Below are positions 1-52,542 of a DNA stretch of 52,542 nucleotides, one piece after another. Position 1 is the stretch's first letter, and every line of letters begins with the position of its first letter. A program made the position numbers and the translations under genes. Source of the DNA: Candidatus Nomurabacteria bacterium CG1_02_43_90 (GTDB lineage Bacteria; Patescibacteriota; Minisyncoccia; Phycocordibacterales; UBA1550); contig MNVN01000015.1 of the NCBI GenBank assembly GCA_001871765.1, forward strand, positions 1 through 52,542. Direction: 5' to 3'. The notes beneath the pieces were generated by a model. It did no database searches and had not been told where the DNA came from. It saw nothing but the letters and a program-made list of their open reading frames with translations.

Positions 1-197
1 GAGCCTTTTTTGAAACAGCTCGTACTTCGGAACAAAAAACTGCTTTTGTTTTTGGTCCTGAATGTATGGAGAGCGGAGTAGATTTTTTAGAAGATCTTTG
101 TGTTGAATTAGTTGAAAATAACCTTGACCCAGGAGACATTGTAAGTTTCCTAGATATGGTTGTGGATTTCTGTGGTGATTCCACAAAGATTCACTGA
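1..197 (+). CDS. C-terminal end of an unknown protein (partial)
   Basis: One frame is open from base 3 to a TGA at 195-197 and encodes the last 64 residues of a protein that begins before the window. The piece is acidic, soluble-looking and has two cysteines; I recognise no domain. A clear hairpin terminator follows within 20 bp, which supports a real gene ending here. Function unknown. Confidence 0.6.
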   Translation, partial: AFFETARTSEQKTAFVFGPECMESGVDFLEDLCVELVENNLDPGDIVSFLDMVVDFCGDSTKIH

Positions 198-214
198 AAG
201 TTTAGTGATTCTCC

Positions 215-243
215 AAAACCCGATGTTCCGCATCGGGTTTTTT
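215..243 (+). terminator. Rho-independent terminator
   Basis: A 7-bp GC-rich stem (CCCGATG/CATCGGG) with a 5-nt loop is preceded by four A and followed by six T. It lies just after the partial gene that stops at 197 and before the DUF475 gene. Confidence 0.8.
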
Positions 244-267
244 GTTTACTTAAAAATACGATATAGT

Positions 268-1242
268 ATGAGGATGGTTACTTTATTTTTGACCCTCCTC
301 GGACTTATTGTATTCGAAATTGTTTCAAGTATCGACAATGCAGTCGTAAATGCCGAGGTGCTTGCAACGATGAAAAGTAAAAAGGCAAAACGATTTTTCC
401 TTACATGGGGAATTCTCTTTGCGATCTTTGTTGTTCGCGGATTCTTACCCTCACTCATTGTATTCCTTGCAAATCCTTCAATCGGAGTATTCGGTGCCCT
501 TGGGGCAATGTGGCAGAGTAGTGCTATGGTGACGGAGGCGGTGGAGGCTGCTGCGCCGACTATTATGATGGCGGGGGGAATGTTCCTTTTGCTCCTTTGG
601 ATGTACTGGCTTTTCATGGAAGACAAAAAAATTGGGTTCCCTTTTGAGTGGCACATTCAGAATTATGGTGCGGTGTGGTTTTACTCCGTCGCTACGATAC
701 TTCTCGTGGGGGTATTGGTGGAGATTAACAATTTAGTTATTGAAAAGCCGATGCACCTTGCACTCGCGACTGCGGTCGGGTTTAGTGCGTTTTTCATTAC
801 ACAGGGGTTCAAAGACAATGCAGAAAAGATGGAGGAGCGCCTTATTGCTTCGGGAGAAAAAAGCGCGATGTCTGATTGGGCGAAAGTGTTTTTTCTTGAA
901 GTGACTGACCTTGCGTTTAGTATTGATGGAGTAGTGGGGGCGTTTGCGTTTACGACTGTTGTGCCCCTTATTTTGGTTGGTAATGGTATCGGGGCTATTG
1001 TCGTCCGACAGCTTACAATAAGTAACGTCGACCGTATCCGCTCGTATGCCTATCTGAAAAATGGGGCGATGTACTCGATAGGGTTTCTGGGTGCCGTGAT
1101 GATGTTTGAGGGTTTTGGGGTGAGTTTGCCGGCGTGGATTTCGCCTATTGTTACGATGACCCTCGTTGGATATTTCTTTTTGAAATTGGTGGCAGAGAAT
1201 AAAATGAAGGGTAACGATGAGCGGGCGAGTATAAGTATATAA
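268..1242 (+). CDS. DUF475 family integral membrane protein
   Basis: A 324-residue polytopic membrane protein. Two diagnostic segments are visible: EIVSSIDNAVVNAEVL near the N-terminus and DLAFSIDGVVGAFAF in the second half. Acidic residues in paired membrane helices of this kind are typical of DUF475, a relative of the TerC/LysE-type transporters. I chose the ATG at 268 because an upstream in-frame ATG at 160 would lie inside the preceding gene and its terminator. The substrate is not known; metal-ion export is only suggested by the TerC relationship. A small membrane protein follows 15 bp downstream and may be co-transcribed. Confidence 0.85.
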   Translation: MRMVTLFLTLLGLIVFEIVSSIDNAVVNAEVLATMKSKKAKRFFLTWGILFAIFVVRGFLPSLIVFLANPSIGVFGALGAMWQSSAMVTEAVEAAAPTIMMAGGMFLLLLWMYWLFMEDKKIGFPFEWHIQNYGAVWFYSVATILLVGVLVEINNLVIEKPMHLALATAVGFSAFFITQGFKDNAEKMEERLIASGEKSAMSDWAKVFFLEVTDLAFSIDGVVGAFAFTTVVPLILVGNGIGAIVVRQLTISNVDRIRSYAYLKNGAMYSIGFLGAVMMFEGFGVSLPAWISPIVTMTLVGYFFLKLVAENKMKGNDERASISI

Positions 1243-1257
1243 TTATAAAATAAACAC

Positions 1258-1623
1258 ATGAAAAATATTTTTCACTTTTTTGATAAGTTAGAAGATCGCG
1301 TGCGTGCAACATTAAGCAAGCACAATATTCTCTACGCATTTATTGGCGGTGTCTCCATCGTGCTTTTTTGGCGCGGAGTGTGGATGATTGCCGACGCTAT
1401 TCCCTTTTTGACAGGGGCTGTTTCCATGGTAATAAGTGTAGCGGTACTTCTGGTTATTGGACTTTTTGTGTCGTTCTTTGTTGGTGACGGAATTATTATT
1501 TCTGGAGTAAAGAATGAAAAAAAGTTGAATGAAAAAGTTGCATCGGAGGTCAAGACCGAACTCGACCTTTTGAAAGACATTCATGAACAACTGGAACAAA
1601 TAGAGAAGAAGCTGGGGGAGTAG
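1258..1623 (+). CDS. Small two-TM membrane protein with C-terminal coiled coil
   Basis: This 121-residue protein has two hydrophobic helices at about residues 24-45 and 50-75. A charged, heptad-like tail (residues about 85-120) ends in repeated Leu/Glu/Lys, consistent with a short cytoplasmic coiled coil. It starts 15 bp after the DUF475 gene, which suggests one transcript, and is closed by a strong hairpin. I do not recognise a named family; small proteins of this layout are common in CPR genomes. Confidence 0.7.
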   Translation: MKNIFHFFDKLEDRVRATLSKHNILYAFIGGVSIVLFWRGVWMIADAIPFLTGAVSMVISVAVLLVIGLFVSFFVGDGIIISGVKNEKKLNEKVASEVKTELDLLKDIHEQLEQIEKKLGE

Positions 1624-1631
1624 AAAAAGGG

Positions 1632-1690
1632 TGCGGGCAGAACATAAAAAGAGGACAGCTTCGCTGTCCTCTTTTTATGTTCTGCCCGCA
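1632..1690. terminator. Bidirectional terminator with 28-bp perfect stem
   Basis: The arms 1632-1659 and 1663-1690 are perfect complements around a 3-nt loop. The stem has an internal A5/T5 run, so it can end transcription from both sides. It sits between the + strand membrane gene ending at 1623 and the - strand prepilin gene ending at 1721. Confidence 0.85.
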
Positions 1691-1720
1691 GATTCACTGA
1701 AATGAATTCTAAAAAATTTG

Positions 1721-2173
1721 CTAGCACATATTTACACCCCACCACCCTAGTCCTGCCCAGCATATTGAACCACCACAAACATAGCAAGCAGGCTTTTTTT
1801 CGTAGGGTATATATATTGCATAGTATGTTGCGGGGGATTGAGCAGCGTTGTAGTACCGATAGGGCGTTCCGGGATTACTTGGAGTTAGAGGTATTTTGCT
1901 GATATATGTAGGAGTAAGTGCCGGAGTGAGTGCATTATTAAGGATTAGGTCAGGGCTTGAAATATAGAATCCATTAGTGTTGTAATAGAGCTCGAGAGCA
2001 GTTTGTACTTGCCTAATACTTTCAGCTCTTTGAGCGTCTCTCGCTTTGGCGCGCGCAGAGTTAAGGCTCGCCAGTATTATTGTTGCAAGTACTCCGATGA
2101 TTGCAATAACTACCAAAAGCTCAATAAGGGTAAATCCAAGTTTCTTTTGATTTTTTGATGTATAAAATTTCAT
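1721..2173 (-). CDS. Type IV prepilin-like protein
   Basis: A 150-residue protein with a short basic leader followed by GFTLIELLVVIAIIGVLA, the class III prepilin signal: cleavage after Gly, methylated Phe, conserved Glu5. The pilin helix then runs through an Ala/Arg-rich stretch into a small globular domain with a Tyr-rich section. The C-terminus holds four cysteines in the last 21 residues (CxxC, then two singles), which could form disulfides outside the cell. It would be processed by a PilD-type peptidase and assembled into a type IV pilus, a usual CPR surface structure. A small membrane protein gene lies 11 bp upstream. Confidence 0.9.
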   Translation of the reverse strand: MKFYTSKNQKKLGFTLIELLVVIAIIGVLATIILASLNSARAKARDAQRAESIRQVQTALELYYNTNGFYISSPDLILNNALTPALTPTYISKIPLTPSNPGTPYRYYNAAQSPATYYAIYIPYEKKPACYVCGGSICWAGLGWWGVNMC

Positions 2174-2184
2174 GCCGTTACTTT

Positions 2185-2466
2185 TTAATTGTAACTTATT
2201 TGAGCTCTGGGCACAAATGAATTATCCATAATTTTGGGAGGAAGAGGCTTCTTCTCACCACTAGAAACAAAAATAAAAAAGGAGAATACAATTGCGAGTA
2301 CTATAAAAAAAATTAGAAAATAATTTACCGTCTGTGTATCTTTTATGTATCCGCCAGTATGGCGAATAATCCAAGCAGTCATCTTCGAGATTTTTATATG
2401 TTGAGTAGGGCGCGCAAGCCCGTCATTCTCGAAGATTACTTTTGATGATCCTTGTCCTTCTTCCAT
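2185..2466 (-). CDS. Small single-TM protein upstream of prepilin
   Basis: This 93-residue protein has a basic N-terminal half and one strong hydrophobic helix at about residues 50-68, followed by a short Pro/Lys-rich tail. Its stop is only 11 bp from the prepilin start on the same strand, so the two are probably co-transcribed. CPR pilin loci often carry a companion of this shape. I do not recognise a characterised family, and a role in pilus assembly is inferred from position only. Confidence 0.6.
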   Translation of the reverse strand: MEEGQGSSKVIFENDGLARPTQHIKISKMTAWIIRHTGGYIKDTQTVNYFLIFFIVLAIVFSFFIFVSSGEKKPLPPKIMDNSFVPRAQISYN

Positions 2467-2471
2467 GATTC

Positions 2472-2864
2472 TTATAAAAATAATGAGCGTGTTTCGGATG
2501 CCACAGATTTTCTTGACTTTACCACATACGACAGTCTTTTACAACGGAGGATTGTGTGGAAAAATCCTCTTACCATAAACTTAATCTCACATAAGTTTAT
2601 CAACACTATTGTATGTACACTTTTATACGACTCTACCCAAGTTACCCTTAATGAGAATTGGACAAAATCCTTTAATTTCATCTGCAAGGATCCCCTCAGG
2701 AATATTATTGTAGAGGGATTTTTTTTCTCAAGACGAAAGGCGTCATGCATTTCTAAAAAAGTTGCGCCACCGATATAATTTTTTGCCCGCGAGCCAATAG
2801 CAAAATTGTGAAGTAATTTTGCGTCAATCAGCGTCTGGATTTCGTTCAAAAAAGGTTCGCGCAA
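2472..2864 (-). CDS. Doubtful ORF, possible hypothetical protein
   Basis: This is an open frame of 130 residues that would start at a TTG. It ends 5 bp before the next minus-strand gene, and a TATTTT lies 6 nt upstream of the TTG, as for leaderless genes elsewhere here. The first about 55 residues look protein-like. The rest is basic, low in structure and overlaps several DNA hairpins. No domain was recognised. It could be a decayed gene or not coding at all. Confidence 0.25.
   Translation of the reverse strand: MREPFLNEIQTLIDAKLLHNFAIGSRAKNYIGGATFLEMHDAFRLEKKNPSTIIFLRGSLQMKLKDFVQFSLRVTWVESYKSVHTIVLINLCEIKFMVRGFFHTILRCKRLSYVVKSRKSVASETRSLFL
2547..2720 (+). other. Hairpin-rich stretch, possibly an untranslated RNA
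   Basis: Three hairpins follow each other: stem GAGGATT/AATCCTC (2547-2569), a perfect 9-bp stem with 8-nt loop (2575-2600), and ATCCC(C)TC/GAGGGAT ending in eight T (about 2690-2720). The last resembles a + strand terminator, yet no credible + strand gene precedes it. The alternative is a doubtful minus-strand ORF over the same bases. Confidence 0.25.
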
Positions 2865-2912
2865 ATGCTAAAATAACACCACCAAGAGAAATGTTTGCGA
2901 AATTAGAAATGC

Positions 2913-2943
2913 GGAGCGATCTTGGCTCCCGCAAAATCGCTCC
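2913..2943. terminator. Hairpin downstream of tRNA-Val
   Basis: GGAGCGAT (2913-2920) pairs with ATCGCTCC (2936-2943) around a 15-nt loop. The loop contains GGCTCCCGC, which can pair alternatively with the GCGGAGC of the left arm. Position suggests a terminator for the minus-strand tRNA, although the T-rich side is weak on that strand. Confidence 0.45.
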
Positions 2944-2971
2944 ATTTTCTTAATTCCGACAATGTTTCGTT

Positions 2972-3048
2972 TGGTGGAGGATACAAGATTCGAACTTGTG
3001 ACCCCTGCAATGTGAATGCAGTGCTCTAATCAGCTGAGCTAATCGTCC
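2972..3048 (-). tRNA. tRNA-Val (anticodon CAC), CCA encoded
   Basis: The reverse complement folds as a 77-nt tRNA. The D stem is GCTC/GAGC; the anticodon stem CTGCA/TGCAG carries the loop TTCACAT, giving anticodon CAC. The T arm is ACAAG-TTCGAAT-CTTGT, and the discriminator A is followed by genomic CCA. Two oddities: acceptor pair 4-69 is C-C, and the D loop has GA instead of the usual GG. The 5' flank repeats GGA, so a register shifted by 3 nt would give six perfect acceptor pairs. Confidence 0.9.
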
Positions 3049-3186
3049 TCCTCCTTGTTTTTGTACGAACAATCTCTAGCGTATCAATTTTGAGCAACGT
3101 CGACAAGCGGAAATCACATTTTTTTGTTTTAGCAAAAAGTGCTATGCTTGAACACATTATTGGCATTTATTTGTTCTTATTCTTTT

Positions 3187-4467
3187 ATGTATACCATCAA
3201 AAATATTTTAGCCCGCGAAATTCTTGATTCTCGCGGTAATCCGACCGTTGAAGTTGACCTCTATCTTGCAAGTGGCGAAATGGGGCGCGCGGCAGTACCT
3301 TCGGGTGCATCGACAGGCTCCTATGAGGCCGTAGAGCTTCGTGACGGTGACAAAGAACGTTATGGTGGTAAGGGTGTGCTTAAGGTTCTTACCAACGTGA
3401 ACACGACAATCAACACGGCATTTTCAGGAAAAGAATTTGATCAAAAAACGCTCGACGGCGCGCTCATTGCGCTTGATGGTACTGAGAACAAGGGTGTGCT
3501 CGGCGCAAACGCAATCCTCGGTGTTTCGGTTGCATTTGCAAAAGCAGTTGCACAGCACAAAAATATCCCTCTTTACGAATATTTTAGAGAAGAAAGTAGC
3601 ACCACGGGTGCCTACAAAATTCCGGTGCCTTTTATGAATGTATTGAATGGGGGAAAGCATGCCGAGAATTCAGCTGATTTTCAGGAATTTATGATTGTAC
3701 CGTTTGGTGCGCCGACCTTCCACGAAGCACTTCGTTATGGTGCAGAAGTTTTTCATACGCTCAAAAAGATTTTGCGGGCAAAAGGACAGAATACTTCGGT
3801 GGGCGATGAGGGTGGGTACGCACCAGCACTTCCTTCCAACGAGGCAGCCGTAGAGATGATTATTGAGGCAATCAAGCAAGCAGGTTTTACTCCCGGCAAG
3901 GATATCGGTATTGCTCTTGATGTGGCGGCGACCGAGCTTTATAAAGATGGTAAATATCATTTGGATTGCGAGGGAAAGGTGTTCACGAGCGATGAGATGG
4001 TGGAACTGTACGAATCATGGGTCAAAAAATACCCAATCGTGTCTATCGAAGATGGTTTTGCAGAAGATGATTGGGAGGGTACCAAGAAGCTGACCGACAA
4101 GCTTGGCAGTACGTTGCAGATTGTGGGAGATGACCTCTTTGTAACAAACATCAAACGACTCGAAGAAGGTATTGCGAAACATACCGCAAATTCCATTTTG
4201 ATTAAGCTCAATCAAATAGGTACGGTTACCGAAACGATTCAAGCGGTGACGATGGCGAAGAACGCAGGATATACCTCGATGATCAGTCATCGCTCAGGAG
4301 AAACGGAAGACACAACCATTGCAGACTTTGCAGTAGGGCTTTCAACCGGGCAAATTAAAACTGGCTCGCTTTCTCGCACCGACAGACTTGCAAAGTATAA
4401 CCAGCTCCTCCGTATTGAAGAAATGCTCGGTAATAGCGCACACTTCGAGAGCCCCTTTAAGAAATAA
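3187..4467 (+). CDS. eno: Enolase
   Basis: A 426-residue phosphopyruvate hydratase that converts 2-phosphoglycerate to phosphoenolpyruvate in glycolysis. It opens with the usual [17 protein letters not shown]. The capping-loop SGASTG, the metal-site region [11 protein letters not shown], the catalytic-lysine segment LIKLNQIGT, and SHRSGETED plus TGQIKTGS at the end are all intact. The ATG at 3187 is the family start; an earlier in-frame ATG at 3139 would add 16 hydrophobic residues not found in enolases. An extended -10 (TGC-TATGCT, 3140-3148) may drive it. gpmI, the preceding step of the pathway, follows 4 bp downstream. Confidence 0.97.
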
Positions 4468-4471
4468 AAGT

Positions 4472-5980
4472 ATGGGAATACGACCCGTAGTACTTATTGT
4501 TTTGGATTGGTGGGGAGAGAGTCCCCTGGAACGGCATAACGCTATTTTTTCTGCGCGGACACCAAACTTCGATTCGTATAGGAAAGATTATGCGCATACA
4601 ACACTCGTGACTTCGGGCGAGGGGGTAGGTTTACCGGAAGGGCAAATGGGGAATAGCGAAGTCGGGCACATGACGATTGGCGCAGGGAAGATTATTGATA
4701 CCGATATCGTCCGCATTAAAAAGGCAATACAAAACGGAGAATTTGCAAAGAATGAAAAACTGCAAAATCTTTTTCACACGGTCAATGAGCATAGTTCGTG
4801 CTTGCATGTAATGGGGCTTTTGTCGGACGGAGGCATTCATAGTCATCACGAGCACCTCTTTGCTTTTTTGCGTTCAGCAAAAGACGCGGGCGTACAGAGT
4901 GTAGCGATACACCTTTTTCTCGATGGGCGTGATACGGCACCGACGAACAGCGTGAAGTATTTACAGGAGCTTGATGCATTTACCAAAGAACTTGGACTTG
5001 GAACTATTGCCACGATTGGCGGGCGGTACTTTGGGATGGATCGCGATAACAACTGGGACCGACTAGAGAAAATGACCGACGCGATGTTTGGGGGAAAAGG
5101 AAAGGTCTGCGCAATTGCCCCTTCAGATTTTGTAAAAGAATTTCATGGGCAAGGAATTTCCGATGAACATATTGAACCATTCTTGGTCGGGAATGCGGGG
5201 CAAGAGCCTCTTTGTATCGCAGAGAACGATGGCATTTTCTTTTTCAATTTTCGTTCGGACCGTGCACGCATGCTTACCGAAAAACTTTTGGAAAAGAAGG
5301 ATGAATATCATTTGTCGATAGTAACGATGACCGAATACAAGAAGGGTTACGACGTCGAAGTACTCTTTCCTCCGATGTCGATTGAAACCACGATTGCAAA
5401 GGAAGTATCCGAAGTAGGGCTTACGCAAGTGCATATTGCAGAGACCGAAAAATTCCCCCACGCCACGTATTTTTTGAATGGTGGTGTTGAGGATTTATAC
5501 GAAGGAGAGAAGCGCGTTCTCTTGGATAGCCGAAAAGATGTCGTGACGCATGACCTCGCGCCAGAAATGCGTGCGCGGGATATTGCCAAAGAAGCGGTAC
5601 GCGAAGTTGAAGCAGGGGCAGACTTTATATTCATCAATTTTGCAAATGCCGATATGGTGGGACATACGGCAAACGTACCTGCGATCATAGAGGCGCTCGA
5701 AATCACCGATGAGGCGCTTGGGCAGGTGGTAAATGCGGTACATAAAAAAGGTGGGGTAGTAATTATCACCGCAGATCACGGTAATGCAGAGATGAACGTT
5801 GACGAGAACGGTGCTCCTCATACGGCCCATACATACAACGTCGTGCCCTGCATCATTACCAATACACAAGGTGAATTGCGCGCGGGTGGCACGCTTGCCG
5901 ACATCGCGCCTACAGTGCTCGCAGTTATGGGGCTTCGGAAACCTGCGTGCATGACCGGCGTAGACGTGCGCATGGTGTAA
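4472..5980 (+). CDS. gpmI: 2,3-bisphosphoglycerate-independent phosphoglycerate mutase
   Basis: A 502-residue, Mn-dependent alkaline-phosphatase-fold enzyme that interconverts 3- and 2-phosphoglycerate, feeding the enolase encoded just upstream. Visible family motifs are the nucleophile serine in MGNSEVGHMTIGAG, DGGIHSH, DGRDTAPTNS, RYFGMDRDNNWDR, NFRSDRAR and the metal ligands in TADHGNAE and HTAHT. The first metal motif reads LDWWG rather than the commoner LDGWG. The start at 4472 is 4 nt after the eno stop. A strong terminator follows. Confidence 0.97.
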   Translation: MGIRPVVLIVLDWWGESPLERHNAIFSARTPNFDSYRKDYAHTTLVTSGEGVGLPEGQMGNSEVGHMTIGAGKIIDTDIVRIKKAIQNGEFAKNEKLQNLFHTVNEHSSCLHVMGLLSDGGIHSHHEHLFAFLRSAKDAGVQSVAIHLFLDGRDTAPTNSVKYLQELDAFTKELGLGTIATIGGRYFGMDRDNNWDRLEKMTDAMFGGKGKVCAIAPSDFVKEFHGQGISDEHIEPFLVGNAGQEPLCIAENDGIFFFNFRSDRARMLTEKLLEKKDEYHLSIVTMTEYKKGYDVEVLFPPMSIETTIAKEVSEVGLTQVHIAETEKFPHATYFLNGGVEDLYEGEKRVLLDSRKDVVTHDLAPEMRARDIAKEAVREVEAGADFIFINFANADMVGHTANVPAIIEALEITDEALGQVVNAVHKKGGVVIITADHGNAEMNVDENGAPHTAHTYNVVPCIITNTQGELRAGGTLADIAPTVLAVMGLRKPACMTGVDVRMV

Positions 5981-5983
5981 GCG

Positions 5984-6014
5984 AAAAAGCGGGATGAGGC
6001 ATCCCGCTTTTTTT
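5984..6014 (+). terminator. Rho-independent terminator after gpmI
   Basis: The stem GCGGGATG/CATCCCGC has a 3-nt loop, five A before and seven T after. It closes the eno-gpmI transcript. Confidence 0.9.
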
Positions 6015-6030
6015 GTTTGAAAAACAGTAC

Positions 6031-6059
6031 TTTACACTCCGCCATTTATTTGTTAGTGT
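6031..6059 (+). promoter_or_regulatory. Promoter of the unknown gene at 6104
   Basis: TTTACA (6031-6036), 17-nt spacer, TAGTGT (6054-6059). The predicted transcript start near 6066 gives a leader of about 38 nt holding a strong Shine-Dalgarno (GAGGAGAAGG). Confidence 0.5.
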
Positions 6060-6103
6060 GGCAAGTGGAATAGAAATTTCACAACAACAAGAGGAGAAGG
6101 AAA

Positions 6104-6871
6104 ATGACGAGAAAGATAGGTACTCCAGGGCTTGCTCGGGATATTGCAAAACAAGCAGAATCTTCTGCTCGTATCAGGGAACTGATGGAGCAGCTACGTG
6201 TTGAGAAAAACAATTTTGAAAAACGACACGCTCGTTTTGTTGACAATATTCGCAACAAAGGCGCCACAACAGGAAATCCGCTTACCGACGCACTTTTGGT
6301 TGCTGGTGGGGAAAATTCCTCTCACGTCGAGGACGTACTGGATAATATCAATAAGCAGTTTTCTGGTCGAGTCGGCGAGCCAGCGCTCTTTGTTCTCCAT
6401 ACGCAGGAAGGCGATAAAGACCATTGTGTACTCTTGCTCGGGGTTTTGAAGGGCAGTGTTCTTGTTGTAGATGGCAGGGATGGGTTTTGCTCACCACCTT
6501 TTAACCTTGAAGTGAGTACTGTTGATTCTTCTGCGTCAGATATTCGGCTTGTAAAAGGAAGCTCAAATCTTTTCAGGGAATTTTCTGATATCAGGGATAT
6601 CACGGCTAAAAATCTGAAATGCCATGTCGGCATAAATCAGATTATCTACTGGTTCAGGAAATACGGAGGAGGTACAAAAGGTCTTATTACTTTGTATTTG
6701 ATGGCAAAAGAGGCAGGGATAGATCTTCCTGAAATAGAAGAACTGCATCCAACGCTCGTTGATACTCTCGATACGTTCCTTGATCTTGATGTTCCCCGCG
6801 AAGGCCTTATTTCTGGGGGCAGGATTTCCTTCTTTGTTGGTGGTGTTCAACAGTATGTTGACCTGAGGTGA
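6104..6871 (+). CDS. Hypothetical soluble protein, isolated unit
   Basis: This 255-residue protein has no signal or membrane segment. Residues about 15-45 look like a charged helix. The centre (HCVLLLGV, then LVVDGRDG) resembles the strand-turn-strand around the His/Asp of papain-like C39 folds, but no upstream catalytic cysteine is seen, so I do not assign it. The tail is helical. The start is well fixed by GAGGAGAAGG just before the ATG, unusual in this window. AGG arginine codons recur, unlike the neighbouring metabolic genes. It stands alone between its own promoter and terminator. Function unknown. Confidence 0.75.
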   Translation: MTRKIGTPGLARDIAKQAESSARIRELMEQLRVEKNNFEKRHARFVDNIRNKGATTGNPLTDALLVAGGENSSHVEDVLDNINKQFSGRVGEPALFVLHTQEGDKDHCVLLLGVLKGSVLVVDGRDGFCSPPFNLEVSTVDSSASDIRLVKGSSNLFREFSDIRDITAKNLKCHVGINQIIYWFRKYGGGTKGLITLYLMAKEAGIDLPEIEELHPTLVDTLDTFLDLDVPREGLISGGRISFFVGGVQQYVDLR

Positions 6872-6883
6872 GTTGTGATAGAG

Positions 6884-6920
6884 GGGCGGTATTTTGGTTT
6901 ACCAAAATCCCGCCCTTTTT
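6884..6920 (+). terminator. Rho-independent terminator
   Basis: GGGCGG-T-ATTTTGGT pairs with ACCAAAAT-C-CCGCCC (one internal mismatch, 2-nt loop), followed by T5. It ends the 6104 unit just before the ATP synthase operon. Confidence 0.85.
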
Positions 6921-6961
6921 CTTTTGCCCTATTTCTGCTAGAATGCGCGCAACGAAACGCT

Positions 6962-7705
6962 ATGGAAGAAGAATCTATCCACATTTCCCTCGCCGCAGAA
7001 AAAATAGGTACCCTTTGGGGGCTTCCCATCACCAATACGATGCTGATGAGTTTTGTGGTATTTGCAATTTTGGCAGTCCTCGCTTTTGTCGTACGCAGAA
7101 ATCTCGCCCTCATTCCGGGGCGCCTCCAGACGCTCGTTGAAACCCTTTTTGTCGGCATCCTCGACTACATGACCGAGACTCTTGAAGACGCGAAACTTGC
7201 GCGCAAAATTTTCCCCCTCGTTCTTACGATATTCCTGTTCATTTTTACCGCAAACCTCATCGAGTTCACGCCGGGTATAGGGAGTATGGGGTGGTTTGAG
7301 GGTGACGGTGAGTTTGTCCCACTCCTTCGCTCTATGAACACCGACCTCAATACGACGCTCGCCCTCACAATAATCGCTTTCATTTCTATTGAAGTCGTTG
7401 GAGTCGCAACGCTCGGCTTCTTGAGATATAGTAAGAAATTTGTTAATGTTAGTTCGGTTTTGGGGTTTATGGTCGGTATTATTGAGCTTTTTTCTGAAGT
7501 CGCGCGATTGGTGTCATTTTCCTTTCGTCTCTTTGGGAATATCTTTGCGGGAGAGGTCATGATTTTAGTGATTCAGCATTTTGTGCCCATGCTCCTTCCT
7601 GTGCCGATTATGATTTTCGAGGTCTTCGTTGGTTTCATTCAGGCCGCAATTTTCGCTCTCCTCACGTTGTTCTTTGTGAAGATGGCGATTACGGAAGCGC
7701 ATTAA
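6962..7705 (+). CDS. atpB: F1Fo ATP synthase subunit a
   Basis: A 247-residue integral membrane stator subunit that forms the proton half-channels next to the c-ring. The essential arginine is seen in SFRLFGNIFAGEV, and the last helices (FVGFIQAAIFALLTLFFVKMA) are typical. I start at the ATG at 6962, because the longer frame would begin inside the upstream terminator. It is the first gene of the operon; no atpI precedes it. A TAGAAT at 6939-6944 could be the -10. Confidence 0.95.
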   Translation: MEEESIHISLAAEKIGTLWGLPITNTMLMSFVVFAILAVLAFVVRRNLALIPGRLQTLVETLFVGILDYMTETLEDAKLARKIFPLVLTIFLFIFTANLIEFTPGIGSMGWFEGDGEFVPLLRSMNTDLNTTLALTIIAFISIEVVGVATLGFLRYSKKFVNVSSVLGFMVGIIELFSEVARLVSFSFRLFGNIFAGEVMILVIQHFVPMLLPVPIMIFEVFVGFIQAAIFALLTLFFVKMAITEAH

Positions 7706-7741
7706 ATTTAGCAGTGTCTTGTGGTGAGTTAAATAATTTAA

Positions 7742-7975
<234 letters not shown>

Positions 7976-7995
7976 GTAATTTACCATTCATCTTT

Positions 7996-8439
7996 ATGGA
8001 GCAAATCGTCTCAGTCTTTGGTATCAACGGAAAACTCCTCCTTATTCAGGTGGTAAATTTTGGATTGCTCCTCTTTGTCCTTCATCGGTATCTCTACAGG
8101 CCGGTATTGGCGATGGTGGATGTACGGCGCACGAAAATTGAAAATGCGGTTCGTGATGCAGAAAAAGCAGAAGCAGAACTTGGCGAAGCAGAGGCAGAGA
8201 AGGCGCGTATCCTTCGTGAGGCAACATTAAAAGGCGATGAACTTATTGATCTTGCAAAAAAACATGCCACCGAAGAAGAGCACGTGATGATGAAAGATGC
8301 CCATCGTAAGGTTGTGCACCTTTTGGGCGAGGCAGAGCGTCGCACCGAGCGTGAACACCAAGAGATGATCGAGAAATCAGAGCGTGAAGTCGCGCGCATG
8401 GCAATCCTTGCCGCTGAAAAGATTCTCCGTAAGGCCTAA
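7996..8439 (+). CDS. atpF: F1Fo ATP synthase subunit b
   Basis: A 147-residue peripheral-stalk subunit. One N-terminal membrane helix (about residues 12-30) is followed by a long Ala/Glu/Lys-rich coiled coil that would reach delta on top of F1. Only one b gene is present, so a b2 homodimer is expected. The stop TAA is directly followed by the atpH start (TAATATG). Confidence 0.93.
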   Translation: MEQIVSVFGINGKLLLIQVVNFGLLLFVLHRYLYRPVLAMVDVRRTKIENAVRDAEKAEAELGEAEAEKARILREATLKGDELIDLAKKHATEEEHVMMKDAHRKVVHLLGEAERRTEREHQEMIEKSEREVARMAILAAEKILRKA

Positions 8440-8440
8440 T

Positions 8441-8845
8441 ATGAAAGCTTCATGGTATGCAGAAGCGCTCTACGGTGCGCTCAAAGGAAAAGATGAGAAG
8501 GAGGGAATCAGAATCTTCACGCATTTTCGCGAAGTGTTAAAAAGTCGCGGACATAGTGCTCTTTTGTCACTCATTCCCCATGAACTCGAAAAGATTACGG
8601 AGCGGGAGCGGGCTCATCATCAGGTTCAGCTTGTAATCGCAAACACAGAAAGTGCAAAGAAATGGGCGCATGCATATGACCATTACGAAAAGGAAGGCAT
8701 CATTCAAAAAAATGCGACACGGCGTGAAGTGGTAGACCCCTCTATTGTGGGAGGATTCCAAATACGCACGAAAGAAATAGTAATCGACGGAAGCTACAAA
8801 AAACCACTCGTACAGCTTTATAAAAAAATCACTAACCAGAATTAA
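8441..8845 (+). CDS. atpH: F1Fo ATP synthase subunit delta (short)
   Basis: A 134-residue stator subunit that links the b stalk to the alpha N-termini. The C-terminal OSCP-type signature ([11 protein letters not shown], then [12 protein letters not shown]) is clear. At 134 residues it is shorter than the usual about 175-180; the N-terminal helical bundle seems reduced. The start at 8441 follows the atpF stop by 1 nt; an earlier in-frame ATG lies inside atpF. Confidence 0.9.
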
Positions 8846-8847
8846 TC

Positions 8848-10422
8848 ATGAATACCATCCTCATCGAAAAAATAAGAAAAGAAATTGAAGCACTCGAACC
8901 GCAGACGACGGTTGAGCGCGTGGGTACCGTGGTCAAGGCAGGTGATGGTATCGCGGAAATAGAAGGATTGCGTGATGCGATGATGGCAGAGATGGTGGTT
9001 TTTGAGTCCGCGGGTGGTAAAGATGTTGCATATACTCTCGACGAAGAACCGATTGTGGGGTCCGTACTTAATCTCGAAGAAGACTTTGTGAAGGCAGTTA
9101 TTCTCTCGGGTGCCTCACGTATTTGCGAAGGTATGGTGGTCAAAGGTACTGGTACAACGCTTTCCATTCCTGTTTCGCGCACAATGGTAGGGCGTGTAGT
9201 GAATGCACTCGGTGAACCTATCGATGGTAAAGGTTCTATCAAAGAAGAGGGAAGGCTTCCTGTTGAGCGCGTAGCGTTTGGGGTGATCGACCGTGCTGCC
9301 GTAGATACACCTGTGCATACCGGCATCAAAGCTATTGATGCAATGATTCCGATTGGTCGTGGTCAGCGCGAGCTTATCATTGGCGACCGTGGTACCGGGA
9401 AAACAGCTATCGCCCTCGATACTATTTTGAACCAGATTCACGAGCCGAAAGAATCCCGCCCTGTTTGTATTTATGTAGCGATTGGTCAAAAGGAGTCAAA
9501 GATTGCACGCATCGTGGGCGACCTTGAAGAGCGGGGTGCCATGGCGTATACGATTGTCGTCGTTGCAGGTGCTTCGGATACTGCTGCGCTCCAGTATCTC
9601 GCACCATTTACGGGGGCGACAATAGGTGAATTTTTCATGCTAAAAGGAGAGGACGCGCTTGTTGTTTATGATGACCTTTCGAAACACGCAGTTGCATATC
9701 GCCAGATGTCGCTTCTCCTTCGTCGCCCCCCAGGACGTGAAGCATATCCTGGTGATGTGTTCTATCTTCACTCACGTCTTCTTGAACGCGCCGCAAAGTT
9801 GTCAGAAAAGTTAGGCGGGGGTTCACTTACCGCACTTCCTATTATTGAAACACAGCAAGGCGATGTATCGGCATACATTCCAACCAACGTGATTTCTATC
9901 ACCGATGGGCAAATTTATTTGGATACGGACTTGTTCAACAAAGGTATGCGTCCTTCGGTGAACGTCGGGCTCTCTGTATCTCGTGTTGGTTCGAATGCGC
10001 AAACAAAAGCAATGAAAAAAGTTGCGGGCAAGATTCGTCTCGAGCTCGCACAGTTCCGTGAACTGGAAGCGTTCATGCAGTTTGCAAGCGACCTCGATAA
10101 AGAAACGCGTGAACGTATCGAGAAGGGTCGTCGCCTCTCCGAACTTTTGAAACAAAGGAACGGTTATCCTTTGCCGTTCGAAAAAGAAGTACTCGCTATT
10201 TACGCGGGAATTTCAGGGATGCTTGATAAGGTGAAGCTTGAAGACACATATATCTTTGAATCGAAGCTCATGGAATATTTTGATCGCCATGCATCGAGTA
10301 TCTTGGAAGCAATGCGTAGTGAGTGTGCGATCTCAGAGCAGACCGAAACAAATCTCAAGGAAGCCCTAGCTAACTTTGTAAATGCGCACCCAGAACTCTT
10401 CATTGCTCCCGAGAGCAATTAA
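8848..10422 (+). CDS. atpA: F1 ATP synthase subunit alpha
   Basis: This 524-residue non-catalytic nucleotide-binding subunit of F1 is complete. The P-loop GDRGTGKT lies at residues 179-186, with the upstream RGQRELIIG segment, [19 protein letters not shown] and [14 protein letters not shown] downstream. Length is normal. It starts 2 nt after atpH and is followed by an 80-bp gap that carries a short GACTATC tandem repeat before atpG. Confidence 0.97.
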
Positions 10423-10479
10423 TATTCCTTATTAAGTAAAAACCACCAACTCCCTCGACTGCATTTTCTAAAAACTAAT

Positions 10480-10493
10480 GACTATCGACTATC
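10480..10493. repeat. Tandem heptamer GACTATC x2
   Basis: Two exact copies of GACTATC lie in the atpA-atpG gap. Its reverse complement, GATAGTC, closely matches the AATAGTC heptamers inside mnmA at 30322-30356. Confidence 0.5.
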
Positions 10494-10503
10494 AACCACC
10501 CCT

Positions 10504-11430
10504 ATGTCCTCTCTTCGATCCATCAAAGACAAAATTCGCTCCGTCGGAAAGACTCACCAGGTAACCAAAGCCATGGAGGCGGTTTCGGGTGTAAAGATGC
10601 GCAAGGCACAGCTTGCTGCACTCTCTGCGCGGCCATACGCGCTTGCTGCTTTTCGCATCCTCTTGCGCATCGTTAACTCTGTGGACATCTCTCGCCACCG
10701 CTTGGTGCTTCCGCGCCCTGTAGAAAAAATGTTGGTGATCATTATCACGAGCGACAAGGGGCTTGCAGGGGGTTTGAATAGTGGCACTGAAAAGTGTGCA
10801 CTTGAAGCGTTGGCGGTAAAGGGAATCGCTCTCGAGAATACAGGTATTATCGCCATCGGACACAAAGGGGAAGAATTTTTTACACACCGCGGGTATATTC
10901 TGGAGGAACATATAGAAACAAAAAAAGACGAAAGTACCCTTGCTGATTTTACGGGTGTTGTGTCGCTTATTACCAACCTTTTTACCCGCGGAGAATACGA
11001 CGAATGCGTTTTAGTGTACACCGCATTTCGTTCTACCTTTGAACAAGAGCCTGTCCTGCGCACGCTTTTACCACTTTCTGTTGAAGGACTGCGCGGGATG
11101 GTAGAGGGTATTGTTCCCAAGCACGGCAAGTTCGCCGAGCTTAATGACCATCTCGATGTAGAAGAACATCCCAAGAATTATCTTTTTGAACCATCACCTG
11201 AAGTGGTTTTTGAAACTTTGCTCCCTCATTTACTCGCCATAGAAATTTACCACGCATTTCTTGAAGAAAAAGCATCTGAACATTCAGCGCGTATGGTAGC
11301 AATGCGGAACGCTTCCGACAAAGCAAGTGAGGTTACGTTCTCTCTTACTCGTGAATACAACAAAGCCCGCCAGAGTGCAATCACAAGTGAGATGAGTGAG
11401 ATTATTGGGGGGATGGAGGCGATGAAATAG
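10504..11430 (+). CDS. atpG: F1 ATP synthase subunit gamma
   Basis: A 308-residue central shaft subunit. The N-terminal helix (RSIKDKIRSVGKTHQVTKAMEAVSGVK, about residues 4-30) and the C-terminal helix (MRNASDKASE, then NKARQSAITSEMSEI) form the coiled coil inside the alpha3beta3 ring. The Rossmann-like middle begins with VIIITSDKGLAGGLN. It is slightly longer than most gamma subunits. The next ATP synthase gene, atpD, is 878 bp away because a toxin-antitoxin locus lies between. Confidence 0.93.
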   Translation: MSSLRSIKDKIRSVGKTHQVTKAMEAVSGVKMRKAQLAALSARPYALAAFRILLRIVNSVDISRHRLVLPRPVEKMLVIIITSDKGLAGGLNSGTEKCALEALAVKGIALENTGIIAIGHKGEEFFTHRGYILEEHIETKKDESTLADFTGVVSLITNLFTRGEYDECVLVYTAFRSTFEQEPVLRTLLPLSVEGLRGMVEGIVPKHGKFAELNDHLDVEEHPKNYLFEPSPEVVFETLLPHLLAIEIYHAFLEEKASEHSARMVAMRNASDKASEVTFSLTREYNKARQSAITSEMSEIIGGMEAMK

Positions 11431-11701
11431 CTTGGGGCCCGTCTTGTGGAACTTGCCCTTAGGTCATTCTGCTGAATGAGGTACGGATATTTTTCTGCTG
11501 AAAAAGCTCCAAGGGCGATTTTGTTAAATCGTCCTCGAGTTCGCTTCTGTTTAAAAAAAGGGGTGACCCGTGGAGGTTTTCGGATTCATGGGAAACAAAA
11601 AAAACGGGGTTGCCAAAAAAGACAACACCCGCAATTGTTTATGAAATTGTGTGGTGTAATTTAGTTTGACGTTACCGTATGGCACATGGTAGTACTATAA
11701 T
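11431..11701. other. Intergenic stretch before hicB
   Basis: These 271 bp hold no convincing gene; an open frame of 62 codons at 11476-11664 is basic and repetitive and I do not accept it. Small hairpins are seen, such as GGCGATTT/AAATCGTC near 11515-11534 and GGGTTG/CAACACCC near 11608-11632. A TATAAT abuts the hicB start codon at 11696-11701. Confidence 0.4.
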
Positions 11702-11926
11702 ATGAAACAGCAATTTACGGCGGTATATAAAAAAAGTGGGAAATGTTATCTCGGTTGGGTCGAGGAACTTTCTGGTGTAAATACACAAGGACGTACCCTT
11801 GATGAAACTCGTAAAAATCTCGAAGAAGCACTCGGCCTTGTTCTTGAAGTCAATCGTGTGATCAGTCGTAAAGATGCAGGTGTTCGTGCTCTTCGTGAAC
11901 CACTTAGTATTCTTATTCCTGCGTAA
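11702..11926 (+). CDS. hicB: HicB-family antitoxin
   Basis: A 74-residue protein with the small partially decayed RNase-H-like HicB fold: FTAVYKK, then GWVEELSGVNTQGRTLDETRKN and a helix EEALGLVLEVN. No C-terminal DNA-binding domain is visible, so it resembles the short HicB form. HicB proteins bind and neutralise HicA. The stop TAA is directly followed by the hicA ATG. A TATAAT ends at the base before the ATG, too close for an ordinary promoter, so the true transcription start is unclear. The pair sits between atpG and atpD on the same strand. Confidence 0.8.
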   Translation: MKQQFTAVYKKSGKCYLGWVEELSGVNTQGRTLDETRKNLEEALGLVLEVNRVISRKDAGVRALREPLSILIPA

Positions 11927-12122
11927 ATGAAGCGAATCGATCTTCTTAAACATCTTAGCAAAGAAGGCTGTACGCTTATGCGTGAAGGTGCATCTCATAG
12001 CGTATTTTTTAATGTAATGACTCGTCGTACCTCAAACCGTATCACGTCATACTGAGATTGATAACAATCTTGCACAAAAGGTTTGTCGTGACCTTGGAGT
12101 TTCTAAGTGCTCTAAAAAATAG
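11927..12122 (+). pseudogene. hicA: HicA-family mRNA interferase toxin, frameshifted
   Basis: The frame starting at 11927 reads MKRIDLLKHLSKEGCTLMRE and then GASHSVFFN, the HicA double-stranded-RNA-binding-like fold with its catalytic His. It then stops at 12053-12055 after 42 codons. One frame over, the expected C-terminus continues (SRHTEIDNNLAQKVCRDLGVS) to a TAG at 12120-12122. Removing one base near 12036-12040 restores a 64-residue HicA. As read, the toxin is truncated and probably inactive; the antitoxin is intact. A sequencing error is the alternative. HicA toxins cleave mRNA and tmRNA. Confidence 0.8.
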
Positions 12123-13691
<1,569 letters not shown>

Positions 13692-13701
13692 CGCAACTAA
13701 T

Positions 13702-13935
13702 ATGAAACTTACCATTGCAAAAGTAGATGAAGTTCTTTTTTTAGGAGAAGCAAAAAGTCTTTCTTGTCCGGGGACTTCAGGTGATCTCACTATTCTTCCC
13801 AATCATTCTCCGTTGGTTACCCCGCTCAAAAAGGGAGACCTCAAGGTTATTGATCACGAGGACAAAGAACTTATTATTCCTATCGAGCAAGGAGTTCTTG
13901 AGGTAGGGGGCAACGAAGTAACGGTGATATTGTAA
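13702..13935 (+). CDS. atpC: F1 ATP synthase subunit epsilon, N-terminal domain only
   Basis: A 77-residue protein matching the epsilon beta-sandwich (VLFLGEAKSLSCPGTSGDLTILPNHSPLVTPLK). The usual C-terminal helical hairpin of about 45-50 residues is absent. That hairpin can extend and inhibit ATP hydrolysis in many bacteria, so this enzyme should lack that control. The N-terminal domain alone is enough to join gamma to the c-ring. The start at 13702 follows the atpD stop by 10 nt. Confidence 0.9.
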   Translation: MKLTIAKVDEVLFLGEAKSLSCPGTSGDLTILPNHSPLVTPLKKGDLKVIDHEDKELIIPIEQGVLEVGGNEVTVIL

Positions 13936-13946
13936 TTTTACACGTA

Positions 13947-14537
13947 TTACCTGCAGACTTTCCCTTTTTGCAGATTTTTTATCATCACGGGTATCCTTTT
14001 GAAATCCTCTTTCAATACTTCGCGAAGGGCGCCGTTATAGAGTGCCGCGGCGGGGTGGTAGAGGGGAAGGAAGTTGCGGGTTTTTCCAAAATAATTTGAA
14101 GTGACGAGTACGCCGTGTGCTTCAGAAATTTTTGCATCAGGGAAAAATTGATGCATCGCGTGTCGCCCAAGCAAAACAATAAGGGTTGGGTCAATGATTT
14201 TAATTTCTTCAGTAAGCCATTCTGAACAGTCCGCAATTTCCTTAGGAAGCGGGTCGCGATTGTTGGGCGGGCGATATTTTACAATATTTGTAATATATAC
14301 TTCCTCGCGTTTGAGGTTAATGCTTGCCAGCATTTCTTCGAGAAATTTCCCTGCGGAGCCGACAAAGGGTCGCCCCAACTCGTCTTCTTTTTTGCCTGGT
14401 GCTTCACCAATAAACACGACAGTGGCACTATGACTACCTTCGCCACAAACGCCTTGTGTAGCCTCATTTTTGAGCCCACAGGTGCATCCTAGAAGCCATT
14501 TTCCATTAAGGTTTTTGAGGAGAGCTTTTTTGTCCAT
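13947..14537 (-). CDS. Family 4-type uracil-DNA glycosylase
   Basis: A 196-residue protein of the UDG superfamily that removes uracil from DNA. Motif GEAPGKKEDELGRPFVGSAG lies at about residues 45-64, then YITNIVKYRPPNNRDP (81-96), and the late motif LPLYHPAAALYN. In family 4, four cysteines hold a 4Fe-4S cluster: a CxxC near the N-terminus, one in the KCRPP position, and one about 15 residues later. Here the N-terminal pair is spaced C18-x-C20, the KCRPP position is Tyr88, and Cys104 is kept; an extra Cys31 is present. The cluster may be rearranged or lost. Transcribed opposite to the atp operon, with 11 bp between stops. Confidence 0.9.
   Translation of the reverse strand: MDKKALLKNLNGKWLLGCTCGLKNEATQGVCGEGSHSATVVFIGEAPGKKEDELGRPFVGSAGKFLEEMLASINLKREEVYITNIVKYRPPNNRDPLPKEIADCSEWLTEEIKIIDPTLIVLLGRHAMHQFFPDAKISEAHGVLVTSNYFGKTRNFLPLYHPAAALYNGALREVLKEDFKRIPVMIKNLQKGKVCR
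13951..13980 (+). terminator. Possible terminator of the atp operon
   Basis: CTGCA (13951-13955) pairs with TGCAG (13969-13973), followed by A and six T. It lies inside the 3' end of the opposing glycosylase gene. The stem is short. Confidence 0.4.
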
Positions 14538-14565
14538 AGGGCGATTGTAGCATATTTATCAGTGC

Positions 14566-14594
14566 TTGATTTTTGTTTTTTAAGAGAATACAAT
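14566..14594 (+). promoter_or_regulatory. Promoter giving a leaderless mRNA for the gene at 14601
   Basis: TTGATT (14566-14571), exact 17-nt spacer, TACAAT (14589-14594). The start codon begins 7 nt after the -10, at the expected transcription start. Confidence 0.65.
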
Positions 14595-14600
14595 AACACT

Positions 14601-14834
14601 ATGTTTAATTTTGAATTAACTTCGCGCGAAAATAAAGAAAATATTCCGCAACACAACCCCGAGAATAATAAGGGGCTGGAAGGAGCATGTGTAACTTGCC
14701 ATGGAGAAGGTCAGGTCCCACATGGTTTTTTAAAACCTAAAAAAGTTTGCGGAGAATGCCATGGAAAAGGTTTTGTAAAACCTTCGGCAGAGCCAGAGAG
14801 AAAGTACGATTGGGAAACAGGCACGGTGCACTAA
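14601..14834 (+). CDS. Small protein with two DnaJ-type CxxCHG zinc motifs
   Basis: A 77-residue protein. After a polar N-terminal tail it has CVTCHGEG and, 17 residues on, CGECHGKG. This is half of the four CxxCxGxG repeats in the DnaJ zinc domain, enough for one zinc ion. The motifs also fit CxxCH haem attachment, but there is no export signal, so zinc is more likely. The start at 14601 is chosen because a strong promoter ends 6 nt before it; an upstream in-frame ATG at 14562 lies before the -35. It is divergent from the glycosylase. Role unknown; binding of unfolded protein or a partner is a guess. Confidence 0.7.
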   Translation: MFNFELTSRENKENIPQHNPENNKGLEGACVTCHGEGQVPHGFLKPKKVCGECHGKGFVKPSAEPERKYDWETGTVH

Positions 14835-14837
14835 TTT

Positions 14838-15342
14838 TTAAATCTGGTATTTCTTGTGAAGTGTTATGGGGACACCTGCATTTCTAGATTTGTCGACAGT
14901 GTCTTGTGTGTCAGTACTCTCGTTGACCTGGAACGCATATACCTCGTCCGAGTACGTAACTTCTTGGTCGTGGCGCAAATTGTAGTGCTCTTGAGTGATT
15001 ATTTTATACCGCATTTCTAAAAGGCTCGCAGGGTTCATCTCTTTAATTCTTTTTAAAATTATTGAGAGATTTTCGATGTCATTTTTCGTCACGGGTTCGT
15101 GGAACCAGTTGGTGTAGTAGTCTTGGATATAGCTATCAAGTCGCGCGGGAATAATAACCCGAAGCTGTGTTGCACTAGGATTATGTTTCAACACCTCATC
15201 CATTGCAAAGTAATCTACTCCTGTTGCCCCCCGTAACCACGCCGTCGCCTCGCGCAAGAACTTCGCATACCGCATTACGCACATCTTGCTCGACTTCTTC
15301 GTTGGTAAGGCTCCATGTTCCTGTAAATAAGACCCATTTCAT
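14838..15342 (-). pseudogene. SLOG/DprA-like Rossmann protein, frameshifted at a G6 tract
   Basis: The frame from 15342 reads MKWVLFTGTW, then VLARGDGVVTGG, and leaves the family at the six G of 15227-15232 (minus strand). The adjoining frame resumes with TGVDYFAMDEVL and runs to a stop at 14838. Joined, they give about 167 residues with the nucleotide-binding turn (T)GGATGVD typical of SLOG/DprA-type Rossmann folds. One G too many, or two too few, explains the break. It may be a true mutation, a slippage-controlled gene, or a sequencing error. It faces away from the methyltransferase at 15387. Confidence 0.7.
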
Positions 15343-15386
15343 AGTGGGCTCACTATACCGTAATTTTATGGTATAATCAACCGCAT

Positions 15387-16172
15387 ATGACAGAACGAAA
15401 ACCAACAAAGAAAGCACATGGCACGTCGTGGGGAGGCGTAGCACATTGGTACGACACGCTTCTTGCGAGCGACGACACCTATCAAGCGCAGGTTATTTTG
15501 CCCAACTTGTTGCGCGTTATGAGTCTCAAAAAAGGTGAGCGAGTACTTGACCTTGGGTGCGGGCAAGGTTTCTTTTCGCGTGCTTTTGCAAAAGAGGGTG
15601 CGACGGTGGTGGGTGTTGATTTGAGCAAAGAGCTCATCGCTATTGCAAAAAAGACGACTACCGATACCTCGGCGAAGATTGAATTTTTTGCATCAAGCGC
15701 CGAAGACCTCCATCGTTTTGAGGATGCCAGTTTTGATAAGATTGCCGTAGTCCTTGCAGTACAAAACATGGAAGCCCCCCACCTTGTGTTCAAAGAATGT
15801 TTCCGCGTACTAAAAAATAAAGGTTCTTTGTATGTTGTCGTCAACCATCCTGCATTTCGTGTTCCACAAAATTCTGACTGGGGATATGACGAAGCAAAAA
15901 AGGTGCAGTACCGTCGTACCGAGCGATATCTTTCGGAATCAAAAGTTATTATTGAAATGAACCCCGGCAACCCACATGGTGCGACGACGATTTCTTTTCA
16001 TCGCCCTCTCCAATATTTTTTCAAGACTCTTGCGAATGCAGGATTTTGTGTTGCGCGTCTTGAGGAGTGGACATCGCATCGCGAAAGCGAAAAAGGTCCC
16101 CGCAAGGTCGAAGAAGATCACGCACGCAAAGAAATTCCGTTATTTATGATGATGGAGGTAATAAAACGATAA
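15387..16172 (+). CDS. Class I SAM-dependent methyltransferase
   Basis: A 261-residue protein with the SAM-binding motif VLDLGCGQGFFSRAFAKEGA at about residues 50-69, acidic VVGVDLS after the second strand, and the post-motif region FDKIAVVLAVQNM. The C-terminal part carries a substrate-binding insertion. It resembles UbiE/BioC-type small-molecule methyltransferases, but the substrate cannot be read from the sequence. A TATAAT (15372-15377) ends 9 nt before the ATG, so the mRNA would have almost no leader. Confidence 0.85.
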   Translation: MTERKPTKKAHGTSWGGVAHWYDTLLASDDTYQAQVILPNLLRVMSLKKGERVLDLGCGQGFFSRAFAKEGATVVGVDLSKELIAIAKKTTTDTSAKIEFFASSAEDLHRFEDASFDKIAVVLAVQNMEAPHLVFKECFRVLKNKGSLYVVVNHPAFRVPQNSDWGYDEAKKVQYRRTERYLSESKVIIEMNPGNPHGATTISFHRPLQYFFKTLANAGFCVARLEEWTSHRESEKGPRKVEEDHARKEIPLFMMMEVIKR

Positions 16173-16176
16173 CCGT

Positions 16177-17205
16177 ATGATAGGACAACTACTTGGTATT
16201 ATTGCAGGGATTTTTGCACTTGTTGCGGCTGGGGCGCTTTCGTATGTTTCGCTTGAACAGTCGTTTGGACCACGGACGGTTATGCCACCAACTTCTGCGA
16301 TAGTACAGAAAACTCCCGTTGTTGCTGTCGCCACACCTTCGTCCTCAGCTGTTATTACTCCCAAGAAAACAACATCGGTACCAGTACCTGCGAAGGTTTC
16401 AGTTCCCACAAAAACAAACGGTAGCCTTACTCCCGCAAAAGCAAATGTCGGAAAAACGATAGTTACGCCAGGGCCACTACGTGCGACAACTATTACGCTA
16501 CCAAGCTCATCATCGGCGCCCTCTGACCTCACGGTTTCAGGGGTCATTCTCTATACCAATAGCGAACGTGCGCAAAATGGCGGACTCCCCGCACTCACCG
16601 AAAATTCATTCCTTGATCGTGATGCGCAAATGAAACTTGCTGACATGTTTGCAAAGCAGTATTTCGAACACGTGTCGCCGACGGGTGTTGGTCCTGGCGA
16701 CCTCGCAAAAGCAGTAGGATATCCGTACGTGATTGTGGGAGAGAACCTCGCCCTTGGGGACTTTGGATCTAATCAAGGCGTACTCACGGCGTGGATGAAT
16801 AGCCCTGGGCATCGTGCGAACATATTGAACCCACACTATACAGAGATAGGGGTTGCGGTAGGCAAAGGAATGTACGAAGGACGCATGACCTGGCTTGCGG
16901 TGCAGAGTTTTGGCATGCCACTTTCTGCTTGTCCAGAGATATCTGTTGCCGTAAAAAATCAGATTGATGCAAACAATACCGAAATCGCGCGCCTGCGCGC
17001 TGCTCTTGATGCAAAAAAAGCACAGGTTGATGCAACTCCAACGAGTGACCCAAATTACAATACCTACGCAAATGAATTTAATGCGTTAGTTCCGCAGTAC
17101 AACATGATCATTGAAATGAACCGTACGCTTGTTGCAAACTATAATACGAGTGTGCAAGTGTTTAATGATTGTATCAACGTCGCAGGAACTGCCGTTGCAC
17201 ACTAA
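16177..17205 (+). CDS. Membrane-anchored CAP (SCP/PR1) domain protein
   Basis: 342 residues. An uncleaved signal-anchor helix (about 5-25) is followed by a Ser/Thr/Pro/Val-rich linker (about 35-120). A CAP domain follows (about 125-250) with ILYTNSERAQNG, the His in EHVSPTG, GENLALG and SPGHRANILNPHYTEIGVAV. The tail (about 260-340) has helical repeats and ends near a lone Cys. CAP proteins act outside the cell; a binding or peptidase-like role at the surface is plausible. It begins 4 nt after the methyltransferase stop, and the exonuclease gene starts 2 nt after it, so all three are probably one transcript. Confidence 0.85.
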   Translation: MIGQLLGIIAGIFALVAAGALSYVSLEQSFGPRTVMPPTSAIVQKTPVVAVATPSSSAVITPKKTTSVPVPAKVSVPTKTNGSLTPAKANVGKTIVTPGPLRATTITLPSSSSAPSDLTVSGVILYTNSERAQNGGLPALTENSFLDRDAQMKLADMFAKQYFEHVSPTGVGPGDLAKAVGYPYVIVGENLALGDFGSNQGVLTAWMNSPGHRANILNPHYTEIGVAVGKGMYEGRMTWLAVQSFGMPLSACPEISVAVKNQIDANNTEIARLRAALDAKKAQVDATPTSDPNYNTYANEFNALVPQYNMIIEMNRTLVANYNTSVQVFNDCINVAGTAVAH

Positions 17206-17207
17206 TA

Positions 17208-17912
17208 ATGAGTACCTTAATTTTTGATATTGAAACGGTTGGCGAAGATTTTGATTCTTTCGATGAAACCACGCAGGCATCGCTCACGCGCTGGGTTCGT
17301 CGTGAGCCACTTGCCGAGCAGGAGCGCCTTTTGGGTGAAGTGAAAAATGGCCTTGGCCTCTCGCCACTCACCGGGCGCATTGTTGCTATTGGTGTCCTTG
17401 ATGAAGAGAAAGGGAAGGGGGCGGTATATTTTGACGCACCCAAGGGTGACTTTCCTGAGCGCGAAGAGAACGGCATGAAGCTCAAGCCAATGAGTGAAAA
17501 AGAAATGCTCGAAAACTTTTGGCGAGGAGTTGCCGAATACGAAACGTTCATTAGTTTCAATGGACGAGGGTTTGACGTCCCGTTCCTTATGGTACGTTCA
17601 GCAGTTCATGGTATTCGCCCCACGAAAGATTTAATGTCCAACCGCTACCTCGAAAGCCAAGACTATGACGCGCGTCACATTGACCTCATGGATCAGCTTT
17701 CTTTTTATGGTGCAGTACGTCGAAAGGGAAGTCTTCATATGTGGTGTCGCGTATTTGGCATTGAGAGTCCCAAAGCCGATGGTGTGTCAGGTGCAGATAT
17801 TAAGCGCCTCTTTGACGAAGCACGTTTTGAAGACATCGCGCGCTATAACGCAAAAGACCTTTTTGCGACCCGCGATCTCTACCGGCATTGGCGAAAGAAT
17901 GTGGCGTTTTAG
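17208..17912 (+). CDS. Predicted 3'-5' exonuclease, PolB-exonuclease-like
   Basis: A 234-residue DnaQ/RNase H-like fold protein. ExoI is IFDIETVG (Asp and Glu), ExoII is ISFNGRGFDVPFL, and ExoIII is YNAKDLFATRDLY. The layout matches the stand-alone family related to the exonuclease domain of family B polymerases. It would remove nucleotides from DNA 3' ends with two metal ions. I chose ATG 17208, 2 nt after the CAP gene. A putative PD-(D/E)XK nuclease is the next gene. Confidence 0.85.
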   Translation: MSTLIFDIETVGEDFDSFDETTQASLTRWVRREPLAEQERLLGEVKNGLGLSPLTGRIVAIGVLDEEKGKGAVYFDAPKGDFPEREENGMKLKPMSEKEMLENFWRGVAEYETFISFNGRGFDVPFLMVRSAVHGIRPTKDLMSNRYLESQDYDARHIDLMDQLSFYGAVRRKGSLHMWCRVFGIESPKADGVSGADIKRLFDEARFEDIARYNAKDLFATRDLYRHWRKNVAF

Positions 17913-17991
17913 TTGTTTTCAAAAAGGACCGTCCTTTTTATCCAAAAGATTCTCATATTCAATCGTCCACTATTTATGCTACACTATCCCT

Positions 17992-18798
17992 ATGTCTGAT
18001 TTTTATAAACCCAATCGAAAACCAGATTGGAATTATGGTGGCCCGCGTTGGCGCCTCTCTCGTTCAAAGATAGACCTCTTCGAACAATGCCCTCGTTGTT
18101 TTTATATTGATAATAAATTGGGCACCGCGCGCCCACCGGGATTTCCGTTTAACTTAAACAGTGCTGTCGATCATCTTCTCAAAAAAGAATTTGATATTCA
18201 CCGTGCAGGCAAAACACCTCATCCTTTGATGGAAAAGTATGGTGTGGATGCCGTTCCGTTTCTCCACGAGAATATGGACGTATGGCGTGAAAATTTTAAA
18301 GGCATTGAATATAAACACCCTGATACCGGAATGATGATTTCTGGCGCAGTCGATGATATTTGGGTAAAACCAAAAGGTGAGCTTATTATTGTTGACTACA
18401 AGTCCACGAGCAAAGACGAGGAGATCACTACACTCGATGAAGATTGGCATGACGGTTACAAGCGACAGATGGAAGTGTACCAGTGGCTTTTCCGCAAAAA
18501 CGGGTTTACCGTTTCTGATACGGGATACTTCGTGTATGCCAACGGCAATAAAGATAAAAAAGCATTCGATGGAAAACTTGAATTTGATCTGACCCTTATT
18601 CCCTACACAGGCAATACTGAATGGGTAGATAAAACAATTTTGAATATTAAGAAATGCTTAGACACCGACGAGATTCCTCCGGTAGGCGAGCATTGTGATT
18701 ATTGTGCCTACCGCAAAGCCGCGCGCGATGTGCAACAAGAATTCCTTTCCGCAAAAGCAAAACTTGGAAAAGAGAGCAAAAAAGGATTGTTCGGGTAG
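17992..18798 (+). CDS. PD-(D/E)XK nuclease of the Cas4/RecB-like type
   Basis: A 268-residue protein. The core is DD in SGAVDDIWV, then GELIIVDYKS (the D-x-K motif), and the helical QMEVYQWLF, which matches the QxxxY motif of RecB/Cas4 nucleases. C33-x-x-C36 and C235-x-x-C238 frame the core and could hold an Fe-S cluster or zinc; the usual AddB/Cas4 pattern is one Cys plus three. The upstream open frame is an extension; the ATG at 17992 sits 6 nt after a TACACT -10 (17980-17985). No CRISPR array or cas genes are nearby, so a repair role is more likely. Confidence 0.85.
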   Translation: MSDFYKPNRKPDWNYGGPRWRLSRSKIDLFEQCPRCFYIDNKLGTARPPGFPFNLNSAVDHLLKKEFDIHRAGKTPHPLMEKYGVDAVPFLHENMDVWRENFKGIEYKHPDTGMMISGAVDDIWVKPKGELIIVDYKSTSKDEEITTLDEDWHDGYKRQMEVYQWLFRKNGFTVSDTGYFVYANGNKDKKAFDGKLEFDLTLIPYTGNTEWVDKTILNIKKCLDTDEIPPVGEHCDYCAYRKAARDVQQEFLSAKAKLGKESKKGLFG

Positions 18799-18862
18799 GG
18801 TTGCTAAAAATAGATGAAATAATAGTTTTTGAAGTCCGAAGTAATTTAAGAGAAGAATCTTT

Positions 18863-19720
18863 ATGAAACAAGAACAAACAGTAATCATTTCAAATAGCCA
18901 GCGAGTGAACACGATAAAAGAACGTATCAAAAAAGGTGGCTCCATTCGGTTGCATGTTTTGACTGATTTTGATCGTACACTCACCACCGCATTCGTGGAT
19001 GGCAAAAGTGTCCCCTCTCTTATTTCGCTGTTGCGTGACGGTAACTATCTTACGCCTGATTATGCAAAGAAAGCACATGCGCTCTTTAATAAATATCATC
19101 CGATTGAAATTGATATGGCCATTTCTCACAAAGAGAAAGAGTGGGCAATGGAGCAGTGGTGGCGAACGCATCTCCAGCTTCTGATTGATTCAGGATTTAA
19201 CAGGAGCGACCTTGAAAAGGTTGTTACTGGAGGAGGAGTAAAACTTCGTGAAGGGTTTGTCTCCTTCGTAAATATTTTGCATGCACAAAATATCCCTCTT
19301 GTTATTATGTCTTCGAGCGGGCTTGGATCGGAGAGTGTCGCACTGTATCTGAAACAAGCAGGATTGCTTTACGACAACGTGTATATCATTTGCAATGAGT
19401 ATGAGTGGGACGAAGTAGGAAGAGCGGTGGGTGTTCGTGAGCCGATTATCCATCTACTAAATAAATACGAAATAGCGATACAAGATTATCCTATATTTGA
19501 AATAGTAAAAGACAGAAAAAATGTAATCTTGCTCGGTGATAGTATTGATGACATAGGTATGGTCAAAGGGTTTGCATACGAGAACCTTCTCTCTGTTGGT
19601 TTTTTGAATGACACGACCAACGAATGCCTCGCTTACTATACTGACGTATTTGATGTAGTGCTTACAGGAGACACTTCTTTCGATTTTCCAAACCAATTGC
19701 TAGAAGAGATCATTATATAG
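18863..19720 (+). CDS. HAD-family pyrimidine 5'-nucleotidase (UMPH-1-like)
   Basis: 285 residues. HAD motif I is DFDRTLT, followed by the UMPH-1-type cap with ALFNKYHPIEID and MEQWW. Motif II is VIMSSSG and motif IV is LLGDSIDD, and GFLNDTTNECL near the end is also typical. UMPH-1 (cytosolic 5'-nucleotidase III) dephosphorylates UMP and CMP and is best known from eukaryotes. This would fit nucleotide salvage. It stands alone, with a weak hairpin downstream. Confidence 0.85.
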   Translation: MKQEQTVIISNSQRVNTIKERIKKGGSIRLHVLTDFDRTLTTAFVDGKSVPSLISLLRDGNYLTPDYAKKAHALFNKYHPIEIDMAISHKEKEWAMEQWWRTHLQLLIDSGFNRSDLEKVVTGGGVKLREGFVSFVNILHAQNIPLVIMSSSGLGSESVALYLKQAGLLYDNVYIICNEYEWDEVGRAVGVREPIIHLLNKYEIAIQDYPIFEIVKDRKNVILLGDSIDDIGMVKGFAYENLLSVGFLNDTTNECLAYYTDVFDVVLTGDTSFDFPNQLLEEIII

Positions 19721-19724
19721 ACAC

Positions 19725-19756
19725 AATAAGGTGATGTCTAATCAGTGCCTTATTTG
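19725..19756 (+). terminator. Weak terminator
   Basis: AATAAGG (19725-19731) pairs with CCTTATT (19748-19754) with a 16-nt loop. Few T residues follow. It lies just before the promoter of the gene at 19793. Confidence 0.35.
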
Positions 19757-19785
19757 TTGAAAAAATAGTTTTTTTCTGCTAAACT
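19757..19785 (+). promoter_or_regulatory. Promoter giving a leaderless mRNA for the gene at 19793
   Basis: TTGAAA (19757-19762), exact 17-nt spacer, TAAACT (19780-19785). The ATG is 8 nt after the end of the -10. Confidence 0.6.
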
Positions 19786-19792
19786 CCCCTGT

Positions 19793-20017
19793 ATGTTTAA
19801 AGAATTTTTATTAAAAAAGATGATTAAGAGCCAACTGAAAGGGGTTCCTGATGCTCAAGTTGACCATATTATTGCCTTAGTAGAAAAAAATCCTGACCTT
19901 TTCAAAAAGATTGGGGATGAAATTCAGGCAAAGGTAAAAGCTGGTCGTTCCCAACAAGCTGCATCGATGGAAGTAATGCGTGCACATCAAGCAGAACTTC
20001 AGAAAGTATTGAAGTAG
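19793..20017 (+). CDS. Small helical hypothetical protein
   Basis: 74 residues, soluble, mostly predicted helix, Lys/Gln/Glu-rich with no cysteines. A helix-turn pattern around VPDAQVDHIIALVEKNP is notable. Proteins like this recur in CPR genomes. It has its own good promoter and is separated from ychF by 59 bp. Function unknown. Confidence 0.65.
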   Translation: MFKEFLLKKMIKSQLKGVPDAQVDHIIALVEKNPDLFKKIGDEIQAKVKAGRSQQAASMEVMRAHQAELQKVLK

Positions 20018-20076
20018 TTTTTATTGTTTCTTCTCTTTCTCCTTTATAAACTTTAATAACTTTTTAACTAACTCTC

Positions 20077-21174
20077 ATGGCTCTCGCAATCGGTATCGTC
20101 GGACTTCCGAACGTAGGCAAGTCTACGCTTTTTAATGCACTTACCAAAAAATCTGTTCCTGCGGAGAACTATCCATTTTGTACGATTGACCCCTCTGTAG
20201 GGGTGGTTGCGGTGCCTGATGAGCGTCTCTATCAGCTCGCAGAATTTTCTCATACAAAAAAAACGATTCCTGCTGCCGTGGAATTTGTCGATATTGCAGG
20301 GTTGGTAAAAGGCGCCAGTGAGGGTGAGGGCCTGGGTAATCAATTCCTTGCCCATATTCGCGAAACCGATGCTATTGCGCAAGTCGTGCGTATTTTTGAG
20401 GATAGCAATGTAATCCACGTGGATGGGAAGGTAGACCCCGTGTCGGATATTGAAACGATCGACCTCGAGCTCATTCTTGCTGACATGCAGACCGTGACCA
20501 AGCGCCTGGGGAATATTGAAAAGGACGTAAAGCGGGGCGACAAAGGCGCAATACAAGAGAAAGCAATTCTTCTCCGCATACAAGAAGGCCTTGAGGCAGA
20601 AAAGTTGGCGCGTGAAGTATCTCTCAACGACGAAGAGCTCGCTATTTTGCGCAGTATGCACCTCCTTACCATGAAGCCGATTTTATATGTATTGAACAAA
20701 AAAGCAGGCGGTAAAAATTTGGATGAAATAAAAGATGAACGTTATGAAAAACTCCTTGCGTATTTAGAAACGCGCAAAGCGAGCTTTGTGATTGTTGATG
20801 CAGGAGTAGAACACGATCTCTCGCAACTCGAAGGAGAAGAAAAAGAAATGTTCCGCGCCGAGCTTGGGGTGAAGGATGATGGCATCAATGACCTCATTAA
20901 GAAAAGTTACGAACTTCTCGGACTCGAAGTATATTTCACGACAGGGGAAGTAGAAACCCGTGCATGGACAATCAAGAAGGGGAGTACTGCTCCAATAGCA
21001 GGCATGGCCATTCATACAGATTTCAAAGATAAGTTTATTCGCGCTGAGGTTATCTTTTGGAAAGATTTGCTCGGCGTGGGCTCGTTTGCTACTGCGCGTG
21101 AAAAGGGGATGATGCGTATTGAGGGGAAGGAGTATATTGTGAAAGATGGCGATGTGATGGAGTTCCGCGTTTAG
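20077..21174 (+). CDS. ychF: Obg-like ATPase YchF
   Basis: A 365-residue P-loop ATPase of the TRAFAC class that associates with ribosomes. G1 is GLPNVGKST, switch I includes NYPFCTIDPSVG, and G3 is DIAGLVKGAS. The base-specificity motif reads NKKA, not the guanine-type NKxD, as expected for a protein that prefers ATP. A central coiled coil and a C-terminal TGS domain (from about residue 280, ending VKDGDVMEFRV) complete the family layout. Normal length. Confidence 0.97.
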   Translation: MALAIGIVGLPNVGKSTLFNALTKKSVPAENYPFCTIDPSVGVVAVPDERLYQLAEFSHTKKTIPAAVEFVDIAGLVKGASEGEGLGNQFLAHIRETDAIAQVVRIFEDSNVIHVDGKVDPVSDIETIDLELILADMQTVTKRLGNIEKDVKRGDKGAIQEKAILLRIQEGLEAEKLAREVSLNDEELAILRSMHLLTMKPILYVLNKKAGGKNLDEIKDERYEKLLAYLETRKASFVIVDAGVEHDLSQLEGEEKEMFRAELGVKDDGINDLIKKSYELLGLEVYFTTGEVETRAWTIKKGSTAPIAGMAIHTDFKDKFIRAEVIFWKDLLGVGSFATAREKGMMRIEGKEYIVKDGDVMEFRV

Positions 21175-21234
21175 TCTTTAAATTAAACAAATATGCCTCA
21201 CTCTCGGGCTTGTAGAATAAGGAAATTTTTTCTA

Positions 21235-21263
21235 TTGACAGAGTAGCTTCGTAATGCTATACT
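21235..21263 (+). promoter_or_regulatory. Strong sigma-70-type promoter
   Basis: TTGACA (21235-21240), 17-nt spacer, TATACT (21258-21263): eleven of twelve consensus bases. The leader to the ATG at 21315 is about 45 nt and holds GGGAGA as Shine-Dalgarno. Confidence 0.8.
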
Positions 21264-21314
21264 TGATGTAGCTAATTTGGTTCATTTTTTTAATTTTTGA
21301 TCAGGGAGATCGAA

Positions 21315-21599
21315 ATGTTGAAAGCACTTTTGGATGGTCGTGGCACCATTGCTGTCGTTGCAACAAATGGCGTCGTATCTGCCGTCTGCGGTTGTGGTGG
21401 TCGTAATGCGAAGGATTACGACTTTGTCGCAGAAGTTGCCGACGAGCAGAGTTTCACTGCACCTCAATCATCGTGTGATTGCGGTGGCACGCGCGAAAAG
21501 ATGCACGAGAACATGGATGCGGGCGGTAAAGAAACCCATCACGCGAAGCCGGTACTCCGCAAGCATCATCGCGAAACCGTTCGCCGTATGACGGTTTAG
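21315..21599 (+). CDS. Small Cys-rich protein with two CxCGG motifs
   Basis: 94 residues. VCGCGGRN and SCDCGGTRE lie 32 residues apart and could together bind one zinc. The tail is rich in His, Lys and Arg (KHHRETVRRM), suggesting contact with nucleic acid. A Shine-Dalgarno fixes the ATG at 21315. The near-consensus promoter and tight terminator suggest high expression from a single-gene unit. I do not recognise the family. Confidence 0.7.
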   Translation: MLKALLDGRGTIAVVATNGVVSAVCGCGGRNAKDYDFVAEVADEQSFTAPQSSCDCGGTREKMHENMDAGGKETHHAKPVLRKHHRETVRRMTV

Positions 21600-21623
21600 C
21601 AGAACCGCACGGCCGAACAAACA

Positions 21624-21650
21624 GGGCGCTTTCGTAAGAAAGCGCCCTTT
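21624..21650 (+). terminator. Rho-independent terminator
   Basis: A perfect 10-bp stem GGGCGCTTTC/GAAAGCGCCC with GTAA loop, then TTT. It ends the 21315 unit. Confidence 0.85.
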
Positions 21651-21681
21651 ACTATTTATCTATTTTGTTACGGTCGCCCCG

Positions 21682-22185
21682 CTATTTCTTCTTCAGCGCG
21701 TCAATTTCTTTCAGGAGTTCCGTGAGAGTCTTTTCCAGCTTCGTGAGTGCTTGCGCGTTTTTCTTTTTTTCTAGTTCTTCTTCGCGATCCTCTTCTTTTT
21801 CTTCTTCCTGTATTTCTTCAATATCTTCAGAAATCTCTTCGACGTCTTCTTGAATCTCCTCCACATCTTCAGAAATCTCCTCTACATCTTCTTGAATTTC
21901 GTCAATATCCTTTTCCACTTCACGCAGTTGTGCCGAGTTTCTGTTGACACTCATTTGAATAAAAATAGCGAGATAGATTGCCTCAAGCGATACGACAGTA
22001 GTGAGCACGAGAAGCACTGTCGCGAGGGGCACCCCCATGATTGCTAATACAAAAGTTCCGATAAAAAGAAGGGTATGTACAAAGAGTGACTGAATTGATC
22101 CAATCCAATTCGTAAAAGCAATTGCTATCTTCTCGAGCCTTGTTTCTTGGGGCCCCGTTATTTTTTTGTCAGACATCTTTTTCAT
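21682..22185 (-). CDS. DUF1003-like membrane protein with acidic coiled coil
   Basis: 167 residues. The N-terminal half has FTNWIGSIQSLFVHTLLF and two membrane helices ending in IFIQMSVNR, as in DUF1003 proteins. The second half (about 85-165) is a very acidic heptad coil built from a 14-residue unit (EDVEEISEDVEEIQ) repeated about 2.5 times, also visible as a DNA repeat. It would project a charged rod from the membrane. The next gene upstream is divergent, and the large palindrome at 22246-22305 lies between them. Function unknown. Confidence 0.8.
   Translation of the reverse strand: MKKMSDKKITGPQETRLEKIAIAFTNWIGSIQSLFVHTLLFIGTFVLAIMGVPLATVLLVLTTVVSLEAIYLAIFIQMSVNRNSAQLREVEKDIDEIQEDVEEISEDVEEIQEDVEEISEDIEEIQEEEKEEDREEELEKKKNAQALTKLEKTLTELLKEIDALKKK
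21812..21925 (-). repeat. In-gene 42-nt repeat coding for coiled-coil units
   Basis: About 2.5 copies of a 42-nt unit encode EDVEEISEDVEEIQ-type heptads. The copies differ at several third positions, so this is old duplication, not a recent expansion. Confidence 0.6.
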
Positions 22186-22245
22186 GGAAACAGTGTAGCA
22201 GAAAATTTTACTTTGATTAAGTCATCGAAAACCACCGAAAATATT

Positions 22246-22305
22246 TTTGTTCAACTATAGACGTATACGATACTATAGTATATTATACGTCTATAGTTGA
22301 ACAAA
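22246..22305. repeat. Near-perfect 60-bp palindrome in a divergent promoter region
   Basis: The arms 22246-22267 and 22284-22305 are 22-nt perfect complements. The centre 22270-22281 (ATACTATAGTAT) is itself a perfect 12-bp palindrome; only two base positions on each side (22268-22269 and 22282-22283) break the symmetry. The right arm contains TTGAAC, the -35 of the gene at 22332. It could be a dimeric operator, a cruciform, or the remnant of a small inverted-repeat element. Confidence 0.9.
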
Positions 22306-22324
22306 TTCCTGATGAAGGTATAAT
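22297..22324 (+). promoter_or_regulatory. Promoter of the gene at 22332, overlapping the palindrome
   Basis: TTGAAC (22297-22302), 16-nt spacer, TATAAT (22319-22324). The ATG comes 8 nt after the -10, so the mRNA would be leaderless. A protein bound to the palindrome would cover the -35. Confidence 0.65.
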
Positions 22325-22331
22325 TACTTAC

Positions 22332-22928
22332 ATGGAAAAAAACACAACCCCACCAACGCCACCGGAAGCTATTACCAACCGTGTCCCCCAAAAGCGTCAC
22401 CCACTTTTTAAATGGATACTGGTATTTGGTATTGCTATTGTTGCTAATCTTTTTTTGAATTATGCACTCGATGCTTTTTATCCAAATCCACTATTTGAAA
22501 CATTTTGCCCTCAGAAAGAAGTCGTAACACCTATTACTGAAGAAAAGGCGTGTCGCAGTGCCGGTGGTCAATGGACAAATGATCCCTACAAATATGTTGG
22601 GGTGAGCGCGCCGATACCCGCAGGTGCACCGCTGGGTTACTGTAAGGAGAATTATACATGTGGGAAAAACTACGAGGAGGCAATGAAGATGTACAATCGA
22701 AATATTTTTATCGTATTGGTTATTGCAGGCACCGCACTATTGATTGGAAGTATTTTTTCCTCTGCCATAGAAGCAGTTGCTCTTGGCTTCTCGTTTGCGG
22801 GCATCTTGTCCCTTGTTATCGGTACTATGCGCTACTGGGGAAGTATGGATGACCGTTTGCGCGTGGTGGTACTTGGCTTCGCTCTTACTGCACTCGTGTG
22901 GATAGGGATTAAAAAGTTTAAGGACTAA
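22332..22928 (+). CDS. Membrane protein with Cys-containing outer loop
   Basis: 198 residues. One helix at about 25-45, then a loop of about 75 residues with four Cys (including CRSAGGQWTND and GYCKENYTCG), then three helices at about 125-195. The cysteines probably form disulfides outside the membrane. Only 3 bp separate it from leuS, so leuS may depend on this promoter. Not recognised as a known family. Confidence 0.7.
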   Translation: MEKNTTPPTPPEAITNRVPQKRHPLFKWILVFGIAIVANLFLNYALDAFYPNPLFETFCPQKEVVTPITEEKACRSAGGQWTNDPYKYVGVSAPIPAGAPLGYCKENYTCGKNYEEAMKMYNRNIFIVLVIAGTALLIGSIFSSAIEAVALGFSFAGILSLVIGTMRYWGSMDDRLRVVVLGFALTALVWIGIKKFKD

Positions 22929-22931
22929 GGT

Positions 22932-25769
22932 ATGGTCGAAAAGTATGACCACAAGGCTCTAGAAAAAAAATGGCAAGATGCATGGGAAGCGTCGGGGGTT
23001 TACCGCGCCGAGAGTGGCGCCTCAAAGCCCAAAAAATACATACTCGACATGTTCCCGTATCCTTCAGGAGAGGGTCTTCATGTGGGGCATCCAAAGGGGT
23101 ACATCGCAACAGATGTATATTCTCGCGCAAAGCGTATGCAGGGGTTCAACGTGCTCCATCCTATGGGGTGGGATGCTTTTGGCCTACCTGCAGAAAATTA
23201 TGCGATAAAAATGAAGACGAACCCGGTAGAGATGACCGAGAAAAATGTCGCGCGGTACAAGAAGCAACTTTCGAGTATTGGTTGTGATTATGATTGGACA
23301 CGCGAAGTGAACACAACCGACCCAGCGTTCTACAAATGGACGCAATGGATATTTTTAAAAATGTTTGAGCGGGGGCTTGCGTACGAGTCGTATGAACCCA
23401 TCAACTGGTGCCCCACGTGCCAGACAGGTCTTGCCAACGAAGACCTTGAAGATGGAAAGTGTGAACGCTGCGATACTCCTGTCGAGAAAAAGCCAATGCG
23501 TCAGTGGGTGCTCCGCATTACCGACTATGCTAATCGTATGCTTGCTGACCTTAATACCCTTGATTGGCCAACGTCTATCAAAGAGTCACAGAAAAATTGG
23601 ATAGGGAGGAGTGTCGGGGCGGAGATTGACTTCATTGTTGATGGTAGTGATAAACTCATCACCGTATTCACGACACGCCCCGACACTCTTTTTGGGGCGA
23701 CGTACTGTGTCCTTGCTCCCGAGCATAAACTTGTTGATGAACTCAAAGGGTCAATACTAAATTTTAGTGAAGTCGAAAAGTATCGTACCGAAACAAAAGC
23801 CCGCACGGAGATAGAGCGCACGGCAGAGGGTCGAGAGAAGACTGGTATAAGGCTTGAAGGTGTTTTTGCTGTCAATCCCGCCAACAACGAGAAACTCCCC
23901 ATCTTTATCGCGGATTATGTATTGGGGAATTACGGCACCGGCGCCGTGATGGCAGTACCTGCCCATGATGAGCGCGATTTTTATTTTGCGAAGAAGCTTG
24001 GGTTATCTATTAAACAAGTTGTTGCTTCGGTGTTTGTTGATAGTGTGAATCCGCCAAAAGATGGGGCTGAAGATACGATTCGCTATGGCGTTATTCTTAT
24101 GATTAAACATTGGGAGGAAGATAAATATCTCATAAATTATTCTCCAAAATTCAACTGGAAATGTTTATTTACTGGCGGAATCGAAGAGAATGAAGATCCC
24201 TTAGAAGCCGCTGTTAGAGAAATGAGAGAGGAAACTGGTTATCAAAATATAAAAGAAATACATTATATTCCTCTTGAGCATGTTGATAAATTCCATGCAC
24301 CCCACAAAGGGGTCAATAGAGTTGTCTATCAAAAAAATATTTTTATACAACTTGCAGACGGCGAAACAAAAGAGAGAAGCAAAGAAGAAAAAGACTTGCA
24401 TCACATTAGTTGGCTTACAAAAGAAGAAATGCTAAAGACGATATCTCTTCCTAATCACCTTTATATTTTCGAAACAGAATTTTTACAAGGACGGGCGTTA
24501 GCAGGAGAAGGGGTTTTGTTCAATTCAGGATCTTTTGATGGTCTTTCAAATGAAGATGCAAAACGTAGAATCACCGATTTTGTGCAAGGTCGGTGGGTGA
24601 CTAAGTATCGCCTCAAAGACTGGGTATTTTCTCGCCAGCGTTACTGGGGTGAACCAATACCTATTATTCATTGCGAGAAGTGTGGCGTTGTTCCCGTTCC
24701 TGAGGCAGATTTACCCGTCATGCTTCCTCATGTAGAATCCTATGCGCCAACTGGTACCGGCGAGTCACCGCTTGCAGATATTGCCGAGTGGGTGAATACT
24801 GTTTGTCCACAATGCGGGGGTGTAGGCAAACGCGAGACAAACACGATGCCTCAGTGGGCAGGTTCGTCGTGGTATTATGTGCGCTATATTGACCCGAAGA
24901 ATAATGAAGTACTCGTTGATAAAGAAAAGGAAAAGTATTGGTCACCAGTAGATATGTACGTAGGGGGCGCAGAACACGCCACACGCCACCTTATTTACGC
25001 GCGCTTCTACCATAAGTTTCTGCACGATATTGGTGTAGTGAATTACGAGGAGCCGTTTATGCGTTTGCAAAACGTGGGGCTCATCATGGCAGAGGATGGA
25101 CGCAAGATGAGTAAGCGGTGGGGGAATGTAGTGAACCCCGACGATGTTATCGCGGAATATGGAGCCGACACGCTTCGCTTATACGAAATGTTTATGGGTC
25201 CGTTTAGTCAATCCGTCGCATGGAGTACAGAGAGTATCATTGGCCCCCGACGCTTTCTCGAGCGTGTGTGGCGACTTCAAGAAAAAATAGTCACCGAAGG
25301 AAATCAGTCCCTTGAGATGATCCTACATAAGACCATTCAAAAAGTGAGTGAAGATATTGAGTCATTTAGTTTTAATACAGCGATCTCCACCTTGATGATC
25401 CTTCTTAATGAGATGGAAAAAGTTTCAATTTCGCGGAAGCAGTATGAAGTGCTCTTGCTTCTTCTCGCCCCCTTTGCTCCTCATCTTACGGAAGAGTTAT
25501 GGCAATTAGTAGCGAATACATCGTCAATCCATGTTTCTTCGTGGCCTGTTTTTGACGCAACAAAAGTAATTGCAACAGAGATGACCATTGCAATTCAAGT
25601 AAACGGAAAGGTCCGCGATGAGGTCGTGTTTGGCAAAGATACTACCGATGATGAGATAAAAGAGGCAGTACAGGCTCGAGAAACTATTAAAAAATGGACA
25701 GAAGGGAAGACCGTTAAAAAACTAATCCTAGTTCCCGGGAGACTTGTCAATATCGTGGTCACGGATTAG
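22932..25769 (+). CDS. leuS: Leucyl-tRNA synthetase with an inserted NUDIX domain
   Basis: 945 residues. LeuRS features: HVGH (about 50-53) as the HIGH motif, zinc-type Cys clusters, the editing-site TTRPDTLFG and AVPAHDERD, SRQRYWGEPIPI, and KMSKR (725-729) in place of KMSKS. At about 366-520, between the editing Asp region and the return strand VLFNSGSFDGL, a full NUDIX hydrolase domain is inserted. Its box (415-437) is canonical: GGIEEN-E, REMREETGY. In ordinary LeuRS this spot is a loop of about 20 residues. The inserted DNA is AT-richer and uses AGA for Arg while the flanks use CGN. The insert is in frame, and the synthetase appears intact around it. Confidence 0.97.
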   Translation: MVEKYDHKALEKKWQDAWEASGVYRAESGASKPKKYILDMFPYPSGEGLHVGHPKGYIATDVYSRAKRMQGFNVLHPMGWDAFGLPAENYAIKMKTNPVEMTEKNVARYKKQLSSIGCDYDWTREVNTTDPAFYKWTQWIFLKMFERGLAYESYEPINWCPTCQTGLANEDLEDGKCERCDTPVEKKPMRQWVLRITDYANRMLADLNTLDWPTSIKESQKNWIGRSVGAEIDFIVDGSDKLITVFTTRPDTLFGATYCVLAPEHKLVDELKGSILNFSEVEKYRTETKARTEIERTAEGREKTGIRLEGVFAVNPANNEKLPIFIADYVLGNYGTGAVMAVPAHDERDFYFAKKLGLSIKQVVASVFVDSVNPPKDGAEDTIRYGVILMIKHWEEDKYLINYSPKFNWKCLFTGGIEENEDPLEAAVREMREETGYQNIKEIHYIPLEHVDKFHAPHKGVNRVVYQKNIFIQLADGETKERSKEEKDLHHISWLTKEEMLKTISLPNHLYIFETEFLQGRALAGEGVLFNSGSFDGLSNEDAKRRITDFVQGRWVTKYRLKDWVFSRQRYWGEPIPIIHCEKCGVVPVPEADLPVMLPHVESYAPTGTGESPLADIAEWVNTVCPQCGGVGKRETNTMPQWAGSSWYYVRYIDPKNNEVLVDKEKEKYWSPVDMYVGGAEHATRHLIYARFYHKFLHDIGVVNYEEPFMRLQNVGLIMAEDGRKMSKRWGNVVNPDDVIAEYGADTLRLYEMFMGPFSQSVAWSTESIIGPRRFLERVWRLQEKIVTEGNQSLEMILHKTIQKVSEDIESFSFNTAISTLMILLNEMEKVSISRKQYEVLLLLLAPFAPHLTEELWQLVANTSSIHVSSWPVFDATKVIATEMTIAIQVNGKVRDEVVFGKDTTDDEIKEAVQARETIKKWTEGKTVKKLILVPGRLVNIVVTD

Positions 25770-25905
25770 GCTCTATCTCTTAAGGGTTTTCAGGGTAACC
25801 TCTAGTAAGGGAAGAAAATCCTTGACTTTATACACCTTTAATGCTAAAACATAAGTACTTTGTGTCCGAGAGAAATTAGTAAATAGTAAATTTTTATAAT
25901 TATAT

Positions 25906-26934
25906 ATGTCTGTCATTACATTTAAACCAAAGCAAGTCGTAAAAAGACTTCTTTCATCTTTGTCACCACGCGCACTCGACGTGATGATCAAGCGCTACGG
26001 CCTCGGTGATGATACTGAACGTATGACCCTCGAAGCCATCGGCAAGACCTATGGCATTACGCGTGAGCGTGTTCGTCAGATTGAAAATTTTGCACTCGCA
26101 TCAATCAAAAAGTCAGACTCTTTCAAAAAAGAATCATCAACGTTTGAAGAACTCAACAAGCTTATTATCTCTATGGGGGGCGTTGTTTGTGAAGAAGATT
26201 TCCTCATGCATGTTTCAAAAGATTTGAGTACACAAAATCACCTCTATTTTCTCTTGGTTCTCGGTGATCAATTTAAGCGTGAAAAAGAAGATGATTACTT
26301 CCGTCATCGTTGGATTGTTGACGATAAGGTTTCTATGAAAGTGCACGAAGCAATTCGCGACCTCTACAAGGCACTTTCTCATGAAGATTTAATCCCCGAA
26401 GGCGAAATCGTTGCAGCATTCCTCTCACACTTGAAGGACGTTTCTGATGAATATAAAAACGAAGAGATTACCAAGCGTTGGCTCTCCCTTTCAAAAACGA
26501 TTGCAAAAAATCCTCTTGGAGAATGGGGTGTAGCGCACTCGCCCAATGTAAATGCACGCGGTATGCGCGATTATGCATACCTTATTATCCGCAAGCACGG
26601 ATCTCCGATGCACTTCACCGAAGTTGCAAAGGCAATCACGCAGATTTTTGGAAAGAAAGCCCACATTGCAACGTGTCATAACGAGCTTATCAAGGATAGT
26701 CGTTTCGTCCTTGTTGGTCGGGGACTCTACGCGCTCTCTTCTTGGGGTTATGAAAAAGGAGTAGTAAAGGATGTGATCGCAAAAGTGCTCAAAAAAGAAG
26801 GACCACTTACCAAGAAAGATATCATTGACCGTGTACTCAAAGAGCGTTATGTAAAAGAGAATACTGTTTTTGTAAATCTACAGGATACGAAACTCTTTAA
26901 ACGAACAAAGGACGGTAAGTATGCAATGGCATAA
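25906..26934 (+). CDS. Sigma-70 region 4 protein with C-terminal HARE-HTH domains
   Basis: 342 residues. Residues about 15-70 are a sigma region 4 helix-turn-helix (LSPRALDVMIKRYGL, AIGKTYGITRERVRQIE). There is no region 2, so it cannot melt a -10 like a full sigma factor. A helical middle follows. Residues about 225-285 (MHFTEVAKAITQIFGKKAH, then VGRGLYALSSWG) match the HARE-HTH fold known from RNA polymerase delta, and a second, weaker copy ends the protein (PLTKKDIIDRVL). It probably binds promoter DNA or RNA polymerase. A TATAAT lies 5 nt before the ATG; an alternative promoter TTGACT-N17-TAAAAC is at 25822-25850. Confidence 0.8.
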   Translation: MSVITFKPKQVVKRLLSSLSPRALDVMIKRYGLGDDTERMTLEAIGKTYGITRERVRQIENFALASIKKSDSFKKESSTFEELNKLIISMGGVVCEEDFLMHVSKDLSTQNHLYFLLVLGDQFKREKEDDYFRHRWIVDDKVSMKVHEAIRDLYKALSHEDLIPEGEIVAAFLSHLKDVSDEYKNEEITKRWLSLSKTIAKNPLGEWGVAHSPNVNARGMRDYAYLIIRKHGSPMHFTEVAKAITQIFGKKAHIATCHNELIKDSRFVLVGRGLYALSSWGYEKGVVKDVIAKVLKKEGPLTKKDIIDRVLKERYVKENTVFVNLQDTKLFKRTKDGKYAMA

Positions 26935-26980
26935 CATACGTCGGTAACATTTTCCAAAGCTCATAAAGTTTTAAAAGTAG

Positions 26981-28300
26981 ATGCTTGTGCAAATACTCTT
27001 AGGCTTTATGGGCTTTTGGTTTTTTACCTTGCACACGCCCCTCACCCGCGGTATGATAGAGAGTATGAACGCATTTCAAACCCTTGATTTTTTGGGGCTT
27101 TATAATCAAGTCAACGCAACCCTCCTTTCTTTTTTCGCGCTGTTCCCTTACTGGGCACCAATTATTTTAGGGACACTCTTTTGGCGACATTGGGTGCGCT
27201 ATGTTCAAGCGCGGTATATTTCGAATATTAATTGGGTTATTCTTGAAATCAAAATTCCAAGAGAAACAAATAAGTCACCTCTTGCTATGGAAATAGCTCT
27301 CGGTGCACTTTTCCAGGGAGGAAAAATAAATTGGTACGATAAATATCGTAAAGGAAAAGTCCGCGATTGGTTTTCTTTGGAAATGGTATCAATCGAAGGG
27401 CAGATTCGGTTTTTCATTCGTACCTCTGCTATTTATAAAAATGTTATTGAGGCACAGTTGTATGCGCAATACCCTGACGTTGAGATCTATGAAGTTCCTG
27501 ACTATTCCCGCTACGTCGATTATCAAGGGAAAGAAGGAGAGTGGGAGATGATTGGCGCGGAGTACAAACTTAGCAAAGCAGATCCGTATCCGATAAAAAC
27601 ATACATTGACTATGGTCTCGACAAGGACCCAAAGGAAGAATTTAAAATTGACCCACTAACCTCAGTTATTGAGTATCTCGGATCAGCAGGCAAAGGTGAG
27701 CAAGTTTGGATTCAAATCATCGTGCAGGCTGCAGACACTCGCTATACAAAGAAGGGGGGAGAGAAGGGTGACTGGAAAGATGAAGGGAAAGAAATTATTG
27801 ATGAGCTTACGAAACGCAACGAGAAAACTCCTGAGGGTATGCCATCTTTCAAGATGATGATGACCACAAAAGGAGAAGGTGAGATTGTCGCTGCCATTGA
27901 ACGTAGTATGGGGAAACTTGGCTTTGATGTGGGTATCCGTGCGCTCTATCTCTCAAAAAAAGACAAGTTTAATCCAAGCAATATCAAGGCTCTAGGTGGA
28001 CTTTTCCGGGCTTTTAATTCGAATAACCTTAATGGATTTAGGTATGCAGATCAGGCTATTGGATGGGACTATCCCTGGCAAGACTATGAAAAAATACGGA
28101 TTACTAAAAAACGCAAAGAATTTTTTGAGGCATACAAGTATCGCGCTTGGTTCCATGACCCGCGCAAGCTCACACCGTTTGTTTTGACCACCGAGGAATT
28201 GGCAACAGTCTTTCATTTCCCTGGTGGCGTTGCACAAACCCCAACGTTTGGTCGTATTTCTTCGCGCAAATCAGAGGCACCGGTCAACTTACCTATATAG
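26981..28300 (+). CDS. Conserved CPR-type membrane protein, unknown function
   Basis: 439 residues. An N-terminal helix (about 3-20) and a second at about 45-67 anchor a large soluble domain. Near the end, TTEELATVFHFPGG is followed by SSRKSEAPVNLP. That closing pattern resembles the segment that leads into the ATPase of TraG/VirD4-like or HerA-like membrane motors. No ATPase gene is in the window, so a partner elsewhere is likely. A link to DNA or protein transport across the membrane is inference. MltG, a cell-wall enzyme, is the next gene. Confidence 0.7.
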   Translation: MLVQILLGFMGFWFFTLHTPLTRGMIESMNAFQTLDFLGLYNQVNATLLSFFALFPYWAPIILGTLFWRHWVRYVQARYISNINWVILEIKIPRETNKSPLAMEIALGALFQGGKINWYDKYRKGKVRDWFSLEMVSIEGQIRFFIRTSAIYKNVIEAQLYAQYPDVEIYEVPDYSRYVDYQGKEGEWEMIGAEYKLSKADPYPIKTYIDYGLDKDPKEEFKIDPLTSVIEYLGSAGKGEQVWIQIIVQAADTRYTKKGGEKGDWKDEGKEIIDELTKRNEKTPEGMPSFKMMMTTKGEGEIVAAIERSMGKLGFDVGIRALYLSKKDKFNPSNIKALGGLFRAFNSNNLNGFRYADQAIGWDYPWQDYEKIRITKKRKEFFEAYKYRAWFHDPRKLTPFVLTTEELATVFHFPGGVAQTPTFGRISSRKSEAPVNLPI

Positions 28301-28392
28301 AGCTTTTTGGAGAGCCTGGGAGATATTATCGACCGATTTGGTGTTATATACAATAAGCAAATAAAGAAATCTTTAATTTAAAATTAAATGGA

Positions 28393-29457
28393 ATGAATGA
28401 AACACAAGTAGAAGGGACAAACAAAGAAGATGAATTATCGTCAGAAGAAATAAAAAGAAAAACAACAGGAGAAGAGATCTCTCTTTTTATTGAGTCTATT
28501 CGTTTTGGAAAACAACGATCGAAAGTGTTGCTATTTTTTGTGCTCCTCATTGTATTTTTTTCTGCAACAATCTCTTTTTTCCTTATGCCACCACTCGATT
28601 TTCCTCTTGATAAAACAATTGTAATTAAAAATGGTTTTTCTTTGGGGCAAGTTTCATTTCTTTTGGAAGACCAACATCTTATTCGTTCGCGCCTTCTTTT
28701 TGAGTTCTGTGCTATGGTGGTCGGAAAAGACAAGGAATTGCGCGCTGGTACATATTTATTGGAAACTCCCGTCGGTGCTTGTGGGCTCGCACTCCGTATC
28801 ACCGCGGGTAATTTGGGTGTGCCTGTCGTGAAGGCAACAATACCCGAAGGGCTATCTAATAGGAAAATAGCAGGTATCCTCTCCGCAAAACTTCCCCAAT
28901 TTGATGCTACTTTTTTCATGAATGATACGAAGTCTCAAGAAGGATATTTGTTTCCGGACACCTACTTCTTCTCAAGAGAAGCAACTGCACAAGAAGTTGA
29001 AGCAATGATGCGTGCCAATTTTGATAAAAAAATCGCGACGATAAAGCCTCTTATTGATGCGTCGAACCACTCCCTTAAAGACATCATTATCATGGCTTCA
29101 ATTCTTGAAAAAGAAGCGGTGAATGATACCGACCGGGAGATAGTAGCGGGCATTTTATGGAAACGTATTGAAATAGGGATGCCTCTCCAAATTGATGCAT
29201 CCTTCCTTTATCTTTTAGGGAAGAAATCAAGTGAGCTTACCTTGGAAGATTTACAAATGGATTCTCTTTATAATACGTACCGCAACCGTGGGCTCCCCGC
29301 AGGACCTATTGGGAATCCTGGACTCTCAGCTCTCCATGCGGCATTAAGCTCCCGTGAATCTCCATATCTATACTATCTGTCAGATAATAATGGGGTGATG
29401 CATTATTCAAAAAATTTTAAGGAACACAAAGCAAATAAAATGAAATATTTGAGGTAG
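28393..29457 (+). CDS. mltG: Endolytic murein transglycosylase MltG
   Basis: 354 residues. A cytoplasmic N-terminus rich in Glu/Lys and one membrane helix (about 47-70) precede the YceG/MltG domain. Typical segments are IPEGLSNRKIAGIL, GYLFPDTYFF, the catalytic glutamate in MASILEKEA, and YNTYRNRGLPAGPIGNPG. It cuts nascent glycan strands at the membrane. The segment usually reading LQSDPT is LQIDAS here. Normal length. Confidence 0.93.
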   Translation: MNETQVEGTNKEDELSSEEIKRKTTGEEISLFIESIRFGKQRSKVLLFFVLLIVFFSATISFFLMPPLDFPLDKTIVIKNGFSLGQVSFLLEDQHLIRSRLLFEFCAMVVGKDKELRAGTYLLETPVGACGLALRITAGNLGVPVVKATIPEGLSNRKIAGILSAKLPQFDATFFMNDTKSQEGYLFPDTYFFSREATAQEVEAMMRANFDKKIATIKPLIDASNHSLKDIIIMASILEKEAVNDTDREIVAGILWKRIEIGMPLQIDASFLYLLGKKSSELTLEDLQMDSLYNTYRNRGLPAGPIGNPGLSALHAALSSRESPYLYYLSDNNGVMHYSKNFKEHKANKMKYLR

Positions 29458-29460
29458 TTT

Positions 29461-29489
29461 TTGACACGATGATGACATTTTGATATGGT
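29461..29489 (+). promoter_or_regulatory. Promoter of the gene at 29565
   Basis: TTGACA (29461-29466), 17-nt spacer, TATGGT (29484-29489). The leader is about 70 nt and carries AGAGGAGA before the ATG. Confidence 0.65.
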
Positions 29490-29564
29490 TTGCGAAGGAA
29501 ATGCCTAAGCTGAAATAAGGCCGTGCGTTTTATTGTTCATAAACAAGGAAAGAGGAGAACTTAA

Positions 29565-29888
29565 ATGAGGAACGAAATAGTTATAGTGTGGATTCTGTTG
29601 TATGCGGTGTACCTGCTGTTGGTAATTTTTTTGGCAGTAAGTTTCTTGAGGCGCTATCTTTCCCGCCGTAGAAAAATCCTATGGGGCAGACCGGATGGTA
29701 AATTGTTTGAAGGAGGGATAAACTTGTGGAGGGTCATGCCTGCAGATATGTTTTACGCTTCTTTAGAACAACGTGAAAAATGGGTATGGGAGGATTCTTT
29801 TCACGAGATTTTTTCGCCGGATAGTGGTATTCCTCAAGTAACAAATCCGGTGCATGCAAGAATAACCTTTTTTACCCGGCAAAGATAA
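29565..29888 (+). CDS. Small single-TM hypothetical protein
   Basis: 107 residues. A membrane helix at about 5-27 is followed by a basic stop-transfer stretch (RRYLSRRRK) and a Trp-rich cytoplasmic domain. The start is fixed by a strong Shine-Dalgarno. It is an isolated unit with its own promoter and terminator, and AGG/AGA arginine codons are more frequent than in neighbouring enzymes. Family not recognised. Confidence 0.65.
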   Translation: MRNEIVIVWILLYAVYLLLVIFLAVSFLRRYLSRRRKILWGRPDGKLFEGGINLWRVMPADMFYASLEQREKWVWEDSFHEIFSPDSGIPQVTNPVHARITFFTRQR

Positions 29889-29891
29889 AAG

Positions 29892-29912
29892 CAGCCCTTC
29901 GGGGCTCTTTTT
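29892..29912 (+). terminator. Rho-independent terminator with UUCG tetraloop
   Basis: AGCCC-TTCG-GGGCT followed by C and six T. It ends the 29565 unit and lies 11 bp before the mnmA start. Confidence 0.85.
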
Positions 29913-29923
29913 TGAAAATAGCA

Positions 29924-31024
29924 ATGAAACAACAAATTAAAAAATCAAAAGGAAAAGTCTTTGTGGGTATGTCGGGTGGTGTAGACAGCTCCGTGTCCGC
30001 GGCACTGCTTCAAAGAGAGGGGTATGAAGTTATTGGTGTTTTTATGAAGGTGTGGCAACCGGATTTTTTACCCTGCACCTGGCGCGAGGAACGTCTTGAC
30101 GCAATGCGGGTGGCGGCGCATTTGGGCATACCGCTCCTCACCTGGGATTTTGAAAAGGAATACAAAGAGGGAGTAGTGGACTATATGATCCATGAATATC
30201 GCAGAGGGCGCACCCCAAACCCTGATGTGATGTGCAACCGCGAAGTAAAGTTCGGTGCCTTTTCCCGCCGTGCGATACAAGAGGGTGCAGACTTTGTGGC
30301 GACGGGGCATTATGCAAGGGTAGTCAAGAGTCAACAGTCAATAGTCAATAGCAAATACAAACTACTGAAAGGGGTTGATTCTACGAAAGATCAGGCATAT
30401 TTTTTATGGACCCTTAAACAAGAGCAACTTTCAAAAACGTTATTTCCGATTGGAAAATATAAAAAAACAGAGGTACGGGTATTGGCAAAAAAGTTTAACC
30501 TCCCCGTTGCAGAAAAAAAAGACAGTCAGGGCCTCTGTTTTATGGGCAAACTCGACATGAAAGATTTCCTTGCTCATTATATAAAAGAAAAAGAGGGGAG
30601 TGTTTTGAATGAAGCAGGTGAGATCATTGGTACGCATCGCGGGGTATTTTTCTATACGCTCGGTGAACGACATGGTTTTTCTGTTTTACAAAAAAAAGCA
30701 GAAGATATGCCTTATTATGTTGTCGCAAAAGACTTCAAGAACAATACGCTTACGGTAACTCATCAAGAAAAAAGAGTTTCGGTGTCTGCAATGCAAGAGG
30801 CCCAAGTTTCAGAGATTAGTTTTTGTAAAGGAATAGTTCCGGACGCTAGTCATTTTTATACCGCACAGGTACGCTATCACGGTGCCTTTTATCAGTGCAA
30901 AATTGTACTTGTAAGTGAGGGTTGTTCCTCGGTTCATTTTGAAAAACCGGTTACCGTAGATGCAGGACAATCAGTAGTTTTTTATCATGAAGATGAATGT
31001 CTCGGTGGAGGGATTGTTGCATAA
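29924..31024 (+). CDS. mnmA: tRNA 2-thiouridylase MnmA
   Basis: 366 residues. It makes 2-thiouridine at position 34 of tRNAs for Lys, Glu and Gln. The PP-loop is GMSGGVDSS (about 16-24). The two catalytic cysteines are C104 (in VMCNREVKFG) and C205 (in GLCFMGK), both present. TLGERHGF marks the following domain. An alternative TTG start at 29912 lies inside the terminator, so ATG 29924 is preferred. A run of AGTCAAN heptamers within the gene encodes a variable surface stretch (SQQSIVNSK). Confidence 0.95.
   Translation: MKQQIKKSKGKVFVGMSGGVDSSVSAALLQREGYEVIGVFMKVWQPDFLPCTWREERLDAMRVAAHLGIPLLTWDFEKEYKEGVVDYMIHEYRRGRTPNPDVMCNREVKFGAFSRRAIQEGADFVATGHYARVVKSQQSIVNSKYKLLKGVDSTKDQAYFLWTLKQEQLSKTLFPIGKYKKTEVRVLAKKFNLPVAEKKDSQGLCFMGKLDMKDFLAHYIKEKEGSVLNEAGEIIGTHRGVFFYTLGERHGFSVLQKKAEDMPYYVVAKDFKNNTLTVTHQEKRVSVSAMQEAQVSEISFCKGIVPDASHFYTAQVRYHGAFYQCKIVLVSEGCSSVHFEKPVTVDAGQSVVFYHEDECLGGGIVA
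30322..30356. repeat. Heptamer AGTCAAN tandem repeat inside mnmA
   Basis: Four successive AGTCAAN units (N = G, C, T, T) and a fifth degenerate one (AGCAAAT). A 7-nt period within a coding frame is unusual. The motif, read as AATAGTC, matches the GATAGTC pair near atpG. Confidence 0.7.
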
Positions 31025-31072
31025 GAAACTTTTTTCATAGAAGTATTATTGACAATGTTACTTTTGTCAAAG

Positions 31073-31098
31073 AGCATAAGAGGTCCTCCTCTTATGCT
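31073..31098. other. 11-bp hairpin after mnmA
   Basis: AGCATAAGAGG pairs perfectly with CCTCTTATGCT around a TCCT loop. No T run follows. It covers the ATG and possible AGAGG ribosome site of the broken gene at 31094, so it could also hide that start. Confidence 0.55.
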
Positions 31099-31367
31099 TA
31101 GCGCACGTAGACCTTACTGCTGAAAAAGACCTTGGTTTTCTTCAAGCGAAAGGTTTACAGGATAAAACCGCTCACGACGGGAATGACGAAGTTTTTAAAT
31201 TCTTGAGAAACATAGATCAAGAGAGTAGCAGGGTTCTCTTGAATTCATCCCAGGATAGAATGAAGGTACTTTGGGCATTTACCCAAGATATTTCCTGTAT
31301 TACTTGGGGAGTCGATGCAACTGCTTTTGCAATGAAAGCCATTGAACACGAGCGTAGGGCTCGCTAG
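31094..31367 (+). pseudogene. Unknown small gene, apparent +1 frameshift near its start
   Basis: From 31080 to a TAG at 31365-31367 one frame is open for 95 codons and reads like a real protein (LTAEKDLGFLQAKGLQDKT, then VLWAFTQDISCITWGVDATAFAMKAIE), but it has no good start. An ATG at 31094, with AGAGG 10 nt upstream, is in a different frame and stops after nine codons. Dropping one base between 31094 and 31123 joins them into about 90 residues. A TTGACA at 31049 and a terminator at 31377 support a transcription unit. Family not recognised. Confidence 0.5.
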
Positions 31368-31376
31368 AGATATTCC

Positions 31377-31413
31377 AACTCCATACTTTTCAAAAAAAGC
31401 ATGGAGTTTTTCT
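31377..31413 (+). terminator. Rho-independent terminator
   Basis: AACTCCAT (31377-31384) pairs with ATGGAGTT (31401-31408), with an inner CTTTT/AAAAG stem, followed by T5-C-T. It closes the broken unit at 31094-31367. Confidence 0.75.
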
Positions 31414-31452
31414 ATTTCAACTTTATTGAGAATATGCGATAATCAACCTAAT

Positions 31453-32316
31453 ATGAGTTATGGAGAAAAACATAATGATACGGTGTGGGTTATAAAGACT
31501 TCGGGAGAGCGTCAACCTTTTTCTCTTACCAAGCTTCGGCGGTCCCTTGTGCGGTCTGGGGCAGACAGCGAAACAGTTGAGCGAATCGTTGACCATATTA
31601 TCCCGGAGCTTCATAACGGCATGCGCACTTCTGCAATTTACAAACATTCCTACTCGATTCTAAAAAGAAATAAATATCCTGTTGCAATTCGCTACTCGCT
31701 CCGTAAAGCAGTTATGGAACTTGGCCCAAGTGGCTTTCCTTTTGAAAAGTTTATTGCAGAAATATTACGAGTAAAAGGCTACACAGCACGAACAGGGGTT
31801 ATCCTCCCTGGGTTTTGCGTATCGCACGAGGTCGACGTCCTTATGGAAAAAGCTGACCGACATATTTTTGTTGAGTGTAAATTTCATAACCAACAAGGCA
31901 TAAAAACTGACGTAAAAGTTGCCCTCTATGTGCATGCGCGATTCCTTGATTTACAAAAGGGACATGACCTAAAGGAAGCAGGGAGCGTTCCTCGTGTGCA
32001 CGAAGGGTGGTTGGTGACCAATACAAAACTTACGAGTGACGCAATCCAATATGCAAACTGTGCCGGTCTTACGATTATTGGTTGGGACTACCCAGAACAA
32101 GGCAACCTGCAAGACCTTATTCTTGAAACGGGCGTACACCCCCTTACGTTTTTGTCGACATTAAGCACTCACGAAAAAATGGCACTTCTTGGGAAAGGGG
32201 TTGTTCTCTGCAGTGACCTTAAAAAGGACAACACCCACTTAAAAGCAATCGGTATCTCAGACGACCAAATAAAGAAGGTGGTAAATGAGATTGACCGTGT
32301 ATGCCAAGAATTTTAA
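31453..32316 (+). CDS. ATP-cone protein with PD-(D/E)XK restriction-endonuclease-like domain
   Basis: 287 residues. Residues about 10-95 form an ATP-cone (WVIKTSGERQPFSLTKLRRSL, then SIYKHSYSIL-like helix pattern and LRKAVMELGPSG). Residues about 105-220 carry HEVDVLMEKADRHIFVECKF, the D-x(n)-E-x-K core of Mrr/restriction-like nucleases. ATP-cones sense ATP/dATP in ribonucleotide reductases and NrdR, so nuclease action may depend on nucleotide level. GATAAT ends 9 nt before the ATG. No methyltransferase neighbour makes a classical restriction system unlikely. Confidence 0.85.
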   Translation: MSYGEKHNDTVWVIKTSGERQPFSLTKLRRSLVRSGADSETVERIVDHIIPELHNGMRTSAIYKHSYSILKRNKYPVAIRYSLRKAVMELGPSGFPFEKFIAEILRVKGYTARTGVILPGFCVSHEVDVLMEKADRHIFVECKFHNQQGIKTDVKVALYVHARFLDLQKGHDLKEAGSVPRVHEGWLVTNTKLTSDAIQYANCAGLTIIGWDYPEQGNLQDLILETGVHPLTFLSTLSTHEKMALLGKGVVLCSDLKKDNTHLKAIGISDDQIKKVVNEIDRVCQEF

Positions 32317-32346
32317 TTTATTGGGGTTATTTGTTATAATAAACTA

Positions 32347-32829
32347 ATGCTGATTACTGATATTATTACCGTCGATACGTGGGTGCTGATTTTGAAACTT
32401 GGTGCAGCACTTTTTTTGGGTATGTCATTGGGGATTGAGCGTGCTCTTGCAGGAAAAACTGCGGGGATGCGTACGTATGGACTTGTTACACTCGGCTCGG
32501 CGTTGTTTGTTATTATGGGAATTCTTGCATCAGGCGGATATCATAACAATGTCCCTTCCTTCGCAGATTCTTCTGCGCGTATAACAGCAGCGATTATTCA
32601 AGGAATTGGTTTCATTGGAGCAGGACTTATCATTTTTAAGGGCTCGAAAGTGAGTGGTGTTACTACTGCGGCGGGGGTATGGGTTGCTGCAGGTATTGGT
32701 GTGTCTATTGGTTATGGATTTTATGTTTTGGCGATTATTACGACAATCTTTACACTCTTTGTTTTTACCGGTCTTTGGTATATTGAAAACAAAGTAAGAT
32801 CTCTTGCCCATCTTTTGCACGACGACTAA
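32347..32829 (+). CDS. MgtC/SapB-family membrane protein
   Basis: 160 residues with four to five membrane helices. The family signature is clear: LGAALFLGMSLGIERALAGK, TAGMRTYGLVTLGSALF, and GIGFIGAGLIIFKG. MgtC proteins are linked to survival at low Mg2+ and to control of the F1Fo ATP synthase in some bacteria; the latter is of interest given the ATP synthase operon here but is not evidence of function. TATAAT (32335-32340) ends 6 nt before the ATG, so a leaderless mRNA is likely. Confidence 0.88.
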   Translation: MLITDIITVDTWVLILKLGAALFLGMSLGIERALAGKTAGMRTYGLVTLGSALFVIMGILASGGYHNNVPSFADSSARITAAIIQGIGFIGAGLIIFKGSKVSGVTTAAGVWVAAGIGVSIGYGFYVLAIITTIFTLFVFTGLWYIENKVRSLAHLLHDD

Positions 32830-32849
32830 TCGTTGATTACTAAGCCGAC

Positions 32850-32945
32850 ATGATGTACCTTATTTTATTCGTGACGATCTTACTTTTTGTGATTATTGCA
32901 AAGGATCTTTCCGTGCACAAGAACAAGAAAAATAAAAAAATATGA
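32850..32945 (+). CDS. 31-residue single-TM microprotein
   Basis: The short frame begins with two Met codons, has a hydrophobic helix (YLILFVTILLFVIIA), and ends in a Lys/Asn-rich tail. Its TGA overlaps the ATG of the next gene (ATGA), a sign of coupled translation. It lies 20 bp after the MgtC-like gene. Real coding is likely but unproven; function unknown. Confidence 0.5.
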   Translation: MMYLILFVTILLFVIIAKDLSVHKNKKNKKI

Positions 32946-33448
32946 GCAAAAACTCAGAACTCCATAAAAAGATTTGTGCAGTAAATCTTTACCAAAAAAG
33001 TGCACTTGAATACGGTGAGACATACCGGGAGCATTTCCTTGAACAATATAAAGTTGCAATCGAAGGTCTTGATTATACGAGCAAATGGAAACATATTGTT
33101 AATAACTATTTTTTAACTATTCATACCGCACTCCTTGCGGGGATCAGTCTCTCTGTTACCCGCACCGATATGTCGCTCGCGATTCTTACGCACGACGTCA
33201 TCCCTTTTGTGGGGGCAGGGATAGCTCTTTCTTGGTTCATCACGATCCGTGGGTATAACGAGGTTCTTGCGACGAAGTTTTCAATACTACATTGTATTGA
33301 AACAGAACTTCCTTTAGCACTGTATGCTACTGAATGGGAGATTCTCAATGCTTCATATAAAAACCCTCACCGTGCCGCGCGCATCGACCCACTCGTACCC
33401 CTCTTCTTTGTGATTTTCTATATCGCTATTTTCCTTTTTGTAAAATAA
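32942..33448 (+). CDS. Two-TM membrane protein, RipA/SLATT-like
   Basis: 168 residues. The N-terminal part (EHFLEQYKVAIEGLDYTSKWKH, shown in part) leads into NNYFLTIHTALLAG and two membrane helices (about 55-75 and 85-103), followed by a soluble stretch and a C-terminal hydrophobic helix. The pattern YxxLEQYK...ISxR...NxFFLTLNTAL belongs to a widespread small family seen near conflict systems and annotated as RipA-like or SLATT-like. That match is by eye. It is translationally coupled to the microprotein before it. Confidence 0.65.
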   Translation: MSKNSELHKKICAVNLYQKSALEYGETYREHFLEQYKVAIEGLDYTSKWKHIVNNYFLTIHTALLAGISLSVTRTDMSLAILTHDVIPFVGAGIALSWFITIRGYNEVLATKFSILHCIETELPLALYATEWEILNASYKNPHRAARIDPLVPLFFVIFYIAIFLFVK

Positions 33449-33466
33449 GTGGTATGTATATACAGT

Positions 33467-35239
33467 ATGAATTCTAAAGAAATCAGATATAAATTTCTCC
33501 TCTTTTTTGAGAAGCACGGACATGCAATTGTTCCGTCCGCGCCTCTTGTTCCCGAGAATGACCCCTCGGTCCTTTTTAATACTGCAGGTATGCAGCCACT
33601 TGTCCCGTACCTCATGGGGACGCCTCACCCGAGCGGAAAGCGTCTTGCGAATATTCAGAAATGTGTGCGAACGCAAGATATTGACGAGGTTGGCGACAAA
33701 ACCCACGATACCTTTTTTGAAATGCTGGGGAACTGGTCACTTGGCGATTATTTCAAAGAAGACGCTATTAAGTGGAGCTTCGAGTTCTTAACCTCAAAAG
33801 AAGAAGGTCTTGGCCTTGATCCTGCCCGTTTATATGTGACGGTTTTTGAGGGTAACGATGATGCACCACGTGACACCGAAGCATTTGAAATATGGAAAAA
33901 GTATATGCCCGAGAGTCATATTTACTTTATGTCCGCCAAGTCGAATTGGTGGAGCCCCGGCGACAATGGTCCTTGTGGCCCTGACACGGAGATGTTCTAT
34001 GATGTTACCAAAGATGGTCTTGGTGATATGTCCAAAGAGCAGTACATGTCCGCAGATGACCGACAAGAGGTTGTTGAGATTTGGAATGACGTATTTATGG
34101 AATATGAGAAAGAAGACGGTAAGGTGGTTGGGAAGCTTGCGATGAAGAACGTGGATACAGGGTCGGGCCTCGAACGTGTTGTAATGGCAATACAGGGGAA
34201 AGATAACGTTTTTGATACTGATCTCTTTGCTCCTACTATGGAGAAAATCAAAGAGTTAACAGGAGGAGAGATTGTGAATCTTCGCGCACAGCGTATCGTT
34301 GCGGATCATGTACGTACTTCAACAATGATGATTGCCGATGGTGTACACCCTTCGAACACCGACCAGGGCTATATTTTGCGCCGTCTACTCCGTCGCGCAG
34401 TACGTTACGGGGACATGTTGGGTATTCGCCCGGGAGCACTTGTTGACCTTGTTCCTGTTATTGCAGACAAATATCGAGGAGTGTACGAAAACGTTGGTGG
34501 ACAACTTCCTCTCATTGTTGAAGAAATTCGCGGGGAAGAGGAAAAATTCAGAAAGACCCTTGAGCGAGGAATGAAGGAGCTCGCAGTCCTTTTCAACCAA
34601 GGAACAATTACCGCAGAAGATGCATTTAAACTTTTTTCCACCTACGGTTTCCCGATAGAGATGACCGAGGAAATTGCGGGCGAAAAAGGAGTCAAGGTTG
34701 ATCGTAATGGTTTTGATATTGAGTTCAAAAAACACCAAGATCTTTCTCGTGCAGGTGCAGAACAGAAGTTCAAAGGAGGACTTGCCGACAGTAGTGAAAA
34801 GACAACCGCACTCCACACGGCGACACACCTCATGCTCGCAGGGTTGCGCAAATATTTAGGGAATGAAGTGCATCAAGCGGGTTCGAATATTACGGAAGAG
34901 CGTTTGCGCTTTGATTTTAACTATCCTCAAAAAGTTGAGCGTGAAATTCTCGATAACGTAGAAGCATATGTGAATGAAGTAATTGAAAAAAGATGTATTG
35001 TTGATAAGGCGCAGATGAAAAAAGAGGAAGCACGATCTCGTGGTGTTGAGGGGAGTTTTTGGGAAAAATATCCTGAAGAGGTTACGGTCTATACCGTCAA
35101 AGATGGCGCGTCTGTCTACTCACAGGAGCTTTGTGGAGGTCCTCATGTGGAAAAAACTGAAGGTATGGGCAAATTTAAAATAGTAAAAGAGGAGGCGTCG
35201 TCTGCGGGTATCCGTCGGATCAAGGCAGTGCTTGAGTGA
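33467..35239 (+). CDS. alaS: Alanyl-tRNA synthetase lacking the C-Ala domain
   Basis: 590 residues, against about 875 in most bacteria. The class II catalytic core is complete (FNTAGMQPLVPYL, FFEMLGNWSLGDYFK, GSGLERVVMAIQ). The editing domain is present with H450-x3-H454 (HTATH) and C556-x3-H560 (CGGPH), so mischarged Ser-tRNA should still be cleared. The protein ends straight after it, so the C-terminal tRNA-elbow-binding and dimerising domain is gone. I chose ATG 33467 as it matches the family start. Confidence 0.96.
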   Translation: MNSKEIRYKFLLFFEKHGHAIVPSAPLVPENDPSVLFNTAGMQPLVPYLMGTPHPSGKRLANIQKCVRTQDIDEVGDKTHDTFFEMLGNWSLGDYFKEDAIKWSFEFLTSKEEGLGLDPARLYVTVFEGNDDAPRDTEAFEIWKKYMPESHIYFMSAKSNWWSPGDNGPCGPDTEMFYDVTKDGLGDMSKEQYMSADDRQEVVEIWNDVFMEYEKEDGKVVGKLAMKNVDTGSGLERVVMAIQGKDNVFDTDLFAPTMEKIKELTGGEIVNLRAQRIVADHVRTSTMMIADGVHPSNTDQGYILRRLLRRAVRYGDMLGIRPGALVDLVPVIADKYRGVYENVGGQLPLIVEEIRGEEEKFRKTLERGMKELAVLFNQGTITAEDAFKLFSTYGFPIEMTEEIAGEKGVKVDRNGFDIEFKKHQDLSRAGAEQKFKGGLADSSEKTTALHTATHLMLAGLRKYLGNEVHQAGSNITEERLRFDFNYPQKVEREILDNVEAYVNEVIEKRCIVDKAQMKKEEARSRGVEGSFWEKYPEEVTVYTVKDGASVYSQELCGGPHVEKTEGMGKFKIVKEEASSAGIRRIKAVLE

Positions 35240-35256
35240 CAAGGTCTTGTCAAGTA

Positions 35257-35516
35257 TATACTTATAAGTGCTTTGACACTTTGTACCTTGTCTTAGAGAG
35301 TTACATACTCCGACTCCGAATGAAATGCAGGGTCTGGCTGGTGCTGGGCTCGGTGGAACAATGGATATCCCAAGCCTCATATGATCACGTCGTATCCGAG
35401 GACTGCTCGGACACCGAAACACCTACAAGGTACAGAAGCAAGCCGGCATTGCTTGCAATTGAACTTCAAGATACCATCGTGCTATACTATAAGCACGATG
35501 GTATTTTCTTTTTTTA
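35257..35516 (+). ncRNA. Candidate structured RNA between alaS and the actin-like gene
   Basis: A TATACT (35257-35262) could start an RNA near 35269. A 10-bp long-range stem closes it: TGTACCTTGT (35282-35291) with ACAAGGTACA (35425-35434). Inside are GCTGGG/CCC(A)AGC (35343-35375) and TCCGAG/CTCGGA (35395-35411). After it come GCAAGC/GCTTGC (35438-35456) and a 13-bp terminator stem (35471-35504) with a T-rich tail. No convincing protein is encoded. I tested the hallmark sequences of SRP RNA, RNase P RNA and tmRNA and found none. Identity unknown. Confidence 0.45.
35471..35516 (+). terminator. Terminator-like hairpin overlapping -10 and start of the next gene
   Basis: ATACCATCGTGCT (35471-35483) pairs perfectly with AGCACGATGGTAT (35492-35504), loop of 8 nt, followed by TTTCTTTTTTT. 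The TATACT at 35483-35488 and the ATG at 35498-35500 of the actin-like gene lie inside it. Confidence 0.7.
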
Positions 35517-36712
35517 ATAAAAACGCCGAAGATAAAACGCTAGTACTTCTTGTTGATATCGGGTCGGCAAGCGTAGGATGTGCGCTCGTAAGGAGAAAAG
35601 AAGGGGGGATTTCGCAGGTGCTCGCCACGACACGAACAGAACTTCATTTTCAGGAATCACTTTCATCAGCAAAGTTTCTTTTGGCAATGAACCACGCATT
35701 AGAGCGGGCTCTTAAGGCAATGCAGATAAAGACAAGAGAAATATCTCTTGATAAGGGAAAAGCAGAGATAGTTTCCCCTGCGTATATTTTTTGCACACTC
35801 TCATCACCGTGGTTCATTTTGAAAAACCGCCATATTCAGCTTGTCCGTGATAATCCTTTTGAAGTTAACAGAGAAATGCTTGATAATCTTTTAGATAAAG
35901 ATATTGAACTTTTGAAAGAAGAAATAAAGGAAACATTACCCCTTAAGGACATGGTAATTATCGAGAAGAAGATTATTCAAATGAAGTTAAATGGGTATGA
36001 AATAAAAAATCCCTATGGGCAAAAAACTTCGCAGATGGACATTATTGTGAATGTTGGGATTTCCTCAGGAAGAGTAGTTCAAAGTATTGAGCAAAAGATT
36101 AGCCAGTTTTTTCACTCTCCTCTGATACACTTCGGGGCCTTTCCCGTAGCTGCGTTTAGTGCGATACGGGATATGTTCCCCTCTGAAAAGAGTTTTATTT
36201 TCCTCGACATTACAGGAGAAGCAACAGACGTTTCTTTTTCCGCAAACGATATTCTTATGGAGACAACGTCTTTTCCTTATGGAAAAAACTTTTTTATTCG
36301 CAAACTGTCAACCAGCCTTCATACTCCGCACGAAGAAGCAGGTACGCTTTTTTCTATGTTCCTTCGTAAAGAACTTCCTCCTGATCAGCAAATTCTTGTC
36401 GAGAGTACTGTTGCTGAGGCAGAGAAAGAGTGGAGTAGTCGTTTTGGAAAATCAATCAACATGCTTTCTCGAAATGGGGTAATCCCGCGAAAGGTATTTT
36501 TTACTACTGACGTTGATCTGACTCCTTTTTTTTCAAGATTGATTACGAAAGAAAAGACAGAACTTTTATTAAATGAATCTTTTGAGGTACAATATATCAA
36601 CCAGCCTCTTGTGGCAAACTTTATTTCATTCGCCCCAGAAGTTTCCCGAGATTCTTTTTTGGTGATTGAAGCGTTACTCGTTGAAAAAATAATACACTCG
36701 TCTCAACTATAA
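35498..36712 (+). CDS. Actin-like ATPase-fold protein (FtsA/PilM type)
   Basis: 404 residues. The first phosphate loop is VLLVDIGSASVGCAL and the second is FIFLDITGEATDVSF, as in the FtsA/PilM/MreB group; an adenosine-type end region is less clear. A central insert (about 120-200) could be an SHS2-like domain. PilM and FtsA bind short peptides of membrane partners and help assemble pili or the division ring. The next gene encodes a membrane-anchored protein and is 4 bp away, so a pair is likely. TATACT ends 9 nt before the ATG. Whether it serves pili or division cannot be told here. Confidence 0.75.
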   Translation: MVFSFFNKNAEDKTLVLLVDIGSASVGCALVRRKEGGISQVLATTRTELHFQESLSSAKFLLAMNHALERALKAMQIKTREISLDKGKAEIVSPAYIFCTLSSPWFILKNRHIQLVRDNPFEVNREMLDNLLDKDIELLKEEIKETLPLKDMVIIEKKIIQMKLNGYEIKNPYGQKTSQMDIIVNVGISSGRVVQSIEQKISQFFHSPLIHFGAFPVAAFSAIRDMFPSEKSFIFLDITGEATDVSFSANDILMETTSFPYGKNFFIRKLSTSLHTPHEEAGTLFSMFLRKELPPDQQILVESTVAEAEKEWSSRFGKSINMLSRNGVIPRKVFFTTDVDLTPFFSRLITKEKTELLLNESFEVQYINQPLVANFISFAPEVSRDSFLVIEALLVEKIIHSSQL

Positions 36713-36716
36713 CCAC

Positions 36717-38078
36717 ATGAAAGATATCAATCCAAAATCAATGAATGGCATCATCCCTCCCCGTCATGGGGGTTTTCATAAAGAAGTAATGACGCAGGAT
36801 ACGCACAGTAGCCCCGTTGCCGTCGATCCTTTAGAAAAGAAAGGAGACCGCATTGAGAGCAACCCATTTTTTGAAAAGGGGTGGACCAAGAATGTTGAGC
36901 AGAAGAATGTTTTCAACCAAAAAAGAAAAATAGGCACACGCCCTATGATTTGGTTTTTAATATTCCTCCTTATTTCTGGGGTTGGTTTTGGGATTTCAAA
37001 TTATTTTTCTTCCGCACTCGTTACCATTAACCCAACGAAACGAAGCGTAACGATCAACTCAGATTTTATGGCAATAAAAGAGGGAACTCCCGGTGATCTT
37101 ACTTTTAAAACAATGAGTATTCAGGAAGAAGAATCAAGAGACATTCCCGCAACTCTTGATAAGAAAATTCAAAAAAAAGCTTCAGGGAGAGTAATTATCT
37201 ATAATGCATATAGTGGCGAACAACAGCGGCTCATTAAAAACACTCGCCTCGAATCGCTCGATCATAAGATTTTTCGTATAGATGAATCGGTCGTTGTTCC
37301 TGGAGCAAAGATGGTTAATGGAAAGGTTGGCCAACCGGGTGCTATTGAAGCTGTCGTTTATGCTGATGTTCCCGGCAAAGAATACAATATTGGACTCTCT
37401 GACTTTACTATTCCTGGGTTCAAGGGTGACCCTCGCTATTCGAAATTTACGGCACGTTCTAAACCAGAAGCCCCTCTTCTTGGCGGTTTTTCTGGTGCAG
37501 TAAAAGTTCCTTCTGATGAAGCTATTGTTGCTGCTCAAGAAGATATCAAGCAGAATCTTAAAAATACCGCAATCGAAAAAGCGCGTGCGCAAGTACCACC
37601 AGAAGTGTCATTTTTCCCAGGGAGTATGATTCTAAAATTTGAGGAAGTTCCTCAAGAGTTTAGTACAGAAAATACGATGAAAGTTGTTGTACGTGCAACT
37701 GTAACTGTCTTCTTTTTTAATACATCTCTTCTTGTTAAAAAGTTTACAGAAGCAGCATCTCTGGATACGCAAGGAGACTCGTATGAAGTGCCCTCTATTT
37801 CATCGCTCGTTTTCTCCTTTATTGACCCCATAGACGGTATGGTATTTTCAAACCTTACAAAAATACGCTTCCATGTCACGGGGAACATCTTATTCGTAGG
37901 AAAGATAGATGATAAAAAAATTCAGACGGTTCTTGCAGGGAAAGAAAAAAAAGACTTCGGGAAACTTATCGCGAATGAACGCAATGTAGCAAAGGCAGAG
38001 GCAGTTATTCGTCCGATGTGGAAGACCGTATTTCCACAAGATTCTGCAAAAATTGTGATTAAGGTTATTAGTAATTAG
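36717..38078 (+). CDS. Single-TM protein with baseplate-J-like domain
   Basis: 453 residues. A polar N-terminal cytoplasmic tail (about 1-75), one membrane helix (about 78-98), then a large outer region. Segments such as ASGRVIIYNAYSG, FRIDESVVVPG and VYADVPGKEYNIG, then FTIPGFKGDPRYSKF, resemble the beta-rich baseplate J (gp47) fold often annotated in CPR proteins of this shape. It directly follows the actin-like gene, suggesting a membrane partner for it. It may be part of a surface or cell-envelope machine; no phage genes are nearby. Confidence 0.7.
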   Translation: MKDINPKSMNGIIPPRHGGFHKEVMTQDTHSSPVAVDPLEKKGDRIESNPFFEKGWTKNVEQKNVFNQKRKIGTRPMIWFLIFLLISGVGFGISNYFSSALVTINPTKRSVTINSDFMAIKEGTPGDLTFKTMSIQEEESRDIPATLDKKIQKKASGRVIIYNAYSGEQQRLIKNTRLESLDHKIFRIDESVVVPGAKMVNGKVGQPGAIEAVVYADVPGKEYNIGLSDFTIPGFKGDPRYSKFTARSKPEAPLLGGFSGAVKVPSDEAIVAAQEDIKQNLKNTAIEKARAQVPPEVSFFPGSMILKFEEVPQEFSTENTMKVVVRATVTVFFFNTSLLVKKFTEAASLDTQGDSYEVPSISSLVFSFIDPIDGMVFSNLTKIRFHVTGNILFVGKIDDKKIQTVLAGKEKKDFGKLIANERNVAKAEAVIRPMWKTVFPQDSAKIVIKVISN

Positions 38079-38123
38079 TGGTTTGACTAGAGTCTCTTTT
38101 TTTGATACGATAAAAACTTACAA

Positions 38124-38339
38124 ATGGCAGAAATCGAAAAAGAGGAACTTATACAAGGAGAGGTTACAGAAGCGCTTCCTAGCGCAATGTTTCGAGTAGA
38201 ATTTTCTGATGGGCAGATCCTTCTTTGCTATCTAGCAGGAAAGATGCGTCTCCATCGTATTAAGGTGCTTATTGGAGACAAGGTCCTTGTAAAGATAGAC
38301 CCCTATGGAGGAAAGGGGAGAATCATTAAACGTTTGTAA
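38124..38339 (+). CDS. infA: Translation initiation factor IF-1
   Basis: A 71-residue single OB-fold protein that binds the ribosomal A site during initiation. Clear segments are GEVTEALPSAMFRVEFSDG, GKMRLHRIKVLIGDKVLV and the closing KGRIIKR. Normal length. It stands in its usual place ahead of rpmJ-rpsM, although a 282-bp gap separates them and secY/adk/map are not upstream. Confidence 0.97.
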   Translation: MAEIEKEELIQGEVTEALPSAMFRVEFSDGQILLCYLAGKMRLHRIKVLIGDKVLVKIDPYGGKGRIIKRL

Positions 38340-38621
38340 AAAGACAAAAAGAAGAGATATTCTTCGTTTTGAGGAGTTATTATAGAGAAGCTCATGAATG
38401 CGGAATAAGCTATAAAAACTAGGCTTATTCCTAAGTACACAGAACGCTACATCTCTTATAAAGAATTACTTGCATTTAAATTAAAAATAATATATAGTAG
38501 TCCTACTGTTTCAGGTTTTTAGTTCACATTATGCGTTGGTAGTGAAGTCGCTCTATCTTTGGCTGTTCTAAAAGCAGACATGGGTAGAGAGTTTTTATTA
38601 CGAGACGATAAAATATTTTGT
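38340..38621. other. Intergenic leader before rpmJ
   Basis: These 282 bp contain no credible gene. A 9-bp hairpin (GGAATAAGC/GCTTATTCC, about 38401-38431) may end infA transcription, although no T run follows. A good promoter lies at 38470-38498, leaving a leader of about 115 nt to rpmJ that could hold a ribosomal-protein binding site. Confidence 0.45.
38470..38498 (+). promoter_or_regulatory. Promoter of the rpmJ ribosomal protein cluster
   Basis: TTGCAT (38470-38475), 17-nt spacer, TATAGT (38493-38498). The same -35 hexamer is used before rpoA. Confidence 0.55.
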
Positions 38622-38735
38622 ATGAAAGTACGAGCATCAGTAAAAAAAATTTGCGTAAAATGTAAGACGGTCAAACGAGGTGACCGTATTCGTGTTATCT
38701 GCGCAGATCCACGCCATAAACAGCGTCAGGGCTAA
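38622..38735 (+). CDS. rpmJ: Ribosomal protein L36
   Basis: 37 residues: [19 protein letters not shown] and a basic tail. The zinc ligands C11, C14, C27 and H32 of the C+ form are present. It lies 25 bp before rpsM, the conserved order. Confidence 0.96.
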
Positions 38736-38760
38736 ATAATTAAAATATCAAAAGATTTTT

Positions 38761-39141
38761 ATGCGTATCCTAGGAGTAACAATACCAGATGAAAAAAGAT
38801 TAGAGATCAGCTTGACCGCGGTATACGGTGTTGGCCGTCCCCGCGCAAAGGAAATTCTTGATTCTACAAAAATTGCCCACAGTGCCCGCGCAAAGGAACT
38901 TTCTCCTGAAGACGAGGCAAAAATTCGTAAAGAGATAGAAGGTCTTACTCTGGAGGGAGATCTCAAGCGTGAAGTTTCAATGAATATAAAGCGTTTGAAG
39001 GACATCAAGTCATATCGTGGTTCACGACATGCAAAGAAGCTCCCGGTTCGCGGACAGCGCACAAAAACAAACTCACGTACCGTGAGAGGAAACATGCGCA
39101 AGACAATGGGGTCAGGTCGTCGTAAAGCTGAAAAGAAATAA
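38761..39141 (+). CDS. rpsM: Ribosomal protein S13
   Basis: 126 residues. It opens with RILGVTIPDEKRLEISL and has the helix-two-turn-helix region (VYGVGRPRAKEIL) and the conserved SYRGSRHAKKLPVRGQRTKTN that contacts the decoding tRNA and 16S head. Normal length; rpsK is 9 bp downstream. Confidence 0.97.
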   Translation: MRILGVTIPDEKRLEISLTAVYGVGRPRAKEILDSTKIAHSARAKELSPEDEAKIRKEIEGLTLEGDLKREVSMNIKRLKDIKSYRGSRHAKKLPVRGQRTKTNSRTVRGNMRKTMGSGRRKAEKK

Positions 39142-39150
39142 AAGATTTTT

Positions 39151-39585
39151 ATGGGTAAAAAACGAATTATTAAAAAAGAAGGACAAAGTATTGACCAGGG
39201 ATTGGTATCTCGCGCTCTTGCACGTACCGCAAAAAAGAAGCATGTTGACGGAACACTTTTTGTTCAATCAACCTACAATAATACAAAATTGCTCCTTACG
39301 GACAAGAAGGGTAATGCGCTTATTTGGTCATCATCTGGTTCCCTTGGTTTTAAAGGAGCAAAGAAGGGTACACCCTTTGCCGCAGCAAAGATTGGTGAAC
39401 TTGTTGGCGAAAAAGCTTCAATGATCGGTATAAAAGAAGTCGACGTTGTTGTTAAAGGTGTTGGTGCTGGTCGCGAGAGCTCAATCCGTGGTTTTAATTC
39501 AAAAGGCGTTGAAATAACAGGGATTCGGGATGTTACGCCGGTTCCACACAATGGACCAAAGCCACCAAAACCTCGAAGGATTTAG
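39151..39585 (+). CDS. rpsK: Ribosomal protein S11
   Basis: 144 residues. Recognised by HVDGTLFVQSTYNNTKLLLTD, SGSLGFKGAKKGTPFAAA, VVKGVGAGRESSIRGFN and the terminal TPVPHNGPKPPKPRRI. It lies on the small-subunit platform near the mRNA exit. An N-terminal basic extension of about 30 residues is longer than in most bacteria. Confidence 0.97.
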   Translation: MGKKRIIKKEGQSIDQGLVSRALARTAKKKHVDGTLFVQSTYNNTKLLLTDKKGNALIWSSSGSLGFKGAKKGTPFAAAKIGELVGEKASMIGIKEVDVVVKGVGAGRESSIRGFNSKGVEITGIRDVTPVPHNGPKPPKPRRI

Positions 39586-39606
39586 AAATTAAGAACTCAA
39601 TATCAT

Positions 39607-40239
39607 ATGATTACTGATCAGAAATGTAAAAAATGTCGCCGTGCAGGTGAAAAACTCTTCCTTAAAGGGGAGCGTTGTTTTACGCCTAAGTGTGCTATGG
39701 AGCGTAAACCATACCCTCCTGGTAAACTTTTCTCCGAGAGAAAGCATCGCTCGTCGGTTACTGAGTATGGTACGCAATTGCGTGAAAAACAAAAGGTTCG
39801 CAATACTTACCGTGTAAGCGAGAAGCAGTTTTCAAACTACGTAAAAGAAGCTTCTGGTAAGCAAGGAGTGAATCCTTCAGAGTACCTCTTTGAGGTTCTT
39901 GAATCACGTTTGGACAGTGCTATCTATCGTGCAGGATTTGCAGGAGCTCGATCCCTTGCACGTCAAATGGTTTCTCACGGGCACATCACCGTTAATGGTC
40001 GACGTACTGATATTCCGTCTCGTCGACTAAAGATCGGTGACGTAATAGCCGTACGTACAGGAAGCTCCGATTCGAAACTTTTCGAGGGATTAGGAGACAA
40101 ACTCAAGGCACTCACCGTTCCAACATGGTTTAAATTGGATACCGAGAAGATTAGCGCAACTTTCCAAGGCAAACCAAAAGTTGGGCAAGGAGAATCATCG
40201 TTTAATCTTATTTCGGTTATTGAGTTCTATAGCCGTTAG
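39607..40239 (+). CDS. rpsD: Ribosomal protein S4
   Basis: 210 residues. The N-terminus carries CKKCRRAG followed by CFTPKC, so the zinc-binding (C+) form is present. The S4 RNA-binding domain (about 95-160) has ESRLDSAIYRAGFAGARSLARQ (quoted in part) and GHITVNGRRTDIPSRRLKIGD. S4 starts 30S assembly and often represses its own operon. Confidence 0.97.
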   Translation: MITDQKCKKCRRAGEKLFLKGERCFTPKCAMERKPYPPGKLFSERKHRSSVTEYGTQLREKQKVRNTYRVSEKQFSNYVKEASGKQGVNPSEYLFEVLESRLDSAIYRAGFAGARSLARQMVSHGHITVNGRRTDIPSRRLKIGDVIAVRTGSSDSKLFEGLGDKLKALTVPTWFKLDTEKISATFQGKPKVGQGESSFNLISVIEFYSR

Positions 40240-40285
40240 TAAGAAGGAGCTTCTGGAATTTAAAAATTTAAAAAAAGACAGCTGT

Positions 40286-40314
40286 TTGCATTTATCAAAG
40301 ATATAAGGTATAAT
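40286..40314 (+). promoter_or_regulatory. Promoter in front of rpoA
   Basis: TTGCAT (40286-40291), 17-nt spacer, TATAAT (40309-40314). The expected mRNA start is near 40321, about 17 nt before the rpoA ATG. Confidence 0.75.
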
Positions 40315-40337
40315 TTTATCGTCTAATTTACATCACA

Positions 40338-41306
40338 ATGCTCGACTACAACATCACATTGCCATCAAAACCAAAAGTTCTTTCTGAGGACGGTTTTAAA
40401 GGAAGTTACGAAATCGACAGTCTTTATCCTGGGTACGGACATACTCTCGGTAACTCACTTCGTCGGATTATCCTCTCATCACTTTTTGGTGCTGCGATTA
40501 CGACCGTAAAAATAGAAGGTGCTTCACATGAATTTGCGACACTCGAAGGAATCAAAGAAGATGTTATTACCATCCTCCTTAGTTTAAAGAAAGTACGTTT
40601 TAAGCTTTCAACAATGGAACCACAGACAGTGATTCTTTCTGCAAAAGGAGCAAAGGAAGTAACCGCTGGAGACATCCAAGTTTCAGGACAAGTAGAGGTT
40701 TTGAATCCTGAACAGCACATTGCAACATTGACTGACAAAAATGCATCACTCAATATTGAAATTGTGGTAACAAAAGGTTTTGGTTACGTTGCAAAGGAAA
40801 ACCATCAAAAGGAAAAAGTTGATATTGGTACGATTGCCGTTGATGCGATTTTTACCCCTATTCGTCGGGTAAATTATGAAGTAGATAATATGCGCGTTGG
40901 GGACCGCACTGACTATAACCGTTTGTCAATTACTATTGAGACAGATGGGACGATTACGCCACGTCGCGCCCTCGAAGCATCTATTGAAATTATGGTGAAT
41001 CAACTTAAGTCAGTTATTGGCTTTGTTGAACAAGAAGAACTCGTTGCTGAAGAAGTTGCTACTGATTCAAAAGAAGCTCCTGCTAAAAAGGATTCTGCCG
41101 ATAATGAGTTCTTGAAAACACGCGTTGAGAATCTTGATCTCTCAACTCGTACAACAAATGCACTTTCAAACGCAAACATCCGTACTATTGGAGGCCTTGC
41201 ACGCAAGACAGAAGAAGACCTCCTTGAGATTGATGGTTTGGGAGATAAAGGTATCCAGGAAATCAAACGAGCTCTCGGTGTACACAGCATTACTTTGAAG
41301 GATTAA
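40338..41306 (+). CDS. rpoA: RNA polymerase subunit alpha
   Basis: 322 residues. The N-terminal dimerisation domain has PGYGHTLGNSLRRIILSS and the conserved FTPIRRVNYEVDNMRVGDRTD. A short acidic linker leads to the C-terminal domain (about 255-320), LSTRTTNALSNANIRTIGGL and LLEIDGLGDKGIQEIKRAL, which binds promoter UP elements and activators. Complete. Its own promoter lies in the 98-bp gap after rpsD. Confidence 0.98.
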   Translation: MLDYNITLPSKPKVLSEDGFKGSYEIDSLYPGYGHTLGNSLRRIILSSLFGAAITTVKIEGASHEFATLEGIKEDVITILLSLKKVRFKLSTMEPQTVILSAKGAKEVTAGDIQVSGQVEVLNPEQHIATLTDKNASLNIEIVVTKGFGYVAKENHQKEKVDIGTIAVDAIFTPIRRVNYEVDNMRVGDRTDYNRLSITIETDGTITPRRALEASIEIMVNQLKSVIGFVEQEELVAEEVATDSKEAPAKKDSADNEFLKTRVENLDLSTRTTNALSNANIRTIGGLARKTEEDLLEIDGLGDKGIQEIKRALGVHSITLKD

Positions 41307-41326
41307 ATTAACACCCGCGAAATACT

Positions 41327-41686
41327 ATGAAACATCACAAGTCGATTCGAAAATTTGGACGAGACCATGCAGGACGCATTGCGTTGCTACGCTCCCTTGC
41401 TTTAGCGCTTATTGAGCGTGAACATATCCAGACTACTGAGGCGCGCGCAAAAGAACTCCGACCATTTATTGAGAAACTTGTAACGCATGGAAGGAGTGCA
41501 GAGCTTGCTTCTCGCCGTCTTATTATTTCACGTTTGGGTGGCGTAGATGGAGAAAGTGGTGCAAAAAAGATTATCGATGAAATCGCTCCTCGCTACAAAG
41601 AACGTGCGGGCGGGTATACTCGTGTAATCAAATTGCCACGTCGCCAAGGGGATGCCAGCAAAATGGCTATTATTGAATTCGTCTAA
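41327..41686 (+). CDS. rplQ: Ribosomal protein L17
   Basis: 119 residues: FGRDHAGRIALLRSLALALI, HIQTTEARAKELRPFIEKL and a closing IKLPRRQGDASKMAIIEFV. It lies near the peptide exit tunnel. It follows rpoA by 20 bp, the conserved order. Confidence 0.97.
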   Translation: MKHHKSIRKFGRDHAGRIALLRSLALALIEREHIQTTEARAKELRPFIEKLVTHGRSAELASRRLIISRLGGVDGESGAKKIIDEIAPRYKERAGGYTRVIKLPRRQGDASKMAIIEFV

Positions 41687-41712
41687 GACAACGAGATTAT
41701 TAAATTACTATC

Positions 41713-42057
41713 ATGACATACAAAATTGACGCAAAAGGAAAATCTGTAGGACGAGTTGCCACTGAGGCAGCGAGCGTTCTTATGGGTAAAAATTCACCTG
41801 CATTTCAAAAACATCTGGCTGCTGACGTTGAAGTAGTCATTGAAAATGCTTCAAAGGCATCTATTGCCCCAAGTAAACTTGGAGAAGTACACATGAAATC
41901 ATATTCTGGTTACCCTGGAGGACTTAAGGAACGCACCGTTTCTCAAACTATTGAGAAAAAGGGATTTGGTGAAGTATTCGTGCATGCGATTTCTCGCATG
42001 ATTCCCCGCAATCGCCTTCACAAAGTGCGTATGAAAAATTTAACTGTTACTGAATAA
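41713..42057 (+). CDS. rplM: Ribosomal protein L13
   Basis: 114 residues, against about 142 in most bacteria. Core segments are VGRVATEAASVLMGK, SGYPGGLKERT and MIPRNRLHKVRMKNL. The N-terminal strand that usually precedes the core and the C-terminal tail are both shorter. It overlaps no other gene; rpsI begins 1 nt after its stop. Confidence 0.95.
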   Translation: MTYKIDAKGKSVGRVATEAASVLMGKNSPAFQKHLAADVEVVIENASKASIAPSKLGEVHMKSYSGYPGGLKERTVSQTIEKKGFGEVFVHAISRMIPRNRLHKVRMKNLTVTE

Positions 42058-42058
42058 T

Positions 42059-42526
42059 ATGACGACTAAAGAAATTACAACAAAAGAAGAAGAAATCACT
42101 GTTACGGAAAAGACTCCCGCAGTGAAAAAAACCGCAGCTCGTTATATCGAAGCAGTAGGTCGTCGTAAGACTTCAACCGCACGTGTACGAATCACGGAAG
42201 CTTCAAAAGGATCTTTGGTTATTAACGGTAAAGACCTCGCTACGTATTTTCCTACTCTTGAATTACAAAAAATAGTAAACGAAGCAATAGAGAAATCAAA
42301 AGTCGCAGGCAAGTTTATGGTTACGGTTGTCGTGCGCGGAGGAGGTATCCACTCACAAGCAGAGGCTCTTCGTCACGGACTTTCTCGAACTCTCGTGAAA
42401 TTTGATGAGGAAATTAGAAAACCTTTAAAGAAACTTGGTTTTCTTAAACGTGACCCTCGCATGAAAGAACGTCGTAAATTCGGACTCAAGAAAGCACGTA
42501 AGGCTCCACAGTGGAGTAAGCGTTAA
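42059..42526 (+). CDS. rpsI: Ribosomal protein S9
   Basis: 155 residues. The protein proper starts near YIEAVGRRKTSTARVRI after an acidic/Lys-rich N-terminal extension of about 30 residues. VVRGGGIHSQAEALRHGLSR is canonical. The C-terminus ends in KAPQWSKR, the tail that reaches the P-site tRNA. It is the last gene of the ribosomal cluster and is followed by a terminator. Confidence 0.96.
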   Translation: MTTKEITTKEEEITVTEKTPAVKKTAARYIEAVGRRKTSTARVRITEASKGSLVINGKDLATYFPTLELQKIVNEAIEKSKVAGKFMVTVVVRGGGIHSQAEALRHGLSRTLVKFDEEIRKPLKKLGFLKRDPRMKERRKFGLKKARKAPQWSKR

Positions 42527-42552
42527 AGTTGGTATCGATATTCTCGCAAAAT

Positions 42553-42590
42553 GGAGGTCATTACAAAAAGTAATTTCCTCCCTTTTGTTT
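42553..42590 (+). terminator. Rho-independent terminator after rpsI
   Basis: GGAGG-tc-ATTAC pairs with GTAAT-tt-CCTCC around a loop of five A. CTTTTGTTT follows. Confidence 0.75.
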
Positions 42591-42612
42591 AATATGTTAA
42601 AATAGGTATCTC

Positions 42613-43281
42613 ATGACACAAAAAAAAGACATAAAAGATGGGGAAAATTTAGAAGAAATTATGGATAGCGAACAGGGAGCGAACTCTCTTGACAGTACCT
42701 CTGGTGATGTATATGATGGTTTCGTTCCGTCAGAAAAAGATATGAAAGATGAAGAAATTCAATTTGAAAATGAAGACGAATTAGAAAGCCCTGCCTTAGT
42801 ATTGAAGAAAATACGTGGAAAACTGCATCTTTGCGAAAAGGAGAAGAAGGAGTATCTTGATGGATGGCAACGAATGCGTGCAGACTTTGCAAATGTGCGA
42901 AAAGAAGAAGAAACACGTCGTGGTGAGATGATAAAATTTGCATCAGAAGGTCTCGTTGAAGATCTGCTCCCTGTACTCGATAGTTTTTCTATGGCATTTG
43001 CAAATAAGGATGCCTGGGAGAAAGTTGATGAGAATTGGCGGAAAGGAGTTGAGTATATCTATGCTCAAATATATTCAATCCTTGAGTCGCGCGGGCTTAC
43101 AGAGATAGGGAAGATAGGAGAACCCGTAGACCCACGCCTCCACGTCACGATGGCAGAAGTATGTACTTCTTCAGAAGAACAAGTACATACAATTGCAGAA
43201 GTAATACAAAAAGGGTATCATTTACACAGTAAGGTTATTCGTCCCGCAAAGGTAAATGTATTTGCAAAAACAGAGGCTTAA
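42613..43281 (+). CDS. grpE: Nucleotide exchange factor GrpE
   Basis: 222 residues. A long acidic N-terminal stretch (about 1-75) precedes the coiled coil (ADFANVRKEEETRR) and the beta-wing domain (IGEPVDPRLHVTMAEV, KVIRPAKVNV). It releases ADP from DnaK, the next gene. TAAAAT (42598-42603) ends 9 nt before the ATG. Confidence 0.95.
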   Translation: MTQKKDIKDGENLEEIMDSEQGANSLDSTSGDVYDGFVPSEKDMKDEEIQFENEDELESPALVLKKIRGKLHLCEKEKKEYLDGWQRMRADFANVRKEEETRRGEMIKFASEGLVEDLLPVLDSFSMAFANKDAWEKVDENWRKGVEYIYAQIYSILESRGLTEIGKIGEPVDPRLHVTMAEVCTSSEEQVHTIAEVIQKGYHLHSKVIRPAKVNVFAKTEA

Positions 43282-43314
43282 GCCCTCCTTCGAGGGTCTA
43301 CACCCAAGATGCGG

Positions 43315-43339
43315 ATCAACTAATTCGGAGATAGTTGAT
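43315..43339. promoter_or_regulatory. Inverted repeat with 9-nt spacer before dnaK (CIRCE-like layout)
   Basis: ATCAACTA-N9-TAGTTGAT. The arms do not match the CIRCE consensus, but the 9-nt spacing and the place in the grpE-dnaK gap are the same. It lies about 37 nt upstream of the dnaK -10. No hrcA gene is in the window. Confidence 0.4.
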
Positions 43340-43391
43340 TCAAAAGTCGAATCTTATTTTAATAATCGCATTTAATATAATCACAATATAT

Positions 43392-45293
43392 ATGGCAAAA
43401 ATTTTAGGTATTGATTTAGGAACAACAAATAGCGCTGTCGCTATTATTGAAGGAGGCGAACCGCGTATTGTAGAAAATATTGAAGGTGTGCGCACTACTC
43501 CTTCGATTATTGCGCTCTCAAAGAGCGGAGAACGGTTGGTAGGGTTGTTGGCAAAACGACAGGCGGTAACAAACCCTCAGAATACACTTTTTGGGATTAA
43601 GCGTATGATCGGGCATACCTTTGAGGATGAAGGGGTACAGCGAGACAAGAAGACCGTTCCTTTTGGGATAGAAAAGTCACCTACCGGTGGCGTGATGGTA
43701 AAAATGGGGGATCGTCAGTATCGCCCTGAAGAGATTTCTGCAATGGTACTTCAGAAATTGAAGGCAGATGCAGAAGCAAAACTTGGTGAGAAAATAACAG
43801 AGGCGGTAATTACCGTCCCTGCATACTTCAATGATTCACAGCGTCAGGCAACGAAAGACGCAGGACAGATTGCTGGATTTGACGTAAAACGTATCATTAA
43901 TGAACCAACTGCGGCGGCACTTGCGTACGGTTTTAATAAAAAGAAAGACGAGAAGATCGTCGTGTATGATTTTGGGGGTGGTACTTTTGATGTGTCGGTA
44001 CTCGAGGTAGGTGGCGACGTTATTGAGGTGAAGTCTACGGACGGTGACGTGCACATGGGTGGTGAGGATATTGACCAAAAGATTATTCGCCATATCGCAA
44101 GCGAATTCAAAAAGGAATCAGGAATTGATGTTTCGAATGACATTATGGCCCTTCAGCGACTGAAGGAGGCCGCAGAAAAAGCGAAACATGAGCTTTCGAC
44201 GACTCTAGAGTCAGAGATTAATATACCGTTCATTACCTCAGGTGCTGATGGTCCAAAACATTTACTCTTGAAGCTTTCCCGTGCAACACTCGAGGATCTT
44301 GCTCGTGAATATATTGATAAATCAATCGAAATTACAAAGCGTGCCATCGCTGCTTCTCCTTTCAAAAAAGAAGATATCAATGAAATCATTATGGTTGGTG
44401 GGCAGACACGTATGCCGGCAATTATTAATGCAGTAAAAGAACTCTTTGGGAAAGAACCAAATCGTTCTATTAACCCTGACGAAGTAGTTGCTATTGGGGC
44501 TGCTATTCAGGCAGGTATTCTGCAAGGTGACGTAAAAGATGTCTTGCTCCTCGACGTTATTCCTCTTTCTTTAGGAATTGAAACATTTGGAAATGTAGCA
44601 ACAAAACTTATTGAAAAGAATACGACGATTCCTGCTTCACGCTCACAAGTGTTTTCGACTGCAGCAGATAATCAAACATCAGTAGAGATACACGTAGTAC
44701 AAGGTGAACGCCCTATGGCCCCAGACAACAAGTCTCTTGGACGTTTCATACTCGATGGTATTCCACCAGCACATCGTGGCGTTCCTCAAGTGGAGGTAAG
44801 TTTTGATGTTGATGCGAATGGTATTTTGCAGGTAAAAGCAAAAGAAAAAACAACAGGGAAAGAACAATCGATTCGCATTGAGGCAAGCTCAGGACTTTCC
44901 AAGGATGATATCGCACGCATGCAAAAAGAAGCAGAGATGAATGCAGAAGAAGATGCAAAGAAACGTGATAGCGCAGAATCAAAAAATGTTCTTGAACAAA
45001 TGATCTATACCGCAGAGAAGGCACTTCGTGACAATGGAGATAAAATTTCCCCTGAAATCAAGACTGCCGTAGAAGAAAAAATTGCCACAGCTAAGACTGC
45101 AAGCTCTGGTACCGATACTGAAGCAATGAAAAAGTCAGCGACGGATCTCTCGGAAGAAGTTTCAAAAATAGGTGAAGCAATGATGAAAGACTCAGAAGCG
45201 ACAAAGAATGAAAGTACTCAGCCTGCCGAAGAAAAGGGAGCAGAGGGTGAGGGTACGGTGCATGATGCTGAGTATAAAGAAGAAGGGAAGTAG
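43392..45293 (+). CDS. dnaK: Chaperone DnaK (Hsp70)
   Basis: 633 residues. The ATPase domain begins [13 protein letters not shown] and has [17 protein letters not shown], the linker-proximal [14 protein letters not shown], and the substrate domain follows. The C-terminal lid ends in an acidic, Gly-rich tail. The start is set at ATG 43392 because the upstream 19 residues are hydrophobic and absent in the family. TATAAT (43376-43381) ends 10 nt before it. Between grpE and dnaJ, as usual. Confidence 0.98.
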
Positions 45294-45305
45294 GATGTTT
45301 TAAGA

Positions 45306-45338
45306 AAAGGCGGTCATAGGTTTGCTACCCGCGCCTTT
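45306..45338 (+). terminator. Weak hairpin between dnaK and dnaJ
   Basis: AAAGGCG (45306-45312) pairs with CGCCTTT (45332-45338) with a long loop. It may lower read-through into dnaJ, which has its own promoter. Confidence 0.35.
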
Positions 45339-45348
45339 CTGGTATAAT
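45321..45348 (+). promoter_or_regulatory. Promoter of dnaJ
   Basis: TTTGCT (45321-45326), 16-nt spacer, TATAAT (45343-45348). The ATG lies 12 nt after the -10, so the leader is only about five bases. Confidence 0.5.
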
Positions 45349-45359
45349 GGCACAATCAA

Positions 45360-46439
45360 ATGGCAAAAGATTATTATAAAATTCTTGGCGTAGACAAAAA
45401 GGCATCTCAAGACGAAATTAAAAAAGCGTTTCGTAAACTTGCACACCAGCATCATCCTGATAAAGGGGGTGATGAAAATAAATTTAAAGAAGTGAGTGAA
45501 GCATACCAGGTTCTTTCTGATGAAAAAAAACGCAACGAATATGATACCTATGGTTCAGCGGGTCCTGGGCAGGGTTTTAGTGGTGGACAAGGAGGGTTTG
45601 ACTACTCAGGGTTCGGAGGATTTCAAGGAGGGCAAGGGTTCGAAGGTGTTGATCTTAACGATATTTTCGGTGATATTTTCGGTGGAGGGTTTTCTGGTAG
45701 GGGAAGACCTCAATCACGACGAGGCCGCGATATTTCGGTAGACCTTGAGCTTTTATTTTCAGAGAGCATTTTCGGAGTTGAAAGAAAGGTAAAAATTACA
45801 AAAACTTCCTCATGTGATGCATGCAAGGGTACAGGAGCAAAACAGGGAACTACAATGAAGACGTGTGTTGAGTGTAAAGGGCAAGGAAGTATCGAGGAGA
45901 TGAAACATTCTTTTCTCGGTACAATTTCTCAGGTACGCGAGTGTTCTGCGTGCGCAGGTGCAGGTAAAGTCCCTGAAGAAAAATGCCCAACCTGTAAAGG
46001 GCAAGGCGTGGTGCGCAAACAGGAAGATATTACAATTCGTGTTCCTGCGGGCATTCAACAGGGCGAAATGGTACGTTTGACGGGAGCAGGAGAGGCTGTG
46101 CAAAATGGTGCCACCGGAGATCTCTATGTGCGTATCTACGTTGCTCCTCATAAAGTTTTCTCTCGCGAAGGAGTTAACCTTATTGCAAACCTCCATGTGA
46201 GGTTTACTGATGCAATTCTTGGCGCAGAATACCCCTTTGAGACCTTGGATGGTGGCATCCAGGTAAAAGTTCCAAAAGGGGTTTCTACGGGGGAGATTTT
46301 GCGTATTCGAGAGAAAGGAGTTCCTTTGGATGGAAAAAAGAGAGGTGATTTGTTACTTCGTGTAGAAATAAAAACCCCGACAAAGCTTTCAGGAAAGGCA
46401 GAGAAGTTATTAAAAGAGTTGCATGAAGAGGGAATCTAA
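45360..46439 (+). CDS. dnaJ: Chaperone DnaJ (Hsp40)
   Basis: 359 residues. The J domain (about 3-65) has the HPD tripeptide in HHPDKGG. A Gly/Phe-rich region (about 70-120) follows. Four zinc repeats are complete: [32 protein letters not shown]. The C-terminal peptide-binding domains end the protein. It stimulates the DnaK ATPase and delivers clients. The acyltransferase frame overlaps its last 17 bases. Confidence 0.97.
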
Positions 46440-47160
46440 AAGTTATATGAATTTGTTTTCTTTTATACCATTTATTTTGCAGACTGTTATGTGGGTTATT
46501 GTGCGACCAGCATTAGTGTTTTTTGCGTGCACTCGTGTTCAAGGAAGAGGGAATATACCAAGAATACAAGGAGGGGTAATCCTTGCCGTCAATCATTTAA
46601 GCGACTTTGACTCAATCCTGATACCCTCTACGTTAGGCCCTTTTTCATGGATGATGCCTGTTTTTTCAGCATCCCTTGAGAAATCTTTTTACCAAGATAC
46701 CCCATTCGGTCCTCGACCGTGGTTCATTCGTTTTTTTTATGGCGGGTTTTTTTTTAAGATGTTGGGTGCTTACCCTGTTTTGATTGGTACAAAAGGAGAT
46801 TATGAACATTCGTTAGAGATCCATATCAGGCTCCTTGAGAGAGGTGAAACCGTGGGTATTTTCCCCGAAGGGAGACGAAATAAAGATGGAGAAGTTGGGG
46901 AAGGGAAACCAGGGGTTGCGTATTTAGTATGGCGTACAGGATGCCCGGTGGTCCCCGTTGCAATTCATGGACATTATAAAATGCGCCCACGTGATTTTTT
47001 TGCGCGCAAACATTCGATTACCGTATCTTATGGCAAACCAATCACCCGAGCAGAACTTTTTGGTAAAAAATTTGAAACGATACAACCTTCACGCGAAGAT
47101 CTAAAAGATGCAACGCAAATCATCATGTCGCACATTCGGAAGATGTATAAGAGGAGTTAG
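46423..47160 (+). CDS. 1-acyl-glycerol-3-phosphate acyltransferase-like protein (PlsC type)
   Basis: Up to 245 residues; the frame starts at 46423, inside the dnaJ end, and ATG 46447 is an alternative. A hydrophobic N-terminus is followed by the catalytic NHLSDFD (NHx4D) and [10 protein letters not shown], both PlsC motifs. It would move an acyl chain to lysophosphatidic acid or a similar acceptor at the inner face of the membrane. A second acyltransferase follows 72 bp on. CPR bacteria often lack full lipid synthesis, so it may remodel imported lipids. Confidence 0.88.
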
Positions 47161-47232
47161 AGAATAAATGAAAGTTCAGGGTACGCATTTCTCTTTCTCT
47201 ATCTTTCTGTGGTAAAATATAAAAGATAAAAA

Positions 47233-47925
47233 ATGAAAATAAGTTTTCTGAACAAAATATTAGCGACGGACAATATTTTTATTGATACTACGTATTTTTT
47301 AATTCGTTTTTTTCTTGGTCCTATTGTTCGTTTAATTTGGGTAAAAAAAATTACTGGTTTTAAAAATATACCCAAAGAAGGTCCTGTTATCGTTGCTTTT
47401 AATCACCAAAGTTACTTCGATTTTATATGTTTTATCGCAGTGTCTCCGCGTAATATACACTATCTATCAGCTGAAAAATTTTTTGATAATGCACTTTGGA
47501 GGTTTGCCTTAAGTGTCACGGGACAAATACCTGTATACAGAAAATCAAAAGATAAGAGAGTTCTTCATCGCATGGTATATGACCATCTTGATCAAAATAA
47601 GATGATAGGGATATTCCCCGAAGGAACGAGGGCACCAGATTCATCGATAATGTTACGCGCCTATCCTGGAGTCGCTATGTATGCAATAAAAAAGAGAGTT
47701 CCTATTGTTCCCGTAGGGATTACTGGGGCATTTGAGGTGCTGTCTCGTCATGAAAATTTTCCAAAATTAAAAAAGATAGTAACTATTAATATTGGTAATC
47801 CTGTTTATTTTAAAGAATATCACTCTGTTAAATTAAATCGACGAGCACACGGTATCCTTGCAGATAAAATTATGATTGAAATATCAAAATTATCAGGAAA
47901 AATTTACCCATTTCACAATGCATAA
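47233..47925 (+). CDS. Second PlsC-type acyltransferase
   Basis: 230 residues. NHQSYFDFI supplies the NHx4D motif and GIFPEGTRAP the acceptor-phosphate motif; VPIVPVGITGAFEV is the usual third block. It is only distantly like the preceding paralogue, so the two may act at different positions or on different acceptors. TAAAAT lies 14 nt before the ATG. Its stop overlaps the HAD gene start by 8 nt. Confidence 0.88.
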   Translation: MKISFLNKILATDNIFIDTTYFLIRFFLGPIVRLIWVKKITGFKNIPKEGPVIVAFNHQSYFDFICFIAVSPRNIHYLSAEKFFDNALWRFALSVTGQIPVYRKSKDKRVLHRMVYDHLDQNKMIGIFPEGTRAPDSSIMLRAYPGVAMYAIKKRVPIVPVGITGAFEVLSRHENFPKLKKIVTINIGNPVYFKEYHSVKLNRRAHGILADKIMIEISKLSGKIYPFHNA

Positions 47926-48583
47926 ACAAGAATCAGTATTTTTTGATATCGACGATACTCTTATAAGGGGGCAAAGTCAGAAATTTTTTATGAGTTTTCT
48001 TTATCGCGAGGAATATGTTTCTTTTTTCTTTTATATTCGATTGATTGCATGGTTCCTTTTGTATCAACTCCGTATAATAAAGGACCCAGGAATTATTACG
48101 CGTTACGCTTTTAGCTTCCTTAAGAATATGCCAAGAAATGAACTCATAAGACTCGTAGACACATTCTTTAATGAAGTGCTTATTCATAAATTTCACAAAG
48201 AAGCGCTTCCACTTATTGCAGAACATAAAAGGCGAGGAAGAAAGATTTTTCTTGTTTCAAATGCTTTTGATTCAATTGTTAGTAAGATTGCATGTTTTGT
48301 TGATGCAGATGGTTTTATCTCAACGCAATTAGAAGAAAAAGAAGGTGTACTTACTGGACAAATAAATGGCACCATAAATTATGATGAAGAGAAGGTTAAG
48401 AGGGTGCTTTCTTTTTGTTATGATAATGATATATCTCTAGAAAATTCATGGGGATATGCAGATCACATTAGCGATATAGCTTTTTTGAAATTATTTAAAA
48501 ATTCTATCGTAGTAAATCCAGATAGTGTATTTAAAAAAGAAGCTACAATCTTAGGTTTTAAGATTCTTAAATTTAAAAAATGA
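47918..48583 (+). CDS. HAD-IB family phosphatase (SerB-like)
   Basis: 221 residues from ATG 47918. Motif I is FFDIDDTLI, the cap is helical and membrane-leaning (FFFYIRLIAWFLLYQLRI), motif II is FLVSNAF, and the last motif reads YADHISDIAFL. HAD-IB proteins of this shape commonly accompany PlsC acyltransferases and may dephosphorylate a lipid or its precursor. Translation is coupled at both ends: it starts within the acyltransferase and its TGA overlaps the next ATG. Confidence 0.85.
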   Translation: MHKQESVFFDIDDTLIRGQSQKFFMSFLYREEYVSFFFYIRLIAWFLLYQLRIIKDPGIITRYAFSFLKNMPRNELIRLVDTFFNEVLIHKFHKEALPLIAEHKRRGRKIFLVSNAFDSIVSKIACFVDADGFISTQLEEKEGVLTGQINGTINYDEEKVKRVLSFCYDNDISLENSWGYADHISDIAFLKLFKNSIVVNPDSVFKKEATILGFKILKFKK

Positions 48584-50241
48584 ATTTATTTTATACATCA
48601 AGTATTATATTATTTTTTTTAAGTTTTTTTATGGGTTTTTTAGTATATTTAAAAGATAAAAAAAACAAATTAAATAGGCTATGGTTTATTTTTTCTATTT
48701 TTGTTGCAACTTGGTCAATGCTTCTTTATCTTGTTTCTTCTGCGCAGAACGAACTAGATGCAGAGAAATGGCAGTATGCCCTTGATATATCGGCATTAGG
48801 TATTCCTGTGGCTTATTTTTATTTTATTACCAACTTCCTTAGTTTAAAGGTTAAGCGCGTTACGTCGATAATTATTTTTGGGGCAACTTTGGATTTGATA
48901 TTTTTTAGCACAACAACTCTCTTTAAAGTTGGGGTTATAAAGAAGTTTGCATTTTTCTGGGTTGATACTGGTCCATATTATTTTATTTTCCCATTTTTTT
49001 TTCTCTCGTTGATTTTTTGTGCGATAGCACTCCTTGTTATAGAATATCGTAAAAAAATAAATAGCATTGAAAGGAAAAAACAAATTAAATACCAACTCAT
49101 TGCGGGTGCTATTGGTTTTTCTGGTGGAGTAGTTAATTTTCTCCCACAGCTTTTCGATGTGTTTCCTTTTGGGAGCCATATCATTTTAGTTTATACTTCT
49201 ATTGTAAGTTATATGATATTTAAATACCGTCTTTTCAATGTACGCCTCATTCTTGTTGAAATCGCCATATTTTTACTCAACTTGTTTTTGTTCCTAAACA
49301 TTTTTACTTCGTACGCTAAAGTAGATTTTATTTTGAACGTTTCGGTTTCAGTAACTGTTTTTATTCTGAGCACCCTTCTTTTGAGAGGTATTTATAGAGA
49401 CATCAATGACCGAGAAAAAATTGCAGTACTTGCTCAGAATATGTCTATCGCGAATGATCGGTTACGCACGATGGAGGAGCAAAAAACTGAGTTTGTCTCG
49501 ATAGCCTCGCATCAACTCCGCACGCCCCTGACCGTTATTAAGGGATACGCATCCATGATACTTGAGGGGACTTTTGGGGCAACAAGCCCTACTGTTCGTG
49601 AAGCCGTCGAGAACCTATACAAATCAAGTGAAAAGATTGTTGTCCTTGTCGAGGACCTTTTGACCGTATCACGTATTGAACAGGGACGTATGGCACTTGT
49701 TTTTGAAAAAGTAAATTTGGTTAATTTTTTACAAGATGTTTTTTCAGAAATTATTACGGAAACAAGAGAAGCAGGTATCGATATCGCCTTTAACGTGGAA
49801 GGGAATAAGCAATTTTTTGTAAGTATTGATCCAGGAAAGTTTAAACAAGCGCTAAGACATATCCTTGATAATGCCATCAAATACACGCCAGGAGGAGGAA
49901 GAATACGAGTTTCAATTTCCCGAGAAAATCTATCTGAAAAGGCACGCATTGCTATTTCTGATACGGGGATAGGAATGAGCCCAGAGCAATTAAAATCCAT
50001 TTTTGAAAGCTTTAACCTAAGGGCAGAAATGAACAATTCAAAATCTACTAAGGTAAATAGTAAAGACGACGATAATGCTGAGCAAGAACTCGAACGTTCT
50101 CCTATAGCTAAAAATAATACAATGGGAATCGGACTCTATATTGCCGAGGAGATTATTGATGCGCATAATGGAAATTTGCGTATTGAATCTGCAGGTACCG
50201 GTACCGGTACGACCGTAATTGTGGACATACCTTGTGTCTAA
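48580..50241 (+). CDS. Membrane sensor histidine kinase with 7-8 N-terminal helices
   Basis: 553 residues. Seven or eight membrane helices (about 5-270) form the sensor; no outer domain is seen. The HisKA box is SIASHQLRTPLTVIKGY with phospho-acceptor H311. The ATPase domain has DNAIKYTPGGG (N box), DTGIGM (G1) and MGIGLYIAEE (G2). The ATP lid carries a polar insert of about 30 residues (Asn/Ser/Lys/Asp-rich), which is unusual. It is coupled (ATGA) to the lipid genes upstream, which hints at a membrane-state signal. No response regulator is in the window. Confidence 0.9.
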   Translation: MNLFYTSSIILFFLSFFMGFLVYLKDKKNKLNRLWFIFSIFVATWSMLLYLVSSAQNELDAEKWQYALDISALGIPVAYFYFITNFLSLKVKRVTSIIIFGATLDLIFFSTTTLFKVGVIKKFAFFWVDTGPYYFIFPFFFLSLIFCAIALLVIEYRKKINSIERKKQIKYQLIAGAIGFSGGVVNFLPQLFDVFPFGSHIILVYTSIVSYMIFKYRLFNVRLILVEIAIFLLNLFLFLNIFTSYAKVDFILNVSVSVTVFILSTLLLRGIYRDINDREKIAVLAQNMSIANDRLRTMEEQKTEFVSIASHQLRTPLTVIKGYASMILEGTFGATSPTVREAVENLYKSSEKIVVLVEDLLTVSRIEQGRMALVFEKVNLVNFLQDVFSEIITETREAGIDIAFNVEGNKQFFVSIDPGKFKQALRHILDNAIKYTPGGGRIRVSISRENLSEKARIAISDTGIGMSPEQLKSIFESFNLRAEMNNSKSTKVNSKDDDNAEQELERSPIAKNNTMGIGLYIAEEIIDAHNGNLRIESAGTGTGTTVIVDIPCV

Positions 50242-50299
50242 CGAAGATAAAGTTAAAGAGTCTTTAAAACTTTAATGAGGGGTATGATACAATACTGAT

Positions 50300-51958
50300 A
50301 TGAATGTTTCAACACTTGATATTATTCACAATATATCGTTTACGGGATGGACTGTTGTTCTGGTAAGTTTTTTGCTCACTCTTTTTTCAGGGATTATTTT
50401 TTGGCAAGATGTAACAAAACGAAGTAATCGTTTTTTCTTTTTCTTCGGAATCGTTATTGGAGTATGGGGTCTTGCATATGCATTTTTTGAGGGAACCTTG
50501 AGCACACCTCTTATCCATCAGTCAATCATCCTCCTTTATTTAGTCTCAGGACTAGTTCCTCTCTGCACGTTCATTTATCTCTATGTCTTTTCTACTGGAA
50601 AAAGCCCATTTTCTTTTTGGAAATTTGTGGGGCTTTTTAGTTCTTACTTGGCTATTTCTGCGACGTTAGCTCTGCCTGACTTTGTTGTAGGGTATCAGGA
50701 TGCTTTGAATGGTGAGGGAGGAAGAATTATTTTTGGGGAGGGATACCTACTTTACGCTCTCTATGTTTCCGGTTTTCTCATAGCAGGGATCTACGTTCTT
50801 GTGCAGAAATATCGAGAAAGTGCGGGAATTTTTAAGATTGTTATACGCGACCTTCTTGTAGGGATTTCTCTCGGCTTTATCGTCGTCATCTTTATAGACC
50901 TCCTCTTCCCTTTGCTTAGTGGTGGAAGTAATCTGTTTTGGGTTGGGCATTTAAGCGTCGTTATTTTTGGAATTGCCACTTCAATTATTCTTTCGCGATA
51001 TAATTTTTGGAGTATTAAAGTTGTAATGACTGAGTTTTTTATTTCGATTATTACTATCGTACTTATGATAGAGCTTTTCCTCGCAAAATCTATTCTAGAT
51101 TTGTTTATAAAAACAGCTATTGTCCTTCTCGTTGTTTCCTCAAGCTCATTTTTGGCAGGAAGTGTCCAGCGTGAGATTGAATCAAAAGAAAAGATCACAA
51201 GGCTTTTACGCGAGCTTCAATTCCTCTCAAGGCAGTTCAAAATTCTTGATAGAAAAAAAACAGAATTTCTTGCAATTTCGTCACACCATCTACGAGACCC
51301 CCTCACTGCAATTAACGGGTATGCTTCGATGCTCATGGAAGGCTCTTTTGGTGAGATATCAGCTTCACTTCACAGTGCTCTTGAAAAAATTTTTGAATCA
51401 AGTAAGCGCTTGATTACGATGATCTCTGACTTTCTTGATATTTCACGTATAGAGAGTGGGCACATGAAGTATGAATTTGAAGAAGTGGATATGAAAAAAA
51501 TAGTGGTTGAGCTTGGTGACGAGATGAAATTAAATGCTCATCGTGCGGGACTTGTTTTGAGGATAGATATCAAAGAAGGGAAATACGGTAAAGAGTCATT
51601 TTTTACAATCGGGGACGCTGGAAAGCTCAGGCAAGTTATTTCGAATCTTATCGATAATTCAATAAAATATACACCTCATGGTGAGGTGGCAGTTTCGTTG
51701 GAGAAAAGTTCCGATAGAAAAAAAATTATTTTTAGTATTACCGATACCGGTATTGGGATGAGTGAAGAAACTATCGGAAAGATTTTTAAAAAATTTAGCC
51801 GTGCAGAGGGAGTGAGTAAACTCTATACAGAAGGAACTGGGCTCGGGCTCTATGTAGCAAAAGGGATTATCAAAAAACATGAAGGTCGCATCTGGGCAGA
51901 CTCCAAAGGCGAGGGGATTGGATCATCTTTTTACCTTGAATTGGAGGCAAAGTTATAG
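50300..51958 (+). CDS. Second membrane sensor histidine kinase
   Basis: 552 residues, same architecture as the kinase before it: about eight helices (residues 10-290), HisKA, HATPase. The H box reads SSHHLRDPLTAINGY; H329 is the expected acceptor, with His instead of Glu next to it and Asp where Thr/Asn normally supports phosphatase action. N box NLIDNSIKYTPHG, G1 DTGIGM and G2 GTGLGLYVAKG are intact. TACAAT (50288-50293) ends 6 nt before the ATG, so it has its own leaderless-type promoter. The two kinases look like an old duplication. Confidence 0.9.
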   Translation: MNVSTLDIIHNISFTGWTVVLVSFLLTLFSGIIFWQDVTKRSNRFFFFFGIVIGVWGLAYAFFEGTLSTPLIHQSIILLYLVSGLVPLCTFIYLYVFSTGKSPFSFWKFVGLFSSYLAISATLALPDFVVGYQDALNGEGGRIIFGEGYLLYALYVSGFLIAGIYVLVQKYRESAGIFKIVIRDLLVGISLGFIVVIFIDLLFPLLSGGSNLFWVGHLSVVIFGIATSIILSRYNFWSIKVVMTEFFISIITIVLMIELFLAKSILDLFIKTAIVLLVVSSSSFLAGSVQREIESKEKITRLLRELQFLSRQFKILDRKKTEFLAISSHHLRDPLTAINGYASMLMEGSFGEISASLHSALEKIFESSKRLITMISDFLDISRIESGHMKYEFEEVDMKKIVVELGDEMKLNAHRAGLVLRIDIKEGKYGKESFFTIGDAGKLRQVISNLIDNSIKYTPHGEVAVSLEKSSDRKKIIFSITDTGIGMSEETIGKIFKKFSRAEGVSKLYTEGTGLGLYVAKGIIKKHEGRIWADSKGEGIGSSFYLELEAKL

Positions 51959-51991
51959 GAGTCTCTCCTGGGTTATTTTATCAAATTCCTT

Positions 51992-52019
51992 TTGAAAAAG
52001 AGCTAGTTTCTGGTACTAT
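51992..52019 (+). promoter_or_regulatory. Promoter of trpS
   Basis: TTGAAA (51992-51997), 16-nt spacer, TACTAT (52014-52019), with the ATG 7 nt after the -10; a leaderless mRNA is likely. Confidence 0.5.
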
Positions 52020-52025
52020 AGGGAA

Positions 52026-52542
52026 ATGAAAAAGATACTACTTTCAGGGGTGAAACCAACGGGGAAAGCACATATTGGTAACTATTTTGGCGCGATGCGT
52101 CAGTTTGCCGACCGCCAAGACGAGTATCGCCAGTTTATTTTTATTGCCAACTATCACGCACTCACCAGTGTCTCTGATGGCGCACTTTTGCAAAAGCTCA
52201 CTCTTGATCTTGCGATGGATTATCTTGCTATTGGTATTGATTCAAAAAAGACGACACTTTTTTTGCAGTCTGATGTGCCTGAAGTTACCGAGCTCGCATG
52301 GGTTTTTAACACCCTTACCACTGTCCCATATCTCTCTCGTGCACACGCGTTCAAAGATGCTGAAGCAAAAAACAAAGAAGTGAATGTTGGACTTTTTGAT
52401 TACCCTATTCTCATGGCAGCAGATATTTTGATATACAGTGCTGATGTGGTTCCCGTAGGACTTGACCAGAAACAACATATTGAGATTGCGCGTGATACGG
52501 CGCAAAAGTTTAATCGTGTGTTTGGTGATACGTTCAAGATTC
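52026..52542 (+). CDS. trpS: Tryptophanyl-tRNA synthetase (N-terminal part)
   Basis: The first 172 residues are in the window. The start LLSGVKPTGKAHIGNYFGAM holds the HIGH-type signature (HIGN), followed by FIANYHALTSV, FLQSDVPEVTELAWVFN and DYPILMAADILIYSADVVPVG, then the LDQKQHIEIARD that contacts tryptophan and tRNA. A class I synthetase; the KMSKS end lies outside the window. Confidence 0.96.
   Translation, partial: MKKILLSGVKPTGKAHIGNYFGAMRQFADRQDEYRQFIFIANYHALTSVSDGALLQKLTLDLAMDYLAIGIDSKKTTLFLQSDVPEVTELAWVFNTLTTVPYLSRAHAFKDAEAKNKEVNVGLFDYPILMAADILIYSADVVPVGLDQKQHIEIARDTAQKFNRVFGDTFKI

Follow-up and report, generated by a model that had tools for sequence, protein, structure and literature searches.

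The closest described counterparts of the locus analysed here are the REP-RAYT systems, in which palindromes are dispersed through intergenic DNA, a gene lies between two cognate palindromes, the repeats co-evolve with the protein, and changes in the hairpin arms are compensated (PMC2817692). Repetitive hairpin-forming elements are described in organelle genomes (PMC2800124), as are palindromic repeats in Volvox (PMC2670323). Here we describe a palindrome that is, on balance, likely to belong, as a non-autonomous solo copy, to a new family of palindromic repeats that is dispersed together with, and probably by, a Cas2-like protein.

The analysed stretch of DNA, hereafter the window, comprises 52,542 nucleotides of a 682-kb genome that is 98.8% complete. 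Judging by the size of this genome and the genomes that accompany it, the organism appears to be of the Patescibacteria type. Its palindrome (Table 1) consists of perfect 22-nt arms and a perfect 12-bp centre with two mismatched positions per side (28 of 30 pairs matched), exactly as an earlier note on this DNA had described it. Such centres are expected by chance in 52.5 kb at 3e-10 under the window composition and at 4e-8 under the local composition. As single-stranded DNA, the 60 bp were predicted to fold into one hairpin (−21.6 kcal/mol, z −9.6). Hairpin or cruciform formation is possible, and a terminator scan found no intrinsic terminator at the palindrome. The Rfam matches were all to eukaryotic microRNA models far below the cut-off and were rejected as a generic-hairpin artefact. 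A 28-bp perfect stem with a TTCG-type centre (TGCGGGCAGAACATAAAAAGAGGACAGC...) at 1632–1690 of the window lies outside this palindrome family and is perhaps a terminator or another repeat.

Table 1. Position and basis of the features at the palindrome and its neighbouring genes
Feature	Position in window	Strand	Basis or remark
60-bp near-perfect palindrome, solo copy of a dispersed family	22246–22305	no strand	sequence, blastn, covariance model
Family core, 46 bp	22253–22298	no strand	covariance model R1 match, 69.8 bits, E 2e-16
Left outer arm TTTGTTC, copy-specific	22246–22252	no strand	resembles TTTTGTTAAC at the equivalent place in palindrome-less relatives
Right outer arm GAACAAA	22299–22305	no strand	complement of the left outer arm
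TTGAAC, −35-like hexamer from the right arm	22297–22302	+	relatives have TTGCGG/TTGCGC
TATAAT, −10-like hexamer	22319–22324	+	consensus scan
Divergent neighbour ORF, 167 aa, membrane/coiled coil	21682–22185	−	ORF
Neighbour ORF, 198-aa membrane protein, 3 bp upstream of leuS; start (ATG at 22332) 7 nt after the −10	22332–22928	+	
leuS	22932–25769	+	

The palindrome is located in a 146-bp divergent gap between the 167-aa and 198-aa ORFs, the latter of which is probably in one operon with leuS. The TTGAAC-N16-TATAAT pattern and the directly following start codon reported before were both recovered, and the short distance from TATAAT to the ATG makes a leaderless transcript likely. Since the promoter scan gave 2 promoter-like sites versus 1.0 in shuffles, the promoter is a putative one, assigned by its agreement with the consensus. 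The same divergent gene pair is separated by 84 bp in G007 and by 87 bp in G004, both without the palindrome, and the difference of about 60 bp from the window corresponds to the palindrome length. Because these relatives keep a −35-like TTGCGG or TTGCGC at the place of TTGAAC, the insertion seems to have taken the place of the −35 hexamer. If confirmed, this would indicate that streamlined genomes can build the promoters of essential genes, leuS among them, on inserted repeats. The role as operator of the leuS promoter that the earlier note had considered is not supported: conservation in close relatives had been named as the test, and the orthologous gaps contain no palindrome. The leuS gene itself has an unusual architecture, with a NUDIX domain (PF00293, E 3e-14, residues 388–502) after the editing-domain match, and the 167-aa ORF contains a 21-nt periodic repeat (21803–21907) encoding an acidic coiled-coil-like stretch.

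Searching the genome for further copies of the arms had also been suggested. Searches with the exact arms gave no further copies in the window, its own genome, or the viral contigs, and no second exact 13-mer of the palindrome occurs anywhere in its own genome, but diverged copies were found there by blastn. Finding them required blastn together with a covariance model. This was one model on one subfamily, built from nine copies, so that the copy counts are lower bounds, and its E-values are rough. With it, about 8 family sites were located in the window genome. Of 16 same-genus genomes, 13 contained copies, with at most about 22 sites in any one of them and E-values reaching down to 1e-17. 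Among 397 genomes drawn from across the order, matches to the family beyond the genus were limited to 7 genomes. A pattern search of genome contigs returned nine short dyads in other phyla, which were unrelated and put down to chance. The consensus core of the family is CTATANACGTATAATATACTATAGTATATTATACGTNTATAG, and each genome tends towards its own version of it, as in concerted evolution. Most of the genomes are draft assemblies, and some palindromes have N at the centre or are located at contig ends because hairpins break assembly.

The arms of the family vary freely in sequence while remaining paired. Among 59 aligned copies, Watson-Crick pairing was 96–100% at 10–21 bp from the centre, with changing letters. 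Position 16 from the centre was TA in 26 copies, GC in 20, CG in 11, and AT in 1, and position 17 was CG in 20, GC in 19, AT in 18, and TA in 1; pairing at these two positions was 32–37% when shuffled, the lower value being that of position 17. By about 28 bp from the centre, pairing is no longer above background. The arms of orthologous copies in G003, G009, and G014 differ, yet they are again complementary, so pairing is maintained or re-established during sequence turnover. Some copies (L068, L072, L076, L082, L124, L184, L199) are asymmetric at the centre, one side of which is ACTATCGGCCAAATACG-like; in G014, such copies lie in inverted orientation at the two ends of the gene unit and may mark element ends. 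In L080 of G002 (about 1968–2096), family ends surround a longer folded interior (~120 bp) that replaces the usual centre.

The 46-bp core matches dozens of copies elsewhere by blastn and covariance model, which refutes an origin of the core by template switching at this locus. A local origin of the palindrome, in which template switching copied the promoter arm, thus has next to no probability, and only the outer arms can be local. The left flank TTTTGTT, or the left outer arm as TTTTGTT(C)AAC, is similar to the TTTTGTTAAC of palindrome-less relatives, so that the arm produced by copying may be the right outer one, a suggestive observation from one locus. Near L159 and L155, terminator stems that were already there could account for the palindromic outer arms.

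At several sites in relatives, family palindromes lie on both sides of an ORF of 181–183 aa (~182 aa). The encoded protein is winged-helix-like at its N-terminus and contains a PaaX_M (Cas2-like) domain, PF20803 (E 1e-17 to 1e-20; 64–73 bits versus a cut-off of 24). The PADLOC Cas2 models also match it, the NCBIfam cas2 model is reached by three of five such proteins, and the residues of the Cas2-type FD and QxSVF motifs are invariant or nearly so. Comparison with the PDB by sequence gave weak Cas2 and MarR matches only, and no homologue was found in the viral contigs or in PHROGs. There are 36 copies of the gene in ten of the 16 same-genus genomes; all ten of these genomes have palindromes, and three of the six gene-less genomes have none.

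A de novo palindrome search around 30 gene copies revealed near-perfect palindromes of 34–64 bp close against almost every copy, in general on both sides. These palindromes are wholly different between paralogues and alike on the two sides of one gene (e.g., CTATCATCTATCTGTAGTCATGACTACAGATAGATGATAG, ATTACAATAACAGACGATCGTCTGTTATTGTAAT, CCCAGCAATAGCACGCTATAGCGTGCTATTGCTGGG). By a strict score, at least one hugging palindrome was present at 27 of 29 gene copies and a matched pair on both sides at 14, while 306 control genes from G014 stretches had both-side palindromes in 4 cases and matched ones in none. Moreover, the more alike the proteins are, the more alike are their palindromes (Mantel r 0.54, 0 of 5000 permutations). 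A few of the associations may belong to a Y1 system, since the flanking palindrome of L204, counted in the de novo search, resembles the Y1-associated palindrome of L274. In the phylum, PF20803 occurs in 118 of 380 genomes with up to 11 copies. Outside the genus, about ten of the 29 top loci are hugged by near-perfect palindromes, in most cases on both sides, and matched flanking palindromes are also found at homologues in other families of the phylum. PF20803 members of 236–269 aa outside the genus are mostly unflanked, and because several long PF20803 proteins elsewhere in the phylum have no flanking palindromes, the domain alone does not define the system. The open literature searched contained no report of Cas2/PaaX-like genes with flanking palindromes.

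PaaX-type proteins are regulators. The palindromes might accordingly be operators of a PaaX/Cas2-like winged-helix repressor, serving autoregulation at its own gene and control of targets such as leuS at the solo copies. The upstream palindromes found 4–40 bp before many Cas2-like gene starts agree with this, as does the overlap of the window copy with the −35-like hexamer. We nevertheless regard such a regulon as unlikely, since a matched palindrome is also present downstream of the gene, the palindrome is not conserved at orthologous promoters, and the window genome has copies without the gene. Furthermore, the letters vary freely, with pairing kept, where a dimer would read. The gaps that hold 86 family copies, typed with ORFs called by length only, were co-directional in 60 cases, divergent in 14, and convergent in 11, with 1 copy at a contig end, so the sites are not confined to promoter-bearing gaps.

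The Cas2-like gene was absent from the window genome in a search to E ≤ 10. Between a gene of ~390 aa and argS, a name based on a reading of its sequence, G002 and G012 carry a palindrome-gene-palindrome unit, and the window genome has a solo palindrome (L071, 2050–2095); in G012, the palindrome downstream of the gene near argS is degenerate. The simplest reading is that the window genome formerly possessed the unit, of which the gene was lost while solo copies persisted. In an ortholog comparison covering about 390 kb of G014, family copies at L108 and L116 were present in G009 and absent in G014, and a whole unit in G009 (L210) had about 100 bp in its place in G014. We consider mobility of the palindromes probable, and the pattern of presence and absence is also compatible with ancient copies that were lost in some lineages. 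No clear target-site duplication was detected at the copies: abutting repeats of 4–8 bp numbered 0 versus at most 0.7 expected, and those of 2 and 3 bp numbered 10 and 4 versus 5.6 and 1.8 expected. A clean empty-site pair was not found in the comparison of relatives because intergenic flanks diverge too fast. Of the three options in the earlier note, an inverted-repeat mobile remnant thus came closest, with the dispersed copies, their presence/absence, and the gene-bearing unit in relatives in its favour, but the target duplications expected with it did not appear.

Arm compensation at orthologous sites, the strong hairpin, and the T-runs that border some family copies would also suit non-mobile structural palindromes (cruciform, nucleoid, or terminator-like) that are kept perfect by selection or template-switch correction and share only ancestry with the gene. 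This explanation is quite unlikely given the family-specific pairing with gene paralogues, the matched pairs on both sides, the patchy presence, and the window copy without a terminator.

Genes of the Y1 (RAYT-like) type, ~225 aa in length, with their own matched palindromes were observed at L276 (G000:C18:1-2600), L285, L286, L289, L290, L292, and L293. An example of the Y1-gene palindrome in the window genome is AGGAAGGCCGGGCCTTCC; these are REP-RAYT-like units in a very small genome. The Y1 genes of the genus, with palindromes different from those of the family, are a useful internal positive control. It is conceivable that a Y1 (HUH) transposase mobilises the family palindromes with the Cas2-like gene as a passenger, as Y1 genes occur in 14 of the 16 same-genus genomes, that of the window among them, and several lie between palindromes of their own. 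This is very unlikely, because all 24 Y1 loci lack a family copy nearby, family palindromes occur in G003 in the absence of Y1, Y1 occurs in G011 and G013 in the absence of family palindromes, and the palindromes co-vary with the Cas2-like protein. In addition, the GT(A/G)G or CGTC tag at the hairpin foot was seen in 1 of 77 family copies, with about 4 expected by chance per tag.

We therefore favour dispersal with the Cas2-like protein. The full unit would consist of a palindrome, the gene for the ~182-aa winged-helix and PaaX_M/Cas2-like protein, and a second palindrome, and the solo palindrome would have arrived in the leuS-side promoter region within the lineage of the window. Its own palindrome is probably what the protein recognises, in the form of DNA (a dyad or an extruded hairpin) and with the conserved centre ACTATAGT as a likely contact, and the Cas2-like domain probably nicks or processes the palindrome. 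The association of gene and palindrome points to this enzymatic role; to our knowledge, there is no transposition chemistry for Cas2/PaaX-like proteins alone. Such hairpin processing by the protein would mobilise the palindromes, dispersing short hairpin copies into intergenic DNA, as REP-RAYT does with an unrelated enzyme, and their outer arms would be copied from the flank. Perfect complementarity of the arms could be preserved in one of two ways: the hairpin may be the substrate, or foldback copying may rewrite one arm from the other.

It is in our estimate an even question whether this is a new class of prokaryotic mobile repeat, in which Cas2-like/winged-helix proteins of several small-genome bacterial lineages recognise perfect palindromes of their own and spread them without Cas1 or HUH transposases. 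If so, the Cas2 fold would have a direct role in DNA mobility outside CRISPR. Confirmation would establish a second, independent invention of the REP-RAYT lifestyle with a Cas2-like protein replacing the transposase, would bear on the origin of Cas2 and on what Cas2-fold proteins do without Cas1, and would explain the abundance of Cas2/PaaX-like genes in these small genomes. Dozens of gene-palindrome pairs with differing cognate sequences would then provide a ready test set.

Compared with known systems, the protein resembles the Cas2/PaaX_M superfamily in exceeding the PF20803 cut-off and in its conserved FD and QxSVF residues, and differs in its fused N-terminal winged-helix-like region, its length of ~182 aa, and its palindromic flanks. 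It is not the phenylacetate regulator, its TIGR02277 match being far below the cut-off. Like MITEs, the family combines short non-autonomous inverted-repeat copies with a longer gene-bearing unit. In contrast to MITEs, it has no detected target-site duplication, the repeat is a whole palindrome, complete at each end of the gene unit, and the full unit encodes a Cas2-like protein rather than a known transposase of the MITE/DDE kind. The palindromes look selfish like the organelle hairpin elements, for which the consulted portions of the papers mention no gene-bearing unit such as the one described here (PMC2800124; PMC2670323). REP-RAYT (TnpA-REP) shares the dispersed extragenic palindromes, the two cognate palindromes flanking a gene, albeit a different gene, the repeat-protein co-evolution, and the compensated arms. 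Here, however, the protein is winged-helix and Cas2-like rather than Y1 (PF01797)/HUH, the palindromes are long (about 48–60 bp), near-perfect, and symmetric at the centre in most copies, and the copies number tens rather than hundreds. The layout is thus shared, but with neither a Y1 transposase nor a GTAG/CGTC tag, the family works like REP-RAYT without being a member of it.
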